Assembly (NCBI GenBank): GCA_025358455.1
Contig: JANYJP010000042.1
Span: 1 to 64,000 of the forward strand
Direction: 5' to 3'
DNA: 64,000 nt
Source of the DNA: Bacteroidales bacterium
Lineage (GTDB): Bacteria; Bacteroidota; Bacteroidia; Bacteroidales; VadinHA17
The number at the start of each line of letters is the position of its first letter. Positions within the stretch are counted from its first letter, which is position 1. Under the pieces are notes generated by a model. It was not told the origin of the DNA. It ran no database searches and was given only the letters and a program-made list of their open reading frames with translations. Of the stretch, positions 1 to 64,000 are shown in pieces. A program made the translations under genes and the position numbers.

Positions 1-59
1 ACGGCCATGTTGACCCCCTTGTAGGTTTTATCTCAAAGAACTGATGGTAACTGACAATA

Positions 60-146
60 TTACCGCTTTTTTCTCATACTTGGACCCTTCAATTCGATTC
101 TGTATGCAGAGTGAACTAATCTGTCTATAATGGCGTCTGCATTATC
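60..146 (-). pseudogene. istB: C-terminal fragment of IS21-family helper ATPase IstB
   Basis: Read on the minus strand, this frame encodes ADAIIDRLV followed by HSAYRIELKGPSMRKKR and a TAA stop at 62-60. That is the typical C-terminal tail of IS21 IstB proteins. The frame runs into stop codons upstream of about 147, next to the RIT element. The preceding IstB residues reappear on the other side of that element, at 3694-3755. The gene is therefore split and dead. The sequence from 59 to 1 (minus strand) should be the IS21 terminal region, but the window edge cuts it off. No istA is present. Confidence 0.8.
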
Positions 147-165
147 ATAATATTAGCATATTGCA

Positions 166-199
166 GATTATCATCACTTTTTAATTATGCGAAGTAATT
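166..199 (+). repeat. Left terminal inverted repeat of the RIT element
   Basis: These 34 bases are the exact reverse complement of 3660-3693. The inner half contains the 13-mer ATTATGCGAAGTA (184-196), which occurs twice more near the right end. The outer motif ATTATCAT (167-174) is repeated directly at 141-148, just inside the istB junction. Confidence 0.9.
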
Positions 200-317
200 T
201 TTAAAGCTCCCTATTTATCAAACAATTATAATTAATTAGTCTTTTTTTTGTTAGCATAATAATTTACATTGTAATGAGGTGTCCAGTGATTATAAGTTTC
301 ACTAATACAATATTATT

Positions 318-1568
318 ATGCAAAACGATTTCAATTTCGATGACATTAGCTTAAAGGCATACAATTACCTTAAAGAGGAGTTTTTTTATAAGTATGTCAC
401 CCTGCGCCATTATCAAAGCCGATGGCTTCCTGTCAAGGAGTACATGAAAAAGAAAGGCTTAAAATTTATCAGCCCTGTAGTTTGTAATGACTTTTTGCTT
501 GAGCTCTACAAGGGTAGAACCCATGAAGAATTATCAGAAAAGGAGAAATCCATTGAAAAGTCCATTTCAGTACTATGCGAATATTTAGAGAAAGGTTCCG
601 TACATAGGAGATGTAAGGTCAGACATCTGGGTGGGTCTATTGGTCTTCTAATGAAGGATTTTCTTGCTCAAAAGCAATCCCGGCGTTTAAAGCAAATAAC
701 ACTTGAAAAGTTGGAAAGCCATTTGAGCAATTTTAATTTCTGGCTCAATACGAATGGTATTTTCAGTATTAATGATATCAGGCATCATCAAATCATTACT
801 TTTATTAAAAGTCTTGATCCCCATAAGAAAGCTCTCATCCACGACACATTAATGGATTTGCGTGGGTTTTTCCAATTTCTTTTTGAGAAGGGGATCATGC
901 CCACTAATCTATCGACCTTCATTCCAAGAGACAATTATCAGATGCAAGCCAAATTACCTGCCTATTATACAGAAGAAGAAATAGAAAAATTGTTGAAATC
1001 AGTTGACAGAGGGAATATAGTAGGAAAGAGAGACTACGCTATATTAGTACTCGCTGCGTTTCTTGGATTAAGGGTATCCGACATCGCGCATCTCCGGTTC
1101 GAGAACTTACACTGGGATCAGAACACTATCTTTCTCAGGCAGTATAAAACGGGTAAAAATATATCTCTTCCTTTATTGCCGGTAGTCGGGAATGCACTTC
1201 TGGATTATATCCAATACGGTAGGCCCAAGTCTGATGAGCAGTATGTCTTTTTACTTGTGATATCTCCATTTCTTCCTATTAGACCACAAGCCATTGCTGG
1301 CTTGATAAATCGCAGATTTTCCTCCGCTGGGTTAAAATCAACTAACAGGAGACATGGTGGCCATGCCCTCCGCAATAGTCTTGTAAAGGAATTACTTAAC
1401 AATAAGCAGTCGCTACCTGTGATTAGCGAAGTCCTCGGTCACAAGAACACAAGCTCGACCAGACATTACATTCGGATAGATAGCGAATCCCTTAGTCATT
1501 GCGCCTTAGAAGTTCCACTGGTTAATCCGCTTTTTTACAACCAGGAAGGAGGTATGCTATGGCTATAA
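318..1568 (+). CDS. RIT element tyrosine recombinase, first gene
   Basis: A 416-residue tyrosine site-specific recombinase. The first ~210 residues resemble SAM-like core-binding domains. The C-terminal catalytic domain shows the conserved residues: Arg in LGLRVSD (about residue 250), HALR (His-x-x-Arg, about 350), LGHKN (His, about 373) and the nucleophilic Tyr in TRHYIRI (about 384). It is the longest of the trio, as expected for the first RIT gene. Its stop overlaps the start of the second gene by 10 bp, which suggests translational coupling. All catalytic residues are intact, so the protein may be active. Only co-occurrence with the next two genes distinguishes it from a phage integrase. 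Confidence 0.9.
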   Translation: MQNDFNFDDISLKAYNYLKEEFFYKYVTLRHYQSRWLPVKEYMKKKGLKFISPVVCNDFLLELYKGRTHEELSEKEKSIEKSISVLCEYLEKGSVHRRCKVRHLGGSIGLLMKDFLAQKQSRRLKQITLEKLESHLSNFNFWLNTNGIFSINDIRHHQIITFIKSLDPHKKALIHDTLMDLRGFFQFLFEKGIMPTNLSTFIPRDNYQMQAKLPAYYTEEEIEKLLKSVDRGNIVGKRDYAILVLAAFLGLRVSDIAHLRFENLHWDQNTIFLRQYKTGKNISLPLLPVVGNALLDYIQYGRPKSDEQYVFLLVISPFLPIRPQAIAGLINRRFSSAGLKSTNRRHGGHALRNSLVKELLNNKQSLPVISEVLGHKNTSSTRHYIRIDSESLSHCALEVPLVNPLFYNQEGGMLWL

Positions 1569-2554
1569 ATAGTAGATTACTATGGAGTATATATGCTCCA
1601 TATATTTATGACTTTGTAGGTCTGAAAAGAAGTCTTGGATATAAATATGAAGAAGAAGGAAGACTTCTTTATAAGTTCGATCAGTTTATCCTGGAGCAAG
1701 GCCATAACAGCCTTGGTTTAACCAAAGAGATATCTGATAGATGGGCTGCTAGACGCTATAATGAGGCTGAGATTACTATATACAGTAAAGTCAAGGTTGT
1801 GAAACAGATGATGGAATATTTACGTGATCAGGGCATTAAAACTTATGTTCCGCAACTTCCCAAATACCCGGGCTGTACATTTATCCCCTATATCTATTCT
1901 CAGGAGGAGATAAATGCAATTTTTCATGCCTGCGATAGCCTAAGGATGAAATGTAGAAATGTCTATTCCTGTCTATTAATCATGCCCTGTTTGTTAAGGT
2001 TGCTTTATGGAACTGGCATTCGTATCAGCGAGGCTTTATCTCTTCAGAACAAGGATGTAAATCTTAGTGAAAAATACCTGACATTAATAGATACCAAAAA
2101 TGGGAAAGACAGGATGATCCCTATATCTGACTCACTTATGGCTGTCTGCAATGATTATCTGGTAAATCGGGATAAGCTTCCCGTCAGTGGGGTGAAACGG
2201 CAAAACGGTTCATTCTTTGTCTCATTGAATGGTGGCGTTTGTAAACATGATGCAGTACATCGCTGGTTCCGTAAAGTACTTGAAATAGCAGGAATCCCTT
2301 TTACAGGTAACAGAAAAGGGCCCAGAATCCATGATATCCGTCACACCTTCGCTTGTCATTCTTTTCTCAAACTCTCTTATGAAGGTTTAGATCTATATTG
2401 TTCATGGCCTTACTTATCGACCTATCTCGGACATCAGTCGTTGGCATCCACCGAACAATATATAAGACTCACTTCCCAAATGTATCCAGAACTTTTGAGA
2501 GATACCGATGGATTGTATGTAGATATTCTTCCGGATGTTCCATCCACAATGTAA
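1559..2554 (+). CDS. RIT element tyrosine recombinase, second gene
   Basis: A 331-residue tyrosine recombinase. Catalytic signatures are Arg in YGTGIRISEAL (about residue 152), HDIRH (about 260), LGHQS and the Tyr in TEQYIRL (about 302). A strong Shine-Dalgarno-like run, AGGAAGGAGG, lies immediately before the ATG and inside the end of the first gene. This is unusual for Bacteroidota, where such sites are weak. The overlap with the upstream gene and the 8-bp gap to the next gene support one polycistronic mRNA. No frameshift or missing catalytic residue is seen. Confidence 0.9.
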   Translation: MAINSRLLWSIYAPYIYDFVGLKRSLGYKYEEEGRLLYKFDQFILEQGHNSLGLTKEISDRWAARRYNEAEITIYSKVKVVKQMMEYLRDQGIKTYVPQLPKYPGCTFIPYIYSQEEINAIFHACDSLRMKCRNVYSCLLIMPCLLRLLYGTGIRISEALSLQNKDVNLSEKYLTLIDTKNGKDRMIPISDSLMAVCNDYLVNRDKLPVSGVKRQNGSFFVSLNGGVCKHDAVHRWFRKVLEIAGIPFTGNRKGPRIHDIRHTFACHSFLKLSYEGLDLYCSWPYLSTYLGHQSLASTEQYIRLTSQMYPELLRDTDGLYVDILPDVPSTM

Positions 2555-2562
2555 AGACAGCC

Positions 2563-3588
2563 ATGAAACATATAAACGATTTTGTCCGGTTATTATCCGG
2601 CTTTCTGAACCACTACCTGCCTAATGAAAAAGGAGTTAGTGCGAATACGATAAAATCATACAGCTATACCTTTATCCTCTTCATCAAATATTTACATGAT
2701 TACAGGAAGGTACCGGTTACCAGTCTCTCATTCAATCTTATTAATAAGGATCTGGTTGTTGACTTCCTTGACTGGATCCAGGAAAAAAGGGCCTGTTGTG
2801 ATGCTACACGCAATCAACGCTTAGCAGCTATATCTTCCTTTATAAAATATGCCGAATATATGAACCCAAGCCATTTATTTGACTGTCATCAAATATTATC
2901 CATTCCTGTTAAAAAAACAGAAAGTAAGGTTCTTAATTACCTGAATATCGATGGTATGAAACTGCTATTGCAACAACCTGATACTCAGAAAACCAAAGGG
3001 TTCAGGGATCTTGCCCTGTTGTCCCTGATGTATGAAAGTGCCGCAAGGGTTCAGGAAATCATTGATCTGACACCTGCTTCCATATTCATTACAAACAAAC
3101 CATATAGAGTTATCCTGCATGGGAAGGGCAATAAATATAGGTCAATACCTCTCCCCGATAAGCAAGTAACCTTGCTTAGACAATACATGAACCAAAGTAG
3201 CCTTTTAAACAGGGAAAACACGCAAAAACCATTGTTCCAAAATTATCAGGGGCAAAAGATGACACGTAATGGGATAAATAATATCCTTGTTAAATATGTA
3301 AAAATGGCTAACCGCGAAAATCCCTTATTGGTGCCTGGTCATTTGAGTTGCCATTCAATAAGACATACCAAAGCAATGCATTTATTGGAAGCGAAAGTTG
3401 AATTAATGCATATTAGAGACTTTCTGGGACACAAATCAGTATTGACAACAGAAATATATGCTCGTATGAACCCTAAATTTACGTTTGAAGCGGTGAAGAA
3501 CGCATATAAAAACATAACCTCAGAAACTATACCAGCATGGAAGGGTAATAGTGAATTAATGGTAATGCTGCAAAACCTTGCTAAATGA
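2563..3588 (+). CDS. RIT element tyrosine recombinase, third gene
   Basis: A 341-residue recombinase starting at MKHINDF, 8 bp after the second gene stops. The open frame extends upstream to 2398, but that part is the out-of-frame shadow of the second gene. Catalytic residues are present: Arg in ESAARVQEI, His and Arg in HSIRH, His in LGHKS and Tyr in TEIYARM. An N-terminal SAM-like domain (phage_int_SAM type, about residues 10-110) includes NTIKSYSYTF. The three recombinases are clearly divergent from each other, as in other RIT elements, and are thought to act together, although the mechanism is not well worked out. Confidence 0.9.
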   Translation: MKHINDFVRLLSGFLNHYLPNEKGVSANTIKSYSYTFILFIKYLHDYRKVPVTSLSFNLINKDLVVDFLDWIQEKRACCDATRNQRLAAISSFIKYAEYMNPSHLFDCHQILSIPVKKTESKVLNYLNIDGMKLLLQQPDTQKTKGFRDLALLSLMYESAARVQEIIDLTPASIFITNKPYRVILHGKGNKYRSIPLPDKQVTLLRQYMNQSSLLNRENTQKPLFQNYQGQKMTRNGINNILVKYVKMANRENPLLVPGHLSCHSIRHTKAMHLLEAKVELMHIRDFLGHKSVLTTEIYARMNPKFTFEAVKNAYKNITSETIPAWKGNSELMVMLQNLAK

Positions 3589-3596
3589 GGTAAAAT

Positions 3597-3675
3597 ATTA
3601 TGCGAAGTAGTTGCCTGAATAATTAGAGCTAAATCGTTGAGTCTCTATACATAGAGTTTAATTACTTCGCATAAT
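3597..3675. repeat. Internal inverted pair of the RIT 13-mer at the right end
   Basis: The 13-mer ATTATGCGAAGTA occurs in direct orientation at 3597-3609 and inverted at 3663-3675 within the right terminal repeat. The 53-bp spacer holds a small hairpin, CTCTAT-AC-ATAGAG (3643-3656). The left end has only one copy (184-196), so the two termini are asymmetric. These copies are plausible recombinase-binding arms. Confidence 0.65.
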
Positions 3676-3693
3676 TAAAAAGTGATGATAATC
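3660..3693 (-). repeat. Right terminal inverted repeat of the RIT element
   Basis: Exact reverse complement of 166-199 (34 of 34). Identity stops abruptly at 3694 on the outside, where IstB-coding sequence begins, and at 3659 on the inside. Confidence 0.9.
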
Positions 3694-3755
3694 CGCCAGT
3701 GTTGGTTCTGCGTTAAAGTCATACCATTTAAACACAGGAAGCTGATAGGTACTAA
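3694..3755 (-). pseudogene. istB: Internal fragment of IS21 IstB, other side of the RIT insertion
   Basis: The minus-strand frame reads QLPVFKWYD followed by FNAEPTLAD and then enters the RIT terminal repeat. The spacing Q-L-P-V...K-W-Y...E-P-T-x-A-D is the conserved block just upstream of the ADAILDR block in IstB, which here lies at 60-146. Upstream of about 3755 the frame stays open to a stop at 3883, but I recognise no further IstB motifs there, so the fragment is short or degenerate. No other gene is seen between 3589 and 3914. Confidence 0.7.
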
Positions 3756-3914
3756 GGTATAATCTAAAATTTGGTTTTACAGAAAAACTATTCAATAAGG
3801 ATGCAATACTGAATATTGAAGTTGGGGTACGTGTCTGAAAACACTTTATTTTGGACCATGTGATGCCTGCATTCTTAATTCTTTAATGAGAAAGTTTAGT
3901 ACGAAATCACGTGG

Positions 3915-4202
3915 TTAATGAAGCACACCTTTTTGTTCGAGTATATGTATAAATTCTTCTTTACTCAAAGGGCATTTAGCCAAATCAATGAAGTCATTTT
4001 TGTCTAAGTGGCATTGAAATGACATCTGATGAATGAGATAATTACCTAAATCCTTATTGTTATGGCTGAGCTTTGTTGATAGAACCAATTTCTTATCGAA
4101 AAAGAATTCAAGTCGTTTATGATCATCACTCTTTGTTTTTGAATCAATGAATCCCTTTTTTTTGAGATTCTTATATGTTTTATCTGGGTCTAAAGAACTC
4201 AT
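3915..4202 (-). CDS. Putative HicA-like toxin partner
   Basis: A 95-residue basic protein. It opens with a short helix, a KKKGF segment and a HKRLEFF strand. A central segment has SHN followed by LGNYLIHQM and the ending CPLSKEEFIHIL. The size, KKxGF start and conserved His resemble small HicA-type mRNA interferases, but this is a pattern-level judgement. Its start overlaps the end of the upstream 310-residue gene by 4 bp (ATGA), so the two are co-translated. It sits directly next to the RIT/IS21 debris. Alternative: an uncharacterised small partner protein with no toxin activity. Confidence 0.45.
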   Translation of the reverse strand: MSSLDPDKTYKNLKKKGFIDSKTKSDDHKRLEFFFDKKLVLSTKLSHNNKDLGNYLIHQMSFQCHLDKNDFIDLAKCPLSKEEFIHILEQKGVLH

Positions 4203-5131
4203 TCTTCTATTTTTTCAACTATTTGCGATATGATATTCTTTATAAGCTGATTGTGATTTGTGAGAGATTTAGAATTTAATGAGTTAAGCCGATGGTACAT
4301 GTATTCAAATTCTTCTGCAAATGATATTTCTGCCTCAACTTCAGATAACCCAGTTCCAATAATACCCAGCATTTCGGATTGAATTATGAAGTAATCATCT
4401 TCCTTAGCAAAAAGGCAACGCAAAGGGTACTTTAAAATGTATTTCTTTGATTTAGTCACTATTACTTCAGGGGCATAATCTAATGAAAACCGTTTCCCAG
4501 AATAAGTATCAATTATTTTTCTATAAGTTTTACCGTCCCGTTTAGAGATTCTGATTTTCCCCACTGCTTCATCAGTTTCAGCCAAGGATTCCACGACCTC
4601 TTTAATTTCAGTTACGAGTTCCTTTTTTACAGCGGACTTAAACCTATGAATCTTATAGATCGGAGTTATTTTTTCATTTACTTCATCGTATTCAACAAAC
4701 ATTGCTGGTGCATTGCCAAACCCATTTACAAATGAGTAAAGATTCTCAACTATGGGATTTCTTTTAGCTGGTTCAGGATATATTTCAGCTATTTTTCCAT
4801 AATTTCCTGTATTTGAGATTTCAACAAGTTTATCGAATTTTTCATTCACGGAATTTCTATGAATCTGCCAATAAATTCCAGTTTTGTTTTCAGCACGAGG
4901 AGTAAACGCAAATTTCGGTACAGCACTTCCTTTAGTGAATCCTGTTAATTCAATTTTGAAGTTATTTAGATCAATAGGCTCAGATGATGGTAAATCAATT
5001 TTTGCCAAAGTCAGAATCAATTCCTGCAAATCCTGAGCGATCTTAACTAATACATCAATTGGGAGAGAGTTATACTTACCCAGCTCGCCACCAATCTCAA
5101 TAAAGGCACCTGTATTTAGATCGATTTTCAC
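4199..5131 (-). CDS. Putative long HicB-like antitoxin with an extra N-terminal domain
   Basis: A 310-residue soluble protein of unrecognised family. The last ~80 residues show a HicB-like pattern: a strand DDYFIIQSEMLGIIGTG, then a helix beginning LSEVEAEISFAEEFEY. This resembles the 'PEL-x-G-x-G-x-T-x-EEA' core of HicB antitoxins. The first ~200 residues (including a PIDVLVKIAQDLQELI helix) match nothing I know. Ordinary HicB proteins are about 70-150 residues, so this would be an enlarged form. Gene order antitoxin-then-toxin with a 4-bp overlap fits a hicBA arrangement. The function is inferred, not established. Confidence 0.45.
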   Translation of the reverse strand: MKIDLNTGAFIEIGGELGKYNSLPIDVLVKIAQDLQELILTLAKIDLPSSEPIDLNNFKIELTGFTKGSAVPKFAFTPRAENKTGIYWQIHRNSVNEKFDKLVEISNTGNYGKIAEIYPEPAKRNPIVENLYSFVNGFGNAPAMFVEYDEVNEKITPIYKIHRFKSAVKKELVTEIKEVVESLAETDEAVGKIRISKRDGKTYRKIIDTYSGKRFSLDYAPEVIVTKSKKYILKYPLRCLFAKEDDYFIIQSEMLGIIGTGLSEVEAEISFAEEFEYMYHRLNSLNSKSLTNHNQLIKNIISQIVEKIEE

Positions 5132-5251
5132 ATATCAAATATAATTAAACTTTAAATACAGTATAGAAATTCTCTATAAACTCCCCATCATTTCAGCCTT
5201 TTCATCAGTTAAAACAGCGACATAATACTGTATTGCGGTTAGACTGTGCTT

Positions 5252-5290
5252 GGTCATTTGGTTCGGAGGTTGTTTGTCTGTCAAATGACC
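5252..5290. repeat. 9-bp perfect inverted repeat
   Basis: GGTCATTTG (5252-5260) pairs with CAAATGACC (5282-5290) around a 21-base loop. It lies between the 310-residue gene and the cupredoxin remnant. It could be a terminator-like hairpin or the end of an old insertion. No oligo-T run follows. Confidence 0.4.
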
Positions 5291-5351
5291 TAATGTGTGA
5301 ATCTCCAGCAATGTCCCTGAATTACTTATTTTACTTCTTATCCACTTTGGC

Positions 5352-5540
5352 AATAAGGACGCTATCGCTCATACTGTTACAAGTGATACTGATCTGTTCA
5401 ATAGCGGAAATATTGCAAGTAACGGAACTTATAGCTACATGTTTTCGACAGCCGGTTCATACCCATACCATTGCAGTATTCATGCTTCTATGAAAGCTAC
5501 AGTTGTAGTTAAAGCAGTTCCTTCAATTCCAGGTTATTAA
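5352..5540 (+). pseudogene. 3' remnant of a plastocyanin-like cupredoxin gene
   Basis: This frame encodes NKDAIAHTVTSD, FNSGNIASNGTYSYMFS, then AGSYPYHCSIHASMKATVVV and a stop. This is the C-terminal half of a type-1 copper protein, with all four ligands in order: His in AHTV, Cys in YHC, His in SIH and Met in ASM. The frame is closed by a TGA at 5298-5300, and residues before NKD do not resemble the expected TVTWT strand. The 5' half and signal peptide appear lost or frameshifted. From 5132 to 5351 no other gene is seen apart from the inverted repeat. Confidence 0.65.
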
Positions 5541-5541
5541 G

Positions 5542-6132
5542 TCAAATATTCATCTTTTTTATATACTCATCGACCGTAATGCACGGAATGCCAATGTTTT
5601 GGATATCTGTAATATTAGCATCGGCAATTTGTTTGCTTGCTGCAGAAGTGGCATCTTTTATAACAGTAACATTATAGCCATATGAAACAGCATCGAAAGC
5701 TGTAGCCCTGATACAATTTGGAAATTGAGTGCCGCATATTGCAATAGCGGTAATCCCAAGTCTTCGTAACATAAAATCAAGTTCTGTATTCATAAAAGCA
5801 CTGAACCGGTTTTTAATGATTACATATTCACCCTCTGCCGGCTTTAATTTTTCAACAATTTTGCATCCGTCTGTCCCCGGAACAACAATTTTCCTGCTTT
5901 TTATAAAGCTCTCATAACGGGTAATTTCTACATCACTGCCATCACTCCTGTATTCTCTTATTACATGAAATACCGGCTCCTTTATCAGCCGGTAATAATC
6001 CAGAAGTTTTCTGATAGAGTCTATGCTATCATATGCCCCATATACAAATGCCGGTGCTCCGGACAGTACAAAATCATTTTGCATGTCAATTATTAAAAGA
6101 GCTAAACGGTGCCTGACTATTGTTGTATTCAT
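5542..6132 (-). CDS. Isochorismatase-family cysteine hydrolase
   Basis: A 196-residue cytoplasmic alpha/beta hydrolase of the isochorismatase/nicotinamidase superfamily. The triad is visible: Asp in IIDMQNDF (about residue 17), Lys in IIKNRFSAF (about 107) and Cys in TQFPNCIRATAFDA (about 140). The cis-peptide-type segment before the Cys is also conserved. Length is normal for the family. The substrate (nicotinamide, isochorismate, N-carbamoyl compounds and others) cannot be told from sequence alone. It starts with ATG at 6132, has no operon partner, and ends immediately after the cupredoxin remnant. Confidence 0.85.
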   Translation of the reverse strand: MNTTIVRHRLALLIIDMQNDFVLSGAPAFVYGAYDSIDSIRKLLDYYRLIKEPVFHVIREYRSDGSDVEITRYESFIKSRKIVVPGTDGCKIVEKLKPAEGEYVIIKNRFSAFMNTELDFMLRRLGITAIAICGTQFPNCIRATAFDAVSYGYNVTVIKDATSAASKQIADANITDIQNIGIPCITVDEYIKKMNI

Positions 6133-6202
6133 ACTAATACTGTTATATATTCAGAGAGAATTTAACACAAGTTAGGCAAAATCGGGTAAAAAGGAACCAA
6201 AA

Positions 6203-8395
6203 CTATTTTAAGTAATCGTTAAAATAACCTGAAATCTTATTAAAAAGATGCACCCTTGAGTTGCCTGCCATGTTATGCTCAGCTCCGGGATACACAAAAT
6301 AATCAACCTGTTTGCCCTGTTTGATGCACTCATCCAGAAAAGTCAGACTGTTTTGCCAGACAACTGTGTTGTCGTTGGTTCCATGGATAATCAATAATTT
6401 TCCACTGAGATTTCCTGCATAATTTAATAAAGATGCTTTTTTATACCCTTCCGGGTTTTGCATGGGAGTGTCCATATATCGTTCGCCATACATTACTTCG
6501 TACCATTTCCAGTCGATAACCGGACCGCCGGCACAGGCGACTTTAAAAACGCCGGGATTACGAAGCATAAGTGATACAGTCATAAATCCACCATAACTCC
6601 ATCCATCCACTCCTATTCGTGTAGTATCCACATAATCAAGTGATTTAAGATAGCTTACACCGGTCATCTGGTCGGCCATCTCTTTTTCGCCAACCTGTCT
6701 GTGAATGATGCTTTCGAACTCAAAACCCCGGTTAGATGAACCCCGGTTGTCGAGAGTGAAAATCACATAGCCCTGCTGTGCCATGAAATTCAGCCAGAAC
6801 CCGGCACCTCCGGTCCAGGTATTATTTATCATCTGGGCATGAGGTCCGCCATAGACATAAATTAATACCGGATATTTTTTTGCCGGATTGAAATCAACAG
6901 GCTTTATCAAACGGCAATAAAGGTCAGTGTGTCTATCATCAGCTTTTATTTTGAAAATCGACATTTCACCGATTTTGTAATCCTTGTAAGGATTTTCATC
7001 TTCTCTGAGTGTTGCAAGTTTTGTTCCCTTCTGGTCAATCAAATAATAAGCCCGGGCCATTTTTGTGCTGCTGAAAATATCAATAAAATAGTTCGTGCTT
7101 TTTGACGCCAGCATCTGGTGTGTTCCTTCGGTGTTTGTTATCCGTTCTGTTTTCCCGGTCTTAAGTGCAGTTTTATACAGTTGTCTTTCAATCGGGCTAT
7201 CCATTGTTGATTCATAAAAAACTGAATTTCCCTGAGGATCTGCATCTAAAAGGGCTGTCACTTCCCACTCGCCATGCGTGATTTGCTTAATCATTTTCCC
7301 TCCGGTGTCATAAAGAAAAAGATGATTCCAGCCATCCCTCCGGCTTTGCCAGATAAATTTTGACGGATCTGACTTAATGAAATACAAACCATGCATTGGT
7401 TCTACATACCGATCGTTTCTTTCTTCAAATAAAGTCTTTACTAAATTCCCGGTATTGCATTCATATTTATTCATCTCGAGATGATTCTGGTCGCGGTTCA
7501 GAATGCCGGCATAAATGAATCTGCCTGAAGGATCCCAGCTTACTGAGGTAATATATTGGTTTTCAGGACCTGCCGTTTGAATATAAACGATTTCATTCAG
7601 ATCAGGATTAAAAATTCCCAGCTCAACCTTCTGACTTTTCATGCCTGCCATCGGATATTTTATTGGTGCGGCATTGGCAATACGGTTGAATATATCAACC
7701 AGAGGATAATCAGCTACCTCACTTTGATCTGTTCTGTAGAAGGCCAGTAACTTCCCGTCCGGTGACCAGAATGAACCTGCATCAATCCCAAATTCATTCC
7801 GCGACGGAATCTGCCCATAAAGTATGTTCTCGTTTTTTTCATCAGTAACCTGAATGGCTTCCCCATTAATAACTACAAACAGGTTGTTTTTGATAGTATA
7901 GGCAACATGCAGGTTCTTTTCATCAATTGTTATATTCTCTCCATCCTTATCAAATTCATTGGCTTTTACCAGAGTTGACCCAGCGAAATCATACAAAAAT
8001 ACTTTAGCCTTATCAATATAATACAACCGGTAATTGTCCAACCAGTTTAAACCCGGGAAGTGCCTGAGCTCATCCTGTTTTAAATTTTTCAGTTTTAAAT
8101 TCAGGTCCGTCAGGGTCAGAATTGTATCAGCTCTATTCTGATCTGCCGCTGCTTTCTGGATAAGGTTATCTTTTTCAACATAAGTAAATGCATCCATATT
8201 GCCTCGCCAGGCAAGCCGGGTAATAGCTTTAGGTAATAATTCCCTGTTAAGGTAATCACCGGCTTTAAAAAGCTTGTCCTGTGCCTGCAAATTTACTGCG
8301 CCGGATAAAATGAACAACATTCCAATAACACGTGCAGTCCAATTACTGTTTTTTATAGAAGTTCCTCCCTGTGAAATATTTGTAGTCTCATGCAT
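6203..8395 (-). CDS. S9 family (DPP-IV-like) serine peptidase
   Basis: A 730-residue exported prolyl-oligopeptidase-family enzyme. An N-terminal hydrophobic signal (RVIGMLFILSGAVNLQAQ) directs it to the periplasm. Residues ~50-480 form the DPP-IV N-terminal beta-propeller (repeated WSPDGK, WDPSGRF-type blades). The C-terminal alpha/beta hydrolase has YVYGGPHAQ, the nucleophile Ser in GWSYGGFM (about 599), Asp in HGTNDNTVVW and His in AEHNM. It should release dipeptides from peptide N-termini, preferring Pro or Ala at position two. The ATG at 8395 gives a longer-than-usual n-region, and an internal Met just before the hydrophobic core is an alternative start. It appears monocistronic. Confidence 0.9.
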   Translation of the reverse strand: MHETTNISQGGTSIKNSNWTARVIGMLFILSGAVNLQAQDKLFKAGDYLNRELLPKAITRLAWRGNMDAFTYVEKDNLIQKAAADQNRADTILTLTDLNLKLKNLKQDELRHFPGLNWLDNYRLYYIDKAKVFLYDFAGSTLVKANEFDKDGENITIDEKNLHVAYTIKNNLFVVINGEAIQVTDEKNENILYGQIPSRNEFGIDAGSFWSPDGKLLAFYRTDQSEVADYPLVDIFNRIANAAPIKYPMAGMKSQKVELGIFNPDLNEIVYIQTAGPENQYITSVSWDPSGRFIYAGILNRDQNHLEMNKYECNTGNLVKTLFEERNDRYVEPMHGLYFIKSDPSKFIWQSRRDGWNHLFLYDTGGKMIKQITHGEWEVTALLDADPQGNSVFYESTMDSPIERQLYKTALKTGKTERITNTEGTHQMLASKSTNYFIDIFSSTKMARAYYLIDQKGTKLATLREDENPYKDYKIGEMSIFKIKADDRHTDLYCRLIKPVDFNPAKKYPVLIYVYGGPHAQMINNTWTGGAGFWLNFMAQQGYVIFTLDNRGSSNRGFEFESIIHRQVGEKEMADQMTGVSYLKSLDYVDTTRIGVDGWSYGGFMTVSLMLRNPGVFKVACAGGPVIDWKWYEVMYGERYMDTPMQNPEGYKKASLLNYAGNLSGKLLIIHGTNDNTVVWQNSLTFLDECIKQGKQVDYFVYPGAEHNMAGNSRVHLFNKISGYFNDYLK

Positions 8396-8421
8396 GGTTT
8401 TTTTGTATCAATTATATAATC

Positions 8422-8429
8422 TAACTTTG
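8422..8429 (+). promoter_or_regulatory. Bacteroidota -7 element (TAACTTTG)
   Basis: It matches TAnnTTTG, with TTG at 8403-8405 as a -33 candidate 16 bp upstream. It lies 37 bp before the ATG of the small exported protein at 8466. Confidence 0.6.
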
Positions 8430-8465
8430 CGACAATGAACGATAATAATCTTAATTTTTAAAATT

Positions 8466-8696
8466 ATGAAGAAGATTGTTGGTCTTATAATATTGTTCCT
8501 GCTTGCTTTCTCCTTAAATAGTTTTTCAATTGATAAGCCTCACAAAAAACCACAGAGCGCCAAAATAGAGCGATCGGGTAAACATAATGCCAAATCAGGG
8601 ATTAAACCCCGAAGCAAAGGATCCAGGAAATCAATGCATAAACCGAAAGTAAATCGACAGAGCCGTAAAATATCGAACAATATGTTTAAACTCTGA
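8466..8696 (+). CDS. Small basic exported protein
   Basis: A 76-residue protein not recognised as any family. It has a clear signal peptide (KKIVGLIILFLLAFSLNSFS). The mature part of about 55 residues is extremely rich in Lys, Arg, Ser and His (KPHKKPQ, KPRSKGSRKS, KPKVNRQSRK) and has no hydrophobic core, so it is probably disordered and polycationic. A good phylum-type promoter supports expression. It is flanked by genes on the opposite strand, so it is monocistronic. Possible roles include binding of nucleic acid or polyanionic surface polymers, but this is speculation. Confidence 0.65.
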   Translation: MKKIVGLIILFLLAFSLNSFSIDKPHKKPQSAKIERSGKHNAKSGIKPRSKGSRKSMHKPKVNRQSRKISNNMFKL

Positions 8697-8723
8697 CGTC
8701 AAAAGAGGTTTAATGGATAATAG

Positions 8724-10298
8724 CTATTTTACACCTCCCCATGGAACTAATTTCGATTCAAAATAATCTATCTCCATTGCTTTAAACCGATTACCATGTT
8801 TTGCCAGCCTCCCTTTATATTCATCCCAGTTTCTTAAAGGGGAGGCAGTCCATCCTATTTCAGCTATTCCGGGAAGCCGGGGGAAAACCATATATTCAAT
8901 ATCATTCATATTCGTTATAGTCTCTGTCCATAATGCAGCTTCAACTCCAAGTACATTTTCCTTTTTCACTCCGGGGATATATGTAGCCGGATCCCAGTTA
9001 TAAGCGCTATCCAGCTCAATATAGGCAGCCCAGTGCAATCCCACCTTCGTTGACTTATCATACTGCATGTCGAGGTAAGCTTTAATTGACGGAGACATAA
9101 TGATTTTTGCGCCCTGGGCAACTGCAGCATTAGCATTTTTAACATTCGCCCAATGCTGTGCAAATGAGTTAGGTTTGATCGTAGCTGCTGAGATATCGTC
9201 CCATCCGATAATCTGTTTCCCGTGAGAGGCAACTATCTCCTGTACTTTATTTATAAATGGAATATAATCTTCGGGTTTTGTTGAGTGTGATTCATCGCCT
9301 CCGATATGAATGTAAGGCCCGGGAGTTAAAGCAGCCAGTTCTCTTACCACATCATCAATAAACTTGTAAGTGACATCTTTTGTTGTGCATAAAGTGCTGA
9401 ATCCCACTTCTATTCCGGTGTAGAGTTCAGTTGCTTTACCATTGCAGTTCAATTCAGCATACGAAGCAAGAGCTGCATTAGTGTGACCCGGCATATCAAT
9501 TTCCGGAACAATAGTTATATAACGTTCCATAGCATATTTAACAATATCTGAATATTGATCCTGCGTATAATATCCCCCATTACCTCCGTCTACCTGTGTG
9601 CTGCCACCGTGAGTTGCAAGGTTTGGCCACGATTTAATTTCAATCCTCCAACCCTGATCGTCAGAAAGATGCAGGTGCAAAACATTTATTTTATAATAGG
9701 ATATTAAATCTATAAAACGTTTGACGTCGCTGACTCCAAAAAAATGTCTCGAAACATCCAGCATGACTCCTCTGTAAGAATAATCAGGATAGTCTTTAAT
9801 GGTGCCTGTAGCAATTTCCCAGGGTCCTTCCTGTTTGGCAGAAAGCTCAATCTTAGCAGGCAAAATCTGTCTGATCGTCTGAATTCCCCTGAATAATCCT
9901 GCCGGACTGCCGGCTGAAAGTATTAAAAGGTTTTTTGAAATTACCAGTTCATAACTTTCATCACCCTGCTTAGTGTCTCCTGACAGAGTAAGATAAATGC
10001 CCGCCTTAGGCTCACTGGCTACTGATTTAACTTCAATGTTTAATCCTGTTGCAGGTTTTAACCTGCCAGCCAGATACTGACCAATTTGTTTTACTTCTTC
10101 AGATTCCCCCTGGTAAAAAATTCCGGTTCCGTCGTTTAGAGTAAAATTATCCCCTGTCGCAGTTATTGAAACCGGTTTTGGAATAATGCTCTCTTTGGAA
10201 AGATCCGTTGGTGTTTTTGCCGTGCATGATATCTGCAATATCAGCATGACATATGCAATTATTGTTATTGCCGTCAGGTTTTGTTTTTTATTGATCAT
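8724..10298 (-). CDS. Beta-N-acetylhexosaminidase, GH20 lipoprotein
   Basis: A 524-residue glycoside hydrolase family 20 enzyme that removes terminal GlcNAc or GalNAc. The N-terminus is a lipoprotein signal (lipobox LQISC, about residue 25), placing it in the periplasm or outer membrane. A GH20b-type N-terminal domain (about 35-170) precedes the TIM barrel. The barrel shows YRGVMLDVSRHFF, HLHLSDDQGWRIEI, PEIDMPGHTNAAL and the catalytic Asp-Glu pair in HIGGDES (about 333). The substrate-assisted mechanism uses that pair. Length is on the short side but complete. It is transcribed away from pdxH. Confidence 0.93.
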   Translation of the reverse strand: MINKKQNLTAITIIAYVMLILQISCTAKTPTDLSKESIIPKPVSITATGDNFTLNDGTGIFYQGESEEVKQIGQYLAGRLKPATGLNIEVKSVASEPKAGIYLTLSGDTKQGDESYELVISKNLLILSAGSPAGLFRGIQTIRQILPAKIELSAKQEGPWEIATGTIKDYPDYSYRGVMLDVSRHFFGVSDVKRFIDLISYYKINVLHLHLSDDQGWRIEIKSWPNLATHGGSTQVDGGNGGYYTQDQYSDIVKYAMERYITIVPEIDMPGHTNAALASYAELNCNGKATELYTGIEVGFSTLCTTKDVTYKFIDDVVRELAALTPGPYIHIGGDESHSTKPEDYIPFINKVQEIVASHGKQIIGWDDISAATIKPNSFAQHWANVKNANAAVAQGAKIIMSPSIKAYLDMQYDKSTKVGLHWAAYIELDSAYNWDPATYIPGVKKENVLGVEAALWTETITNMNDIEYMVFPRLPGIAEIGWTASPLRNWDEYKGRLAKHGNRFKAMEIDYFESKLVPWGGVK

Positions 10299-10404
10299 AA
10301 CGATTTATTTAATTGGGTTTAAGATAGATATTTTTTTTTATTCCAGCCTCTTCAGAACAATGCTAATAAAACAATGTTATTCAAGCAGTACTTTTATAAA
10401 TAAA

Positions 10405-11016
10405 ATGTCTGGCAATAAAGATCTTTCAGAAAAATCGGTCAACCGGAACCCCATTGTTCAGTTTGATATATGGTATAAGGAACATTTATTGCACACCACG
10501 GAAATACCTGATTCTGTCAGCCTTGGCACAGCATCATCTGAAGGAAAGGTTTCCGTTAGGACCGTACTGCTTAAAAGATATGATGAAGAGGGTTTTGTAT
10601 TCTATACAAATTATCTGAGCAAAAAGGGGTCACAGTTATCATCAAATCAAAAAGCGGCAATGCTTTTTTACTGGCCCGAGGCAGGAAGACAGGTGCGGAT
10701 CGAGGGTACTGCCGAAAAAGTATCGCAGGATGAATCTGAAAAGTATTTCAAAACGCGCCCGCGGGAAAGTCAGCTTGCAGCCTGGGCAAGTGAACAAAGC
10801 GGCATAATACCCGATCGCTTACATCTTGAAAGAAAATATGATTTTTATAAAGATGTTTTTTCAGGAAGATCAGTTGACAAACCTGAGCATTGGGGAGGAT
10901 TCCGGATAATACCCGGTTGGTTTGAATTCTGGCAGAACGGAGAATACAGGCTTCACAACCGCATAACTTATACCAAGAATAACGATTCCTGGATTATTGG
11001 CCGGCTTGCCCCTTAA
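10405..11016 (+). CDS. pdxH: Pyridoxamine/pyridoxine 5'-phosphate oxidase
   Basis: This FMN enzyme makes pyridoxal 5'-phosphate from PNP or PMP. The 203-residue product starting MSGNKDLSEK aligns well with E. coli PdxH: VLLKRYDEEGFVFYTNY, SKKGSQL, LFYWPEAGRQVRIEG, YFKTRPRESQLAAWAS, WGGFRIIP, FEFWQNGEYRLHNR and the C-terminal IGRLAP. The frame stays open upstream to 10186, but that overlaps the divergent hexosaminidase. The ATG at 10405 gives the expected length. It converges on the thioredoxin-like gene with a 10-bp gap. Confidence 0.95.
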   Translation: MSGNKDLSEKSVNRNPIVQFDIWYKEHLLHTTEIPDSVSLGTASSEGKVSVRTVLLKRYDEEGFVFYTNYLSKKGSQLSSNQKAAMLFYWPEAGRQVRIEGTAEKVSQDESEKYFKTRPRESQLAAWASEQSGIIPDRLHLERKYDFYKDVFSGRSVDKPEHWGGFRIIPGWFEFWQNGEYRLHNRITYTKNNDSWIIGRLAP

Positions 11017-11026
11017 TAAATTGATA

Positions 11027-11608
11027 TTAAATAAGATCACAGGCATCAGGCGGCATCCAGTGGGCTCCTTTCCCATCCCATTTTATATTACACCCTATGG
11101 GATTTGTCAATGGAACAGATATAGGTTTTCCTGCGGTAAGTTCCTCAAGCACATTATCAAGATTGTTTATAGTCATCTTTGAAGTGTCGCGGGGATTGTC
11201 CACTCCCCGACCGGTATAAACAAGTATCCTCTCTTCATTGAAAACATAAAAATGTGGAGTTCTTAATGCGCCGTACGCTTCTGCCAGTTCCTGTGTTTTG
11301 TCATATAGATAAACCCAGGGGAACTTGTGCTTTTTCATCCTTTCTATCATGTTGGAAAAACTATCTTCAGGATACGTATTCTCACTGTTTGAATTTATTC
11401 CAACAAATCCTACTCCTCTCCCGCTGTATTTATTGGCAGTTTCTCGGGTAAGCTCATCGGAACCGATAACATAAGGGCAATGATTGCAGGTGAAAAAGAG
11501 TACCATGTATTTGTACTTGGCAAAATCTGACAGGCTGTATTCCTTTCCTTCTGTAGAGGGAAGCTTAAAATCAATTATTTTTTGTCCGGGTTGTAATGTA
11601 TAAGCCAT
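11027..11608 (-). CDS. Thioredoxin-like/AhpC-TSA family protein
   Basis: A 193-residue thioredoxin-fold protein starting at MAYTLQPG. A Met ten codons upstream is possible but gives an atypical extension. An AhpC/TSA domain covers residues ~5-140, with the redox motif CNHCPY at the end of the first strand ([11 protein letters not shown]). The C-terminal part holds IGCNIKW and PDACDLI, extra Cys residues that may be resolving. It resembles the TlpA-like 'redoxin' group often annotated as peroxiredoxin. No signal peptide, so cytoplasmic. The physiological substrate is unknown. Confidence 0.85.
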
Positions 11609-11677
11609 GGTGCAATTGTTTTTAAATTGATATAACACTATCCTGACGGAATTGTTTTAAGACAGGCATGCTGCACA

Positions 11678-11737
11678 CGATGCACGACGCACGGAAATAC
11701 ATTGTGTTCTCACCAATGATCCGTGAGTCGTGAGTCG
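11678..11737. repeat. Imperfect inverted repeat downstream of the creatininase gene
   Basis: The 18-mer at 11678-11695 pairs with 11720-11737 at 15 of 18 positions around a 24-base loop. Each arm is itself a tandem of CACGAC/CACGG-like units. It sits 14 bp after the minus-strand creatininase stop and may act as a terminator or be a dispersed palindromic repeat. Confidence 0.4.
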
Positions 11738-11750
11738 GTTGTTGTGCCAT

Positions 11751-12635
11751 TTATTTCTGTGTCGGATTCTGAGCTTTTTTGAAGAATTCTTCCTGGAGTT
11801 GTTGTATTGTGTTGTCTTTCTTCATGAACTTAATTAATTCGGAAAGCTGACCAGCTTCTCTGGAGATTAATAATTCACCCAATCTTTTATTCGGAGTATT
11901 AACGTCACTTGCGAAGTGGTTTGGATATTTTGCATACCACCATATACCTGTATAGGCGAAAGGCAATTTACTTAACCTGTCCTGATCGAGACCCGATTCG
12001 CTTTTCAAAGCATCCTGGTCAACAAATGCCGGATTGATTGAATACATCATCGAAGTCTCTTCCTCCCCTGCATGCCCGTCGAGCTTTGCCTTTTTCATAG
12101 ATTGAATCTCTTTATCATTCAGAGGATCTTTACCCCCACTGAATAAAACAACAACATAATCTTCCTGTATTCCAAGTTGCGACTGGCAGAAATACTGCAG
12201 AAAGCTGGTGTTACCACCGTGACCATTCAGGAGAATAATCTTTTTTAATCCATTCCTTGATAATTCTTTGCATGTTTCATCAAGCATTTTCCAGATCAGT
12301 TCCGGACTGTATGCAATTGCTCCGGGTTGATGTTTTGCTTCAAAGATCTGTCCGACAAAATAAGGTGGAAAAACAACTGCATATTCCTTTTCTGCTGCAT
12401 GAAATGCAACTTCTCTCGCCTCATACATATCAGTGCCGAGAGGAAGAGCGGGACCATGCTTTTCTATGATCCCAAGAGGAATAACACATACCCCGGCCGC
12501 AAGAGTAACTGCTTTTGAAAATTTTGGCGATGTCAGATCTTCCATTTTATAAGGAAGACTTCCCTGATCAGCTTGTTGCGCCATAAGAACAGCTGACAGT
12601 AATAACGCAGGCAGAAAGATTTTGAGCTTTTTCAT
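11751..12635 (-). CDS. Creatininase-family amidohydrolase, exported
   Basis: A 294-residue protein with an N-terminal signal peptide (KIFLPALLLSAVLMAQQ), so it is periplasmic, which is unusual for the mostly cytoplasmic creatininase family. Metal-binding motifs are present: GIIEKHGPALPLGTDMYEA (Glu, His, Asp), LNGHGGN and the Glu in HAGEEETS. Family members hydrolyse cyclic or linear amides (creatinine, F420 precursors, mycofactocin peptide). The substrate here is not evident. It stands alone on this strand, divergent from a solute symporter 248 bp away. Confidence 0.85.
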   Translation of the reverse strand: MKKLKIFLPALLLSAVLMAQQADQGSLPYKMEDLTSPKFSKAVTLAAGVCVIPLGIIEKHGPALPLGTDMYEAREVAFHAAEKEYAVVFPPYFVGQIFEAKHQPGAIAYSPELIWKMLDETCKELSRNGLKKIILLNGHGGNTSFLQYFCQSQLGIQEDYVVVLFSGGKDPLNDKEIQSMKKAKLDGHAGEEETSMMYSINPAFVDQDALKSESGLDQDRLSKLPFAYTGIWWYAKYPNHFASDVNTPNKRLGELLISREAGQLSELIKFMKKDNTIQQLQEEFFKKAQNPTQK

Positions 12636-12849
12636 AATAGGTTTGTTTTATCAGTTTATCTAAGATTTTCTTCGTGTTCCGCTTTGTCGCCCAATTATGG
12701 GCATAGTAAAAACTTTAATATCCAAATTTATCAGAGTAATACAAAACTTTTCCTGTTTATCAGGATTGTATCCACCAAGTTTATGCAGAATCTATGTTAA
12801 ATGCAAGATGAGTAAAGTTAAAGAAATATAATTTATCTGACTTTTTCAT

Positions 12850-12857
12850 TACGTTTG
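12850..12857 (+). promoter_or_regulatory. -7 element (TACGTTTG) for the symporter operon
   Basis: It matches TAnnTTTG and lies 26 bp before the ATG at 12884. No clear TTG -33 box was seen. Confidence 0.45.
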
Positions 12858-12883
12858 ACATGTGATATTTTAAAAATAATTTG

Positions 12884-14338
12884 ATGAGCCCTCTCCTTTT
12901 ATTTACTATCATTCTGGTATATTTTTCCATCCTGATGGCAATTTCCTACATTGCTTCCCGTCATGTCAGGGAAAATACATTTTTTGACGGCGACAAGGCC
13001 TCCCCCTGGTTTCTTGTGGCTTTTGGAATGATAGGATCAGGTATTTCAGCTGTTTCCCTGGTTTCAATACCCGGAAATGTCGGTAATAACAACCTTTATT
13101 ATTTTCAGTTTATTTTTGGAACAATTGTAGGTTATCTTTTTATAGCATTCATTTTAACACCTATTTATTATAAGCTGAAACTGGTATCTATTTATACATA
13201 TCTTAATATCCGTTTCGGAAACATAACATATAAGACCGGATCCCTGTTTTTCCTGGTATCGCAATCGTTTGGAGCAGCATTAAGATTACTTCTGTCAATA
13301 AAAATTCTTCAATATGCTTTTTTTGACGAATTGCATATTCCATATTTCGTAACCATTATAGCAGTTTTAATCCTTATCTGGCTGTATACTAACAAGTCAG
13401 GTATAAAAACAATTGTCTGGACAGATGCCCTTCAGTCGCTGTTTCTGGTAACAGTTATTGTGATTTCAATTCTCGCAATAAAGAATTCCTTAGGCTTCTC
13501 ATTCACTGAAATGGCAAAAACAATAGTTCATCATCCTTATGCAAAGATCTTTGACTGGGACATGCATTCCGGATCTAATTTCTTTAAACAATTCATATCC
13601 GGGTTATTGATTACTGTTGCTCTTGTTGGTCTAGACCAGAGTATGATGCAGAAAACGCTTACAGTCAAAAATTCAAGGGATGCGAAAAAAAACGTTCTTA
13701 CTTTCAGTTTTTTTATAGCATTTGCCCAGACATTATTCCTCGGACTAGGAGTACTCATTTATATATATGCTGAACGACACGGATTTACCCCGGCAAAGTT
13801 AAACGGCCAATTTGTAAATACTGATGGTCTTTATCCGTTACTCACACTAAACTACTTCGGGAAAATCGGTGCAATAGCATTTTTAATCGGGGTCATTGCC
13901 TCAACTTTCGCAAGCATCGATTCTTGTATTGCTGCATTAACAACAGCCTTCAGCTATGATTTCATGAATATTGAGAATCAACCACAAGAATCAAAAAAAC
14001 GGATTAAGAACCTGGTTTTACTTGGGGTGAATATTGTTATGTTTTTTATTGTTATGTCCTTCTGGAACAGTCATGGGGCAATCATTAATACCATTTTCAA
14101 AATTGCAGGTTATACCTATGGACCACTTTTAGGCCTTTATATGACAGGTTTATTTTCAAAAATTAAACTGAAAGAAAAACTGGTTCCCGTTGCGTGTATT
14201 TCAGCTGCATTGGTCACATGGTTACTTAATGGATATTTCATACAGGCATTTCATTTTGATTTCGGGTTTATGAATATTTTTGTAAATGCTTTATTAACTG
14301 TTCTGTTTCTGATCATAATTAAAAAGAATAATAAATGA
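12884..14338 (+). CDS. Sodium:solute symporter (SSS family)
   Basis: A 484-residue integral inner-membrane protein with about 13 hydrophobic segments. SSS-family marks include the N-terminal helix break GMIGSGISAVSLVSIPGNV and the Na+-site region FLIGVIASTFASIDSCIAALTTAFSYDF (Ser/Thr-rich, TM8 equivalent). The ATG at 12884 is preceded by an in-frame TTG that adds one residue, and ATG is chosen. The stop overlaps the GNAT gene by 4 bp. The substrate is unknown; sialic acid, sugars and amino acids are all carried by this family. With the downstream acetyltransferase and serine hydrolase it may form a small uptake operon. Confidence 0.88.
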   Translation: MSPLLLFTIILVYFSILMAISYIASRHVRENTFFDGDKASPWFLVAFGMIGSGISAVSLVSIPGNVGNNNLYYFQFIFGTIVGYLFIAFILTPIYYKLKLVSIYTYLNIRFGNITYKTGSLFFLVSQSFGAALRLLLSIKILQYAFFDELHIPYFVTIIAVLILIWLYTNKSGIKTIVWTDALQSLFLVTVIVISILAIKNSLGFSFTEMAKTIVHHPYAKIFDWDMHSGSNFFKQFISGLLITVALVGLDQSMMQKTLTVKNSRDAKKNVLTFSFFIAFAQTLFLGLGVLIYIYAERHGFTPAKLNGQFVNTDGLYPLLTLNYFGKIGAIAFLIGVIASTFASIDSCIAALTTAFSYDFMNIENQPQESKKRIKNLVLLGVNIVMFFIVMSFWNSHGAIINTIFKIAGYTYGPLLGLYMTGLFSKIKLKEKLVPVACISAALVTWLLNGYFIQAFHFDFGFMNIFVNALLTVLFLIIIKKNNK

Positions 14339-14832
14339 TGCCTGATAATAAGTTTTCAATAAACCCAACAACTGATGTAAAAGATTTTGCCGTCTGCGCC
14401 TCAATGATGTCGGTAACTGATCCCTGGATTACTCTGGATATGGATTATAATCAGTGTCTGAAGGCATTTGAGGGAAGCAGTAAAGAGATTTATATTATCC
14501 AGGTTACAAATGAAATTGCCGGATTCGTAATCATCCAAACCGGCGGAACATTTGCAGGGTATATCCAGACAATCTGTATAAGTGAAAAGTACAGGGGAAA
14601 AGGATTCGGAAGAAAACTGCTTCAATTCTGTGAGGAAAGAATACTCAGAATATCACCAAACGTATTTATCTGTGTTTCTTCTTTTAATAAAGGGGCTATA
14701 AAACTTTATTATGATTTCGGTTTTAAACTGGTTGGTGAGCTTGATAACTTTGTGAAAAAGGGATTTCATGAATTGCTGCTTCGGAAAACAGTCGGTCCGA
14801 GAGTCGGTTATAAAGGGGGAAAGAGAGCTTAA
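14335..14832 (+). CDS. GNAT-family N-acetyltransferase
   Basis: A 165-residue protein of the RimI-like GNAT superfamily. The acetyl-CoA pyrophosphate-binding loop is visible as SEKYRGKGFGRKLL (R/Q-x-x-G-x-G/A, about residues 81-94). It follows the strand AGYIQTICI and precedes NKGAIKLYYDFGFKLVGEL, the usual fourth helix and strand. The start at 14335 overlaps the symporter stop as ATGA, so translation is coupled. The acceptor substrate is unknown. Confidence 0.88.
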   Translation: MMPDNKFSINPTTDVKDFAVCASMMSVTDPWITLDMDYNQCLKAFEGSSKEIYIIQVTNEIAGFVIIQTGGTFAGYIQTICISEKYRGKGFGRKLLQFCEERILRISPNVFICVSSFNKGAIKLYYDFGFKLVGELDNFVKKGFHELLLRKTVGPRVGYKGGKRA

Positions 14833-14848
14833 TAAAAAATATACGGAT

Positions 14849-16099
14849 ATGCATAAACAATCATTATTAATTCTGATTCTTCTGTTTGCTCTCAGCACTG
14901 TTTCGGGTAGCCAGACTGTCAGGCATAAAGCAGCAAAGACAAGTCTGGTTAATGAGATTGACAGTATACTTCAGAGTCAGGTTGACCTTGATAAAATACC
15001 GGGTGCGGTAATAGAAATAAAAAAAGGAGGTAAGATTATATGCAGAAAAGCATACGGGTACGCCTGTAAATATAATTCCAATCATCAGTTGCTCACTCCT
15101 GCTGAAAAAATGACGGTAAAACATCTGTTTGATATTGCTTCGCTTACAAAAGTTATAGGGACCACCACTTCTGTTATGTTATTAGCCGACAGCGGATTGC
15201 TTAACATTGATGATCCTGTTTACAAGTATATAAAAGCGTTTGATACTCCCGATAAAAGAGCAATTACAATCAGAAATCTGCTAACTCATACGGCAGGACT
15301 ATATGAATGGTATCCACTTTATTACAGGTCATCAAACAAGCAGGAAACTTATCGCGTGATTGCGCAACTCCCTCTTATGTTTCCTGTTGGTGAACAACGA
15401 CGTTACAGCGATCTGGGGTTCATGCTTCTGGGGGAAATTGTTGAAATTGTTTCAGGGTTGCCGCTTGAGCAGTTTGAGAAAAGAAATGTTTTCCAGCCTC
15501 TTGGAATGAAGAATACAACATATAATCCTCTCAAATCAGGAAGTTTTAAAAAAATTGCAGCAACTTCTCATGGTAATCCTTATGAAAAAAGAATGGTCAG
15601 CGATCCCTCACTTGGATACCAGATAAAAGAAATCGATCCGGCTTCATGGAACGGATGGCGGGCCTACACACTCAGAGGAGAAGTAAACGATGGAAATACA
15701 TGGTACGCCAATGGCGGAATTTCCGGAGCGGCAGGTTTGTTCTCAACTGCTGATGACCTGCAAAAGCTGGTTGATATGATCATGAATGATGGAATGGCGC
15801 AACGAGGAAGGTTTATCTCAGAAAATACGATAAACACCTTTCTTACAAAAGACAAATTTAAGAATGGTCTTGGCTGGATGATGGACCCTGATAACTCCTT
15901 CATGAAGAATGGACCTGAAGGATCATTTGGCCATACAGGTTTTACCGGAACAAGTATCGCGGTAATTCCTCAATATGGCCTTTCAGTTGTTCTTTTAATA
16001 AACCGTCAGAATACCGGTTTGTTAAGTACCGGGGAATACTATAATGTAACTCCGGTAAGACAGCAGGTATTCAATGCAGTTTTAAAATATTGCAAATAG
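14849..16099 (+). CDS. Beta-lactamase-like serine hydrolase, exported
   Basis: A 416-residue class C beta-lactamase/penicillin-binding-protein-like enzyme. It begins with a signal peptide (KQSLLILILLFALSTVSGSQ). The active-site SxxK is SLTK in FDIASLTKVIG (about residue 105), the second motif is YSDLGF (Tyr-Ser-Asx, about 192) and the third is HTGFTG, replacing KTG (about 367). Such proteins usually act as D-aminopeptidases or esterases rather than resistance enzymes. The open frame extends upstream inside the GNAT gene, and the ATG at 14849 is chosen because it gives a clean signal peptide 17 bp after the GNAT stop. It is probably the third gene of the operon. Confidence 0.88.
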   Translation: MHKQSLLILILLFALSTVSGSQTVRHKAAKTSLVNEIDSILQSQVDLDKIPGAVIEIKKGGKIICRKAYGYACKYNSNHQLLTPAEKMTVKHLFDIASLTKVIGTTTSVMLLADSGLLNIDDPVYKYIKAFDTPDKRAITIRNLLTHTAGLYEWYPLYYRSSNKQETYRVIAQLPLMFPVGEQRRYSDLGFMLLGEIVEIVSGLPLEQFEKRNVFQPLGMKNTTYNPLKSGSFKKIAATSHGNPYEKRMVSDPSLGYQIKEIDPASWNGWRAYTLRGEVNDGNTWYANGGISGAAGLFSTADDLQKLVDMIMNDGMAQRGRFISENTINTFLTKDKFKNGLGWMMDPDNSFMKNGPEGSFGHTGFTGTSIAVIPQYGLSVVLLINRQNTGLLSTGEYYNVTPVRQQVFNAVLKYCK

Positions 16100-16120
16100 G
16101 TTCCGGAAATTATTTTAATA

Positions 16121-16567
16121 CTAAGATTCCTCTGTAGTTAAAAGCTTATAGAAAAATCTTAAATACCTGATTCCCGACAAAAACAGGGCTAATCCGATCC
16201 CGTTATAAAGAACTGAAAGATATCGTTTTGGTATTGCAGAATGTCTCAATGCAATCCCCATTGACATCATAACAAGAACAATCAGATAACTCTTCCAGGT
16301 CATAAAAGCAAACACGCATCTCTTTTCCGTAAGAGCCAGAAGCCTGTTTAAATTTTTGTCTGCAATTCTCAGGAATCCAAAGTGATGTACCGGCATTGCA
16401 ACTAAAAACCCTGCTGAAAAAAACAAAACCTCTTCTCTCCCTGAGTAAAATGATAACCAGGATACTGCAAAACTGATTAGCATAATTCCAACTCCGCACC
16501 ACATTATTCCGGCCAATAGGACCAGAACTTTTTTGTCAACAACAGGTGTAAATTTTTTTATATCCAT
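16121..16567 (-). CDS. Hypothetical four-helix membrane protein
   Basis: A 148-residue inner-membrane protein with four predicted helices: VLVLLAGIMWCGVGIMLISFAV, VLFFSAGFLVAMPVHHFGFL, YLIVLVMMSMGIALRH and NGIGLALFLSGIRYLRFF. A cytoplasmic-type basic loop (RIADKNLNRLLALTEKR) lies between helices 2 and 3. No family recognised. It follows a YciI-like gene on the same strand, but the long hairpin between them suggests separate transcription. Confidence 0.6.
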   Translation of the reverse strand: MDIKKFTPVVDKKVLVLLAGIMWCGVGIMLISFAVSWLSFYSGREEVLFFSAGFLVAMPVHHFGFLRIADKNLNRLLALTEKRCVFAFMTWKSYLIVLVMMSMGIALRHSAIPKRYLSVLYNGIGLALFLSGIRYLRFFYKLLTTEES

Positions 16568-16594
16568 TTTGTTTGATTTGACTTGAAGATCTTT

Positions 16595-16636
16595 ATTAAC
16601 CGCAGATCCCGATAGCTATTGGGCTCTGCTGTTAAT
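16595..16636. repeat. Long hairpin, terminator or dispersed palindrome
   Basis: ATTAAC/GTTAAT (16595-16600/16631-16636), CAGA/TCTG and CCC/GGG pair around ATAGCTAT, which is itself palindromic. It follows the stop of the minus-strand YciI gene. The CCCGATAGCTAT core resembles palindromes I associate with Bacteroidota intergenic repeats. Confidence 0.5.
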
Positions 16637-16653
16637 GGATTTCAGCACGTATT

Positions 16654-16944
16654 TTATTCTATTTTAGCAAGCCGGAAAGGTTTTATTTCAATTTTTTCCC
16701 AGACTCCTTCTGTAATATATGGTTCCTCCTTCAGCTTTTCATCTAGACACTTACGGTCGGAAAATTCGTAGACTATCATTGAGCCGATCATGTTTCCGTT
16801 CTCATCAAGTATTGCGCCACCTGCAAGAAACTCACCTGATTTTTTAAGTCTGCCTATTTTTTCAAAATGGGCCCCCCGGATTTTCAACCTGCGATCAGGC
16901 GCTCCCGGATCGGTTCCGTCGTAAGCTATTAACAAAAATTGCAT
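16654..16944 (-). CDS. YciI-like (YCII domain) protein
   Basis: A 96-residue ferredoxin-like-fold protein. It begins FLLIAYDGTDPGAPDRR, contains HFEKIGRLKKSGEFLAGGAI (conserved His) and ends with the strand pattern GVWEKIEIKPFRLAKIE, as in YciI/DGPF proteins. It is a small cytoplasmic, usually dimeric protein of uncertain function; the family includes a dehalogenase-like member (TftG). It appears monocistronic. Confidence 0.85.
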   Translation of the reverse strand: MQFLLIAYDGTDPGAPDRRLKIRGAHFEKIGRLKKSGEFLAGGAILDENGNMIGSMIVYEFSDRKCLDEKLKEEPYITEGVWEKIEIKPFRLAKIE

Positions 16945-17050
16945 CTCTTTATTTTATTAGTAGTGATATATTTCCCAATGGTTCAAATTTATAACTTTAG
17001 AGATTATCATCATCAGATAACTGCATGTAAAAATTTTCATTCCCATTGTT

Positions 17051-17058
17051 TATCTTTG
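17051..17058 (+). promoter_or_regulatory. -7 element (TATCTTTG) upstream of mntH
   Basis: It matches TAnnTTTG and lies 55 bp before the ATG at 17114. No distinct metal-responsive operator was recognised. Confidence 0.5.
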
Positions 17059-17113
17059 TTAACCAGATTCTATTATTTTAGAAATCGAAGAAAGATACCC
17101 GAATAGATCCAAT

Positions 17114-18403
17114 ATGTTGAATTTTAAGAATTTGTTTAATGGCGCCGGACTTCTTAAGGATCTGAAAAGAAAAGATCATACTCCTGCATACGGCGGTCTT
17201 GACATCTTCAAATATATAGGCCCTGGATTGCTCGTTACTGTCGGGTTTATTGATCCGGGGAACTGGGCTGCAAATATTGCAACCGGATCAGAGTTTGGCT
17301 ACACTCTGTTATGGGTTGTATCACTTTCAACAATTATGCTAATTGTTCTGCAACATAACGTTGCACATCTGGGAATTGCAACCGGTCTGTGTTTGTCAGA
17401 AGCAGCTACCATTTATCTGAAACCCTGGATATCAAAGTCTGTTTTATCTTTTGCTGTGCTGGCTTCTGTTTCCACTTCGCTTGCCGAGATCCTTGGCGGA
17501 GCGATTGCATTAAACATGTTATTTGCTGTGCCAATAAAAATAGCTGCCCTGCTGATTACAATTTTTGTATTGATAATGTTGTTTTCGAATTCTTATAAGA
17601 AAATTGAAAGGTGGATCATAGGCTTTGTTTCCATTATCGGGCTGTCTTTTTTATATGAATTATTCCTGGTCAAAGTAGACTGGATTCAGGCAGGGATCTC
17701 CTGGGTCAAACCATCTATTCCGGAAGGATCAATATTGTTGATAATGAGCGTACTTGGCGCTGTTGTTATGCCACATAATCTTTTCCTGCATTCTGAAATT
17801 ATTCAAAGTCGTCAATGGAATTTGCAGGATGAAAAAATCATTAAAAAGCAACTCCGGTTTGAATTTGCGGATACTCTGTTCTCAATGATAATCGGCTGGG
17901 CTATTAATAGTGCAATGATCCTGTTGGCTGCTGCAACCTTTTTTACAAAAAGTCAAAAAGTTGATGAACTCCAACAGGCAAAGAGCTTACTTGAACCACT
18001 TCTTGGTGCGAACGCTTCGGTTATTTTCGCCGTCGCACTTCTCTTCGCAGGGGTCGCCTCATCTATAACTTCCGGAATGGCCGGCGGTTCTATTGTATCA
18101 GGAATGTATAAAGAACCTTACGATGTTAAGGATAACCATTCCAGGATTGGAGTCATTGTTTCACTAATAGGGGCTTTAATAATTATCTTTTTCATTGGTA
18201 ATCCGTTTAAGGGCCTTATCTTGTCACAGGTATTCCTCAGTATCCAGCTGCCTTTTACTGTGGCTATACAAATTTACCTGACCTCATCCAAAAAGGTAAT
18301 GGGTAAATATGCTAACAGCAGATTTTTGATTGGGCTTTTATTGATTATTGCCGGGATTGTGACATTTCTGAATCTGAAACTCCTTATTGATATTTTATTC
18401 TGA
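17114..18403 (+). CDS. mntH: NRAMP-family divalent metal transporter
   Basis: A 429-residue inner-membrane proton-coupled metal transporter with about 11 helices. Hallmarks are the TM1 metal-site motif GFIDPGNWAANIATGSEFGY (DPGN) and the TM6 motif MPHNLFLHSEIIQSR (MPHN). The Met in TM6 is a ligand favouring Mn2+, Fe2+ and similar ions over Ca2+ or Mg2+. It probably imports Mn2+. A patatin-like gene follows after 24 bp on the same strand. Confidence 0.93.
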   Translation: MLNFKNLFNGAGLLKDLKRKDHTPAYGGLDIFKYIGPGLLVTVGFIDPGNWAANIATGSEFGYTLLWVVSLSTIMLIVLQHNVAHLGIATGLCLSEAATIYLKPWISKSVLSFAVLASVSTSLAEILGGAIALNMLFAVPIKIAALLITIFVLIMLFSNSYKKIERWIIGFVSIIGLSFLYELFLVKVDWIQAGISWVKPSIPEGSILLIMSVLGAVVMPHNLFLHSEIIQSRQWNLQDEKIIKKQLRFEFADTLFSMIIGWAINSAMILLAAATFFTKSQKVDELQQAKSLLEPLLGANASVIFAVALLFAGVASSITSGMAGGSIVSGMYKEPYDVKDNHSRIGVIVSLIGALIIIFFIGNPFKGLILSQVFLSIQLPFTVAIQIYLTSSKKVMGKYANSRFLIGLLLIIAGIVTFLNLKLLIDILF

Positions 18404-18427
18404 CGGACTTATTAATGAGTTTTAACG

Positions 18428-19210
18428 ATGGCGGGGACGAAGTATAAAATAGGCTTTGTATTAAGTGGCGGTGGCGCCAGGGGTTTTGCACATCTTGGAT
18501 TTATTCAGGCTTTAAATGAAGCAGAAATATTCCCGGATATAATATCCGGAACCAGCGCCGGGGCAATTATAGGGGCATTATATGCCGATGGTTACCGACC
18601 AAAAGATATCCTTAAGTTAATGAATTCCGGTAGCAGGTTGAATTTTATGCGTCCGGCAATACCCAGGGAGGGTTTACTTCAGATCAACGGAATAATTAAA
18701 ATATTAAAAACGAATCTGCGTGCAAAATCATTTAATGAGCTGAAGATTCCGTTGTTCGTGGCAGCTACTGATCTTAACAATGGAAAGGCTGTTTATTTCT
18801 CTTCCGGTGATCTGATTGGCCCGGTAGTTGCTTCGGCCAGCATTCCTGTACTTTTCCAGCCGGTAATAATCAATAATATCTCTTATGTCGACGGGGGTGT
18901 TCTTGACAATCTGCCCGTTCATCCGATTGAAAACAAATGCAAAGTTCTCATCGGTTCGTTTGTTAATCCTGTTGGTTATGCTGAAAAAATCAGCGGTCTG
19001 ATCAATATAGCAGAACGGACATTCATGCTAAGTATGTCAAAGGAGATTAACGAGAAGGCAAAAAAATTTGATCTCTTTGTTGCTCCTCTTGAATTACGGA
19101 ATTATAAAATCCTCGATCCCGAAAAGGCAGGGGAACTCTTCTCGGTAGGTTACAGGGCAACAAAAGAAAAGCTTAAAGAATTTGACATCAATAAGCTTCT
19201 GGATTTGTAG
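18428..19210 (+). CDS. Patatin-like phospholipase
   Basis: A 260-residue RssA/YchK-type patatin acyl hydrolase. The oxyanion loop is GGGARGFAHLGFIQAL (about residues 13-28), the nucleophile Ser is in GTSAG (about 43), and the dyad Asp is in VDGGVLDNLPV (about 153). No signal peptide or POTRA/barrel domain is present, so this is the small cytoplasmic type. It should cleave acyl chains from phospholipids or related esters. It is probably cotranscribed with mntH, although no functional link is known. Confidence 0.92.
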   Translation: MAGTKYKIGFVLSGGGARGFAHLGFIQALNEAEIFPDIISGTSAGAIIGALYADGYRPKDILKLMNSGSRLNFMRPAIPREGLLQINGIIKILKTNLRAKSFNELKIPLFVAATDLNNGKAVYFSSGDLIGPVVASASIPVLFQPVIINNISYVDGGVLDNLPVHPIENKCKVLIGSFVNPVGYAEKISGLINIAERTFMLSMSKEINEKAKKFDLFVAPLELRNYKILDPEKAGELFSVGYRATKEKLKEFDINKLLDL

Positions 19211-19237
19211 CTATTACTGTAATAACATGATTAATAG

Positions 19238-20083
19238 TTATTTACCGATAAGTGAATAAAGCTTCTTGATCTCAGCTTCCCATAATGATTCCTCAGGCGT
19301 TTCAAGTATGAGAGGCATATCATCAAATCTCTTATCATTCAGCAGCATTTTGAACGTTTCATCCCCAAGGAACCCCATACCTATATTTTCATGCCTGTCA
19401 ACTCTTGTTCCCAGATCCTTTTTGGAATCGTTGAGATGCATTCCCTTAAGATATTTAAAACCTATAACCTCATTGAATTTTTCAAATGTCTTTTTAAAAC
19501 CTTCCGGTGACTTTACATCATATCCTGAAGTATAAGCGTGGCAGGTATCAATACACACGCCTACTCTTGATTTATCTTCAACATTGTCAATTATTACCCT
19601 TAGCTGTTCGAAGGTATAACCAAGGTTTGTTCCCTGGCCTGCAGTATTCTCGATTACTGCCGTAACTCCTTTTGTTTTATCAAGGGCAATGTTTAGCGAT
19701 TCTGCCATTCTTTTCAGACATTCCTCAACCCCTAACCCGTTCAGGTGACTACCGGGATGAAAATTGAGCCTGTCCAGACCAAGCTGCTGACATCGTTGCA
19801 TTTCATCAAGAAATGAGGCTCTCGATTTTTCAAGTGGTTCTGCCTCAGGGTGACCAAGGTTTATAAGATAACTATCATGCGGAAGTATCTGAAATGGCTC
19901 ATATTCTAACTTTTCACAGTTATCCCTGAATGCTTTAATACTTGCCAGGGTAAGTGGATTAGAGAACCATTGCCTCTGATTCTTTGTAAACAGAGCAAAT
20001 GCCTTCGCTCCTATTAAATCAGCATTTACCGGAGCGTTCTCAACTCCTCCTGAAGCGCTGACATGAGCACCAATGTATTTCAT
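19238..20083 (-). CDS. nfo: Endonuclease IV (AP endonuclease)
   Basis: A 281-residue tri-zinc AP endonuclease that cleaves 5' of abasic sites in base-excision repair. Family motifs are [14 protein letters not shown] at the N-terminus, [70 protein letters not shown] and LETPEE near the C-terminus. All the metal-binding His, Glu and Asp positions appear intact. Length is typical. It converges on the patatin gene. Confidence 0.97.
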
Positions 20084-20422
20084 GATTCTGACGGTTATTT
20101 AATTATAAAATCTATTCCTTTACATTGATAAAATTAATGAAATCCGTAAACCTTACCTAATACAAACAAACAATACCTCTTTTTGATCATTCGTTGAACA
20201 ATCGACCTACTTAATTGTATAATAATATATTACCACAATCATTTTATAGTAAAATTAATTCTTGAACCGTGAAATTAAATAAATGAAGTTCAAAAAGCAT
20301 CTTTGGATTTTAATTTATTATTAAGTTGTCAGATAAACTATTTACAATTGCTGCAACTCATTTTAAAAAATTGTAAGGATATTGTTACTTTTGCATAATA
20401 AAACTTATAAATAAGGCACAAA
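20084..20422. other. Gene-free 339-bp intergenic region
   Basis: This AT-rich region lies between the divergent nfo and the coiled-coil membrane gene. The only signal I see is TACTTTTG (20386-20393), a TAnnTTTG -7 element 29 bp before the ATG at 20423. No RNA or small ORF is evident. Confidence 0.5.
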
Positions 20423-21328
20423 ATGGCAGACACCCCAAATACCACACCCCTGGAACAGGCAACAAAAAAAAGAGCACCCATCAGCATGATAGCTACAGCA
20501 ATCATTCTGGGCCTGGCCCTGGTCTTTCTTGTTTTTATGTATTTTAATCAAAAGCATAGAATGACTGAGATGGAAACAGTACTCACTCATGAAAAGGACT
20601 CTCTTGCAACAGAACTAAGGCACATGGTCAATTCATACGACACAATGAAAACCAATAACGATAGCCTTAATGCACATGTGGAAAAAGAAAGAGCCAGAAT
20701 AGTACAGCTTCTGTCTATTACTGCATCAAACGTCCAGTTGATAAAAAAATATAAGAGCGAGATCTCAACAATGAGAGATATTATGAAAAGTTACATCGTT
20801 CAGATCGACTCCCTTAATACAAAAAATAAAGTGCTGGTTGCTGAAAATTCTGAAATAAAACAACAGATTACTCAAGTACGAAACTCCAATACAGAGCTCT
20901 CAAAAGTCAAAGAGGATCTTAGCACAAAAGTTGAAATTGCTTCAGTTATTCAGGCTAAAGATATCGTCGCTGTTTCTTTGAACAAAAAAAGAAAAGAAAC
21001 GACAAGAATTAATCTTCTCGATAAGTTAAGAATCTGTTTCACACTTCGTGAGAATCCCCTTGCAACTGCTGGTCCAAAGGAGGTATACATGAGAGTATTA
21101 AGACCTGATTCTCTGGTTGTTACAACAAGTCCCAATAATTTGTTTGATTATAAAGGCGATAAAATAATTTATTCAGCCAATCGCACGGTGGATTACGCGA
21201 ATCAGGATATTGAAATGTGTATCTTTATTGATAATAACGGCGATTTTATTATCGGAAACTACAGCGTTGAGCTATATCTTGAAGACAATATTATCGGACG
21301 TACCAACTTTTTACTTTCGAAAAAATAA
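20423..21328 (+). CDS. Membrane-anchored coiled-coil protein
   Basis: A 301-residue protein with one transmembrane helix (ISMIATAIILGLALVFLVFMYF, about residues 20-41). A long coiled coil of about 130 residues follows (MTEMETVLTHEKDSL through VKEDLSTKVEIAS). The compact C-terminal domain of ~110 residues is rich in beta strands (RINLLDKLRICFTLRENPLA, PDSLVVTTSPNN). The topology suggests a short cytoplasmic N-terminus with the rest periplasmic. I do not recognise a named family. The arrangement is typical of envelope-spanning scaffolds, but the role is unknown. It converges on hemW. Confidence 0.65.
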   Translation: MADTPNTTPLEQATKKRAPISMIATAIILGLALVFLVFMYFNQKHRMTEMETVLTHEKDSLATELRHMVNSYDTMKTNNDSLNAHVEKERARIVQLLSITASNVQLIKKYKSEISTMRDIMKSYIVQIDSLNTKNKVLVAENSEIKQQITQVRNSNTELSKVKEDLSTKVEIASVIQAKDIVAVSLNKKRKETTRINLLDKLRICFTLRENPLATAGPKEVYMRVLRPDSLVVTTSPNNLFDYKGDKIIYSANRTVDYANQDIEMCIFIDNNGDFIIGNYSVELYLEDNIIGRTNFLLSKK

Positions 21329-22465
21329 CTACTCGTCACCCGGCATCATAAATTCAGATATAATATTATCAGATATCATCTTTCCCTGGTTCGTTAGGAC
21401 CAGGGTTTTTTTATCCAGTTTCATAAGACCATAATCTCTGAATTTCCCCGATAAATTAACAATATAATCATAACCTTCCTTCTCAAATGTTTTTTCAACA
21501 TATTCAAGGTCAATGCCCCACATTGTTCTGAGCGATGTCATTATATATTCATTAAACCTGGTTTTTATATCAAGTTCTTCGCTTTCAAAATATTGTTTCC
21601 CGGTATTGACGGCTTTTATATAACTCTTCAGATTACTGATATTCCACTGCCTCGAATAGCCGTTGAAAGAGTGTGCCGAGGGCCCAAGTCCAAGGTAAAT
21701 TATCTGTTTCCAGTAGTTTGAATTATGGATTGAGAAATATCCGGGTTTTCCAAAATTCGATATTTCATAATGAATAAGCCCTGCATCTTCTGATTTCTCA
21801 ATCAGCATATTAAACAACGACGTACTCTCTTCTTCATCAATTTCAGTAAAGAGTCCCTTCTCCAGCATCTTGCCAAAAACGGTTCCCTTTTCAATTGTAA
21901 GATGATATGCCGACAAATGCTTGATATCAAAAGAAAAAGAAAATTCAAGATTTGAGGCCCATTCCTTTATACTCATCCCCGGAATCCCGTAAATAAGGTC
22001 AATTGTTACATTCTCAAATCCTGATTTAAGTGTATCTTTCAGAGCTGTAACCGCCCTGGCAGAATCATGACGCCGGTTCAGCATTTTAAGGTCTACATCC
22101 CTCCACGACTGAATTCCTAAACTTATCCTGTTTATACCAAGATCCTTCAACCCTGACAAATAAGCCGGATTAACGTCGTCAGGATTTAATTCGATGGTTA
22201 TTTCACAACTCTTCGTTACCTCGAAGTCTTTATAAATCTTATTAAGAATTGTACTAAGGTCTTTTATTGAAAACACTGAGGGTGTACCTCCGCCAAGATA
22301 TATGGTTGTGACAGGTTCGGTGCCAAGATAATCTTTCCTTAATGAAGCTTCCTTAAGCAGTGTATCAATAAACACGGAAGTATCTTCAGGTGTAATTACG
22401 CGATAGAAATCACAATAAAAACATAGCTTTTTACAAAATGGTATATGTATATATATCCCTGCCAT
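21329..22465 (-). CDS. hemW: Radical SAM haem chaperone HemW-like protein
   Basis: A 378-residue member of the HemN/HemW family. The radical-SAM cluster motif CxxxCxxC is FCKKLCFYCDFY (about residues 10-21). It is followed by YLGGGTPSVF, ELNPDDVNPAYLSGL, INRISLGIQSW and DLIYGIPGMS. The C-terminal HemW-type wing domain is present. The residues after the third Cys (DFY, not the extra Cys of HemN) favour HemW, a haem-transfer chaperone, over coproporphyrinogen oxidase. Older annotations call such proteins oxygen-independent coproporphyrinogen III oxidase. Confidence 0.9.
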   Translation of the reverse strand: MAGIYIHIPFCKKLCFYCDFYRVITPEDTSVFIDTLLKEASLRKDYLGTEPVTTIYLGGGTPSVFSIKDLSTILNKIYKDFEVTKSCEITIELNPDDVNPAYLSGLKDLGINRISLGIQSWRDVDLKMLNRRHDSARAVTALKDTLKSGFENVTIDLIYGIPGMSIKEWASNLEFSFSFDIKHLSAYHLTIEKGTVFGKMLEKGLFTEIDEEESTSLFNMLIEKSEDAGLIHYEISNFGKPGYFSIHNSNYWKQIIYLGLGPSAHSFNGYSRQWNISNLKSYIKAVNTGKQYFESEELDIKTRFNEYIMTSLRTMWGIDLEYVEKTFEKEGYDYIVNLSGKFRDYGLMKLDKKTLVLTNQGKMISDNIISEFMMPGDE

Positions 22466-22549
22466 CTAAATCATCTGTAAGTGCACGCGATCTTAATCTA
22501 AAATTTAATTTACGGGAGAAATTTATAAATTAAATGCCATTAAATTTTT

Positions 22550-22557
22550 TATTTTTG
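22550..22557 (+). promoter_or_regulatory. -7 element (TATTTTTG) before vanZ-like gene
   Basis: It matches TAnnTTTG and ends 15 bp before the ATG at 22573, implying a very short leader. Confidence 0.45.
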
Positions 22558-22572
22558 CATCAAACTTCATAA

Positions 22573-22950
22573 ATGGTCAAGAAGAATAAATTCTCAATCC
22601 TTGTAGCTCTGATTATCCTGTACCTGAGTTTGGCCAGTGAACAAACATTTGAAAACGTTCCATCGTTTAATATCCCTGGTTTTGATAAAATTGTGCACTT
22701 CTCAATGTATTTTGGTCTGATGTCAGTTATAATTTTAGAAAACAGGAAGTTAATAAAAGGTAACAGGAACCTATTTCTGATGGCACTTATACCTTTCTCA
22801 TTTGGCGTATTAATGGAAATACTGCAGGCAACACTTACCATTACCCGTACCGGAAGTATTTTTGATGCTATGGCAAATCTGGCAGGCGTAACTGCCTCTG
22901 TTTTGTTATGGTTATTGATTAAACCCTATATAAAAGAGAAGATCAGATAG
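22573..22950 (+). CDS. VanZ-like membrane protein
   Basis: A 125-residue inner-membrane protein with about four helices. VanZ-domain marks are VPSFNIPGFDKIVHFSMYFGL (conserved Asp-Lys-x-x-His at the second helix) and PFSFGVLMEILQ (Glu in the third helix). The final helix segment is FDAMANLAGVTASVLLWLLI. VanZ proteins confer teicoplanin tolerance in enterococci, but the widespread homologues have no established role. The 3' end overlaps the convergent rrf2-type gene by 8 bp. Confidence 0.85.
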   Translation: MVKKNKFSILVALIILYLSLASEQTFENVPSFNIPGFDKIVHFSMYFGLMSVIILENRKLIKGNRNLFLMALIPFSFGVLMEILQATLTITRTGSIFDAMANLAGVTASVLLWLLIKPYIKEKIR

Positions 22951-23383
22951 TTATCAATTCTGTACTTTTTGCCATTTGTACAAGCTCATAAATAGTCCTC
23001 TGCCTGAAAAGATGAATTAGATCTGTTCTCGTTTTATCATAATCGTCATGAAGCGGACAATGTTTTGAATTGGCTTTCTTCCCTGCACACGAACCGTTAT
23101 GCATTACACAGCTGGTAAAAATCGCGTCACCGTCAATTGAGATTACAATATCAAAAAGTGTAATAGTCTTGGGATCTTTAAAAAGCGAAAATCCTCCGTG
23201 GGGCCCTTTAGTGGAACTTAAAATTTTCTGCCTGGCCATCTGTTGAAGAATCTTTGCCAGAAATGGTGTAGGAAGATTCAGATCACTGCTTATTTTTTTA
23301 ATCCCAGTTTTACCGGCTGATTTAGGTTGGCTGGCCAGATATATGATAGCCCTGATGCCGTATCTGCATGAGTTTGATAACAT
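22943..23383 (-). CDS. Rrf2-family transcriptional regulator with Cys cluster
   Basis: A 146-residue winged-helix regulator of the Rrf2 family (IscR, NsrR, CymR). The N-terminal HTH begins SNSCRYGIRAIIYLAS and includes the recognition helix LPTPFLAKILQQMARQKIL and the wing GPHGGFSL. Residues ~100-120 carry three cysteines in the pattern C-x6-C-x8-C (CVMHNGSCAG...KHC), the arrangement that holds an Fe-S cluster in IscR/NsrR. It may therefore sense iron-sulfur status, NO or redox. It lies directly downstream of rpiB with a 1-bp gap, so the two are probably cotranscribed. Confidence 0.88.
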   Translation of the reverse strand: MLSNSCRYGIRAIIYLASQPKSAGKTGIKKISSDLNLPTPFLAKILQQMARQKILSSTKGPHGGFSLFKDPKTITLFDIVISIDGDAIFTSCVMHNGSCAGKKANSKHCPLHDDYDKTRTDLIHLFRQRTIYELVQMAKSTELITI

Positions 23384-23384
23384 T

Positions 23385-23831
23385 CTAATATATTTTTAAT
23401 GAGATCTTGTCAATCCTTCTCTGGTGTCTTCCTCCATCGAATGAAGTGTTCAGAAATGTTTTAACGATGAGATATGCTTCAGATTCAGAAATAAATCTTC
23501 CTGGTAAAGCACAGATATTTGCATCATTATGTGCCCTGGCCAGACGACTTATTTCTTCATTCCAGCATAATGCACTTCTGATTCCAGGATGCTTATTAAC
23601 AACCATGTTAATGCCATTCCCTGTTCCGCATATCGAAATTCCAACTTCAAAATCACCTGCAGAAATTGCATTTGCCAGGGGATGACCAAAATCAGGATAA
23701 TCTACAGCTTCTTCTGAGGAACATCCTAAATCCTTTACATCATACTGTTCCTTTATTAGATACTTTAATAGTTTCACCTTTAAGTAATACCCTGCATGAT
23801 CCGATACTATTGCTATCTTTTTAGTTTTCAA
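23385..23831 (-). CDS. rpiB: Ribose-5-phosphate isomerase B
   Basis: A 148-residue RpiB/LacAB-family isomerase interconverting ribose 5-phosphate and ribulose 5-phosphate. Motifs are IVSDHAGYYLKVKL at the N-terminus, DYPDFGHPLA, and the active-site loop GISICGTGNGINMVVNKHPGIRSALCW containing the catalytic Cys and the anion hole. HNDANICALPGRFI is also conserved. Length matches the family. It leads a two-gene operon with the Rrf2-type regulator. Confidence 0.95.
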   Translation of the reverse strand: MKTKKIAIVSDHAGYYLKVKLLKYLIKEQYDVKDLGCSSEEAVDYPDFGHPLANAISAGDFEVGISICGTGNGINMVVNKHPGIRSALCWNEEISRLARAHNDANICALPGRFISESEAYLIVKTFLNTSFDGGRHQRRIDKISLKIY

Positions 23832-23958
23832 TTGTTTATATTATATATTAATACAAATGAACTTATTGCAAATTTATATAATTGATCAATTAAAAGAAAA
23901 TAATATTCTAATATCTTTAATTAGACTCTCATGTTTTTTAAAAGAAGCCAATGCTAAC

Positions 23959-23966
23959 CAAATTTA
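23959..23966 (-). promoter_or_regulatory. -7 element (TAAATTTG) for rpiB
   Basis: Read on the minus strand this matches TAnnTTTG and lies about 128 bp upstream of the rpiB start. That would give a leader of roughly 120 nucleotides. Confidence 0.35.
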
Positions 23967-23975
23967 AAACTGTCA

Positions 23976-24180
23976 TTTATTACAGTAAGTGAGGAACTTA
24001 ATCCTGCTCAAACGAAACGGAGTCAGTTGAAGCCCGGGTGTTTTCTCCTTATTGGCAACCGACCAGGCAGAACCTGTTAATAACATGTAAACAAGAAATT
24101 ATTAAAAGTGATAAACAGTGGTTTTATCAACAGCTTTGATGGTTTCTAACTGATGGATCAGGTTCTGATTAAAGTTTTAA
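23976..24180. ncRNA. Candidate structured RNA upstream of nadA
   Basis: Within a 690-bp gene-free region, this less AT-rich block carries nested inverted repeats. CAGAACCTG (24068-24076) pairs perfectly with CAGGTTCTG (24159-24167), and inside it CAGT/ACTG and ATCAA/TTGAT pair. A GGAG...CTCC stem lies just upstream (about 24024-24053). I cannot match it to 6S RNA, tmRNA, SRP RNA, RNase P or a known riboswitch. The strand is undecided. It could be an sRNA or a long nadA leader. Confidence 0.3.
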
Positions 24181-24225
24181 GAAAAGAAAGTCAAAATATG
24201 AACCGGAAATAAACCCTAAAAACTT

Positions 24226-24233
24226 TACTTTTG
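24226..24233 (+). promoter_or_regulatory. -7 element (TACTTTTG) upstream of nadA
   Basis: It matches TAnnTTTG about 290 bp before the nadA ATG. If used, nadA has a long leader that includes the palindrome AATTAGT-TT-ACTAATT-like sequence near 24275-24290. The remainder of 24234-24520 is very AT-rich with no gene. Confidence 0.35.
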
Positions 24234-24520
24234 TCTTATTGGCAGTATCAATAAACCAATATTAACAGTTGTTAATTAGTTTACTAATTCGCTCATTATC
24301 AAAAATGGTATATTTTTTGAACTGTTAATAAGATGTTTGTTAAGTTGTAATGATGAGATATGCAAGTAAAATCATATTTAACTTTCAACACAATTAACAG
24401 CATATCATTATCATTATAAATAAATTTATAATTAATTAATAAGAATATTATGATGTTAATAAGAACCATAAAATAAATACGGAGAGAATTCAATATAACT
24501 TTATTGATTAAGTTTACAGA

Positions 24521-25474
24521 ATGGAAACTCATTCACAAAAACAGTATATATCGGAGATAAAACGACTGAAGATTGAAAAAAATGCAATCATCCTGGCTCA
24601 CTATTACCAGACAGGAGATATTCAGGATATTGCTGATTTTGTTGGTGACAGCCTGGCGCTCGCACAAAAGGCTGCTTCTAATTCTGCAGATATAATTGTG
24701 TTTGCAGGTGTTAAATTTATGGCAGAAACAGCAAAAATACTGTCTCCTGAGAAAAAAGTTCTTCTTCCGGATATGAATGCAGGTTGTTCTCTGGCTGATT
24801 CCTGTAAAGCAGATGATTTTAAAAAATTCTTAAACGATAATCCCGGAAGAACCGTTGTTTCATATGTTAATACTACTGCTGAAATTAAGGCATTATCTGA
24901 CATAATATGCACTTCTTCAAATGCAGTTCAGATTGTTGAATCTCTTCCTCCCGGAGAAAAGCTGATTTTTGCTCCTGACAGAAACCTTGGTAATTATGTT
25001 CTTAATAAGACCGGGAGAGATATGGTTATATGGAATGGAACATGCCACGTTCATGAGGAATTTTCTCTTGAGGCAATTCTAAAACTGAAAAAGGAAAATC
25101 CTGACGCTAAAATTATTGTTCATCCCGAATGCGAATTGCCTGTAAGAATGGTTGCTGATTATATTGGTTCTACATCTGCCTTGCTTAACTTCACCAGAAA
25201 CGATACTGGAAAAACATATATTGTTGCTACTGAGGTAGGTATAATACATCAGATGAAAAAGGAAAAACCGGGTAAGAAATATATACCGGCTCCTCCTCGT
25301 GATTCGACCTGTGGTTGCAGTGAATGCAGTTTTATGAAGGTGATAACAATTGAAAAAATATATAACTGCCTTTTAAGCGAAAAGCCCGAGATCTTAATTG
25401 ATAAGAATCTGCTTCTGAGAGCACAGAAGCCTATACAAAGAATGTTGGAAATATCGGAAAATTTAGGTCTTTGA
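24521..25474 (+). CDS. nadA: Quinolinate synthase
   Basis: A 317-residue [4Fe-4S] enzyme condensing iminoaspartate with dihydroxyacetone phosphate to quinolinate for NAD synthesis. The three cluster Cys are visible: in DMNAGCSLADSC, in WNGTCHVHEEF and in STCGCSECSFMK near the C-terminus. Substrate-binding motifs AHYYQTGDIQDIADFVGDSL and HPECELP are conserved. nadB and nadC are not adjacent. It is followed after 3 bp by the MORN-repeat gene and then ruvB. Confidence 0.96.
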   Translation: METHSQKQYISEIKRLKIEKNAIILAHYYQTGDIQDIADFVGDSLALAQKAASNSADIIVFAGVKFMAETAKILSPEKKVLLPDMNAGCSLADSCKADDFKKFLNDNPGRTVVSYVNTTAEIKALSDIICTSSNAVQIVESLPPGEKLIFAPDRNLGNYVLNKTGRDMVIWNGTCHVHEEFSLEAILKLKKENPDAKIIVHPECELPVRMVADYIGSTSALLNFTRNDTGKTYIVATEVGIIHQMKKEKPGKKYIPAPPRDSTCGCSECSFMKVITIEKIYNCLLSEKPEILIDKNLLLRAQKPIQRMLEISENLGL

Positions 25475-25477
25475 ATC

Positions 25478-27031
25478 ATGAAAAGGATCAGTATTTTAAT
25501 ATTATTTGTTTTAATCTTTATGGTTGGTACTGCCCAGGAAACATCAACTATAAAAGATGGTTATCAAATATTTAAGTATCCTAATGGAGCTATTTCAAGC
25601 GAAGGAATGATCAGGAATGGAAAGCCTGAAGGATTCTGGAAAAGTTTTTATGTTACCGGTGTAAAAAAATCTGAAGGAAGAAGAACCAATTTTCTACTTG
25701 ACAGCATCTGGGTATTTTATGATCAGGCAGGAGATACAACTGAAAAAATAAACTACCTGTACGGTAAAAAGAACGGATGGTATTTCAAATATAAAAAAGA
25801 CCCATCAAAAGGCGACTACATATGGTCAAAAGAACTTTTTGCCGGCGACAGGAAAGAGGGTACCGCGTATCTCTATTTCCCCGATGGGAAAATACAGCAG
25901 ACTTTTGCCTATAATGAAGGGAAAAAAGAAGGTCTTTCGAAAGAATATGATAAGGATGGAAATATTATTACACTTCTCGAATATAATAACGATTTTCTTG
26001 TAAGCCGTGAAAGAATCAACAGAACTGACAACAAAGGTTTAAAGCAGGGTGATTGGAAAGAGTTCTACCCCAACGGCAAAATTAAATCTGAAAAAACTTT
26101 CGTCGACGATCTGCAGCATGGTTACTATAAGGAGTACGATAATAAGGGAACGCTCGTGCTTACAATGCTTTATGATAAAGGAGCAATTGTTAAATCGAGG
26201 GTGGAGGATGAACCCGATATTGAAATAGTAAACAGGCATGATCAGGACGGTAAACTGACATATAGTGGTCCATTCAGGAATAAGATTCCTGTAGGTATCC
26301 ACAGGGAGTTCGGAAAGGATGGAAAAGTTAGTAATGCTTTTATTTATAACGACAACGGATTATTGCTCTCTGAAGGTATAGTGGATGAAGCGGGTAACCG
26401 TAACGGAAAATGGAAGGATCTTTTTGCAAATGGCAAAACTCAGGACGAAGGGCAATTTACAGATAACAGACGTTCAGGTCAGTGGAAATTCTATAATATG
26501 GCGGAAAAGGTGGAGCAAACAGGTTCATACAACAATGGCCGCCCCGATGGATTGTGGAAATGGTATTATGAGAACGGTGCGATTCTGAGAGAAGAAGAGT
26601 ACTTCCAGGGGCAGCGTGACGGTTTATATACCGAGTATACAATTAAAGGACAAGTAATTGCTCAGGGCCAGTATTCAGATGGGGAAAAGAATAGTGAATG
26701 GAAATTTAATGCTGTTAATTTTACTGAGGAAGGTAAATATATCACCGGATTAAAAGATGGCTTATGGAAGTCATTCTACACCAACAATAAATTAAAATCT
26801 AAAGGAAATTATGCGCAGGGTAATCCGGATGGACTGCAGCTTTTTTATTTTGAGGACGGTAAGCTAAAGGAAGAACAAAATTTCCAGATGGGGATAAGAG
26901 AGAAAACCTGGAAGAAATATGATGAAGAAGGAAATGTTACTCTGGTAATTTCATATAAAAATGATACGGAAGTAAGCATAAATGGTGTCAGGATAAAGCT
27001 TCCTGAAAGCGATACAAAGCTTATAAAATAG
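25478..27031 (+). CDS. Exported MORN/YwqK-repeat protein
   Basis: A 517-residue protein with an N-terminal signal peptide (RISILILFVLIFMVGTAQE). It is built of ~20 tandem MORN-like units of about 20-25 residues, with the pattern YPNG-K-x-x-E-G-x-x-x-N-G-x-x-x-G-x-W-K-x-Y (examples YPNGAISSEGMIRNGKPEGFWK, FANGKTQDEG, YNNGRPDGLWKWYYENG). Such proteins are sometimes labelled 'YwqK family antitoxin', but no toxin partner lies here. It is probably a periplasmic or outer-membrane beta-rich protein of unknown role. The 3-bp gap to nadA and 12-bp gap to ruvB suggest cotranscription. Confidence 0.85.
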   Translation: MKRISILILFVLIFMVGTAQETSTIKDGYQIFKYPNGAISSEGMIRNGKPEGFWKSFYVTGVKKSEGRRTNFLLDSIWVFYDQAGDTTEKINYLYGKKNGWYFKYKKDPSKGDYIWSKELFAGDRKEGTAYLYFPDGKIQQTFAYNEGKKEGLSKEYDKDGNIITLLEYNNDFLVSRERINRTDNKGLKQGDWKEFYPNGKIKSEKTFVDDLQHGYYKEYDNKGTLVLTMLYDKGAIVKSRVEDEPDIEIVNRHDQDGKLTYSGPFRNKIPVGIHREFGKDGKVSNAFIYNDNGLLLSEGIVDEAGNRNGKWKDLFANGKTQDEGQFTDNRRSGQWKFYNMAEKVEQTGSYNNGRPDGLWKWYYENGAILREEEYFQGQRDGLYTEYTIKGQVIAQGQYSDGEKNSEWKFNAVNFTEEGKYITGLKDGLWKSFYTNNKLKSKGNYAQGNPDGLQLFYFEDGKLKEEQNFQMGIREKTWKKYDEEGNVTLVISYKNDTEVSINGVRIKLPESDTKLIK

Positions 27032-27043
27032 TCAGATTATTTT

Positions 27044-28069
27044 ATGGAAGAAAATATCAACATCAAAAAAGACAACATATCAGTTACAGATAAGGAATTT
27101 GAGAAACAGCTCAGACCCTTAAGCTTCAGTGACTTCAAGGGACAAAAACAGGTCATGGAGAATCTTGCTGTTTTTGTAACTGCCGCGAAACAGAGGGGAG
27201 AGTCACTAGATCATGTTCTGTTGCATGGTCCTCCCGGACTTGGCAAGACAACACTTGCCACGATAATTGCCAATGAGTTACAGGTAAACCTAAGGGTTAC
27301 GTCAGGCCCTGTTCTCGATAAGCCCGGTGACCTGGCCGGATTACTTACAAACCTTCAGAAAGGAGATGTTCTCTTTATTGATGAGATACACCGGTTGAGT
27401 CCTGTTGTGGAGGAGTATCTCTATTCAGCCATGGAGGATTTCCAGATCGATATAATGATTGATAAGGGACCAAGTGCAAGAAGTGTTCAACTTACACTAA
27501 ATAATTTTACACTAATTGGAGCAACCACCCGTTCGGGTCTTCTTACCAGTCCCCTGAGAGCCAGATTTGGGATTAAGTTTCATCTTGAATATTATGATCA
27601 TGAGGTACTTACAGGCATTGTAAAACGTTCTGCCGGAATACTTAATGTTAAGATAGACGAAGAGGCAGCGATCGAAATTGCCAGAAGGAGCAGGGGTACT
27701 CCCCGAATAGCCAATGCTTTGCTTAGAAGAGTAAGGGACTTTGCACAGGTTAAAGGATCAGGAGAAATTGATCTTGAAATAACAAAATATGGTCTTAAAG
27801 CACTGAACATTGATCAGCACGGTCTCGATGAAATGGATAACCGTATACTTTCTGTTATTATAGATAAATTCGCCGGAGGTCCTGTTGGGCTAACTACTAT
27901 ATCCACCGCGGTGGGTGAAGAGAGTGGAACGATTGAAGAGGTGTATGAACCATTCCTGATTAAAGAAGGTTACCTAAAGAGAACACCCAGGGGTCGCGAA
28001 GCTACCGAGCATGCATATAAGCACCTTGGAAAGCAATTCGGTAACAATCAACCGGGAAAGCTGTTTTAA
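27044..28069 (+). CDS. ruvB: Holliday junction branch-migration helicase RuvB
   Basis: A 341-residue AAA+ motor that drives branch migration with RuvA. Walker A is GPPGLGKTT (about residue 64), Walker B is LFIDEIHRL, sensor 1 is [18 protein letters not shown], and the C-terminal winged helix contains [10 protein letters not shown] followed by [22 protein letters not shown]. Typical length. It overlaps the convergent Crp/Fnr-type gene by 4 bp. Confidence 0.98.
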
Positions 28070-28776
28070 TTAAAAACGTTGCTGATCTTCTCAAGACCGT
28101 TTGTATTCAGGATTTTGATTTTCCTGCCGTTCAGCTCAACCAGTTTGTCTGATTTAAATTCTGATAAAAGCCGGATAACTGATTCTGTGGCAGTTCCGAC
28201 TATATTGGCAAGCTCTTCGCGTGTAAGAGATATATTTAGAAACTGTTCATCGTCAAGTCCAAAATCGTGCACAAGCAAAAGAAGGATCTCAGCAAGCCTT
28301 TCTCTCACAGTTTTCTGGGCGATATCTGTGATAAATGAATTGGCCTCCCCTAATTCATGGCAGGCAAGTTTAAGTAATTCAAGAGAATATGAAGGATTGG
28401 TTGTAATAAATTTTGTTAGTATTTCCGAAGGGATAAAACAAACCTGGCAATCCTCAATAACCTTTGCTGAGGTACATGCTAATTCATTGCTTAATACACT
28501 TCTGTAAGCAATAATATCTCCCATTTTAGCAAAACGGATTATCTGTTCTTTACCGTCAAATCCTGTTTTAAATACCTTTATTATTCCGCTGTTTATGCAA
28601 AAGAAACCACTGATACGGTTGCCCTCCTGATAAAGGATATCCCCTCTCTTATATTGACGGAAATCTTTTTCAAAATTAAGAATATCAACTTCCTCAGGTG
28701 TAAGATGCTTGAAAAGCGAACCCGATTCAAGAGAACATATTTCACACAACGGAACCTGGATATCTTGCTGTTTCAT
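28066..28776 (-). CDS. Crp/Fnr-family transcriptional regulator
   Basis: A 236-residue regulator with an N-terminal cyclic-nucleotide-binding fold ([28 protein letters not shown], about residues 43-70) and a C-terminal Crp-type HTH ([25 protein letters not shown], about 185-210). The N-terminus has CEIC at residues ~11-14, with other Cys at ~101 and ~112. The pattern does not match the four-Cys cluster of E. coli FNR. The cAMP-binding Arg/Ser motif is also absent. The effector is unknown. It may control anaerobic or nitrosative responses as in related Bacteroidota proteins, which is inference. Monocistronic. Confidence 0.88.
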
Positions 28777-28838
28777 TATTTATAATTTATTTAAAGCGCA
28801 AAGATGAACAAAGCCTTTTACATTATTGTTCAAACATG

Positions 28839-29879
28839 CTAAAATGCTGTTTTGAACTGATCCAGGAACCGGATATCATTTTCAAAATAAAGCCGAAGAT
28901 CATTGATCTGGTATTTAAGCATCGCCAGCCTTTCTATACCCATTCCAAACGCGAAGCCTGTATATTTATTGCTTTCAATATTACACGCATCAAGTACGTT
29001 TGGATGAACCATTCCGCATCCAAGTATTTCGAGCCAGCCGGTATATTTACAAACATTACAACCTTTACCACCGCATATCCTGCAGCTCACATCCATTTCT
29101 GCAGATGGTTCTGTGAATGGGAAATATGACGGACGCAGTCTTATTTTTGTATCTTTTCCGAACATTTCACGGGCAAAAAAGAGCAATGTTTGTTTAAGAT
29201 CGGCAAAAGAGACATTTTCATCAATATATAGTCCTTCAACCTGGTGAAAAATGCAGTGGGCCCGGGCAGAAATTGCTTCATTCCGGAATACCCTGCCGGG
29301 AGAGATTGTACGAATCGGAGGTTTCTGATTTTGCATTACCCTTACCTGTACTGAGGAAGTATGAGTTCGAAGCAAGATATCGTCGGGACTGGAATCTTCA
29401 GCTGAAATTCTTGAGATATAGAACGTGTCCTGCATATCCCGTGCAGGATGTTCGGGAGCAAAATTAAGTTTAGTGAACACATGATCGTCATCCTCTATTT
29501 CCGGACCTTCGGATACTGTAAAACCGATACGTGAAAAGATTTCAGTTATCTCATTCCTTACAATGGAAATGGGATGACGGGAACCTGTAGAATATGGATA
29601 TGCCGGTCTGCTTAGATCAAAACCTTCATTAACATCCTCTGATAAAACGAGTTCGGACTTTAGAATGTTGTATTTATCAAGTGCATTTTGCTTTAGCTGG
29701 TTTAGTTTCTGACCAACTTCTTTCTTTTCGGCTACAGGTACATTCCTGAAATCTTCGAAAAGATCAGATAATATGCCTTTTTTGCTAAGATATTTCAGGC
29801 GGAATAATTCAAGTTCTTCTGAAGTTTTTACACTTATTGTTGAAATCTCATTTATGAGAATATTTATCTTCTGAAGCAT
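28839..29879 (-). CDS. pheS: Phenylalanyl-tRNA synthetase alpha subunit
   Basis: A 346-residue class II synthetase subunit that charges tRNA-Phe with PheT. The N-terminal coiled-coil (about 1-85) binds tRNA. The catalytic core has [55 protein letters not shown] and [14 protein letters not shown]. Between motif elements is a Cys-rich insert, [17 protein letters not shown] (C-x2-C-x4-C-x2-C, about residues 269-285), a probable zinc knuckle. pheT is not adjacent. Confidence 0.97.
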
Positions 29880-29895
29880 TTGTGAGATATGTTAA

Positions 29896-30711
29896 TCAGT
29901 TGTTTATAATTTTTATTTTAAGAATTTTTACGTCATTTAATGGTTTGTCAAAGCTGTCGGTCGGAACTGCGGCAATTTTCTCCACAATATCGAGACCCTC
30001 AATTACTTCACCAAATACCGTGTAGGTGTTATCCAGTCCTGGCGTTCCTCCGATAGTTTTATAAGTGTTTCTTTGCTCATCAGAAAGTTTGTAGTCTTTA
30101 TTGCTTGTAAGAAACTGGAACATTTTCACGGATGCGATTTCCTGTATTTCTCCATCTGAAATTGTTTTACCTGATATTCTGACGCTGTCAGACGTCTGTT
30201 TTAAAAGTCTGTAGAAGAGCGATTGCTTCACACTGCCATTTATACGCTGTTCTGCACGATTCAATTCATCATCGGTTAATATAGTTCCCTGAACAATATA
30301 GAACTGGGTTCCTGAAGATCTCATATCAGGATTTACCTCATTCCCTTCGCGTGCAGCTGCAAGAGCTCCTTTTTTATGGTAATACAAGCTGTTGATTTCT
30401 GCAGGTATCGTATATGTTTTCAAAGAATCTGGCATAGCGGTTTTTGAATCGGTTTTGGTAATTGGATCACCTGCCTGGATCATAAAATTCTTTATTACCC
30501 GGTGGAAAGAAATTCCATCATAATAACTTGATGTAACGAGTTTTATAAAATTATCACGATGAACAGGCGTACCGTCATAAAGTTTTATTTTTATATCCCC
30601 AAGAGATGTTTTTAATGAAATCACTGTATTTTCATTACTTCTCGCAGCACTGCAGGATAGCATTAATAGTAGTATATTAAGCAGTATAATATTTTTAAAA
30701 ACTTTGTTCAT
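29896..30711 (-). CDS. Cyclophilin-type peptidyl-prolyl isomerase lipoprotein
   Basis: A 271-residue protein starting at MNKVFKNIILLNILLLML with lipobox LMLSC (Cys about residue 20), so it is a periplasm-facing lipoprotein. The cyclophilin domain is recognisable by FIKLVTSSYYDGISFHRVIKNFMIQAGD, SSGTQFYIVQG and TVFGEVIEGLDIVEKIA. A ~70-residue insertion (about 150-220: NRAEQRINGSVKQSL to DEQRNTYKTIGG) interrupts the domain, as in several Bacteroidota members. The upstream in-frame Met at 30756 is rejected because a -7 element lies at that point. It should assist folding of exported proteins. It precedes pheS by 16 bp. Confidence 0.88.
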   Translation of the reverse strand: MNKVFKNIILLNILLLMLSCSAARSNENTVISLKTSLGDIKIKLYDGTPVHRDNFIKLVTSSYYDGISFHRVIKNFMIQAGDPITKTDSKTAMPDSLKTYTIPAEINSLYYHKKGALAAAREGNEVNPDMRSSGTQFYIVQGTILTDDELNRAEQRINGSVKQSLFYRLLKQTSDSVRISGKTISDGEIQEIASVKMFQFLTSNKDYKLSDEQRNTYKTIGGTPGLDNTYTVFGEVIEGLDIVEKIAAVPTDSFDKPLNDVKILKIKIINN

Positions 30712-30753
30712 GAAATAGATATTTTGGTTAATAACGTTCTGCAAATGTGAATG

Positions 30754-30761
30754 CAAAGATA
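30754..30761 (-). promoter_or_regulatory. -7 element (TATCTTTG) for the cyclophilin gene
   Basis: On the minus strand it matches TAnnTTTG 42 bp before the ATG at 30711. An oppositely oriented TAACTTTG (30764-30771) lies almost on top of it, making a possible divergent promoter pair. Confidence 0.5.
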
Positions 30762-30855
30762 TTTAACTTTGGTAGATACACGAAAATATTGGTTTTCAAA
30801 TTACGTTATTTTCAGCAAAACACGTTTACTGATAAAACGGTTTAACCTTTAAAGG

Positions 30856-30863
30856 TATATTTG
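30856..30863 (+). promoter_or_regulatory. -7 element (TATATTTG) for the dut operon
   Basis: It matches TAnnTTTG and lies 27 bp before the dut ATG at 30891. This is the best candidate promoter for the overlapping dut-to-mnmG gene string. Confidence 0.55.
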
Positions 30864-30890
30864 CAGGGAATTTATTTATTTGAAAATGAT

Positions 30891-31325
30891 ATGAAAATTA
30901 ATATTGTAAACAGGTCAAAACATCCCTTGCCTGCTTATTCTACTCCACTGTCCGCGGGTATGGACATAAGAGCTGATATCGACAAAGAAATTGTTCTTAA
31001 GCCTATGGAAAGAGCATTGGTAAAGACCGGACTTTTTGTGGAAATACCTGAAGGTTATGAAGCACAGATAAGACCCAGAAGCGGACTGGCAATTAATAAA
31101 GGAATTACAATACTTAATTCCCCGGGAACCATTGACGCTGATTACAGGGGAGAAGTATGTATAATTCTTGTGAACTTATCAAAGGATGAATTCGTTATTA
31201 AAGATGGAGAAAGAATTTGCCAGATGGTAATTTCAAAGCATGAAAAGGCTGATTGGGTTATTGTTGACAGCCTTTTGGAAACACAAAGAGGAATCGGAGG
31301 TTTTGGTCATACCGGAAAAGTATAA
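30891..31325 (+). CDS. dut: dUTP diphosphatase
   Basis: A 144-residue trimeric dUTPase that hydrolyses dUTP to dUMP and pyrophosphate, keeping uracil out of DNA. The five dUTPase motifs are visible: [48 protein letters not shown] and the C-terminal [12 protein letters not shown]-loop-like arm. The ATG at 30891 gives the family length; an upstream in-frame TTG overlaps the promoter. The stop overlaps the next start as TAATG. Confidence 0.97.
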
Positions 31326-33055
31326 TGATGAAAAGATATAATGTTTACTTGGTTTTTCTGATAGTATTTCTGATTACTCTTGTTTCCTGCGGGAAAAAAA
31401 TTGCCCCGTCTGCGGCACTTGGAAAACAGGGAAAAGGTTATGATAAGGCTGCATTTGACTATTTTTATGTTGAGGCAATAAAACAGAAACTTATGGGGAA
31501 TGGCGGTGATGCACTAAAGTACCTTGAACAATGCATCAAAATTTTTCCTGAAAGCGATGCATCTTATTATCAGATGGCTCAAATTGTGGCAACTAACGGT
31601 GACACAAGAAACGGGAAGAAATATGCATCAAAAGCAATTTCGCTGAATGAAAAAAACGTTTGGTACCTTATGATGCTTTCAGGAATGTACTACCAGGATA
31701 AAAACCTTGACAGTGCCATTATTTATTACGAAAAAGCAGTAAAATATTTCCCTGAAAATGAGAATCTGAAGCTGACTCTTGGAAATTTATATTCGGAAAA
31801 TAGAAATTTTAATCAGGCCAATACAATTTTTGATTCATTTGATAATAAATATGGAATTAATGAATCATCTACATTATCATCAATTAAGAATCTCATGGCA
31901 GAGGAAAAATATGATGATGCTTTGATTAAAATCCAAATGTTATTAAATCAGTATCCTGATGAGATACTTTATAATGGACTTCTGGCTGAAATTTACAAAG
32001 GCAAAGGAGATATGGAAAAAGCCCTGGAGGTTTACAAATCGCTGATTGAAAGAAATCCTGATAATGCACAAACACAACTTTCACTTTGTGATTTTCTTAT
32101 AAATGAAAAAAGTTATAACGATCTTTTTATGCTTTTGAATACTGTAATTTTAAATAGTAATGTGACAAGGGAAGATAAAATAGCAATTTTCGTGAGACTT
32201 ATTGAAATTCCTGATCTGGTTAAAGATAAAGAAGATAAGTTAACAATTGCGCTGATGGTACTTGAAGCTACCTATAACCAGGATGATGTTATACCACTTC
32301 TTAGACCGGAACTGCTTATCAGGCAGGAAAAATTGACAGATGCTGAAATTCGGCTTAAGGATTTAATCAAAGCCAGACCGGATAACTACTATGCCTGGGA
32401 GAAACTGCTATTCTTGTACATGAAAATGGGTGATTTTAATAAACTTACAATATGGGGAGAACAATGTGCAACAAGATTCAATACATCATTCGTAGCTAAA
32501 GTATTATATGCAAATGGGGCACTTGAAACCGGAAAATATTCAATTGCTCTGGAAGAGCTTAAAAAAGCAGAAATTCTTGCAGGTAATAATAAAGATTCAA
32601 TGGTACAGGTACTTACAATGAGAGCCGATGTTTACTATAGAATGAAAGATTATACTAAATCATTCGAAATATTTGATGAGGCGATTAAATACAATAAGGA
32701 CGATCTCACTGTTATCAATAACTACGCCTATTATCTCGCTGAACAGAATATTAAACTTAAAGAAGCAGAAGAGATGTCCAGAAAAGTGATTGAATCTGAA
32801 AAAAATAATAGTACATTTCTCGATACTTATGGGTGGGTGCTTTATAAAAGAGGAAAGCTGAATGAAGCTGCAAAAATCATGGAATCAATCATAAATAGCG
32901 GAGAAAGCGCTAATGCTGAATGGTATGAGCATTATGGATTTATACTCAAAAAGCAAAGGAAGTGTACTAAAGCTATTGAAAACTGGAATATTGCCTTAAA
33001 ACTTGATAGTACCAAAATTCATTTGATTAAAGAAATTGAAAATTGCGGAAAATAG
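31325..33055 (+). CDS. TPR-repeat lipoprotein
   Basis: A 576-residue lipoprotein: signal MKRYNVYLVFLIVFLITLVSCG with lipobox LVSC (Cys about residue 22). The rest is about 12-14 tetratricopeptide repeats (for example SAIIYYEKAVKYFPENENLKLTLGNLY, KALEVYKSLIERNPDNAQTQ, KSFEIFDEAIKYNKDDLTVINNYAYYLAE). This type of solenoid usually scaffolds envelope complexes. Two ATG codons lie at the start, and the first overlaps the dut stop. It shares an operon with DUF4292 and EnvC-like genes, which suggests an outer-membrane or cell-wall role. Confidence 0.88.
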   Translation: MMKRYNVYLVFLIVFLITLVSCGKKIAPSAALGKQGKGYDKAAFDYFYVEAIKQKLMGNGGDALKYLEQCIKIFPESDASYYQMAQIVATNGDTRNGKKYASKAISLNEKNVWYLMMLSGMYYQDKNLDSAIIYYEKAVKYFPENENLKLTLGNLYSENRNFNQANTIFDSFDNKYGINESSTLSSIKNLMAEEKYDDALIKIQMLLNQYPDEILYNGLLAEIYKGKGDMEKALEVYKSLIERNPDNAQTQLSLCDFLINEKSYNDLFMLLNTVILNSNVTREDKIAIFVRLIEIPDLVKDKEDKLTIALMVLEATYNQDDVIPLLRPELLIRQEKLTDAEIRLKDLIKARPDNYYAWEKLLFLYMKMGDFNKLTIWGEQCATRFNTSFVAKVLYANGALETGKYSIALEELKKAEILAGNNKDSMVQVLTMRADVYYRMKDYTKSFEIFDEAIKYNKDDLTVINNYAYYLAEQNIKLKEAEEMSRKVIESEKNNSTFLDTYGWVLYKRGKLNEAAKIMESIINSGESANAEWYEHYGFILKKQRKCTKAIENWNIALKLDSTKIHLIKEIENCGK

Positions 33056-33807
33056 GTTCAATATTATTCATATTTATATTCCTGACAGGATGTTCTGTAT
33101 TAAAAAAGGGGAACAAATCAAATGCTGAAATTTCTGTTGATTTAGAAAAAAACAGTTTGGAAGATAAGCTGGAAAAGCAAAATCTTACTAATAAGAGTTT
33201 TTTTATTCAAAAGGCAGATATTGAAGTATATACGGACAACGAGAAACAGAGTTTTTCAGCCAGCATAAAGTTTGTTGTGCCTGACACATTCCTGATTAGC
33301 TTAAGAAGCAAATCAGGGATTGAAGCTGCAAGGATATTTATATCTAAAGATACGCTGCTTATTAATGACAGGATCAACAGAAAATTGTATTACGGAAAGC
33401 CTGAGTATTTATCAGGAAGATACGGTTTTTCAGCCTCTCTTTTACCTGTTATTCTTGGCGACTTTATAAAGGATAATAAGGAGGAAAAAGTAAATACTAA
33501 TTGTTTGGAAGGGAAACTTGATTTCGATCAGTTTATAAAGGGGATAAAAATCAGGTATACTGTTGACTGTAAAAGGGGAAAGATTATTTTGGTCACTCAG
33601 GAAGGAAGTTTGAAGGCCATAGATAATAAAGTGAGATATAGTGATTTTATCAGGCAGGGTGATATCTTAATACCGGCAAAAATTCAGATTAACAATACTG
33701 AATCGATGACTAACATTAATATCAGATTTAAAAAGATTGAGTCTCCCTGGAAAGGGAGTATTGGATTCATACCAGGTAACAAATATGAATTAATAGAACT
33801 CAGATGA
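33043..33807 (+). CDS. DUF4292-family lipoprotein
   Basis: A 254-residue lipoprotein beginning at a TTG codon 13 bp inside the preceding gene. The start is supported by an immediate signal peptide, MRKIGSILFIFIFLTGCSVL, with lipobox LTGC; no in-frame ATG occurs early. The mature part is beta-rich with strands such as DTFLISLRSKSGIEAARIFISKDTLLINDRINRKLYYG, typical of DUF4292 and reminiscent of LolA/LolB-like lipid-binding folds. That similarity, the lipobox and the EnvC neighbour suggest an outer-membrane biogenesis role, but it is untested. The stop overlaps the next start by 4 bp. Confidence 0.8.
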   Translation: MRKIGSILFIFIFLTGCSVLKKGNKSNAEISVDLEKNSLEDKLEKQNLTNKSFFIQKADIEVYTDNEKQSFSASIKFVVPDTFLISLRSKSGIEAARIFISKDTLLINDRINRKLYYGKPEYLSGRYGFSASLLPVILGDFIKDNKEEKVNTNCLEGKLDFDQFIKGIKIRYTVDCKRGKIILVTQEGSLKAIDNKVRYSDFIRQGDILIPAKIQINNTESMTNINIRFKKIESPWKGSIGFIPGNKYELIELR

Positions 33808-34982
33808 GATATATTGTACTTATTACTATAATTTTTTTAAACTTTCATTTTAGTCTGAAAGCACAGACCAAATCAGAACTTGAAGATAAACGTAAAAAGA
33901 CTCTTGAGGAAATTACATATGTAGATAATTTGCTTAAAACAACGGCAAAAGAGAAGACTGAAAGTATGAATGCCATTAAAATAATTGGTAAAAAACTTAC
34001 TTTGAGAGAATCGGTCATAGGAGGAATGAGAGAAGAAATCTCATTGATTTCTGAAAGAATCGGGCTAAATACCCTGGCGATTGACATGATGGAAAAAGAT
34101 TTGATTGAATTGAAAAATGATTATGCCAGAGCAGTGATTAATTCATATAAATCCAAAAAAGAAAATCCTGATGTTGTTTATATATTATCTGCAAGGGATT
34201 TTAATCAGGGATACAAAAGGCTTAAATATCTGCAGCAGGTTACAAAGTTCAGAAGAAAAGAGTCTGAGATTATTTTTGAATTGAAGAGCCAGATTGAGAC
34301 TTCCAAGCAAAAACTGCAAAATGATTTATATCGTGTATCAGATCTAAAATCAAAGGAAGAACAACAAAAGGAACTGTTGCAGAATGAGCAGAATAGAAAG
34401 CAGCGTATGGTGCAATCTTTAAGTAGTAAAGAAAAGCAGCTGAAAAAGGATCTGGAAGAAAAGAAAAGAATTGCTAAGAAAATTGAAAATGAGATTGCAC
34501 GGCTTCTTGAAGCTGAGAGAAAAAAGGTTGTAAAATCGGAAAGTACCCCCGAACAAAAACTGATTGGAGAAAATTTTGAAGAGAACAGGGGCCGATTACC
34601 CTGGCCGGTAGAGAAGGGAATTATTACCAGCCATTTTGGGATTCAGAAACATCAGGTGCTAAAGTATGTAACAGAGAATAATGTGGGCATTGAAATCACA
34701 GGATCAGGAAAAATGCCTGCCAGAAGCGTTTTTCAGGGCGAAATTGCAAAGGTATTCGCTATCTCCGGTGCAAACATGACAGTTATAATCCGTCATGGAA
34801 AGTATCTTTCTGTATATAACAATTTAGTAAATGTCAGAGTTAAAGAAGGAGAGAAAGTGGGTTTAAAGCAATATCTGGGAGATGTTTATTCAGATCCGAA
34901 GGGTAATGATAATTGTGTTTTGAAATTTATGATATTTGAGACTAAATATCAGGATCCGGAATTATGGATATCAAAAAATTAA
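33804..34982 (+). CDS. EnvC-like murein hydrolase activator with degenerate LytM domain
   Basis: A 392-residue exported protein. A signal peptide (RYIVLITIIFLNFHFSLKAQ) is followed by ~230 residues of coiled coil (LEDKRKKTLEEITYVDNLL to KKRIAKKIENEIARLLEAER). A C-terminal M23/LytM domain begins at LPWPVEKGIITSHFG. The zinc ligands of active M23 peptidases (H-x3-D and H-x-H) are missing: the regions read IQKHQVLKYVTENNVGIEI and CVLKFMIFE. It is thus probably a regulator that activates an amidase at the division site, as EnvC does. It is translationally coupled to the DUF4292 gene. Confidence 0.88.
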   Translation: MRYIVLITIIFLNFHFSLKAQTKSELEDKRKKTLEEITYVDNLLKTTAKEKTESMNAIKIIGKKLTLRESVIGGMREEISLISERIGLNTLAIDMMEKDLIELKNDYARAVINSYKSKKENPDVVYILSARDFNQGYKRLKYLQQVTKFRRKESEIIFELKSQIETSKQKLQNDLYRVSDLKSKEEQQKELLQNEQNRKQRMVQSLSSKEKQLKKDLEEKKRIAKKIENEIARLLEAERKKVVKSESTPEQKLIGENFEENRGRLPWPVEKGIITSHFGIQKHQVLKYVTENNVGIEITGSGKMPARSVFQGEIAKVFAISGANMTVIIRHGKYLSVYNNLVNVRVKEGEKVGLKQYLGDVYSDPKGNDNCVLKFMIFETKYQDPELWISKN

Positions 34983-35039
34983 CAGAACTTTGTAACAATT
35001 GTTATTTAATCCTGTATAAGGGGTTGAATTAAAGGAAAG

Positions 35040-35444
35040 ATGTTAAAGAAAATAAAGATAGAATCTAAGGTAGCAAATCTCAGAATTGTTGAAAAGGCAA
35101 TTGATGAAGTTACAAATGAGCTTGGAATTTCACAGGATTGTTACGGAAAAATTTTGGTTTCAACTATGGAGGGTGTTAATAATGCAATATTGCATGGGAA
35201 CCATTCTGTACCGGAAAAAATTGTAAATATCGAAATTGCTTTCAAAAACAAAATACTTAAAATTAAAATTTCCGATGAAGGTGCCGGATTTAAACCGGAG
35301 CTTGTGCCTGATCCAACAGTTCCTGAAAATCTGGAATTGCTTAGTGGCAGGGGTGTATTTCTTATGTCTCATCTTGCAGACAAAATTCAATTCAACAAAA
35401 AGGGAAATACTGTTACAATGACTTTTAAAAATACTTTACCTTGA
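35040..35444 (+). CDS. RsbW-like ATP-binding anti-sigma/regulatory kinase
   Basis: A 134-residue GHKL-type ATPase domain protein of the RsbW/SpoIIAB group. Motifs are the N box [12 protein letters not shown] (about residues 44-55), DEGAGFKPE (G1 box) and [15 protein letters not shown] (G2 region). Such proteins bind sigma factors or phosphorylate anti-sigma antagonists. No STAS partner or sigma factor is adjacent, so the target is unknown. The stop TGA overlaps the TTG start of ybeY. Confidence 0.87.
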
Positions 35445-35860
35445 GTATAAGAATATTTTACGATGATACTAACTTCAGGATAAAAGGCTGGAGAAAAGTT
35501 GTTAAAATTATTAATGAGGTCATCGCGAAAGAACAAAAAATTTCAGGTGACCTTAAATTTATCATTACGAATGATCACAATCTGAGAGAAATTAATATTA
35601 AGTTTCTTAAACACGATTACAATACAGATGTTATTACATTTAACTACAATTCAGGCAAAGTCGTAAATGGTGAAGTATATATCAGCCTTGAAACAGTTAA
35701 AGAAAATTCTTTAAACTATAATGTTAGTTTAAGCATGGAAATATTAAGGGTTATTATTCATGGAGTTTTACATCTTGTTGGTTTTGATGATAAAACGGAG
35801 GCGGAAAAGACCCAAATGAGGAAAATGGAAGATTTGTATCTTGAAATGGCGGAGGGGTAA
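35441..35860 (+). CDS. ybeY: Endoribonuclease YbeY
   Basis: A 139-residue metal-dependent rRNA maturation RNase. It starts with TTG overlapping the upstream stop (TTGA). The metal motif is [14 protein letters not shown] (about residues 106-119). The first two His of the H-x3-H-x5-H motif are present, while the third ligand position is Asp, a replacement I recall as common in Bacteroidota Ybe[11 protein letters not shown] is also conserved. It lies 2 bp before mnmG. Confidence 0.93.
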
Positions 35861-35862
35861 AA

Positions 35863-37737
35863 GTGGATTTTCAATATGATATTATAGTTGTTGGGGGGGG
35901 GCATGCTGGTTGTGAAGCTGCACATATTTCTGCTGTTATGGGAGCAAAAACATTACTCATAACTATGGATATGACCAAGCTTGCACAAATGTCATGTAAT
36001 CCGGCGATGGGAGGGATTGCAAAGGGCCAGATAGTAAGGGAGATTGATGCGCTGGGCGGAATGAGCGCTATTGTTACTGACAGAAGCATGATTCAATTCA
36101 GGATGCTGAATAAATCAAAAGGTCCGGCTATGTGGAGTCCAAGGGCGCAATGTGACCGTCAAAAATTCACAAGTGAATGGAGAAAGGCACTTGAAAAGAC
36201 CGATAATCTTTTTATCTGGCAGGAGCAGGCAACTTCCTTAATGCTTGATGGGGATAAGATAGCAGGAGTTGCAACAGCTTTTGGAACAAAGTTTTTTTCT
36301 AAGGCAGTAATACTGACAAACGGTACCTTTTTGAATGGTTTGATGCATATAGGTTTTTCAAACATTAAAGGTGGAAGATCAGGCGATCAGGCATCAACAG
36401 GGTTAAGTGAACAATTAAAGGAGTTCGGATTTTCAGTCGAAAGAATGAAAACCGGAACAAGTGCAAGGATAGATGGAAGATCAATTGATTTTTCAAAGAT
36501 GATCGAACAAAAGGGGGACCCGGAGGGTGGTTTATTTTCTTATTGTGAAAAGGAAGGGATTTTTAACGAGCAACGTAGCTGCTATATTACTCACACGAAT
36601 GAAGCGGTTCACGAAGAAATAAGAAAAGGACTTGAATTCAGTCCACTTTTTACAGGAAGAATTAAAGGAAGGGGACCGAGATATTGTCCAAGTATTGAGG
36701 ACAAAATAGTGACCTTTAAAGACAAGGTTTCACATCAGTTATTTATAGAGCCGGAAGGATCAGAAACGGTTGAATATTATATAAATGGATTTTCAAGTAG
36801 TCTTCCTCTGGAAGTTCAGCTTAAAGCGCTTAGAAAAGTGAAAGGATTGGAGCATGTGGAGCTTTTCAGACCTGGATACGCTATAGAATACGATTTCTTT
36901 CAACCTACACAATTAAAGAATACACTGGAAGCAAAAGCAATTTCTAACCTCTATTTTGCAGGACAGATAAATGGAACTACGGGTTATGAGGAGGCTGCCG
37001 CGCAAGGATTATTGGCAGGGATTAATTCGGTTTTAAAAATCAGGGATAAGGAGGGATTTGTTTTAGGCAGGGAAGAATCATATATAGGAGTGTTAATTGA
37101 CGATCTGGTTTCAAAAGGTGTTGATGAACCATATAGAATGTTTACCTCAAGAGCTGAATACAGAATTCTTTTAAGGCAGGATAATGCTGATGAAAGACTG
37201 ACAAGAAAGGCTTTCGAGATTGGAACAGTTAATAAAGATAGAGTCGTGAGACTTGAGGAGAAAGAAACATTGATTAAGGAAATTATTGACTTCCTTTCGG
37301 AATCAAGTATCGGTCCTGATGAAATTAACGGTTATCTCGAGAGTGTGGGAACTGCTGTAATTTTGCAGAAGGTAAAGGCGATTACAATTGCTTCCCGGCC
37401 ACAGGTTGAAATTGGAGCGCTTTTAAAACTGGTAAAACCCGGTAGTAATCTTGCAGCATTGAATTCTACCAGGTTCAGGGAAATTGCTGAATCTGCTGAA
37501 ATTAAAATCAAGTATGAAGGTTATATTCTCAGGGAAAAATTAGTGGCAGATAAGATTAAGAGATTAGAAAGTTTAAAGATCCCTGATGATATTGATTACA
37601 GTGAATTAGTTTCAATTTCAACAGAAGGAAGACAAAAACTAATAAGGATCAAACCTGCTAACATAGGTCAGGCCGGAAGAATAAGTGGGGTTTCTCCTTC
37701 GGATGTTAATATATTACTAATGTATATAGGAAGGTAA
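35863..37737 (+). CDS. mnmG: tRNA uridine 5-carboxymethylaminomethyl synthesis enzyme MnmG (GidA)
   Basis: A 624-residue FAD enzyme that, with MnmE, modifies U34 of certain tRNAs. It starts with GTG. Motifs are the Rossmann [14 protein letters not shown] (about residues 7-20), [46 protein letters not shown], and [22 protein letters not shown]. The C-terminal MnmE-binding helical domain is complete. A run of nine G (35893-35901) encodes the Gly of the Rossmann motif. mnmG is classically origin-proximal, and here a parS site follows immediately. Confidence 0.98.
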
Positions 37738-37738
37738 A

Positions 37739-37756
37739 ATGTTCCACGTGGAACAT
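37739..37756. promoter_or_regulatory. parS site for ParB/Spo0J
   Basis: This 18-bp perfect palindrome contains TGTTCCACGTGGAACA (37740-37755), matching the broad bacterial parS consensus TGTTnCACGTGnAACA at every fixed position. It lies 2 bp after the mnmG stop. ParB would load here to organise the origin region. Confidence 0.9.
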
Positions 37757-37785
37757 TAATTTAATAAAAATTAAATAAAGTATTT

Positions 37786-39417
37786 ATGAAAATCTCCGGA
37801 CAGTTTGTAGATATTCATAAAAGGGAAATATATCCTGCTGTAATAAGCGTGCGTGATGGAAGGATTGAAAAAATTGAAAGAGCAGTTAAAGCATTGGCTG
37901 TTTTAATCTTACCGGGCCTGATTGATTCTCACATTCATATTGAAAGTTCGATGGTAACACCTGGCGCATTTGCTATGGCAGCAGTTAAGCATGGTACCAC
38001 TGGCGTTGTTTCTGATCCGCATGAAATAGCAAATGTTCTGGGAGTGAAAGGTGTTCTTTATATGATTAGTGATGCAAAGAAAGTTCCGCTAAAGTTCTAT
38101 TTCGGAGCCCCGTCCTGTGTTCCGGCAACTCCATTTGAGACCAGCGGTGCCACACTTGATCATAACGAAATAGAACGATTACTTGAACTGCCGGAAATCA
38201 AATACCTGTCAGAAATGATGAATTACCCTGGCGTGATCTGTAATGATGAAGAGGTTTATTTAAAATTAAGTATTGCAAAAAAACTAAGAAAACCTGTTGA
38301 TGGTCATGCCCCGGGACTGACAGGAGATTCGCTAAGAAAATATGTGTCTGCAGGAATATCAACTGATCATGAATGCAGCACATTGGCGGAAGCCAGGGAA
38401 AAAATTGACCTCGGAATGAAAATCCTGATCAGGGAAGGTAGCGCGGCAAGGAATTTAAATGCACTGAAGGATTTATATAGAACCAATCCTGACATGATAA
38501 TGTTATGCAGTGATGATCTTCATCCGGAAATGCTTCAGATAAAACATATTAATAAACTGATTGCCGGACTGATTGAAGAAGGATATGACAAATTCGATGT
38601 TATCCGGAGTGCAACAGTTAATCCTGTGACGCATTATAATCTTGATTCCGGACTTTTGAAACCAGGCGACAGTGCTGATTTTATACTTGTTGATAACCTT
38701 CAAACAATGAATGTTATTGAAACATGGATAGAAGGAAAGAAAATATTCAGCAACGGGAAAGTTCTTTTTAAATATAAGCCGGGGAAAGCTGTGAATAATT
38801 TCAATTGTCTTCGTGTTACTGAAGCGGATATAAGGGTTAAAAACAAAGGCGGAAATATCAGAATTATAGAGACATTCGACGGAGAGCTTCTGACAAAGGG
38901 ATTCTCGGTAAAGGCAGGTTCAATGAAGCTTGTTGAGTCAGATCCCGATAATGATATACTGAAAATTGTAGTTAAAGACAGATATAAAGATTCCCCGCCC
39001 GCGATAGGCTTTATTAAAGGATTTGGATTAAAGAAAGGCGCTTTTGCCAGTTCAATTGCACACGATAGTCATAATATAATTTCCATTGGAACAAGCGATA
39101 AGGATATAGTGAATGCTATAAATGAAATAGTCAGACTTAAGGGAGGTCTGGCAGTTTCATCAGAAGGGGAACTCAAATCGCTACAACTTGATATTGCAGG
39201 GATTATGACAACTTCTTCATGCAGTGAGGTTGCTTTGGATTATGAGAATCTGAACAAATTGGTTAAAAGCTGCGGATGCACTATGAAAGCTCCCTTTATG
39301 ACACTTTCCTTTATGGCGTTACTTGTCATTCCTGATCTTAAGATCGGAGATAAAGGATTATTTGATGTGAAGAAGTTCGGGTTGGTAACGTTGTTTGAGA
39401 AACAGACTTCTTCCTGA
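37786..39417 (+). CDS. ade: Adenine deaminase
   Basis: A 543-residue metallohydrolase converting adenine to hypoxanthine in purine salvage. Motifs are the metal-binding PGLIDSHIHIESSM (about residues 43-57), TTGVVSDPHEIANVLG, VDGHAPGLTG, STDHECST and MLCSDDLHPEML, followed by the C-terminal Ade domain with IAHDSHNIISIGTS (about 425). Length fits the Ade/YerA family. It starts 30 bp after the parS palindrome and is monocistronic. Confidence 0.95.
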   Translation: MKISGQFVDIHKREIYPAVISVRDGRIEKIERAVKALAVLILPGLIDSHIHIESSMVTPGAFAMAAVKHGTTGVVSDPHEIANVLGVKGVLYMISDAKKVPLKFYFGAPSCVPATPFETSGATLDHNEIERLLELPEIKYLSEMMNYPGVICNDEEVYLKLSIAKKLRKPVDGHAPGLTGDSLRKYVSAGISTDHECSTLAEAREKIDLGMKILIREGSAARNLNALKDLYRTNPDMIMLCSDDLHPEMLQIKHINKLIAGLIEEGYDKFDVIRSATVNPVTHYNLDSGLLKPGDSADFILVDNLQTMNVIETWIEGKKIFSNGKVLFKYKPGKAVNNFNCLRVTEADIRVKNKGGNIRIIETFDGELLTKGFSVKAGSMKLVESDPDNDILKIVVKDRYKDSPPAIGFIKGFGLKKGAFASSIAHDSHNIISIGTSDKDIVNAINEIVRLKGGLAVSSEGELKSLQLDIAGIMTTSSCSEVALDYENLNKLVKSCGCTMKAPFMTLSFMALLVIPDLKIGDKGLFDVKKFGLVTLFEKQTSS

Positions 39418-39475
39418 ATTAAGATCCCCGTCTGCCACTGAACAATGATACTGGTCTGGCTAGAGAAACCCCTCT

Positions 39476-39555
39476 GTCCCGCCGAGGCGGGACATCTCCC
39501 CCGGTGGGGGAGAAAGAACAGGATATAACTGAGTTTTTCCCCCTGCCAGGGGGAA
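39476..39555. repeat. Cluster of three GC-rich palindromes (REP-like)
   Basis: Three hairpins lie in a row: GTCCCGCC-GA-GGCGGGAC (39476-39493), TCTCCCCC-GGT-GGGGGAGA (39495-39513) and TTCCCCCT-GCC-AGGGGGAA (39537-39555). A fourth partial one (AGGGG/CCCCT) lies near 39560-39578. The composition is strikingly different from the AT-rich surroundings. They lie between ade and uvrC and resemble dispersed intergenic palindromes of Bacteroidota. Confidence 0.7.
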
Positions 39556-39631
39556 TTAAAAGGGGGTTTAATTCCCCTGAATTGACTCTGATTCGTTAGT
39601 AATACCCCTCACTCTTCAAACAGACATTTAC

Positions 39632-39639
39632 TATCTTTG
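39632..39639 (+). promoter_or_regulatory. -7 element (TATCTTTG) for uvrC
   Basis: It matches TAnnTTTG, 21 bp before the uvrC ATG at 39661. It overlaps an alternative in-frame TTG at 39637, which argues against that earlier start. Confidence 0.55.
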
Positions 39640-39660
39640 GACTTTAAATCTTCATTTTTA

Positions 39661-41454
39661 ATGGCAACCGAAGCAAAGTTTAAATCAATACTTTCATTGC
39701 TTCCTGATAAACCGGGAATATACCAGTTCCTTGACGTTGCAGGAACCGTTATATATGTAGGCAAGGCCAAAAATTTGAAGAAAAGGGTTACTTCATATTT
39801 CTCAAAGAACCAGTCAGGCAAAACTATCGTTCTCCTCAAGAAAACAAGCGACATCAGGCATATAGTTGTGGATAACGAATCAGATGCGCTTTTACTTGAG
39901 AATAATCTGATTAAGAAACACCAGCCCCGGTATAATATACTCCTTAAGGATGATAAAACATTTCCGTGGATATGTATTAAGAAGGAACCATTCCCAAGAG
40001 TCTTCAGTACAAGAAATACCATCAGGGACGGATCTCTGTATTTCGGACCGTACACATCCGCTTTAATGGTGAAGACCCTGATAGAGCTGATACGGCAACT
40101 TTATAAACTGAGGACTTGTTCCCACAATCTTACAGAGTCTAATATTTCTGCCGGCAAATTCAAAGTATGTCTTGAATATCATATTGGCAACTGCAAAGCC
40201 CCATGCGTAGGTCTTCAGCCTGAAAGCGATTACATTGAGAACATTCAGCAGATAAAAGATATTCTTAAAGGTAATATCTCAACAGTACTTGACCACCTTA
40301 AAAGCCTTATGGCTGAATATTCGGAAGCGTTGCACTTTGAGGAGGCTCAGACAATTAAAGATAAAATTGAGATTCTGTCAAAGTTCAGAAGCCGTTCAAC
40401 CATTGTGAGTAACACAATCAGGAATGTAGATGTTTTTGGCTTTACACAGGAGTCGGATAATGCATATGTTAACTACTTAAAAGTTGTTGAAGGTGCAGTT
40501 ATACAGGCATTTACGGTGGAACTTAAGATCAGGATTGATGAGGAAAAAGAGTCTATTCTGGGCTTTGCCATTACGGAGATCAGACAGAGATTGTTAAGTG
40601 ATTCCCCGGAAATAATACTTCCATTTAAGCCTGATATCCTGATAGATAGAATAAAATATACAGTGCCCCGGGCAGGAGACAAGCATAAACTTCTGGAACT
40701 TGCTGACAGGAATGCCATCTATTATAAACTCGAACAGAAGAAAAAAAGGATGGAACATTCCCCCCAGGTACGCACCGGAAAGAATCTTGAAAAGCTCAAG
40801 AATGATCTTCATATGCCAGACCTGCCTGTTTATATTGAATGTTTTGATAACTCTAATATAATGGGAACAAATCCGGTTGCCGCCTGTGTTGTGTTCCGGA
40901 ACGCCAGACCAAGTAAAAACGATTATCGCCATTTCAATATTAAAACAGTAACAGGGCCCGATGATTTTTCTTCAATGGAGGAAATAGTATACAGAAGATA
41001 TAAAAGACTCATTGAGGAACAGAAAAGTCTGCCCCAGCTGGTGATCATTGATGGTGGAAAGGGACAGCTTTCATCAGCAATGAAAAGTATTGATAAACTT
41101 GGATTAAGACAAAAGATAACAGTAATCGGAATTGCAAAAAAACTGGAAGAAATCTATTTCCCCGGAGATAGTGTCCCGATTTATCTTGATAAAAATTCCA
41201 TCAGTCTTAAAATTATTCAGCAATTGCGGAATGAAGCACATCGGTTTGGAATTAATTTTCATCGTGACAAACGTTCAGCCGGAATGTTGGAATCAGAAAT
41301 TGACCTGATAAAAGGAATAGGACCAAAGACAAAAGAAATTTTACTAAAGCATTTCGGGTCCGTTGATAAAATACGAAGCGCTACCTCAGAAGAGCTTGAA
41401 AAAATTGCAGGTCACTCAAAAACGGCGATTTTACTGGAATATTTCAGAACTTAG
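39661..41454 (+). CDS. uvrC: Excinuclease ABC subunit C
   Basis: A 597-residue nuclease making the dual incisions of nucleotide-excision repair. The N-terminal GIY-YIG domain is KPGIYQFLDVAGTVIYVGKAKNLKKRVTSYF (about residues 16-46). The Cys-rich SAGKFKVCLEYHIGNCKAPCVG, the UVR (UvrB-binding) helix pair (about 200-240), the RNase H-like domain with IECFDNSNIMGTNPVAACVVF and DGGKGQL, and the C-terminal helix-hairpin-helix (IDLIKGIGPKTKEILLKHFG) follow in order. Length and order are standard. Confidence 0.98.
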   Translation: MATEAKFKSILSLLPDKPGIYQFLDVAGTVIYVGKAKNLKKRVTSYFSKNQSGKTIVLLKKTSDIRHIVVDNESDALLLENNLIKKHQPRYNILLKDDKTFPWICIKKEPFPRVFSTRNTIRDGSLYFGPYTSALMVKTLIELIRQLYKLRTCSHNLTESNISAGKFKVCLEYHIGNCKAPCVGLQPESDYIENIQQIKDILKGNISTVLDHLKSLMAEYSEALHFEEAQTIKDKIEILSKFRSRSTIVSNTIRNVDVFGFTQESDNAYVNYLKVVEGAVIQAFTVELKIRIDEEKESILGFAITEIRQRLLSDSPEIILPFKPDILIDRIKYTVPRAGDKHKLLELADRNAIYYKLEQKKKRMEHSPQVRTGKNLEKLKNDLHMPDLPVYIECFDNSNIMGTNPVAACVVFRNARPSKNDYRHFNIKTVTGPDDFSSMEEIVYRRYKRLIEEQKSLPQLVIIDGGKGQLSSAMKSIDKLGLRQKITVIGIAKKLEEIYFPGDSVPIYLDKNSISLKIIQQLRNEAHRFGINFHRDKRSAGMLESEIDLIKGIGPKTKEILLKHFGSVDKIRSATSEELEKIAGHSKTAILLEYFRT

Positions 41455-41459
41455 CTCTG

Positions 41460-41475
41460 GTTTCCACGTGGAACA
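41460..41475. promoter_or_regulatory. parS-like site, 14/16 match
   Basis: GTTTCCACGTGGAACA differs from TGTTCCACGTGGAACA only in the first two bases. It lies 5 bp after the uvrC stop, 3.7 kb from the perfect site. Otherwise 41455-41616 holds no gene. Confidence 0.65.
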
Positions 41476-41616
41476 CTGGTTGATAGAAATGGAGATAACT
41501 GACACAATTATAAGAATATAGCCATCATTATCTGATCTGTTAAGTCTGCGAGAATTGATTCTTTTCCGGTTTCCTGCCGGAGGGCTGTGATTTTTAATTC
41601 AGATAACGATGAAATT

Positions 41617-42228
41617 TTATCTGGAAACAGTTTTCAGTGCATTTTCGATTTCCTTGGAAATTACAGTTGATCCAAAAGTAAAAAGACCTTTCATCCCGAG
41701 AGATTCGGCTACACGGACATTAATTTCGAGATCGTCAATATAGAGACACTCTTCAGGTACCAAAGAGTACTTTTCCAGGAGGATGTTATAAAATTCAATA
41801 TCCGGCTTGGATACTTTCGCCTCAGCAGAAATAATTCCCCCGTCAAAATATCTGAAGAAATAATAATCAGTTTTTACTTCTTCAAAAAGATCCATCGGAA
41901 AGTTCGACAGGAAATACAACCGGAAACCACGTTTTTTTAAGTCAGGAAGGAGTCTTACGTTCTCGTCAAGGGGAAATATCAATTCCTTGCGCAAATTGAA
42001 AATATGGGCTATTTCTTCCCTTTTAAGGGATGACTTTAACGAAATTGCTTCTATTGCCTCCTTTGTATTGATTTCTCCGTTATCCAACCGAAGCCATTCC
42101 TTACTGGCGAAGATGTCAGCAAGGATTGTAGTCTTGATATTTTCAGGATAACCTTTTTTATCAAAAAACTCTGAAGGTTTGAAGCTTATAAGGACATTAC
42201 CAAGGTCAAAAACAATATTCTTTATCAT
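41617..42228 (-). CDS. HAD-superfamily phosphatase-like hydrolase
   Basis: A 203-residue subfamily IA HAD hydrolase. Motif I is FDLGNVLISF (nucleophile Asp; the second Asp is replaced by Asn), motif II is YFLSNF, motif III Lys is in AKVSKPD and motif IV is YIDDLEIN. The DxGNV form is typical of YihX-like sugar-phosphate phosphatases and of epoxide-hydrolase N-terminal domains. A 4-helix cap lies at residues ~18-85. It is 1 bp after pfk on the same strand, so a role with sugar phosphates is plausible. Confidence 0.85.
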   Translation of the reverse strand: MIKNIVFDLGNVLISFKPSEFFDKKGYPENIKTTILADIFASKEWLRLDNGEINTKEAIEAISLKSSLKREEIAHIFNLRKELIFPLDENVRLLPDLKKRGFRLYFLSNFPMDLFEEVKTDYYFFRYFDGGIISAEAKVSKPDIEFYNILLEKYSLVPEECLYIDDLEINVRVAESLGMKGLFTFGSTVISKEIENALKTVSR

Positions 42229-42229
42229 C

Positions 42230-43555
42230 TCAGGGATTCTTCATACTTATTGGTTGTCCGGTGGCTTCAAGGACGTTCCACCAAAGCTCACCTTCGATAT
42301 CAATTTTTTTGCGTTTTGCCACAACCATGGGGATTGGAAGCAGGGTGAAATGATTATTCCAGAACCCTACTACACAATCTGTTTTTCCCGCCAGGGCTGC
42401 ATGCACTGCATTTTGAGCAAGCAGACTGCAGAATTTACTGTCGTTTGCATTGGCAGGAGCACTTCTGATAATATAACTGGGATCAATATACCGGATTGCA
42501 TGCGGAAACTCATTTGAATCGAACTCCTCTTTAATCTTTTCCTTTAAATAAATACCAATGTCTTTATGCCGGATGTTACCAGAAGCGTCCTTTTCATGGC
42601 TTCCGGGTTCAAAAAAATCCTGCCCGGCTCCTTCTGCCACAACTATTACTGCATGATGTCTTTCTTCAAGCCTTTTTCTCAGGATTTTTAAAAATCCGTT
42701 TTGTCCGTGGAGATCAAAAGTTATTTCGGGAATCAGAACAAAATTGACTTCCTGGATTGAAAGAGCCGCGCTTGCTGCAATAAATCCAGAATCCCTTCCC
42801 ATAACTTTTACGAGAGCAATTCCGTTGTATGCTCCTGATGCTTCATTATGAGCATTCCGTATTATATCATTTGCAATTGAAAATGCGGTTTCAAAACCAA
42901 ATGATTTTTGAATCAGATCTATATCATTGTCAATTGTTTTTGGGACCGTGGCAACTGTTATTTTCAGATTGCGTTTTTCAATTTCCTGGTGAATTGCATG
43001 TGCTCCCCGAAGGGTACCGTCACCGCCAATGCAAAATAAAATATTAATATTCAGAATCTCAAGAGTATCAACCATTTGTCCTACATCCTGGTTCCCTCTG
43101 GAGGAACCAAGTATAGAACCACCGATCAGATGTATATTACTTACGAACTCAGGTGTAAGCTCTATAACAGGATGATTACAATCTGATACCAGGCCGGCAT
43201 AGCCATACTTAATCCCAAGTACTCTGCTTATACCATATCTGTAATTGAGTTCATTTACGAGGCTCCGGATTACATTATTCAATCCCGGACATAACCCGCC
43301 ACAGGTAACTATTGCAACTTTCGTTTTAGCAGGTTGAAAAAAGATATTTTCTTTAGGACCGGCTTTCTCAAATGACACAGGATTTTCCCCGGCCTCTTTA
43401 CACTTATTGAAGTTTTCTATTGATACATCATAGAGAATTCTTTCACTGTCATTAACAAATTTGTAGACCGGACTATCTTCTCTTTGTTTATTTTTCAGCG
43501 GTGATAATATATTTCCTTTGCCTAATGACTTAACAATAAAATCCTCATATTTCAT
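42230..43555 (-). CDS. pfkA: ATP-dependent 6-phosphofructokinase, long plant-like type
   Basis: A 441-residue phosphofructokinase, longer than E. coli PfkA (320). Motifs are TCGGLCPGLNNVIRSLV, GSSRGNQDVGQMV, CIGGDGTLRGAHAI (the GGDGT form points to ATP rather than PPi), VPKTIDNDIDLIQKSFGFETA (catalytic Asp) and VKVMGRDSGFIA. An N-terminal ~75-residue extension resembles plant and trypanosome ATP-PFKs of the PPi-PFK-like clade, which typically lack the E. coli allosteric pattern. It phosphorylates fructose 6-phosphate in glycolysis. Cotranscribed with the HAD gene. Confidence 0.9.
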   Translation of the reverse strand: MKYEDFIVKSLGKGNILSPLKNKQREDSPVYKFVNDSERILYDVSIENFNKCKEAGENPVSFEKAGPKENIFFQPAKTKVAIVTCGGLCPGLNNVIRSLVNELNYRYGISRVLGIKYGYAGLVSDCNHPVIELTPEFVSNIHLIGGSILGSSRGNQDVGQMVDTLEILNINILFCIGGDGTLRGAHAIHQEIEKRNLKITVATVPKTIDNDIDLIQKSFGFETAFSIANDIIRNAHNEASGAYNGIALVKVMGRDSGFIAASAALSIQEVNFVLIPEITFDLHGQNGFLKILRKRLEERHHAVIVVAEGAGQDFFEPGSHEKDASGNIRHKDIGIYLKEKIKEEFDSNEFPHAIRYIDPSYIIRSAPANANDSKFCSLLAQNAVHAALAGKTDCVVGFWNNHFTLLPIPMVVAKRKKIDIEGELWWNVLEATGQPISMKNP

Positions 43556-43605
43556 CTTCTGCAGATTATGATAAATATAACCAGATCAACAGTGAAAATA
43601 GTTTA

Positions 43606-43621
43606 GTTTTCACGTGGATCA
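43606..43621. promoter_or_regulatory. Weak parS-like site, 12/16 match
   Basis: GTTTTCACGTGGATCA keeps the CACGTG core but has four mismatches to the consensus. It lies between ywbE and pfk and is included because two better sites lie within 6 kb. Confidence 0.3.
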
Positions 43622-43661
43622 AATTTATATAAAATTATGATTGATTGTTAAATATACGCTA

Positions 43662-43853
43662 TCAGATTATCTGCTTAATTCTTCCTACCAGGCCATTTTC
43701 AAGCATAACTTTAATTCCATGAGGGTGGTTGGGCGATGAGGTAAGAATTTCTTTTACCTTGCCTCCGGTCAGGCGGCCAGTTCGTTTATCTTCAGTGAGT
43801 TCTACCATAACAACAATTCCCGGCTGTACATCAGCTCTGCGAGTTCCTTCCAT
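43662..43853 (-). CDS. YwbE family protein
   Basis: A 63-residue basic protein that matches the YwbE/DUF2196 family along its whole length: RADVQPGIVVMVELTEDKRTGRLTGGKVKEILTSSPNHPHGIKVMLENGLVGRI. The fold is likely a small beta barrel of the KOW/SH3 type. The function is unknown, although the similarity to nucleic-acid-binding barrels is suggestive. It is a single gene with no close partner. Confidence 0.88.
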   Translation of the reverse strand: MEGTRRADVQPGIVVMVELTEDKRTGRLTGGKVKEILTSSPNHPHGIKVMLENGLVGRIKQII

Positions 43854-43956
43854 AGCTATTACCTTTCAGGTGTTTTCAGGGTTAGTAAAAAATCGAAATC
43901 AGGTTAACTGTGCAATGTTAAAAAAATTTAGCATTACAAAAACAAAAAATGTTATT

Positions 43957-44367
43957 CTATTTATCTAATCCAAGTTGTTCAATGAGCCTGCCTGGCGGCA
44001 CAGGACGACCTTTTTTAGTTGCTATGCCTGTCACTTTAGCGTGCACAATGTATTTATTATCAGGGATACGGAATATATCCTGAATGAAAGCAAGCCGGGC
44101 ATTTCCTTCTCTTTGAATTTCGACTCTTACGATAAATTTATCACAGCTTCTCAACGGATACTTATAGTCAATCTCAACCCGTGTAACAATAAGATCTATT
44201 CCTTCATTGTGCAAATCAAAAAAACTTATTCCTTTTGAGATAAGAAACGCATGTCTTGCATGTTCGAGATAATGCTGATAGTTGGCATTGTTAACGACAC
44301 CCTGGAGATCGCATTCATAATCTCTGACAACGAACTCAAGGCCAAATATTTCCGGGTTATCTGTCAT
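43957..44367 (-). CDS. Acyl-CoA thioesterase, 4HBT hotdog fold
   Basis: A 136-residue hotdog-fold thioesterase of the YbgC/4-hydroxybenzoyl-CoA type. The signature is VRDYECDLQGVVNNANYQHYLEHARHAFL, with the active-site Asp/Gln at D-x-Q-G-V-V-N-N in place of the more common D-x-D-x-x-G-x-V. RVEIDYKYPLRSCDKFIVRVEI follows. The acyl substrate is unknown. The start overlaps the end of the CoA-binding-protein gene by 4 bp, so both are probably made together and both are CoA-related. Confidence 0.87.
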   Translation of the reverse strand: MTDNPEIFGLEFVVRDYECDLQGVVNNANYQHYLEHARHAFLISKGISFFDLHNEGIDLIVTRVEIDYKYPLRSCDKFIVRVEIQREGNARLAFIQDIFRIPDNKYIVHAKVTGIATKKGRPVPPGRLIEQLGLDK

Positions 44368-44813
44368 TTAGGGAAGCGGCCAAAAAACTTTTTGAGACTT
44401 CCATGAAATTTATGCATGCTATGAGGTTTGAAATACATCAGAATGCATTCTCCCGATATATAATTAATGCCGGAACCCTTCAACTCGTCAAGCGCTTCTT
44501 TACTATCAGCCATCTGCTGTATCCAAATCTGTTTAATTCCTTTTTCTTTTGCTTCTCTCACAACAGCAGCAGTCTGATCCTTTTTTGTAAGAATGATAAT
44601 TCCCTTTACATCTGCCGGCAGTTGCGTAACATTTGGATAAGATTTTTCACCCAGAATCTGATCAGCTACAGGGTTAACAGGAATGAGCTTCATCCCTTTT
44701 TCTTTTAGCTCTTTAAAAGCAGTATAGCCGAATTTTTTAGGATTACGTGATACCCCCACCATTGCAATAGGCTGGGAATCAAGAAATTCGTTAATTTGTT
44801 TTAAGGATGTCAT
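44364..44813 (-). CDS. CoA-binding (Rossmann) protein
   Basis: A 149-residue protein of the YccU-like CoA_binding family. The nucleotide loop is AMVGVSRNPKKFGYTAFKELKEKG (about residues 17-40), followed by PVNPVADQILGEKSYPNV and IKQIWIQQMADSKEALDEL. The fold is that of the N-terminal domain of succinyl-CoA synthetase alpha. Such stand-alone proteins bind CoA or acyl-CoA; their role is unclear. It is first in a two-gene operon with the thioesterase. Confidence 0.87.
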   Translation of the reverse strand: MTSLKQINEFLDSQPIAMVGVSRNPKKFGYTAFKELKEKGMKLIPVNPVADQILGEKSYPNVTQLPADVKGIIILTKKDQTAAVVREAKEKGIKQIWIQQMADSKEALDELKGSGINYISGECILMYFKPHSMHKFHGSLKKFFGRFPK

Positions 44814-45059
44814 TGTTTCGGAGAGTTTTAGAGTTCAGCACGGAAATATAGTAAAAAATATTCAAAGTGAATAGCGTGTCTAAAGTGTCTGGCCTTATTA
44901 AGAAAATTTTATTTAACTACTTTAACTTTAACCACTCCAAACTTTGGGCACTCCAAACTTCTTCCCCTAAGTATAAAGACTTAAAAATACAATAAAAAAG
45001 CAAACTGACATTTTTTTTTATTTACTTGGTATTGGTGTTTAACCAATTCTAACTCATTT

Positions 45060-46343
45060 ATGAATAAGCCAGAGGACCGAAGCGGGTACCTTTTTTCCAG
45101 GGGTTACTCGAACTATGTTTTCATGTTACTATTTCTGTTGTATATGTTTGATTACATAGACAGAATGGTTGTAACCTCGATGTTTACGTCAATTGAGAAA
45201 GACTGGGGAATAACACATACACAGAGCGGGTTACTTGTTTCTGCCGTGTATTGGGCTATTGTTCTTCTGACTTTTCCAATATCCATTCTTGTTGACAGAT
45301 GGAGCAGGACCAAAACGATCGGTGTAATGGCAATAATGTGGAGTATTGCCACGGCTCTTTGTGCCTTAACCGGAAATTTTGTACAGCTATTTATGGCGCG
45401 AATGCTTATTGGAGTCGGAGAAGCCGGATATGCTCCCGGGGGGAGCGCTATGATCTCAGGATTATATCCGATTGACAAAAGGGCAAGAATGATGGGATTG
45501 TGGAATGCTTCTATTCCGCTTGGTTCAGCGATAGGGGTTTTGCTTGGAGGCATTATTGCAGCAAAGCTGGGATGGAAGCATGCATTTGGAATTGTCGCGA
45601 TACCGGGTCTCATTATTGCGATTCTCTTTTTCTTTGTAAAGGATTATAAAACAGTCGACCTCTCATTTTATGATAAGAACAGTAATAAAGTAAAGATGGA
45701 AAAGAAAGATATGGTTAAAGAGTTTCTTTCAAAGCCATCTGTTCTTTTAACATATCTCGGAATGGCCGCGGTTGTATTTGTAACAACTTCTATGCTTACC
45801 TGGCTGCCAACTTATTTTGAAAAAGCGAGAAATATACCTCAGGAAGCAGCAGGGAAAATGGCAAGTTCGATCATGGTTCTTGCTCTTGTTGGCGCCCCTC
45901 TGGGGGGTTATCTGACTGATATTTGGAGAAAATCACAGGATAATGCAAGACTTATGTTCCCGGCAATTTCAACATTAATTTCTGCTATATTGCTTTTTGT
46001 TGCGCTGGTACTTTTTAAAGGAACAGTTCAATATGTTGTTTTTCTTGTTTTTGGCGTATTTGTTCTGGCCTTCATATCAGGAGCCGCCTCCGTTACGCAG
46101 GATGTAATACATCCCGGGCTAAGGGCAACATCATATGCAATTGCTGTAGTAGTTCAGAACCTTCTGGGAGCCTCCACTGCACCGGTTGTAATGGGGAAAA
46201 TCTATGATCTGACAAACATTGAGACAGCATTGTCGGTTCTTCCGTTTGTCCTTTTGGTTGGAGCATTTCTATTCTGGCTGGGTTCAAAATACTATGTGAA
46301 GGATCTTGGCAAGGTTGTCCGGATTCATTTAGAGGCAGAATAA
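45060..46343 (+). CDS. MFS transporter
   Basis: A 427-residue 12-helix major-facilitator carrier. The loop 2-3 signature is LVDRWSRTKTIG, and the N-terminal half carries MLIGVGEAGYAPGGSAMISGLYP and GLWNASIPLGSAIGVLLGG. The latter pattern is close to the Spinster-like/ACS group, which exports lipids or imports organic anions. The substrate is not determinable. It is alone on its strand and converges on the polyprenyl synthase gene with a 2-bp gap. The 246 bp upstream hold only a direct repeat ACTCCAAACTT (near 44935-44970). Confidence 0.85.
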   Translation: MNKPEDRSGYLFSRGYSNYVFMLLFLLYMFDYIDRMVVTSMFTSIEKDWGITHTQSGLLVSAVYWAIVLLTFPISILVDRWSRTKTIGVMAIMWSIATALCALTGNFVQLFMARMLIGVGEAGYAPGGSAMISGLYPIDKRARMMGLWNASIPLGSAIGVLLGGIIAAKLGWKHAFGIVAIPGLIIAILFFFVKDYKTVDLSFYDKNSNKVKMEKKDMVKEFLSKPSVLLTYLGMAAVVFVTTSMLTWLPTYFEKARNIPQEAAGKMASSIMVLALVGAPLGGYLTDIWRKSQDNARLMFPAISTLISAILLFVALVLFKGTVQYVVFLVFGVFVLAFISGAASVTQDVIHPGLRATSYAIAVVVQNLLGASTAPVVMGKIYDLTNIETALSVLPFVLLVGAFLFWLGSKYYVKDLGKVVRIHLEAE

Positions 46344-46345
46344 TT

Positions 46346-47320
46346 TTATTTTTTCCTTGAGGTAGTATAATGAACGAATTCCCTGAGTGACTCTTTAACT
46401 TTTGACTCAGGATAAGAATCAAGAATAGCCAGCGCTTTATCGCGGTATTGATTCATTTTAAGCTCAGCGTATCCGATACCTCCATAATCTGAAACATAAT
46501 TGATAACTTCGGTAATCTCAGCCTTCGTTTTTTTCTTGTTTTTTACAATGGCAAGCACCTGTCGTTTTTTAGAAACCGGCGATTGTTCAAGAGCGTATAT
46601 AAGAGGAAGGGTGATCTTTTTTTCCTTAATGTCATTTCCCACTGTTTTCCCTGTCAGCCCGGTTCCTTCATAATCCAGAATATCATCCCGTATCTGAAAG
46701 GCGATGCCAATGTTTTCTCCGAACTCTTTCATTAATTGTATCGTCTCAGGATCTTCTGTTGTCGATCTTGCACCACAGGCTGTACAGGCGGAAAGTAATG
46801 CAGCTGTTTTGCTGATTATGATCTTATAATAATCTTCTTCTTTTATATTTAATTTTCTGGCTTTCTGGATTTGTAAGAGCTCCCCTTCAGACATTGATTT
46901 TACCGCTTCGGAAATAATTTCAAGCATATCATAGCGGGATTTTTCAACGCAGATATGCATACCCGATGAAAGAAGATAATCACCAAGCAGAACAGCAATT
47001 TTAGAGTTCCAAAGAGCATTTATTGAAAGAGATCCCCGTCTTTCGTGAGCATCATCAACAACATCATCGTGGACAAGAGAAGCAGTATGCAGAAGTTCAA
47101 TACAGGTTGCTGCCACAAATGTTGGTTCAGCTATGTTCCCATTTAATTTTGCGGTAAGAAAGACAAGCAATGGTCTCATTTGTTTGCCCTTACGGCGAAG
47201 AATATAGTTCAGGATGATATTGAGCAAAGGAATATCACTTCGCATAGTTTTGCTAAAGTAGGCCTCAAATTCAGCCATCTCTTTATCAACTGGTTCCTTA
47301 ATTCGGGAGAGAGCGGACAT
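46346..47320 (-). CDS. Polyprenyl diphosphate synthase
   Basis: A 324-residue trans-prenyltransferase that makes the long isoprenoid tail for menaquinone. The first Asp-rich motif is LVHDDVVDDAHERRG (about residues 79-93) and the second is FQIRDDILDYEG (about 202-213). The frame begins at 47335 (MKFFHM), but a -7 element at 47337-47344 would put transcription start inside those codons, so the Met at 47320 (MSALSRI) is chosen. This also gives the usual length. The long-chain type is inferred from small residues before the first motif. It fits the menaquinol-using complex III downstream. Confidence 0.9.
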   Translation of the reverse strand: MSALSRIKEPVDKEMAEFEAYFSKTMRSDIPLLNIILNYILRRKGKQMRPLLVFLTAKLNGNIAEPTFVAATCIELLHTASLVHDDVVDDAHERRGSLSINALWNSKIAVLLGDYLLSSGMHICVEKSRYDMLEIISEAVKSMSEGELLQIQKARKLNIKEEDYYKIIISKTAALLSACTACGARSTTEDPETIQLMKEFGENIGIAFQIRDDILDYEGTGLTGKTVGNDIKEKKITLPLIYALEQSPVSKKRQVLAIVKNKKKTKAEITEVINYVSDYGGIGYAELKMNQYRDKALAILDSYPESKVKESLREFVHYTTSRKK

Positions 47321-47336
47321 ATGAAAAAATTTCATT

Positions 47337-47344
47337 CAAATATA
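47337..47344 (-). promoter_or_regulatory. -7 element (TATATTTG) for the polyprenyl synthase
   Basis: On the minus strand it matches TAnnTTTG, with TTG (47362-47360) 15 bp upstream as a -33 box. Its position decides the start codon at 47320 rather than 47335. Confidence 0.5.
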
Positions 47345-47445
47345 CTAAAATCAGTTGTTCAAGATACCGGTTGCTTTTTTGTTCTTGTATTAAGGTTCGT
47401 TTCCATTAATAAATAGAGAGAACTGAACATATCAACATATTTATA

Positions 47446-47453
47446 TATATTTG
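47446..47453 (+). promoter_or_regulatory. -7 element (TATATTTG) for the arsR-like gene
   Basis: It matches TAnnTTTG and lies 19 bp before the ATG at 47473. Confidence 0.5.
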
Positions 47454-47472
47454 CACGACAAATGTTTAAGGA

Positions 47473-47775
47473 ATGGAATTTAAAGGAATAAATCCTGAAA
47501 GTCTTGAAAGAGCGGCAAACATGCTTAAAGCTATTGCCCACCCGGTAAGAATTTCTATTGTTGGCTGTCTAGAAGACGGGGAAAAAAGAACTGTTACGGA
47601 AATACATAAGCAGCTGGGTATTGAACAATCGACAGCTTCGCATCACCTTGGCATACTTAAAGACAAGGGTGTGCTGGCTTCAAAAAGAGAAGGGAAAAAC
47701 ACCTGGTATTATCTGAAAGAAATAAATCTGAAAACAGTTTTGAATTGTATAAATAACTGTTGCCAGGATAAATAG
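47473..47775 (+). CDS. ArsR-family winged-helix repressor
   Basis: A 100-residue ArsR/SmtB-type regulator. The HTH is VTEIHKQLGIEQSTASHHLGILKDKGVLASKREGKNTWYYL (about residues 37-77), with the conserved KAIAHPVRISIVGCL before it. The classical alpha-3 metal site (ELCVCDL) is absent. The C-terminus has CINNCC, which together with the Cys in VGCL could still bind a thiophilic metal. No transporter or arsenic gene is adjacent, so the target is unknown. Confidence 0.88.
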   Translation: MEFKGINPESLERAANMLKAIAHPVRISIVGCLEDGEKRTVTEIHKQLGIEQSTASHHLGILKDKGVLASKREGKNTWYYLKEINLKTVLNCINNCCQDK

Positions 47776-47859
47776 TATTGACAGTATTTTTAAGTTCCGA
47801 AGTGTTATGGTTATTCCTCATAGCCGGGGAAACGAATGTACTGCCTGTGATGCTGAAAA

Positions 47860-48468
47860 TCAGGAAAGATCACTGAACATTCTTTTCTGAAATAATACTA
47901 TTGATATTACCCCACAGGTTATTGCAGAGTCGGCAATATTAAAAACAGGCCTGAAAAAGATAAATGATTCACCTGCTTTAATTGGCGACCATGATGGCCA
48001 GTGTGTGTTAATTATCGGAAAGTAGAACATATCAACCACTCTTCCATGCAGAAATGAGGAATATCCGCCTTCAGGCGGGAAAAGAACTGAAGGGTGATTA
48101 AAGCCTTCATTAAAAATCATTCCATAGAATGCACTATCAATGACGTTTCCTACTGCTCCGGCCATAATAGCGCTTACAGCAAGGATAAGACCGAGGTTTG
48201 ATTTTTTACTTATAAGAGATGAAAGAAACCAGCCAATACCGAATATTGCGACAATCCTGAAGACGCTTAGAATGAGCTTTCCGGGCTTGCCACCCATTTC
48301 CATCCCAAATGCCATTCCGTTGTTCTCAATGAAATGCAGTATACCCCAGTTTCCGAAAAGGTGTATTTCCTGACCAATCTGCATATGTGTTTTAATCCAA
48401 ATTTTCAGCATCTGATCAATAACCAGAATCAGAAATATAAATAACACAGACTTTTTCCCTAATGACAT
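47860..48468 (-). CDS. lspA: Lipoprotein signal peptidase II
   Basis: A 202-residue inner-membrane aspartyl protease that cleaves prolipoproteins after diacylglyceryl transfer. Motifs are IDQMLKIWIKTHM, FIENNGMAFGM, GAVGNVIDSAFYGMI (first catalytic Asp) and VFNIADSAITCGVI (second catalytic Asp). The internal segment between (about 125-155) is longer than in E. coli, as usual in Bacteroidota. The open frame reaches 48525, but the ATG at 48468 (MSLGKKSVLF) places the first helix correctly. It would process the many lipoproteins encoded in this window. Confidence 0.94.
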   Translation of the reverse strand: MSLGKKSVLFIFLILVIDQMLKIWIKTHMQIGQEIHLFGNWGILHFIENNGMAFGMEMGGKPGKLILSVFRIVAIFGIGWFLSSLISKKSNLGLILAVSAIMAGAVGNVIDSAFYGMIFNEGFNHPSVLFPPEGGYSSFLHGRVVDMFYFPIINTHWPSWSPIKAGESFIFFRPVFNIADSAITCGVISIVLFQKRMFSDLS

Positions 48469-48548
48469 AATTATCCCGTTAAAATTAATAAGTGGCGCAA
48501 AATAATAAAAATTTTGATGAGACAACCTTCACATTCTGATAAATGAAA

Positions 48549-48584
48549 GGCAGCAGGTGAGAGATTGCTTTCTCTCCTGCCGCC
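48549..48584 (-). terminator. Hairpin terminator after creD
   Basis: GGCAGCAGGTGAGAG (48549-48563) pairs with CTCTCCTGCCGCC (48572-48584). On the minus strand it lies about 50 bp after the creD stop and is followed by TTTCATTTAT, consistent with a terminator. Confidence 0.6.
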
Positions 48585-48632
48585 TTATCCGGGAACTTTT
48601 CAGGATCAATCAACAAGTTTCAGTACAATTGA

Positions 48633-49952
48633 TCAATCAACTCTGTCACCGGAAGGCTCTTTATTATACAGGTTAAGTTTCATGGAGAATTTCATGGTTA
48701 TTGCCAGAAGAATAAAGAGGCCAATATTGCCGGCTAAGTAGGCATAGTCATTGAGGGTCAGCAAAATGAATATAAATACATAAAGGAACACAAGTAGTGC
48801 TGAAATAAACATTACAGGCCGCTTCTCAGGTAAAATAGCTCTGAGGAAGGATGTAATCAAAATAATTGTTGATGCAGCGGATATCAGGTAAGCTATATTA
48901 AACCCAACTTGCTCACTTAAAGCATTAAGAAGCGAAAAGAACAGAATAAGGGCTAGCGCAAGCTGAAGATAATGAAAGACATGAATATTTTCACCGGTTG
49001 TAATCTCGGCAAATATCAAAGCCAGAAATGTCAATGCAATAAACAGAATGCCATATTTGGCGCTTCTTAACGATTTCTGATAATGATCAACCTGTAATAT
49101 GAAATTTACACCGAATGAGTCGTTCATCGGTTTAAAAGTATTTCCTGTCCACGATTGCGGAAAATTCCGATTTAGATTAGTAACCAGCCACTTAGCATCG
49201 AATCCTGATTTATTGATTGTTCTTTCAGCCGGCAGAAAACTTCCCATAAACCCAGGGGCATCCCATGGAGACCTGAGGCTTACATTCGTTGTTTTCCCCA
49301 TCGGCGTGAAACTTAAGCTTTCTGAACCTGAAAGTTTTAAATCAAGTGAGTATTGAATTCGCTTACTCTGTTCAGATACTTTAGCAGGGAAGGTAATGCC
49401 GGAACTGAAAAGCTCGGAATCTTTTAAGCCGGGAATTGCATCAACAGATGAAGAATCCGTTTTTAATGTAACGGCCCCCTTTAAACCGCGATTATCACTT
49501 ATTCCTAAAGTGTAGTAAGCTTCATTCCAGAGGATCTCACTTTTTTCTCCTATATTTATATCCGGGATGATAAATTCGCCCGAAAGCTTCACGTCTGAAG
49601 TAAATACCACTGCCTGATAGATGCTCCTGTGTCGTTTTTCAGTATTTACATCACCCTTGATAGTCAACGTTTCAGGCATCAGATGATATACTGATTTGTA
49701 GGGTTCGGCATCTTTTTTTGCAGGATAAATATTTAAAGGAATATTAAGAACGGGTCCTGAAATAGTTTGTTGCCCGGCCCACTGAACAGCTATTTCCTTT
49801 TTAATATTTTCAGAATTGGTTTGTCTTTCCCTGATAATAGATTTGATCAGTTCAAGCGGTACTAGCAGAAAAAGCCCCAAAATTGCCAGCAGCATCATCT
49901 TAATTGTAAGTGAGTGCTGCCATTTTTTGTTGTCACTGATTTCAATTTTCAT
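48633..49952 (-). CDS. creD: CreD-family inner-membrane protein
   Basis: A 439-residue CreD/CET-type membrane protein. One N-terminal helix (HSLTIKMMLLAILGLFLLVPLELIKSII) is followed by a large periplasmic beta-rich domain (about 45-290), then five or so C-terminal helices. The start WQHSLTIKMMLLAILGLFLLVP and the periplasmic GVTFPAKVSEQSKRIQYSLDL-like region fit the family. In E. coli CreD belongs to the CreBC regulon and affects colicin E2 tolerance; its biochemical role is unknown. It is the last gene of a three-gene unit, with its own operator copy just upstream. Confidence 0.88.
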   Translation of the reverse strand: MKIEISDNKKWQHSLTIKMMLLAILGLFLLVPLELIKSIIRERQTNSENIKKEIAVQWAGQQTISGPVLNIPLNIYPAKKDAEPYKSVYHLMPETLTIKGDVNTEKRHRSIYQAVVFTSDVKLSGEFIIPDINIGEKSEILWNEAYYTLGISDNRGLKGAVTLKTDSSSVDAIPGLKDSELFSSGITFPAKVSEQSKRIQYSLDLKLSGSESLSFTPMGKTTNVSLRSPWDAPGFMGSFLPAERTINKSGFDAKWLVTNLNRNFPQSWTGNTFKPMNDSFGVNFILQVDHYQKSLRSAKYGILFIALTFLALIFAEITTGENIHVFHYLQLALALILFFSLLNALSEQVGFNIAYLISAASTIILITSFLRAILPEKRPVMFISALLVFLYVFIFILLTLNDYAYLAGNIGLFILLAITMKFSMKLNLYNKEPSGDRVD

Positions 49953-49978
49953 AGATATAAATTATTTATTATTAAAAG

Positions 49979-49997
49979 TACTTTGAGTTGCAAAGCA
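49979..49997. promoter_or_regulatory. Palindromic operator before creD
   Basis: TACTTTG-N5-CAAAGCA lies 26 bp upstream of the creD start. It differs from the copy at 50957-50975 by one base in the half-sites and has the same preceding AAAAG. It is probably the binding site for the winged-helix regulator encoded next door. Confidence 0.6.
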
Positions 49998-50011
49998 TTG
50001 GTTCACAAAAA

Positions 50012-50308
50012 TTATTGTGAGTTAATTATCTTTTCAAGAGCTTTTAAGTGGATTCCGAATAATTGTTTTCCTGTTTCAGTTATTGAATAACGGGTATTTG
50101 GTTTTCTTCCGATAAACTGTTTATTTACCTTGATCAGATCATTTTCTTCGAGAGCTTTTAAGTGGCTTGCCAGATTCCCATCGGTCACGTCAAGTGTCTC
50201 CTTCAGATTATTGAAGTCATAATAATCATTGACAGCCAGGACCGACATTATACCTAATCTGACCCTGTTTTCGAATAATTTATTTAATCCGGCAATAACA
50301 CCTTTCAC
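50012..50308 (-). CDS. Winged-helix transcriptional regulator of the creD unit
   Basis: A 98-residue small winged-helix protein of the type often found with CreD (PadR/MarR-like 'HTH_34'). It has LNKLFENRVRLGIMSVLAVNDYYDFNNLKETLDVTDGNLASHLKALEENDLIKVNKQFIGRKPNTRYSITETGKQLF, a full HTH plus wing. No effector domain is present. It overlaps the upstream membrane gene by 4 bp. It is the natural candidate to bind the two TACTTTG-N5-CAAAGYA sites. Confidence 0.88.
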   Translation of the reverse strand: MKGVIAGLNKLFENRVRLGIMSVLAVNDYYDFNNLKETLDVTDGNLASHLKALEENDLIKVNKQFIGRKPNTRYSITETGKQLFGIHLKALEKIINSQ

Positions 50309-50940
50309 TTTTCGTACTTTCTATACATTATCAAACCATAGATTATATGGAGGATTCCAAACCCAAGGCACCAGAAAATCAATCCAAAGTCGGTAAATAA
50401 TGCCGAGACAAGACCGATTAAGATTTCTATCAATCCAAGTATAAATACATCATTGTTGGTGAACTTGCCGGCATTAACAAGAGCCAATCCGTAGAAAACC
50501 AGCATTGAAGGTATGATTAATTGCAACAGGTTCTCATTATACAGAATAACTATAAATATCCCTCCTGTAACAAGGGGAACCAGAACATTAATAAGCATTC
50601 TTTTTGAAACAGGGGTCCATATTTTCAGTCCCTGGCTGATTGATTTCCTGTATGAAAAGAAGATTGAAACACCTATTGCCAGGATCAGAACCGCCATTGA
50701 ATCAATTATGAGCCAGAATCTCATAATGCTCACCTCCTCAGCATTCATTCCCGTAAAATATTCACTACTGAGCATGATATTGCCTTTGAGAATCGCAAAG
50801 CAGGCAACGGCCCCGCCAATAAGAGCTATAAGCCCGGCGAAAAGCCCCGATAATCCGCTTAGCGAAAGAAACCGGGAAGATTCTTCCATTATTTTCCGGA
50901 TTGTATTCAGATCTTCACAGGATTTCGATCTACTTTTCAT
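50305..50940 (-). CDS. Membrane protein of the creD unit
   Basis: A 211-residue inner-membrane protein with six predicted helices (FLSLSGLSGLFAGLIALIGGAVACFAIL, LIIDSMAVLILAIGVSIFFSY, MLINVLVPLVTGGIFIVILYN and three more). A soluble N-terminal stretch of ~30 residues begins with KSRSKSCEDLNTIRKIMEESSRF. Family unknown to me by name. Together with a small winged-helix regulator and CreD it is a conserved Bacteroidota trio. Possible role: membrane sensor or partner for CreD (inference). It is the first gene of the operon. Confidence 0.75.
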   Translation of the reverse strand: MKSRSKSCEDLNTIRKIMEESSRFLSLSGLSGLFAGLIALIGGAVACFAILKGNIMLSSEYFTGMNAEEVSIMRFWLIIDSMAVLILAIGVSIFFSYRKSISQGLKIWTPVSKRMLINVLVPLVTGGIFIVILYNENLLQLIIPSMLVFYGLALVNAGKFTNNDVFILGLIEILIGLVSALFTDFGLIFWCLGFGILHIIYGLIMYRKYEK

Positions 50941-50956
50941 GTATGTATTATAAAAG

Positions 50957-50975
50957 TACTTTGAAATACAAAGTA
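50957..50975. promoter_or_regulatory. Palindromic operator before the creD operon
   Basis: A perfect inverted repeat TACTTTG-N5-CAAAGTA starts 17 bp upstream of the operon's first ATG (50940). The same motif recurs at 49979-49997. Confidence 0.65.
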
Positions 50976-51111
50976 AAAGAATATTATCTGATATTCAAAA
51001 TCTATCAGGTAAATATTTTTTGTCAGCAGGCAAATTTTTAAATAAGTTATTCTATGCGCACAATTCATGACAACGCAATGGGATGAACATAAACAGGAAT
51101 AAATAAAAGAA

Positions 51112-51130
51112 GGTGTCCTTTTGAGACACC
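51112..51130 (-). terminator. Intrinsic terminator of the lipoprotein gene
   Basis: GGTGTC/GACACC (51112-51117 and 51125-51130) form a stem around a 7-base loop. On the minus strand the hairpin is followed by TTCTTTTATTTATT, a U-rich tract, 28 bp after the stop of the gene at 51158. Confidence 0.75.
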
Positions 51131-51157
51131 CTCTTATGCCAGTCGATCCGGTTTACA

Positions 51158-51976
51158 TCATTGACAAATTGTATTTATTCTATTTAAATCCCAGCAAAAC
51201 CAGGTACCATCAAGATAGTCTGAACTTTTAACCCTGCCATTGTTGGTTTTAGTATTCCATTCAACATTAAGATCAGAAAACTTAACCCCGTTAAAATAAT
51301 GGATTGTATAATAAGCATTTAATGTGGCGGTTGTTAACCCATACTCAATAGCGCTGGTATTAAATGTATTACTTTTAACGTACGTGTATTTTATTTTACC
51401 AATAGAAGCACCGGTTTTTGTCCAGTCAATTTTGAGAATAGCATTTGGGGATGCAGAGCTCTCGTAGAGGGTCCATTGTCCGCTGGTTCCGTCAGGTTTA
51501 GATGTTCCTTCAAACCACAGAAAGTCAGTAAAACCGGGAAAACCGGGGGTTTCGTCTTTAGTAATATACATCTTCCAGATAACATCGCTGGCTACGGCCT
51601 GTCCTGTCAACCGGGCTTTATAAGTACTTCCCGCTACAGTAACGTTATAACTCCACTGCCAGTAGTTTTTAGAAAGATAAACCGGAGTCTGGTCAATAGC
51701 CAGCTTAAATGACGCTACCGGAATTACCAGTGTTGTGTTTATAATTAATTTCCAGATCACTGCAACAGTGGCTGCAAATTGAAAATTACTGTTTTCTGTT
51801 CCTTTCTGGCCGGGAATCAGCTCTATAGATTTTTTCTGTGTATCGAAATTACTGAAATCAATTGTCATGGATTCAGCTGGCGGCAATGCCGGAGGATTTC
51901 CTTTATCTTTTTTACAACCGGCGAAAAATAAGGATACCAGAATAAAAACAAGACTTATAGAAATTAGTTTTTTCAT
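51158..51976 (-). CDS. Hypothetical lipoprotein
   Basis: A 272-residue protein with a lipoprotein signal (KKLISISLVFILVSLFFAGCKKDKG, lipobox FAGC at about residue 20). The mature part is Trp/Tyr/Thr-rich and beta-strand-like (NYWQWSYNVTVAGSTYKARLTGQAV, VIWKMYITKD, WFEGTSKPDGTSGQWTLYES). No family recognised. It resembles secreted beta-sandwich proteins placed on the outer membrane. It is monocistronic with its own terminator. Function unknown. Confidence 0.7.
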   Translation of the reverse strand: MKKLISISLVFILVSLFFAGCKKDKGNPPALPPAESMTIDFSNFDTQKKSIELIPGQKGTENSNFQFAATVAVIWKLIINTTLVIPVASFKLAIDQTPVYLSKNYWQWSYNVTVAGSTYKARLTGQAVASDVIWKMYITKDETPGFPGFTDFLWFEGTSKPDGTSGQWTLYESSASPNAILKIDWTKTGASIGKIKYTYVKSNTFNTSAIEYGLTTATLNAYYTIHYFNGVKFSDLNVEWNTKTNNGRVKSSDYLDGTWFCWDLNRINTICQ

Positions 51977-52400
51977 AGAGTTGCCTTTTATTAAAAACTG
52001 AATATTGATTTAAAAACAAAGTTATACCTGAAGGGCAAAGATATAAAGTCAGAAGCTAAAAAGCAACTATCCTTCCCCGTTTGCTAAACTCATCGGGAAT
52101 TAGCGTAATTAGCCTGGCTTTATTTTTAGTAACAATTTTTTCAGAAAAATTAAATAACAGATGGTTTTAACCGACAGATACTTGAAAAAATGTATGAAAG
52201 TTATAAAATTGACTAAAATAACTTGAGGCAAATAGAAAGAGATTAAATATCTTTAGGAAATAATTATTTTGATTGATTAATTATTGAATTATTAATAATT
52301 ACCTGGTCCATTTTAATATTTATGGTTATGACGGGTTTTGCAGGGGAGTATTCTTTTAATTCTGATCGGTAAGCATTATTATATTATATATTTCATTTCT
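51977..52400. other. Gene-free 424-bp region upstream of the act operon
   Basis: This AT-rich spacer lies between the divergent lipoprotein gene and actA. I find no ORF, tRNA or clear palindrome. It must contain the act promoter, but no convincing TAnnTTTG element with a good distance to 52401 was found. Confidence 0.5.
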
Positions 52401-53663
52401 ATGTGCAAGTACTCTCATGAAGGAAAAATTAAATGTTTACTTCCTCTTATTTTACTTTTTTTTATTGTTTTCCTGGCACTATCAAATTCACTTCAGGCAC
52501 AAAATACCACTAAAGCTCAGGTAACAGACACATCTAAAGTACAGCATAAAGACACTACTAAAGCTCAGTTAGCAGACACATCCAATGACACGCTCAAACA
52601 CCAGTTACCTGATTCTTTAATATATAAAAAGATAATCTTTACAACTGAAGAATTTATCCGGGGTGAAAGACTTTTCTATGGTTTGGTTTATCTTGGCGAT
52701 CAATTAGTTAATTGCGCCGCGTGTCATAATACTACCGTATCTGACACACTAAACTGGAATCCGGATGCATTGGAGATTTCTATTAAATATCTCAATAAAA
52801 GTGCTTACGATCTGAGCAAAGTGTTGCTCCGGCCGATTGGGAAAACGATGAAACTTGTGCATAAGGAATTCAAGCTTACTGCTGAAGACATTGTGCTGAT
52901 CAAGGCCTATATGAATAAATTTGAGACTATAGGTCTTAAACAAAGCAAGCCGGTAATTACAAATCTTCTATTGCTCATCATCGCATTTATCTTATTCCTT
53001 GTTGCAACAACCGATCTTATTATAAAAAAAATATTTAAAAACCGACGGATAACCTGGGCCGTTATCACAGTTACCGGGGTTTTTATCACCTGGATCCTCG
53101 CTGTTAATGCAATTGCATTTGGAAGATCTAAAGGTTATGCCCCGGCACAGCCGATAAAATTTTCACATGCAGTGCATGCCGGTCAAAACAAGACAGATTG
53201 TAATTATTGTCACTACACGGCAAAAATCAGTAAAACTGCAGGAATTCCTCCTGGCAGTATTTGTTTAAACTGTCATTTTCTGGTCAGGAACGGTACACGG
53301 TCAGGAACTGCTGAGATAGCCAAAGTTCTTGGTGCAATAGATCAGAACAAACCAGTTCAATGGGTAAGAATTTACAGACTACCCGATTTCGTATTTTTTA
53401 GCCATGAACAGCATGTAAGTGCCGGAGGAATTAATTGTGAAGCATGCCATGGAAATGTAAAAGAAATGAACAGGCTATACCAGGTGCCCGACCTGTCCAT
53501 GGGATGGTGCATCGATTGCCATAAAGCGAGAAAAGTGAATCTCTCTAATGAATACTATAAAACCTATTATCCGGATTTTGTCAGCTCCTTTAAAGCCGGG
53601 AAGATCGATAGTGTTATGATAGCAAGTATAGGTGGTAAAGATTGTGGGAAATGTCATTACTAA
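52401..53663 (+). CDS. actA: ACIII multihaem cytochrome c subunit ActA, with an extra haem motif
   Basis: A 420-residue subunit of alternative complex III, the menaquinol:cytochrome c oxidoreductase. A signal-like helix (CLLPLILLFFIVFLALSNSLQAQ) and a repeat-rich linker (TTKAQVTDTSK...TTKAQLADTSN) precede an N-terminal domain with CAACH (about residue 105). Two helices (about 185-205 and 218-240) follow. The C-terminal part carries five more CxxCH motifs (CNYCH, CLNCH, CEACH, CIDCH, CGKCH), the usual pentahaem ActA. The total of six is one more than the canonical five. The ATG at 52401 is preferred to the upstream TTG. Confidence 0.92.
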   Translation: MCKYSHEGKIKCLLPLILLFFIVFLALSNSLQAQNTTKAQVTDTSKVQHKDTTKAQLADTSNDTLKHQLPDSLIYKKIIFTTEEFIRGERLFYGLVYLGDQLVNCAACHNTTVSDTLNWNPDALEISIKYLNKSAYDLSKVLLRPIGKTMKLVHKEFKLTAEDIVLIKAYMNKFETIGLKQSKPVITNLLLLIIAFILFLVATTDLIIKKIFKNRRITWAVITVTGVFITWILAVNAIAFGRSKGYAPAQPIKFSHAVHAGQNKTDCNYCHYTAKISKTAGIPPGSICLNCHFLVRNGTRSGTAEIAKVLGAIDQNKPVQWVRIYRLPDFVFFSHEQHVSAGGINCEACHGNVKEMNRLYQVPDLSMGWCIDCHKARKVNLSNEYYKTYYPDFVSSFKAGKIDSVMIASIGGKDCGKCHY

Positions 53664-53687
53664 TATAATCAATAGAAGTCCCCGGGG

Positions 53688-56660
53688 ATGAAAAAATATT
53701 GGAAAGATATTGAGTCATTAAAAAGCAAGAAAGAAGTCAGGTCTACCGAAAAGAAGCCTGAAGAAAATGAGCTGTTCGCTCTTTTGAGTGATCCGGGAAA
53801 GATTCTTCCGGCTTCGAGAAGAGACTTCCTGAAGTTGTGCGGATTTAGTATTGGTGCAGCTGCTCTTGCAGCCTGCCAGTCAAAGGTCAGTAAAGCCGTT
53901 CCATATGTTATTGCTCCTGTTGAGCTAACGCCGGGGGTTGCTCTCTATTATGCCTCCAGCTATATTAACGGTAATGATTACTGCAGCATTCTTGTAAAAA
54001 CAAGAGATGGACGGCCAATAAAAATTGAAGGTAATCCTGATTCCGGCGTTACCCGGGGAGGAACAAGTGCAAGAGTTCAGGCTTCAGTGCTCGACCTGTA
54101 CGACGGCGGAAGGCTTCACGGACCTATGAAAGATGGTATTCCTTCGCAATGGGAATTAATTGATAATGAAATTATAGAGAAGCTTAATAAGATAACGGAA
54201 GAGAAAGGAACAATCGTCCTTCTTACACCTACTATTTACAGTCCATCAACGGAAGCAGTTATTTCGGGGTTTTTGAAAAAATTCAATGGCTCAGAATGGG
54301 TAGAGTATGATGCAATCTCATATTCTGCCATGCTCGAGGCAAATAAAATCAGCTTCGGGAAACAAGTGATTCCTGATTACAGGTTTGACAAAGCTGATCT
54401 TGTAGTAAGCGTTGGAGCTGACTTTCTTGGAACCTGGCTTTCTCCGATAGAATATACAAAACAATTTAGTTCCAGAAGAGATCCGGAGCATGATATGAAC
54501 TGGCTTATTCAACTGGAATCCAATTTAAGTCTTACCGGCAGTAATGCTGATAAGAGAATTCAGATTAAGCCTTCGCAGGAAACGGCAATTCTGCTGAATA
54601 TTTATAAAGATATTTTAAGATCTGTTGAAAATCGAAATGCCAATGCCCCTGAGTCACCTGTCGATGTAAATGAGATCTCCAAAAAACTTCTTGCGTCAAA
54701 AGGGAAATCACTTTTGATCTCCGGATCGAACTCTAAACAGATCCAGCTACTGGTTAACGAAATCAACAGGTTGCTGGGAAATATAGGAGAGACAATATTA
54801 TTCAACTCATATCTCAGAACACATAAAGCACTGGATACAAGTTTTAAAACATTGGTAAAAAAGATGCAGAAAGGCGCTGTAAATGCACTTTTGGTGTGGA
54901 ATGTAAATCCTGCTTATACATATTTTGACAGAGATGCTTTCACTGAAGGACTCAAAAAAGTCGAGCTTACTGTATCACTATCAGGGTCTCCAGATGAAAC
55001 AAATAGTTCGGTTAAGTACTTATGTCCCGACAGCCATTATCTTGAATGCTGGAATGATGCAGAACCCAAAAAGGGTCTTTTCAGCCTCATGCAGCCGGCC
55101 ATTAACCAAATCTATGATACACGACAGATGGCCGACAGTCTCTTGAAATGGACAGGTTCAACGACAACATTTCATGATTTTATGTATGGGTATTGGGTTG
55201 AAAACCTGATGAAGCTGGAACCGGCCTCTCACAATCCGATAACCTTTTTCGACAGTGTTTTGCAGAAAGGAATCTTTGAACCGGGAACTTCCAAAACGGA
55301 AATTATTGAAAAACACCTTACACCAGGAATATTACCCTTTAATTCAACTTCAATAAAAATCAGCAAGGGCCCCACAGAGAAAACACTTGAAATTGTGTTT
55401 TATGAAACTGTTGCTCTAGGAGAGGGCAGGCAGGCGAACAATCCCTGGCTCCAGGAATTACCTGATCCTGTCACCAGGATTTGCTGGGACAATTATGTAT
55501 CGATATCCCCGGCTATGGCTAAAGAATACGATTTGAAAGACTGTGACGTATTGAAGCTTGGCGAGACCGAAATTCCTGTTCATATTCAACCCGGGCAAGC
55601 ATATGGAACAATTGGGATCGCACTTGGTTATGGTCGCTTGAAATGCGGTAAGGTAGGAGACAGGGTAGGAGTCGACGTTTGGAGGATGTTATCAGCTGAG
55701 GAAGGGAATATCAAAAATACCGGTAAACTTGAAAAAATAGAAAAGACAGGTAAGGTTTACCCATTTGCCCAGACCCAGACCCATCACAGTATGGAAGGCA
55801 GAGCATTTGTCCGCGAAGCAGAATTAAAAGAGTTCAGGGCCAACCCGGCTGCCGGTAATGAGGAGCATGCATATAATCTTGAGCATAATAAAAGTCTGTA
55901 TAAAGAAAGAACCTATCCTCATCATCACTGGGGAATGGCTATTGATCTCTCCAAATGTACCGGTTGTGGCAACTGTGTGATAGCATGCCAGGCTGAGAAC
56001 AATGTGCCTGTTGTGGGTAAGGAAGAAGTTCACAGGGTTCATGAAATGCATTGGTTACGTATCGACAGATATTTTACCGGAGAAGAAGATAACCCTGAAG
56101 TTGTCTTCCAGCCTGTATTATGTCAGCATTGCCAGAATGCCCCATGTGAAAATGTGTGTCCTGTTGCAGCGACAAATCATAGTTCTGAAGGTTTAAATCA
56201 GATGATATACAACCGTTGCTTTGGAACCCGTTATTGTAATAATAACTGCCCTTATAAAGTCAGAAGGTTTAATTGGTTCAACTATAGCGCGGCTGGTACC
56301 CTTACAGGAAATCTCAGGGATAAAGAGGAGATGACAGGCGATTTAAGGAGAATGGTTCTCAACCCCGATGTAACAATCCGCGCACAGGGAGTAATAGAAA
56401 AATGTTCCTTCTGTGTTCAGCGTATACAGGCTGCCAAGCTAAAAGCCAAATACGAAAACCGGGCGCTTTATGATAATGAAATACAGACAGCCTGTTCCCA
56501 AAGCTGTCCTGCTAACGCAATTGTTTTCGGAGACATGAATGATAAAAATAGTGAGCTGAATAGATTGATTACCAGCGGACGACGCTATAATCTTCTGGAA
56601 GAGCTGTATACTATGCCTTCAGTTAATTACCTGACTAAAATAAAGAATAAAATTGTATAA
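53688..56660 (+). CDS. actB: ACIII subunit ActB, molybdopterin-like plus Fe-S fusion
   Basis: A 990-residue iron-sulfur subunit. Near residue 43 is a Tat-type signal (RRDFLKLCGFSIGAAALAAC) ending in a lipobox-like AAC. Residues ~70-690 are the B1 domain, homologous to molybdopterin oxidoreductases but known to lack the cofactor in ACIII. The C-terminal B2 domain (about 745-960) has ferredoxin-type Cys clusters: CTGCGNCVIACQ, CQHCQNAPCENVCP, CFGTRYCNNNCPY, CSFCVQRI and CSQSCP. These would hold three [4Fe-4S] and one [3Fe-4S] clusters as in known ACIII. It passes electrons between quinol and the haems. Confidence 0.95.
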   Translation: MKKYWKDIESLKSKKEVRSTEKKPEENELFALLSDPGKILPASRRDFLKLCGFSIGAAALAACQSKVSKAVPYVIAPVELTPGVALYYASSYINGNDYCSILVKTRDGRPIKIEGNPDSGVTRGGTSARVQASVLDLYDGGRLHGPMKDGIPSQWELIDNEIIEKLNKITEEKGTIVLLTPTIYSPSTEAVISGFLKKFNGSEWVEYDAISYSAMLEANKISFGKQVIPDYRFDKADLVVSVGADFLGTWLSPIEYTKQFSSRRDPEHDMNWLIQLESNLSLTGSNADKRIQIKPSQETAILLNIYKDILRSVENRNANAPESPVDVNEISKKLLASKGKSLLISGSNSKQIQLLVNEINRLLGNIGETILFNSYLRTHKALDTSFKTLVKKMQKGAVNALLVWNVNPAYTYFDRDAFTEGLKKVELTVSLSGSPDETNSSVKYLCPDSHYLECWNDAEPKKGLFSLMQPAINQIYDTRQMADSLLKWTGSTTTFHDFMYGYWVENLMKLEPASHNPITFFDSVLQKGIFEPGTSKTEIIEKHLTPGILPFNSTSIKISKGPTEKTLEIVFYETVALGEGRQANNPWLQELPDPVTRICWDNYVSISPAMAKEYDLKDCDVLKLGETEIPVHIQPGQAYGTIGIALGYGRLKCGKVGDRVGVDVWRMLSAEEGNIKNTGKLEKIEKTGKVYPFAQTQTHHSMEGRAFVREAELKEFRANPAAGNEEHAYNLEHNKSLYKERTYPHHHWGMAIDLSKCTGCGNCVIACQAENNVPVVGKEEVHRVHEMHWLRIDRYFTGEEDNPEVVFQPVLCQHCQNAPCENVCPVAATNHSSEGLNQMIYNRCFGTRYCNNNCPYKVRRFNWFNYSAAGTLTGNLRDKEEMTGDLRRMVLNPDVTIRAQGVIEKCSFCVQRIQAAKLKAKYENRALYDNEIQTACSQSCPANAIVFGDMNDKNSELNRLITSGRRYNLLEELYTMPSVNYLTKIKNKIV

Positions 56661-56677
56661 TACCAATTCATATTAAT

Positions 56678-58054
56678 ATGCTTCAATCTCCAATACGTAC
56701 CCCTTTAATTGAAGGTAGCAAGACTTACAGGAGCATAACCAGCGACATCCTCAGCCCGATGATGAATAAAGCAGGTAAGTTCTGGTATCTGGGGATGACT
56801 ATATCAAGCCTGGCAATGCTGTTTGGAGTATTCATGATATTCTGGACCGTGTGGCAGGGGATTGGCACCTGGGGCGAAAACAGAACAGTTGGCTGGGCCT
56901 TTGAAATAACCACTTTTGTCTGGTGGATAGGTATAGGCCATGCCGGCACTTTTATTTCTGCAATACTACTTCTATTCCGGCAAAAATGGAGAAACAGTAT
57001 TAACCGATCAGCTGAGGCGATGACGATTTTCGCGGTTATTTGTGCAGCCCTTTTCCCACTAATTCACCTTGGACGCCCGCTCCTTACATTTTTCATATTC
57101 CCTTACCCGAACACAAGAGGACTCTGGGTAAACTTTAACTCTCCGTTAGTATGGGACGTTTTTGCAATTTCTACCTACTTTACCATATCGCTGGTATTCT
57201 GGTATGTGGGTTTAATTCCTGATATCGGGACCCTTCGTGACAAAATTAAAAAAGGACTGAAAAAGAACATCTATAATTTCCTGAGCTTTGGATGGAAAGG
57301 ATCTGCAAGAGACTGGCACAGACATGAGATCACTTCAATTATGCTGGCGGCAATAGCCACACCTCTGGTATTGTCTGTGCATAGTATAGTTAGTATGGAC
57401 TTTGCTTCCTCAATTGTACCGGGATGGCATACGACCATTTTTCCACCTTACTTTGTAGCCGGAGCAATTTTCTCGGGATTTGCTATGGTACAGACACTAT
57501 TGATAATCACCAGGAAAGCCATGGGACTTGAAGACTTTATTACGGCAAGTCATATAGAAAACATGAACAAAATACTTATTGCAACCGGTTCAATTGTAGG
57601 GTTGGCATATATTACAGAGATGTTTATGGCATGGTATTCCGGTGTTGAATATGAGCATTACGCATTTATGAACCGTGCCACAGGGCCCTACTGGTGGGCA
57701 TATATGATTATGATTGGTTGTAATGTAGTTTCTTCACAATTGCTCTGGATCAAAAAGCTTCGGAAAAGCCTTGCATTCACGTTTTTCCTGTCTATAGTAA
57801 TCAACATTGGAATGTGGTTCGAACGTTTCGTGATAATTGTAACTTCGCTTCACCGGGACTACCTGACTTCGAGCTGGACCATGTATAAACCTACAATCGT
57901 TGAGTTTGGTTTACTGATAGGTACATTAGGGATATTCTTCACTGCCTTCCTCCTTTTTATAAGGATATTTCCTGTGATTTCAATCTCTGAGGTTAAATCG
58001 ATCCTCAAGATCGGAGATAAACATCAACATAAATCAGATCCAGGCCATGAATAA
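56678..58054 (+). CDS. actC: ACIII quinol-binding membrane subunit ActC (NrfD family)
   Basis: A 458-residue NrfD/PsrC-like inner-membrane protein with about ten helices (for example GMTISSLAMLFGVFMIFWTVWQGIG, TTFVWWIGIGHAGTFISAILLL). The conserved WWIGIGHAGTF, HLGRPLL and YEHYAFMNRATGPYWWAY patterns are typical of ActC. It is thought to bind menaquinol and possibly to translocate protons. It starts 17 bp after actB and overlaps actD by 8 bp. Confidence 0.94.
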   Translation: MLQSPIRTPLIEGSKTYRSITSDILSPMMNKAGKFWYLGMTISSLAMLFGVFMIFWTVWQGIGTWGENRTVGWAFEITTFVWWIGIGHAGTFISAILLLFRQKWRNSINRSAEAMTIFAVICAALFPLIHLGRPLLTFFIFPYPNTRGLWVNFNSPLVWDVFAISTYFTISLVFWYVGLIPDIGTLRDKIKKGLKKNIYNFLSFGWKGSARDWHRHEITSIMLAAIATPLVLSVHSIVSMDFASSIVPGWHTTIFPPYFVAGAIFSGFAMVQTLLIITRKAMGLEDFITASHIENMNKILIATGSIVGLAYITEMFMAWYSGVEYEHYAFMNRATGPYWWAYMIMIGCNVVSSQLLWIKKLRKSLAFTFFLSIVINIGMWFERFVIIVTSLHRDYLTSSWTMYKPTIVEFGLLIGTLGIFFTAFLLFIRIFPVISISEVKSILKIGDKHQHKSDPGHE

Positions 58055-58556
58055 CAGGAGTTATATATCAATATCTTTTGATGATGAGGTTCCTTTGCTG
58101 GAGGCTGTTAAAAAACTGAGGGACAACAAGGAAAAAATCGCTGACGTTCTCTCTCCGTTTCCGGTGCATGGTCTCGATGAAGCTCTGTCAATTAAGCGGT
58201 CACGGATACCAATTGTAGGATTTATCTTTGGCGCCCTGGGGGCAATACTTGCATTTGGTTTTCAGGCCTGGGTGTTTACGGTAAGCTACCCTTTGATTAT
58301 AGGCGGAAAACCTTTCTTTTCTGTTCCGACTTTTGTACCGATAACTTTCGAAGTTACTGTTCTCTTTGCAGGATTGTCGATGGTAGCGGCTCTGCTGATA
58401 AGGTCTCATTTAAAACCAGAAATAAAGTTTACGCCTGTGGATGAGAGAATTACCGATGACAGATTTGTTATACTGGTGGATACTCCGGATGAAGAAATTA
58501 ATCTGAAGAGAATTACATCGATCTTAACAGGAATTAATACTGTGGAAATAAGATAA
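58047..58556 (+). CDS. actD: ACIII subunit ActD (DUF3341)
   Basis: A 169-residue DUF3341 membrane protein. The N-terminal cytoplasmic part (DEVPLLEAVKKLRDNKEKIADVLSPFPVHGLDEAL) is typical. Two helices follow (IVGFIFGALGAILAFGFQAWV and VTVLFAGLSMVAALLI) with a conserved GGKPFFSVPTFVPITFE loop between them. The C-terminus is cytoplasmic. It is a structural subunit next to ActC/ActF. Translational coupling to actC by overlap. Confidence 0.93.
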   Translation: MNNRSYISISFDDEVPLLEAVKKLRDNKEKIADVLSPFPVHGLDEALSIKRSRIPIVGFIFGALGAILAFGFQAWVFTVSYPLIIGGKPFFSVPTFVPITFEVTVLFAGLSMVAALLIRSHLKPEIKFTPVDERITDDRFVILVDTPDEEINLKRITSILTGINTVEIR

Positions 58557-58572
58557 TAAGAATACTGTGACC

Positions 58573-59736
58573 ATGGATGAACATTTCGATTTCAAAAAGA
58601 AGTACCGTAATATCCTCATAACTCTGATGACAGTAGGGATCCTGGTAACTTTGGCAGCTATTTTTATTACTAAACCAGGTGCATCAAGGATTTGGGCAAA
58701 TGTATTGCTCAATAATCAGTATTTTATGGGGCTTTCGCTTGGCGCAGCATTTTTTCTTGCAGTTCACAGAGTTTCACAGTCAGGATGGCATACTGTGCTT
58801 CAGAGAATTCCCGATGCTATGACAACTTTTCTTCCGGTAGCATTTGTTCTCATGCTCCTTATTTATTTCGGCATTCATAATCTTTATGCCTGGACGGATA
58901 GTAGTTTGTCTGATAAGGTGATAGAGGGCAAAAGGGCCTGGCTGAATATTCCGTTTTTCTTTGTCAGAATGGTAATATATTTCGCGGGATGGATATTTCT
59001 GACATATATGATGAGGAAAAATTCAGGAGCCCTGATGACCTCCGCGGATTTAAAATACCATAATCGCAAAATTTTATTTGCAGGCCTTTACCTGGTTTTT
59101 TATGGAATAACAGTTTCGGCAAGCAGCTGGGACTGGATTATGTCACTTGATGCGCACTGGTACAGTACCCTTTTTGGCTGGTATGTTTTAATTGGAATGT
59201 TTGTAACAGCATTGGCATTTATTACGGTAATAATATGGTTTTTTAAGCGTCAGGGGTACCTGAAATATATCAGGCCCGACCATGTTCATGATATGGCCAT
59301 ATTGATTTTCGCCTTCAGCATATTCTGGACATACCAGTGGTTTGCTCAATATGAACTTATCTGGTATGGTCATCTGCCGGAGGAAACATCTTATTATATT
59401 ACCCGTATCCATCATTTCAAGGTTATTTTCTTTATTAATGTCGGAATAAATTTTATCGTTCCATTCTTTGGCCTTATTACTTTTAATTCGAAAAGACAGA
59501 TTGGCTGGGTTGCGCTAATAGCTGCAGTGGTACTAATAGGGCACTGGATTGATTACTGGCTGATGATTATGCCTGCCGCGGCAGGTGAAAAAGCAGGCAT
59601 AGGATTTCTTGAGATCTTTATGACATTAATTTATGCATGTTTATTTATTTTTATAGTATTTAAATCACTCTCCAGAGGGCCGCTTGTTATAAAAAACGAT
59701 CCATATATTGAAGAAAGTATGAATTATGAATCCTGA
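58573..59736 (+). CDS. actF: ACIII membrane subunit ActF
   Basis: A 387-residue protein with about ten helices, related to ActC. Motifs are NNQYFMGLSLGAAFFLAVHRVSQSGWHTVLQRIPDAM near helix 2-3, WLNIPFFFVRMVIYFAGW, SSWDWIMSLDAHWYSTLFGWYVLIG and FSIFWTYQWFAQYELIWYGHLPEETSYY. These fit the second quinone-type membrane subunit of ACIII. The ATG at 58573 is preferred over the GTG two codons earlier. Its place between actD and the monohaem actE differs from the canonical D-E-F order. Confidence 0.92.
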   Translation: MDEHFDFKKKYRNILITLMTVGILVTLAAIFITKPGASRIWANVLLNNQYFMGLSLGAAFFLAVHRVSQSGWHTVLQRIPDAMTTFLPVAFVLMLLIYFGIHNLYAWTDSSLSDKVIEGKRAWLNIPFFFVRMVIYFAGWIFLTYMMRKNSGALMTSADLKYHNRKILFAGLYLVFYGITVSASSWDWIMSLDAHWYSTLFGWYVLIGMFVTALAFITVIIWFFKRQGYLKYIRPDHVHDMAILIFAFSIFWTYQWFAQYELIWYGHLPEETSYYITRIHHFKVIFFINVGINFIVPFFGLITFNSKRQIGWVALIAAVVLIGHWIDYWLMIMPAAAGEKAGIGFLEIFMTLIYACLFIFIVFKSLSRGPLVIKNDPYIEESMNYES

Positions 59737-59755
59737 AAGCTAATTATTTGTAAAG

Positions 59756-60367
59756 ATGCATACTGCAAGACGAATATCTGTCAAAATACTGATTCTTCTG
59801 TTTACCGGAGCGATCCTTTGGTCATGCGACAGGCAAAAGAGTACGCGTGGCTATGACTTTATTCCTGATATGGTCTATTCCCGGGCTTATGATACCTACT
59901 CAAAAAATCCCAATTTTAAAGACAGTATGACAATGAGGGTCCCGGTCAATGGCACTGTGCCAAGAGGATTCACTCCATTCAGATATACAATTGATTCAGC
60001 TTCAAGGAAAAAAGCAGGATTAGAACTCGTTAACCCGTTCTTGCCAACAGAAGAAGTACTTGAAAGGGGAAAATTAATTTTTACCACATTCTGTATTGGC
60101 TGCCATGGAGCATCGGGAAAAGGTGACGGACAACTTTACATCAGCGGATTGTATCCCTTAAAACCCAGAGAGATCTCAGGTGTGCCTACCTCAAAATTAA
60201 CGGACGGGGAGATATTTCATACAATAACATTGGGATTTGGCTCTATGATGGCCCATGGCGCCCAGGTCAGGACTGAGGACAGGTGGAAGCTCGTCTTGTA
60301 TGTCAGAGAGCTGCAAAAAGAAGCTCAGCTGGCAAGAGATACAATACCGGGAGGGAAGACAAAGTAG
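59756..60367 (+). CDS. actE: ACIII monohaem cytochrome c lipoprotein ActE
   Basis: A 203-residue cytochrome c with a lipoprotein signal (VKILILLFTGAILWSC, lipobox ILWSC). The haem site is CIGCHGA (about residue 117) with a distal Met probably in FGSMMAHGAQV (about 162). RGKLIFTTFCIGCHGASGKGDG is typical of class I cytochrome c domains. It would be the electron exit from ACIII towards the oxidase. It is the last gene of the act operon, and the cox operon converges on it 50 bp away. Confidence 0.92.
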   Translation: MHTARRISVKILILLFTGAILWSCDRQKSTRGYDFIPDMVYSRAYDTYSKNPNFKDSMTMRVPVNGTVPRGFTPFRYTIDSASRKKAGLELVNPFLPTEEVLERGKLIFTTFCIGCHGASGKGDGQLYISGLYPLKPREISGVPTSKLTDGEIFHTITLGFGSMMAHGAQVRTEDRWKLVLYVRELQKEAQLARDTIPGGKTK

Positions 60368-60416
60368 ATTGTCGAACATGACACTGACTTTCAATGCCTG
60401 AAATCAATTGTGACAT

Positions 60417-61289
60417 TCAAATTATCTTATCTGATATCAGAAGCAAGAGCACCAGCAGGAAGTATAAATCGAGCACAATGGAGTATTTTCCAAAGTTATT
60501 CCCGCTTGCCCTGATTTTTAGCAAATCAAGAAATTGCCAGATAACATAAATTGATATTGCCACGAGAATCACAATTATTATCGAGTTTTGAATGATCTCA
60601 AAGTAGCAAAGAAAGAGGGCTGCAGCTACTGAGGAAATCACCCAGACAAAGGTTAGCCTTTTAATCTGGGATCTGGTAAAAATGTTTGTCAGGCTTGGAA
60701 AACCTGCCTGTTTATAGTCTTCTCCATATTTCAGAATCAGGAGCCAGAAATGAGGGATCTGTCCTATAAAAATCAGAAATTCGATAAAAACGATAGGTTT
60801 ATCCCATATACCACCTCCGGCTGCCACCCATCCTATAAGAGGAGGTAATGCACCGGTAATGGCGCCAGGCACAACAGCAAAAGCAGTGATCCTTTTGGAA
60901 TAAGTGTATATAACATTATACCAGAATATCGTAAAAAGACCAATTATTACCGCTTTTATGTTCCCGGTATAATAAATAACTATAACTCCGGTAATAAGAT
61001 TAAAGAAGAAGAAGAGGAATGCACCCGTAAGAGTTATCCTTTTGGCAGGAAGAGGCCGGTTGCTTGTCCTGATCATCATGCCATCAGATTTTACCTCCTG
61101 GATCTGGTTGAGAACCGAAGCAGAGACAGCCATGAGAAGAATGCCGAAGCTTAAAAGGAAAATTTCTGAAGAAAACTGCGGATTGAATGCAAAATACCCC
61201 GTGAAACCTGTAAGGCTTACCGGAATCATAATTTTTAACTTTGAGAATTCCAGCCAGTCCTTAAGTTTAGTTGAAGTTTTATTTGTCAT
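60417..61289 (-). CDS. ctaB: Protohaem IX farnesyltransferase (haem O synthase)
   Basis: A 290-residue UbiA-type membrane prenyltransferase making haem O from haem B and farnesyl diphosphate for the oxidase. The first Asp-rich region is NQIQEVKSDGMMIRTSNRPLPAKRIT (N-x-x-x-D...R-T-x-x-R-P-L) and the second lies around YKQAGFPSL. Eight to nine helices are present. It is the last gene of the reverse cox operon and overlaps coxB by 11 bp. ctaA (haem A synthase) is not in the window. Confidence 0.93.
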   Translation of the reverse strand: MTNKTSTKLKDWLEFSKLKIMIPVSLTGFTGYFAFNPQFSSEIFLLSFGILLMAVSASVLNQIQEVKSDGMMIRTSNRPLPAKRITLTGAFLFFFFNLITGVIVIYYTGNIKAVIIGLFTIFWYNVIYTYSKRITAFAVVPGAITGALPPLIGWVAAGGGIWDKPIVFIEFLIFIGQIPHFWLLILKYGEDYKQAGFPSLTNIFTRSQIKRLTFVWVISSVAAALFLCYFEIIQNSIIIVILVAISIYVIWQFLDLLKIRASGNNFGKYSIVLDLYFLLVLLLLISDKII

Positions 61290-62226
61290 TAAGCGTTTTA
61301 AGGTACTCGATTATTTTCGCGATATCATCATCAGTTATGGTACTACGGTAACTCTGCATCAGGTTTGCAGGGAATCCTTTGGTAATATCAGCGTTTGGCT
61401 CAAGAACAGATCTCTTTATATAATCCGGATCAACCGTAATCGTGATTTCCTTCCCATCCCTTAATATGACCTGTTGTGATCCCCAGAGGTTCAGATAACT
61501 TGGGCCTATCAGTTTTGTACCGTCAGGGGTATGGCAGGCAAAACAACCCTGGGATCGCATAATAGCCTCTCCGGCTGCGCCCGGTCCGGTTCCGGTTATA
61601 GCAACAGGTTTGGCAGCTTCGGCGTACCATTTTTTGAACTTTTCCTGTGTCATAACATCTACTGTCGAGTGCATATAAGAATGCTGCAATCCGCAATACT
61701 CCGCGCAGAAAATTTTATACTTTCCTTCCAGCTGAGGCAGAAACCACATAAATTTTTGTCTTCCGGGAATTATATCGGACTTTATTCTAAAGTCAGGAAT
61801 GAACAGACTATGAATCACATCCATAGAAACAAGGTTTATCTTAACCGGAGTATTCAGAGGCACTATCAGATCGGGACTTTGCTTTCCGTTTTCATAAATG
61901 AACAGGAAACTCCACATTCTTGCAACAACTGTTATATTCATTGCATCTTTCGGAGGCTTGGCAGTAGGCTTCCAGCCTGCCCATCCCAGATGGAACATAA
62001 ACAATGCCAGAAAAACAGGAATAACTGTCCAGGTAATCTCCAGGGCAGTATTCCCTTCGATCTGTGTTGCTACCGGATTCTTCTTCCTGTTATACCTGAA
62101 GACGAAATAGAGCATTGTAATAGTAAGTCCTATAAGGAGCAACAACGATACCCCGGCAATAAAGTAAAACGCGGTATTGTACGTTGACACATAGTTTGAA
62201 GCTTCAATTCCGGTAGTTGAATACAT
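61279..62226 (-). CDS. coxB: Cytochrome c oxidase subunit II with fused cytochrome c
   Basis: A 315-residue subunit. Two N-terminal helices (about 18-40 and 55-80) anchor it. The cupredoxin domain carries the CuA ligands: His in DVIHSLFIPDF and CAEYCGLQHSYM (Cys, Glu, Cys, His, Met; about residues 172-184). A C-terminal cytochrome c domain has CFACH (about 233) with a Met ligand probably in LMQSYRSTI. This makes a caa3-type subunit II, so the oxidase can accept electrons directly. Overlaps ctaB. Confidence 0.95.
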   Translation of the reverse strand: MYSTTGIEASNYVSTYNTAFYFIAGVSLLLLIGLTITMLYFVFRYNRKKNPVATQIEGNTALEITWTVIPVFLALFMFHLGWAGWKPTAKPPKDAMNITVVARMWSFLFIYENGKQSPDLIVPLNTPVKINLVSMDVIHSLFIPDFRIKSDIIPGRQKFMWFLPQLEGKYKIFCAEYCGLQHSYMHSTVDVMTQEKFKKWYAEAAKPVAITGTGPGAAGEAIMRSQGCFACHTPDGTKLIGPSYLNLWGSQQVILRDGKEITITVDPDYIKRSVLEPNADITKGFPANLMQSYRSTITDDDIAKIIEYLKTLNDK

Positions 62227-62231
62227 ACAGA

Positions 62232-62516
62232 TTATCTATTGAGGTAGTCCAGAAGTGTTATAGCTATTACGGCACTCAATAGCAATATGACGCCGATAAC
62301 TGCTCTTGAAAACATTTTATTTTCAAATTTAAGATGCATGAAAATGCTCAAAACGAACGAGGATTTAACAGCAGCTATTATGAGGGCAATAGTAACCGTC
62401 ATAGCGCCCAGTGAAATTTGTGTAAGCGTTACAGAGGTTAGCGTAAGTGCAATTAATCCTGCCAACACATATAGAAATGTTTTATAGGGTATTATATGAT
62501 TTTTTTCATTTTCCAT
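62232..62516 (-). CDS. Cytochrome c oxidase subunit IV-like protein
   Basis: A 94-residue membrane protein with three helices (FLYVLAGLIALTLTSVTLTQ, MTVTIALIIAAVKSSFVLSIFMHL, RAVIGVILLLSAVIAITLLDYL). The K-x-F-x-V-L-x-x-F-M-H-L pattern in the second helix is typical of the COX4_pro/CtaF family. The open frame begins at 62570, inside the upstream coxC gene, and the ATG at 62516 avoids the overlap and gives the usual start MENEKNHIIPYKT. It stabilises the oxidase core. Confidence 0.85.
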   Translation of the reverse strand: MENEKNHIIPYKTFLYVLAGLIALTLTSVTLTQISLGAMTVTIALIIAAVKSSFVLSIFMHLKFENKMFSRAVIGVILLLSAVIAITLLDYLNR

Positions 62517-62530
62517 AGCCTGCATCGGGT

Positions 62531-63139
62531 TTAAGTAATGAGATAAAACAATGGAAAGAGAAAGATCCATATGAGGTCAACGAGGTGCCAGTACAAACCG
62601 CTGTTTTCAAGCAAAACATAATTTTCAGGGTTAATTTTTTCTCTGAAAATTGACACTGCAACAACCAGAATAAAGATAAGCCCTATAATAATATGAAGGG
62701 CATGAAGTCCGGTCATAAAAAAGTAAAGACCATAGAACAGCACATCCCCGTGACCACGCGAAGCGAGAACTGCAGATCCCGGATAAATATGCTCTTTAAA
62801 ATGTTCTCCCCATTCAAAGTATTTATTTACAAGAAAAGCCAGGCCGAGAAGTATTGTAGTGCCGAGCAGCAAAAGTGCAAGTTTTTTATTCTTCTTCTGA
62901 ATTGCCGTTATCGACATTGCAATTGTTGTACTGCTTATGAGGAGAATAATTGTATTGATTGTACCGATAATAATACTCAATTCGTGTGCTGCCTGATGAA
63001 ATGCAATCGGATTTCTGTACCTGTAAACACTGTAAACAATAAAAAGCCCGCCGAACAACAGCATTTCAGTAAACAGGAATAACCACATCCCGGTTTTAGA
63101 CGCCAGATCGTCTCGATGGGTCACTAAAATCGTATTCAT
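62531..63139 (-). CDS. coxC: Cytochrome c oxidase subunit III
   Basis: A 202-residue five-helix subunit III (the short form). Motifs are KTGMWLFLFTEMLLFGGLFIVY at the first helix, FFMTGLHALHIIIGLIFIL and the C-terminal WHLVDLIWIFLFPLFYL. It binds lipid and stabilises subunit I. The start overlaps the stop of the coxA gene by 4 bp (ATGA), so it is translationally coupled. Confidence 0.95.
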   Translation of the reverse strand: MNTILVTHRDDLASKTGMWLFLFTEMLLFGGLFIVYSVYRYRNPIAFHQAAHELSIIIGTINTIILLISSTTIAMSITAIQKKNKKLALLLLGTTILLGLAFLVNKYFEWGEHFKEHIYPGSAVLASRGHGDVLFYGLYFFMTGLHALHIIIGLIFILVVAVSIFREKINPENYVLLENSGLYWHLVDLIWIFLFPLFYLIT

Positions 63140-64000
63140 TTATAATTATATGGTCCTTTGGTTATTACAGGAATTTCATCAAAATTTTCAACTGGCGGAG
63201 GAGAAGGAATAGTCCATTCCAGGGTCTTGCCGCCCCAGGGATCTGAAGGTGCTTTAGCTCCGTTCCTTAATGAAGCAATAAGGTTAATTATAATTACAGC
63301 TAATCCGAAGTACATCACGATTGCTCCCAGTGAGGAAAAAATATTTCCGGTGTGAAATACTTCATCATAATCATAATATCTTCTGGGCATTCCCTTCATT
63401 CCAAGGAAAATCATTTCACCGTAAAGTGTGATAAATCCGGCAAAGAAAATGATTAAACCCGTATTGGCCCATCTGGTATCATACATTTTCCCGGTTATTT
63501 TTGGATACCAGTAATGCATAGCACCAAAAAACGCAAAACCAGTACCTCCGAAAACAATAAAATGGAAGTGGGAAACAACAAAATGTGTGTTATGCAGATG
63601 AATATCCGTAGCAAGCGAACCAAGAATTAATCCTGTAAATCCTCCGATCATGAATACAAAGAGGAACCCTAATGCCCAATAAAATGGAGTTTGCAGATCA
63701 ATTGAGCCTTTATACATGGTAGCTATCCAGTTAAATACTTTTATCGCACTGGGGATTGCCACAAGAAATGTAAGCAATGAAAAAGTATAAAGGGCTGTTC
63801 CGCTCATCCCGGAGGTGAACATGTGATGGCCCCATATAAAATAACCGACGAAAGCAATAGCAATGCTGGAAGCAACAATGAACTTATAACCGAATATTGT
63901 TTTGTGACAGAATGTCGGTATAATTTCAGAAATTGCCCCCATGGCTGGAAGGATCATAATATATACTGCCGGATGACTGTAAGTCCAGAACAAATGCTGA
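63136..64000 (-). CDS. coxA: Cytochrome c oxidase subunit I, C-terminal part (cut by window edge)
   Basis: The frame is open to the window edge, so the N-terminal part lies outside. It begins within the CuB region, QHLFWTYSHPAVYIMILP. GHHMFTSGMSG (the two CuB His and the K-channel region) and HNTHFVVSHFHFIVFGG (haem a3 and haem a His) follow. The motif YSHPAV lacks the helix-VI Glu of HPEVY. This places it in the A2 family of haem-copper oxidases, where Tyr-Ser replaces the Glu in the D-channel. About 288 residues are seen. Confidence 0.94.
   Translation of the reverse strand, partial: QHLFWTYSHPAVYIMILPAMGAISEIIPTFCHKTIFGYKFIVASSIAIAFVGYFIWGHHMFTSGMSGTALYTFSLLTFLVAIPSAIKVFNWIATMYKGSIDLQTPFYWALGFLFVFMIGGFTGLILGSLATDIHLHNTHFVVSHFHFIVFGGTGFAFFGAMHYWYPKITGKMYDTRWANTGLIIFFAGFITLYGEMIFLGMKGMPRRYYDYDEVFHTGNIFSSLGAIVMYFGLAVIIINLIASLRNGAKAPSDPWGGKTLEWTIPSPPPVENFDEIPVITKGPYNYK

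Follow-up and report, generated by a model that had tools for sequence, protein, structure and literature searches.

The locus examined here lies at the very start of a Bacteroidales contig (JANYJP010000042.1, of which the first 64,000 nucleotides were analyzed and are referred to as the window), where three recombinase genes stand between two pieces of an IS21 istB gene. It raises the question of how such an element enters its target and what it leaves at the two junctions. RIT (recombinase in trio) elements were reportedly described by Van Houdt in 2009 and 2012 and by Ricker in 2013, and plasmid pHG1 of Cupriavidus necator H16 is said to carry one. The initial annotation had recognized a RIT element with 34-bp inverted repeats inside istB, and the open reading frames, the repeats and the IstB matches uphold this reading: a three-recombinase RIT element is inserted in an istB remnant. 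We file it as a RIT, a known kind of element, for which a mechanism is proposed below. The features of the locus are as follows.

Positions 60-135, minus strand: C-terminal side of the istB target, ending DAIIDRLVHSAYRIELKGPSMRKKR with the stop codon at 60-62, identified by the NF038214 match and by comparison with intact istB.
Positions 136-141, no strand: outer spacer (6 bp) of the core side, reading TCTGCA on the plus strand and TGCAGA on the istB strand, read as element-borne.
Positions 142-161, no strand: imperfect palindromic core of 20 bp, TTATCATAATATTAGCATAT, 7 of 10 pairs (13 of 16 when both spacers are included).
Positions 162-167, no strand: inner 6-bp spacer TGCAGA, with the core on one side and the left terminal repeat on the other.
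Positions 168-199, plus strand: left terminal repeat, outer arm TTATCATCAC at 168-177, then 7 bp, then inner arm TTATGCGAAG at 185-194.
Positions 250-259, minus strand: subterminal inverted copy of the motif at the left end, GTTAGCATAA on the plus strand, a possible accessory recombinase site.
Positions 318-1568, plus strand: RitA-like tyrosine recombinase, 416 aa, with R252, HALR at 349-352 and LGH at 373-375.
Positions 1559-2554, plus strand: RitB-like tyrosine recombinase, 331 aa, with R155, HDIR at 258-261 and LGH at 290-292.
Positions 2563-3588, plus strand: RitC-like tyrosine recombinase, 341 aa, with R162, HSIR at 264-267 and LGH at 288-290.
Positions 3598-3607, plus strand: subterminal inverted copy of the motif at the right end, TTATGCGAAG, likewise a possible accessory site.
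Positions 3660-3691, minus strand: right terminal repeat, the outer arm beginning at 3691 on the minus strand.
Positions 3692-3697, no strand: core-less junction spacer of 6 bp, reading GGCGGA on the minus strand, read as the target's own.
Positions 3698-3755, minus strand: remnant of the istB N-terminal side, QLPVFKWYDFNAEPTL; istB identity is gone past about 60 bp.

All three recombinase frames are intact, lie on the plus strand, contain integrase domains according to Pfam and keep the R-HxxR-H-Y catalytic set (R, HxxR and LGH were found by motif search, the tyrosine by eye). The genes are adjacent and follow the A-B-C order of RITs on one strand; those of RitA and RitB overlap by 10 bp, and an 8-bp gap separates those of RitB and RitC. 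Pfam places one SAM-like domain in RitA, at residues 121-191 behind a long N-terminus. The only further open reading frame of at least 60 aa between the repeats encodes 65 aa on the opposite strand, inside ritA. The inverted repeat extends over 37 nt at 97% (163-199 and 3660-3696), within which 34 nt are perfect (166-199 and 3660-3693), and the distance from outer arm to outer arm is 3524 bp, so that both the repeats of about 34 bp and the length of about 3.5 kb are those of a RIT. In a search of the element's own genome, the RIT DNA turned up at this one place.

The left block, read on the minus strand, encodes the C-terminal 25-26 residues of IstB (NCBIfam NF038214, E 1.1e-7, profile positions 207-231 of 232). 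The right block alone matches no NCBIfam family at E 1; in tblastn against the istB of locus L020 it reaches E 1.5e-9 over a stretch that includes RIT-end residues common to L020. The right flank retains about 18 residues, which in intact istB genes stand directly ahead of the left-flank residues, and the contiguity of the two blocks that had been proposed is borne out by the intact genes L069 and L071, which read ...GE(S/K)TIADAIMDR... without a break. When joined, the flanks give a 42-aa peptide that matches IS5376 IstB structures across the junction at E 0.007-0.015; the peptide is short, and the unrelated GAL80 appears at 0.15. The C-terminal profile match and the continuity in intact relatives identify the gene as an IS21 istB of which about 42 residues remain. 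Against the closest istB compared (L051), the N-terminal side agrees at 18/30 and 20/30 positions in the first two 30-bp blocks and then drops to background, and because identity is lost after about 60 bp we regard this istB as a remnant and not just an interrupted gene. Base 1 of the window is the contig end, and the 3' side of the IS21 lies outside the available sequence. Elsewhere in the same genome PF01695 has two weak matches, and a search of 60 genomes with the L020 istB returned three relatives and no empty version of the window's own istB.

The two junctions are built differently. Reading outward at the left end, the outer arm TTATCATCAC (168) is followed by TGCAGA (162-167), TTATCATAATATTAGCATAT (142-161), TCTGCA (136-141) and then istB, with the Ala codon and two of the three Asp bases lying inside spacer 136-141; at the right end the outer arm passes directly into GGCGGA (3697-3692) and then istB. 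Near base-level junctions had been claimed for both sides, and the claim proved nearly correct on the right; on the left it was wrong, having overlooked the core palindrome with its spacers (136-167). The bases GCGG and GCAG, taken earlier as signs of a shared crossover or duplication of 4-5 bp, belong to different 6-bp spacers, GGCGGA and TGCAGA. The 32-bp segment at 136-167 forms 13 of 16 pairs, and only 2 of the 63,969 32-mers in the window, this segment included, reach 13 or more. The 7 of 10 pairs of the core itself are reached by 0.55% of the window's 20-mers, which we count against the model proposed below.

Relatives of the element were sought at several depths. RitA occurs at 79-82% identity in three MAG records and at 35-44% in nine other genomes among 393 of the order, while class-wide and phylum-wide draws returned the element's own genome and G697 alone (E 1e-70 with RitA, 1e-50 with RitC). 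In tblastn the third protein alone has matches in 501 plasmid records, not all of which need hold a RIT. The first and third proteins of the window match the first and third genes of the recombinase trio on pHG1 (L056), which has the same core and spacers, and the same anatomy recurs in RITs of Bacteroidota, Bacillota, Actinomycetota and Pseudomonadota. In the close relative G775, represented by the contig ends L021 and L051 with an overlap of 118 bp at 99%, the layout is that of the window: a perfect 20-bp core, TTATGCGAATATTCGCATAA, on the C-terminal side of istB, and a long N-terminal side of istB joined directly. The core of the window occupies the position of the perfect core in G775/L021.

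Other copies split istB at about residue 120 (L025) or at the Walker A motif (L026, by eye). Further targets, named by eye or from annotation, include istA, IS66 and IS110 transposases, tyrosine recombinases, a group II intron reverse transcriptase, a radC-like gene, PcfK, PcfJ, exbD, HU and a strawberry-notch helicase gene. Target names were given by eye for L026, L027, L029, L030, L031, L033, L050, L052-L058, L061, L064, L083, L084, L086 and L089 and come from annotation or profile for the others. L031 is decayed, with stops in RitA.

Across copies, each terminal repeat contains two direct motifs 17 bp apart, mostly TWATNNNNNN-7 bp-TWATGNNNNN, and the core consists of two arms of this motif back to back (TTATGNAAAGCTTTNCATAA in several Bacteroidota copies). 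The arrangement of arm, 6 bp and arm at each core edge looks like a normal tyrosine-recombinase site. Within the first set of 57 element ends, 25 have a core, in each case 6 bp outside the terminal arm. At least 8 of 10 pairs are formed in 16 of these 25, a score reached by 0.076% of 20-mers by chance; the remaining nine were called by eye from the outer arms, namely the window (7 pairs), L053 and six Salipiger ends (6 pairs) and L033, whose 19-bp core is off the register of the script. The other 32 ends have at most 6 pairs at offset 6, a value that two of them reach; the row for the right end of L030 among the 57 represents the other of two hits, and the correct hit is also without a core. 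In 18 of the 25 core ends, each spacer beside the core is the exact reverse complement of the other; in seven (G775, L025, L028, L029, L033, L052 and L065) the match is inexact, which the model below allows without demanding it. The Salipiger cores pair solely at their outer arms, and this too is counted against the model.

Both ends could be read in 31 copies, 25 from the first set and six newly fetched, which include six from Salipiger and four from Pseudosulfitobacter and hence are not independent. One core is present in 23 of them, none in five (L020, L030, L050, L084 and the decayed L031) and two in three (L023, L087 and L089). The ends left out are the right ends of L024, L026 and L054, the left ends of L027, L052, L055, L061, L081, L082 and L085, and the second L080 copy; L022, a contig ending within both repeats, has no flanks. 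Removal of the core and one spacer gives an open frame across the joint in the one-core copies L028, L056, L083, L086 and L088.

The architecture was set down as a prediction beforehand and tried on 11 newly fetched copies (one named hit was swapped for another). Ten of the 11 have a terminal repeat at one or both ends (L085 by eye, at one end). Among the six with both ends readable, L083, L086 and L088 have one core, L087 and L089 have two and L084 has none. The best palindrome lies at offset 6 in 8/8 core ends, and none of the nine core-less ends scanned, including the right end of L030, has its best palindrome there (maximum 7 pairs, right end of L086, offset 17). Each of the three simple insertions has one core, and the joined flanks of L083 resemble a reverse transcriptase, the joint falling at TPQGGVISPL. 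In L085 there is a longer inverted repeat near the right end and no core at the predicted place, which likewise weighs against the model below. The prediction did not foresee that L084, L087 and L089 would have the same target half on both sides.

As the best model for these junctions, which as a whole we consider probable, we propose a circle that carries the core and integrates at one core edge by tyrosine recombination. The circular form would run end, 6 bp, 20-bp palindromic core, 6 bp, end, and each core edge would be a full recombinase site in which a terminal-repeat arm and a core arm are inverted around a 6-bp spacer. A single core edge would recombine with the target, and consequently one end of the insertion would keep the core and the other would join the target directly; as the junction is nearly palindromic, the element could enter in either orientation with the core on the same target side. 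The core-less junction would retain the 6 bp of the target, and the core side would receive the 6 bp that the element had brought from its former site. The window insertion lies at the conserved (I/L)-A-D-A codons of istB, with the core on the C-terminal side; GGCGGA would be the target spacer and TGCAGA the one brought by the element. That one 6-bp spacer here may be the target's and the other element-borne is an extrapolation of a rule tested on two relatives with empty sites. The spacer TGCAGA also stands at istB in L020 (left) and L051, and it fits a former home in another istB. The element of the window (168-3691 with core and spacers, about 3.55 kb) is a complete and probably functional RIT.

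Independence of orientation is shown by Salipiger profundus, whose six copies share a single site in IS110 or IS110-like genes. The core is on the left in five and on the right in the inverted sixth (L059); relative to the target it keeps to one side throughout, and the asymmetric centre of the core is fixed relative to the element. Joined Salipiger flanks matched the copy itself and, over part of their length, Bradyrhizobium sequences, but no uninterrupted IS110 gene. L064, also from Salipiger, has a GTTAAG/GTGAAG difference.

Empty sites come from Pseudosulfitobacter sp. DSM 107133, with four copies in strawberry-notch-type genes. Joined flanks of L065, L066 and L067 (L068 was left out) match uninterrupted genes in 114, 24 and 79 records, respectively, with a coverage of 80% or more in 102, 22 and 78 of them, and each of the matches listed (31 rows) is in one piece. 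Eight empty sites were examined: for L065 all three have CAGATC; for L066 two of three have GCCATC and the third (L077) has GGAGTC, which is neither spacer and counts against the model; for L067 both have CGGACG, as do both junction spacers of L067 itself. The 6 bp of the core-less junction are thus present in 7 of the 8, and these comparisons indicate that the core-less junction keeps the 6 bp of the target and that the core side bears the 6 bp of a former site. The inner spacer of L065, GATGGC, is the target spacer of L066, and CGGACG, foreign to both L066 and L065, corresponds to the 6 bp native to the L067/L068-type site; from these matches we infer a jump order of L067/L068, L066, L065. 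That the presumed donor sites still hold the element hints either at copying or at transfer from plasmid to plasmid, and excision itself may proceed by copying.

Among the eight copies without exactly one core, which count against the model, seven have the same target half on both sides (L020, L023, L030, L050, L084, L087 and L089), the eighth being the decayed L031. L020, L023, L030 and L050 come from draft genomes, in which misassembly through similar RITs is possible; L084 and L087 come from plasmid records titled complete, a word that the title of L089 lacks. Identity between the inverted flanks ranges from no match in L050 through 67% in L020 to 99% in L089, and such differing values favor the view that paralogous copies were joined, either when RIT copies recombined with one another or through repeated use of the ends. 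The same-half pattern is expected if the core accompanies one side of a given target, and the core side does differ by target, being the C-terminal side in the window's istB and the N-terminal side in IS110.

These seven copies also favor the best-surviving alternative, namely that the istB pieces of the window derive from different istB copies joined by recombination between RIT copies, with no single insertion. Such an exchange seems to have occurred in Salipiger L062a, whose sides belong to two different IS110 genes, and the N-terminal side in the window is truncated. However, one core with two complementary halves is the outcome of a single insertion, and G775 has the same layout; we therefore regard this origin as unlikely. 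Transposition with a target-site duplication, or simple cut-and-paste at the 34-bp repeat ends, agrees with the presence of GCNGA on both istB sides, but the two copies differ (GGCGGA versus TGCAGA), the core-side 6 bp of L065 and L066 are absent from the empty sites examined, and tyrosine recombinases are not known to make such target duplications. Target duplication is rejected on the differing 6-bp spacers, and this explanation as a whole is very improbable. Least credible is that the core belongs to the target and that RITs insert beside pre-existing palindromes: the core does lie beyond the terminal repeats, in most copies at a single side, and a palindromic sequence overlapping RIT inverted repeats appears in the available part of PMC3414803, but the empty sites examined lack a core (istB L069 and L071, eight strawberry-notch genes), which rejects it, and identical Salipiger RITs bear the same core at either end with its orientation fixed to the element (L059 versus the five others).

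The model of integration at one core edge can be set against known systems. In the available portions of PMC3414803, PMC2864759 and PMC10214605, RITs are about 3.5 kb long, with inverted repeats of 34 bp or 28-9 bp and an overlapping palindromic sequence; their targets include the IS66 tnpA, the transposase gene of a Tn6049-related transposon and radC, and their mobility is without experimental proof. The accessible parts of further sources give gene overlaps of four to eight bp (PMC3414803), two core-binding domains in RitA and an extra C-terminal helix in RitC (PMC8138268), a 2023 table listing target specificity, empty site and movement of RITs as "not tested" (PMC10214605), and pHG1 as a RIT-bearing plasmid (two papers). 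The window element resembles these RITs in its three adjacent same-strand tyrosine recombinases, length, 34-bp terminal repeats and transposase-gene target, and differs from them in the lack of overlap between the RitB and RitC genes and in having istB as its target. A one-sided 20-bp core with 6-bp spacers has no description in the available text of PMC3414803, PMC2864759 and PMC10214605, to which the comparison extends; Ricker 2013 lies outside it.

We treat SE/GInt elements and Tn554 as one comparison system. SE elements are the closest functional likeness to the RIT model, with donor and target 6-bp spacers on opposite sides: according to the available part of PMC10214605, 6 bp of the donor flank stand on one side of the insertion and 6 bp of the target on the other. 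No palindromic core is described there for SE/GInt, the string "palindrom" being absent from the main text as available. SE/GInt elements have four conserved genes, including Srap/GinD and Tfp/GinC, whereas the window element has three and falls outside that class. In Tn916-type elements, short spacers from the former flank, the coupling sequences, travel with the circle. Tn916 uses Int and Xis at one joint site, in contrast to the two sites with a common core proposed for RITs. A heteroduplex spacer is mentioned in the accessible text of PMC10214605.

We see an even chance that RITs represent a separate transposition design, in which the circle holds two back-to-back sites sharing one 20-bp core, either edge is usable, the core moves back and forth between the ends with successive jumps, and the order of past homes is logged in the 6-bp spacers. 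From this anatomy follow base-exact predictions for the joint of the circle, for the spacer of the crossover and for the product of a new jump, so a single PCR could test the RIT mechanism. It also provides a rule for marking RIT ends, and the order of jumps can be read where spacers differ. If the design is as proposed, same-half elements would reflect recombinase action at both edges, and RITs would drive the inverted joining of paralogous genes.

The contig ends at base 1 of the window, directly past the istB remnant that carries the recombinase-in-trio (RIT) element, and the short stretch that lies between them (window 1-60) looks like the 3' end of the IS21 element. A PF01695 search found no intact istB in the source genome of the window. 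At another RIT locus, L080, positions 4515-10135 hold a head-to-head fusion of two truncated RIT remnants with a piece of istB on either side (two pieces).

Several RIT copies have the same target half on both sides. At L020 (JABMPI010000100.1) the N-parts of two different istB genes flank the RIT tail-to-tail, one on each side, and a RIT at L050, in the same MAG, has the same arrangement with two radC-like genes as flanks. At L030 (G372:C7, from a genome with three RitB-like matches) the RIT ends are adjoined by three PcfK-like gene ends, all on one contig. Misassembly is possible in these three draft-genome loci, and the target names at L030, L050 and L089 were assigned by eye. The L089 RIT (NZ_OW485603.1) lies between inverted flanks (1040 bp, 99%) that each carry a UPF0149 gene, and this duplication extends to the edge of the locus. 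The core, a 20-bp palindrome usually found at one RIT end only, is present here at both ends, and an annotated IS1595 transposase gene lies between the left end and the first recombinase gene.

Most of the 11-kb Salipiger plasmid pTPRO8 (L062, NZ_CP014804.1) is taken up by two RIT copies in inverted orientation and the IS110 halves that flank them; at one copy these halves come from two different IS110 genes.
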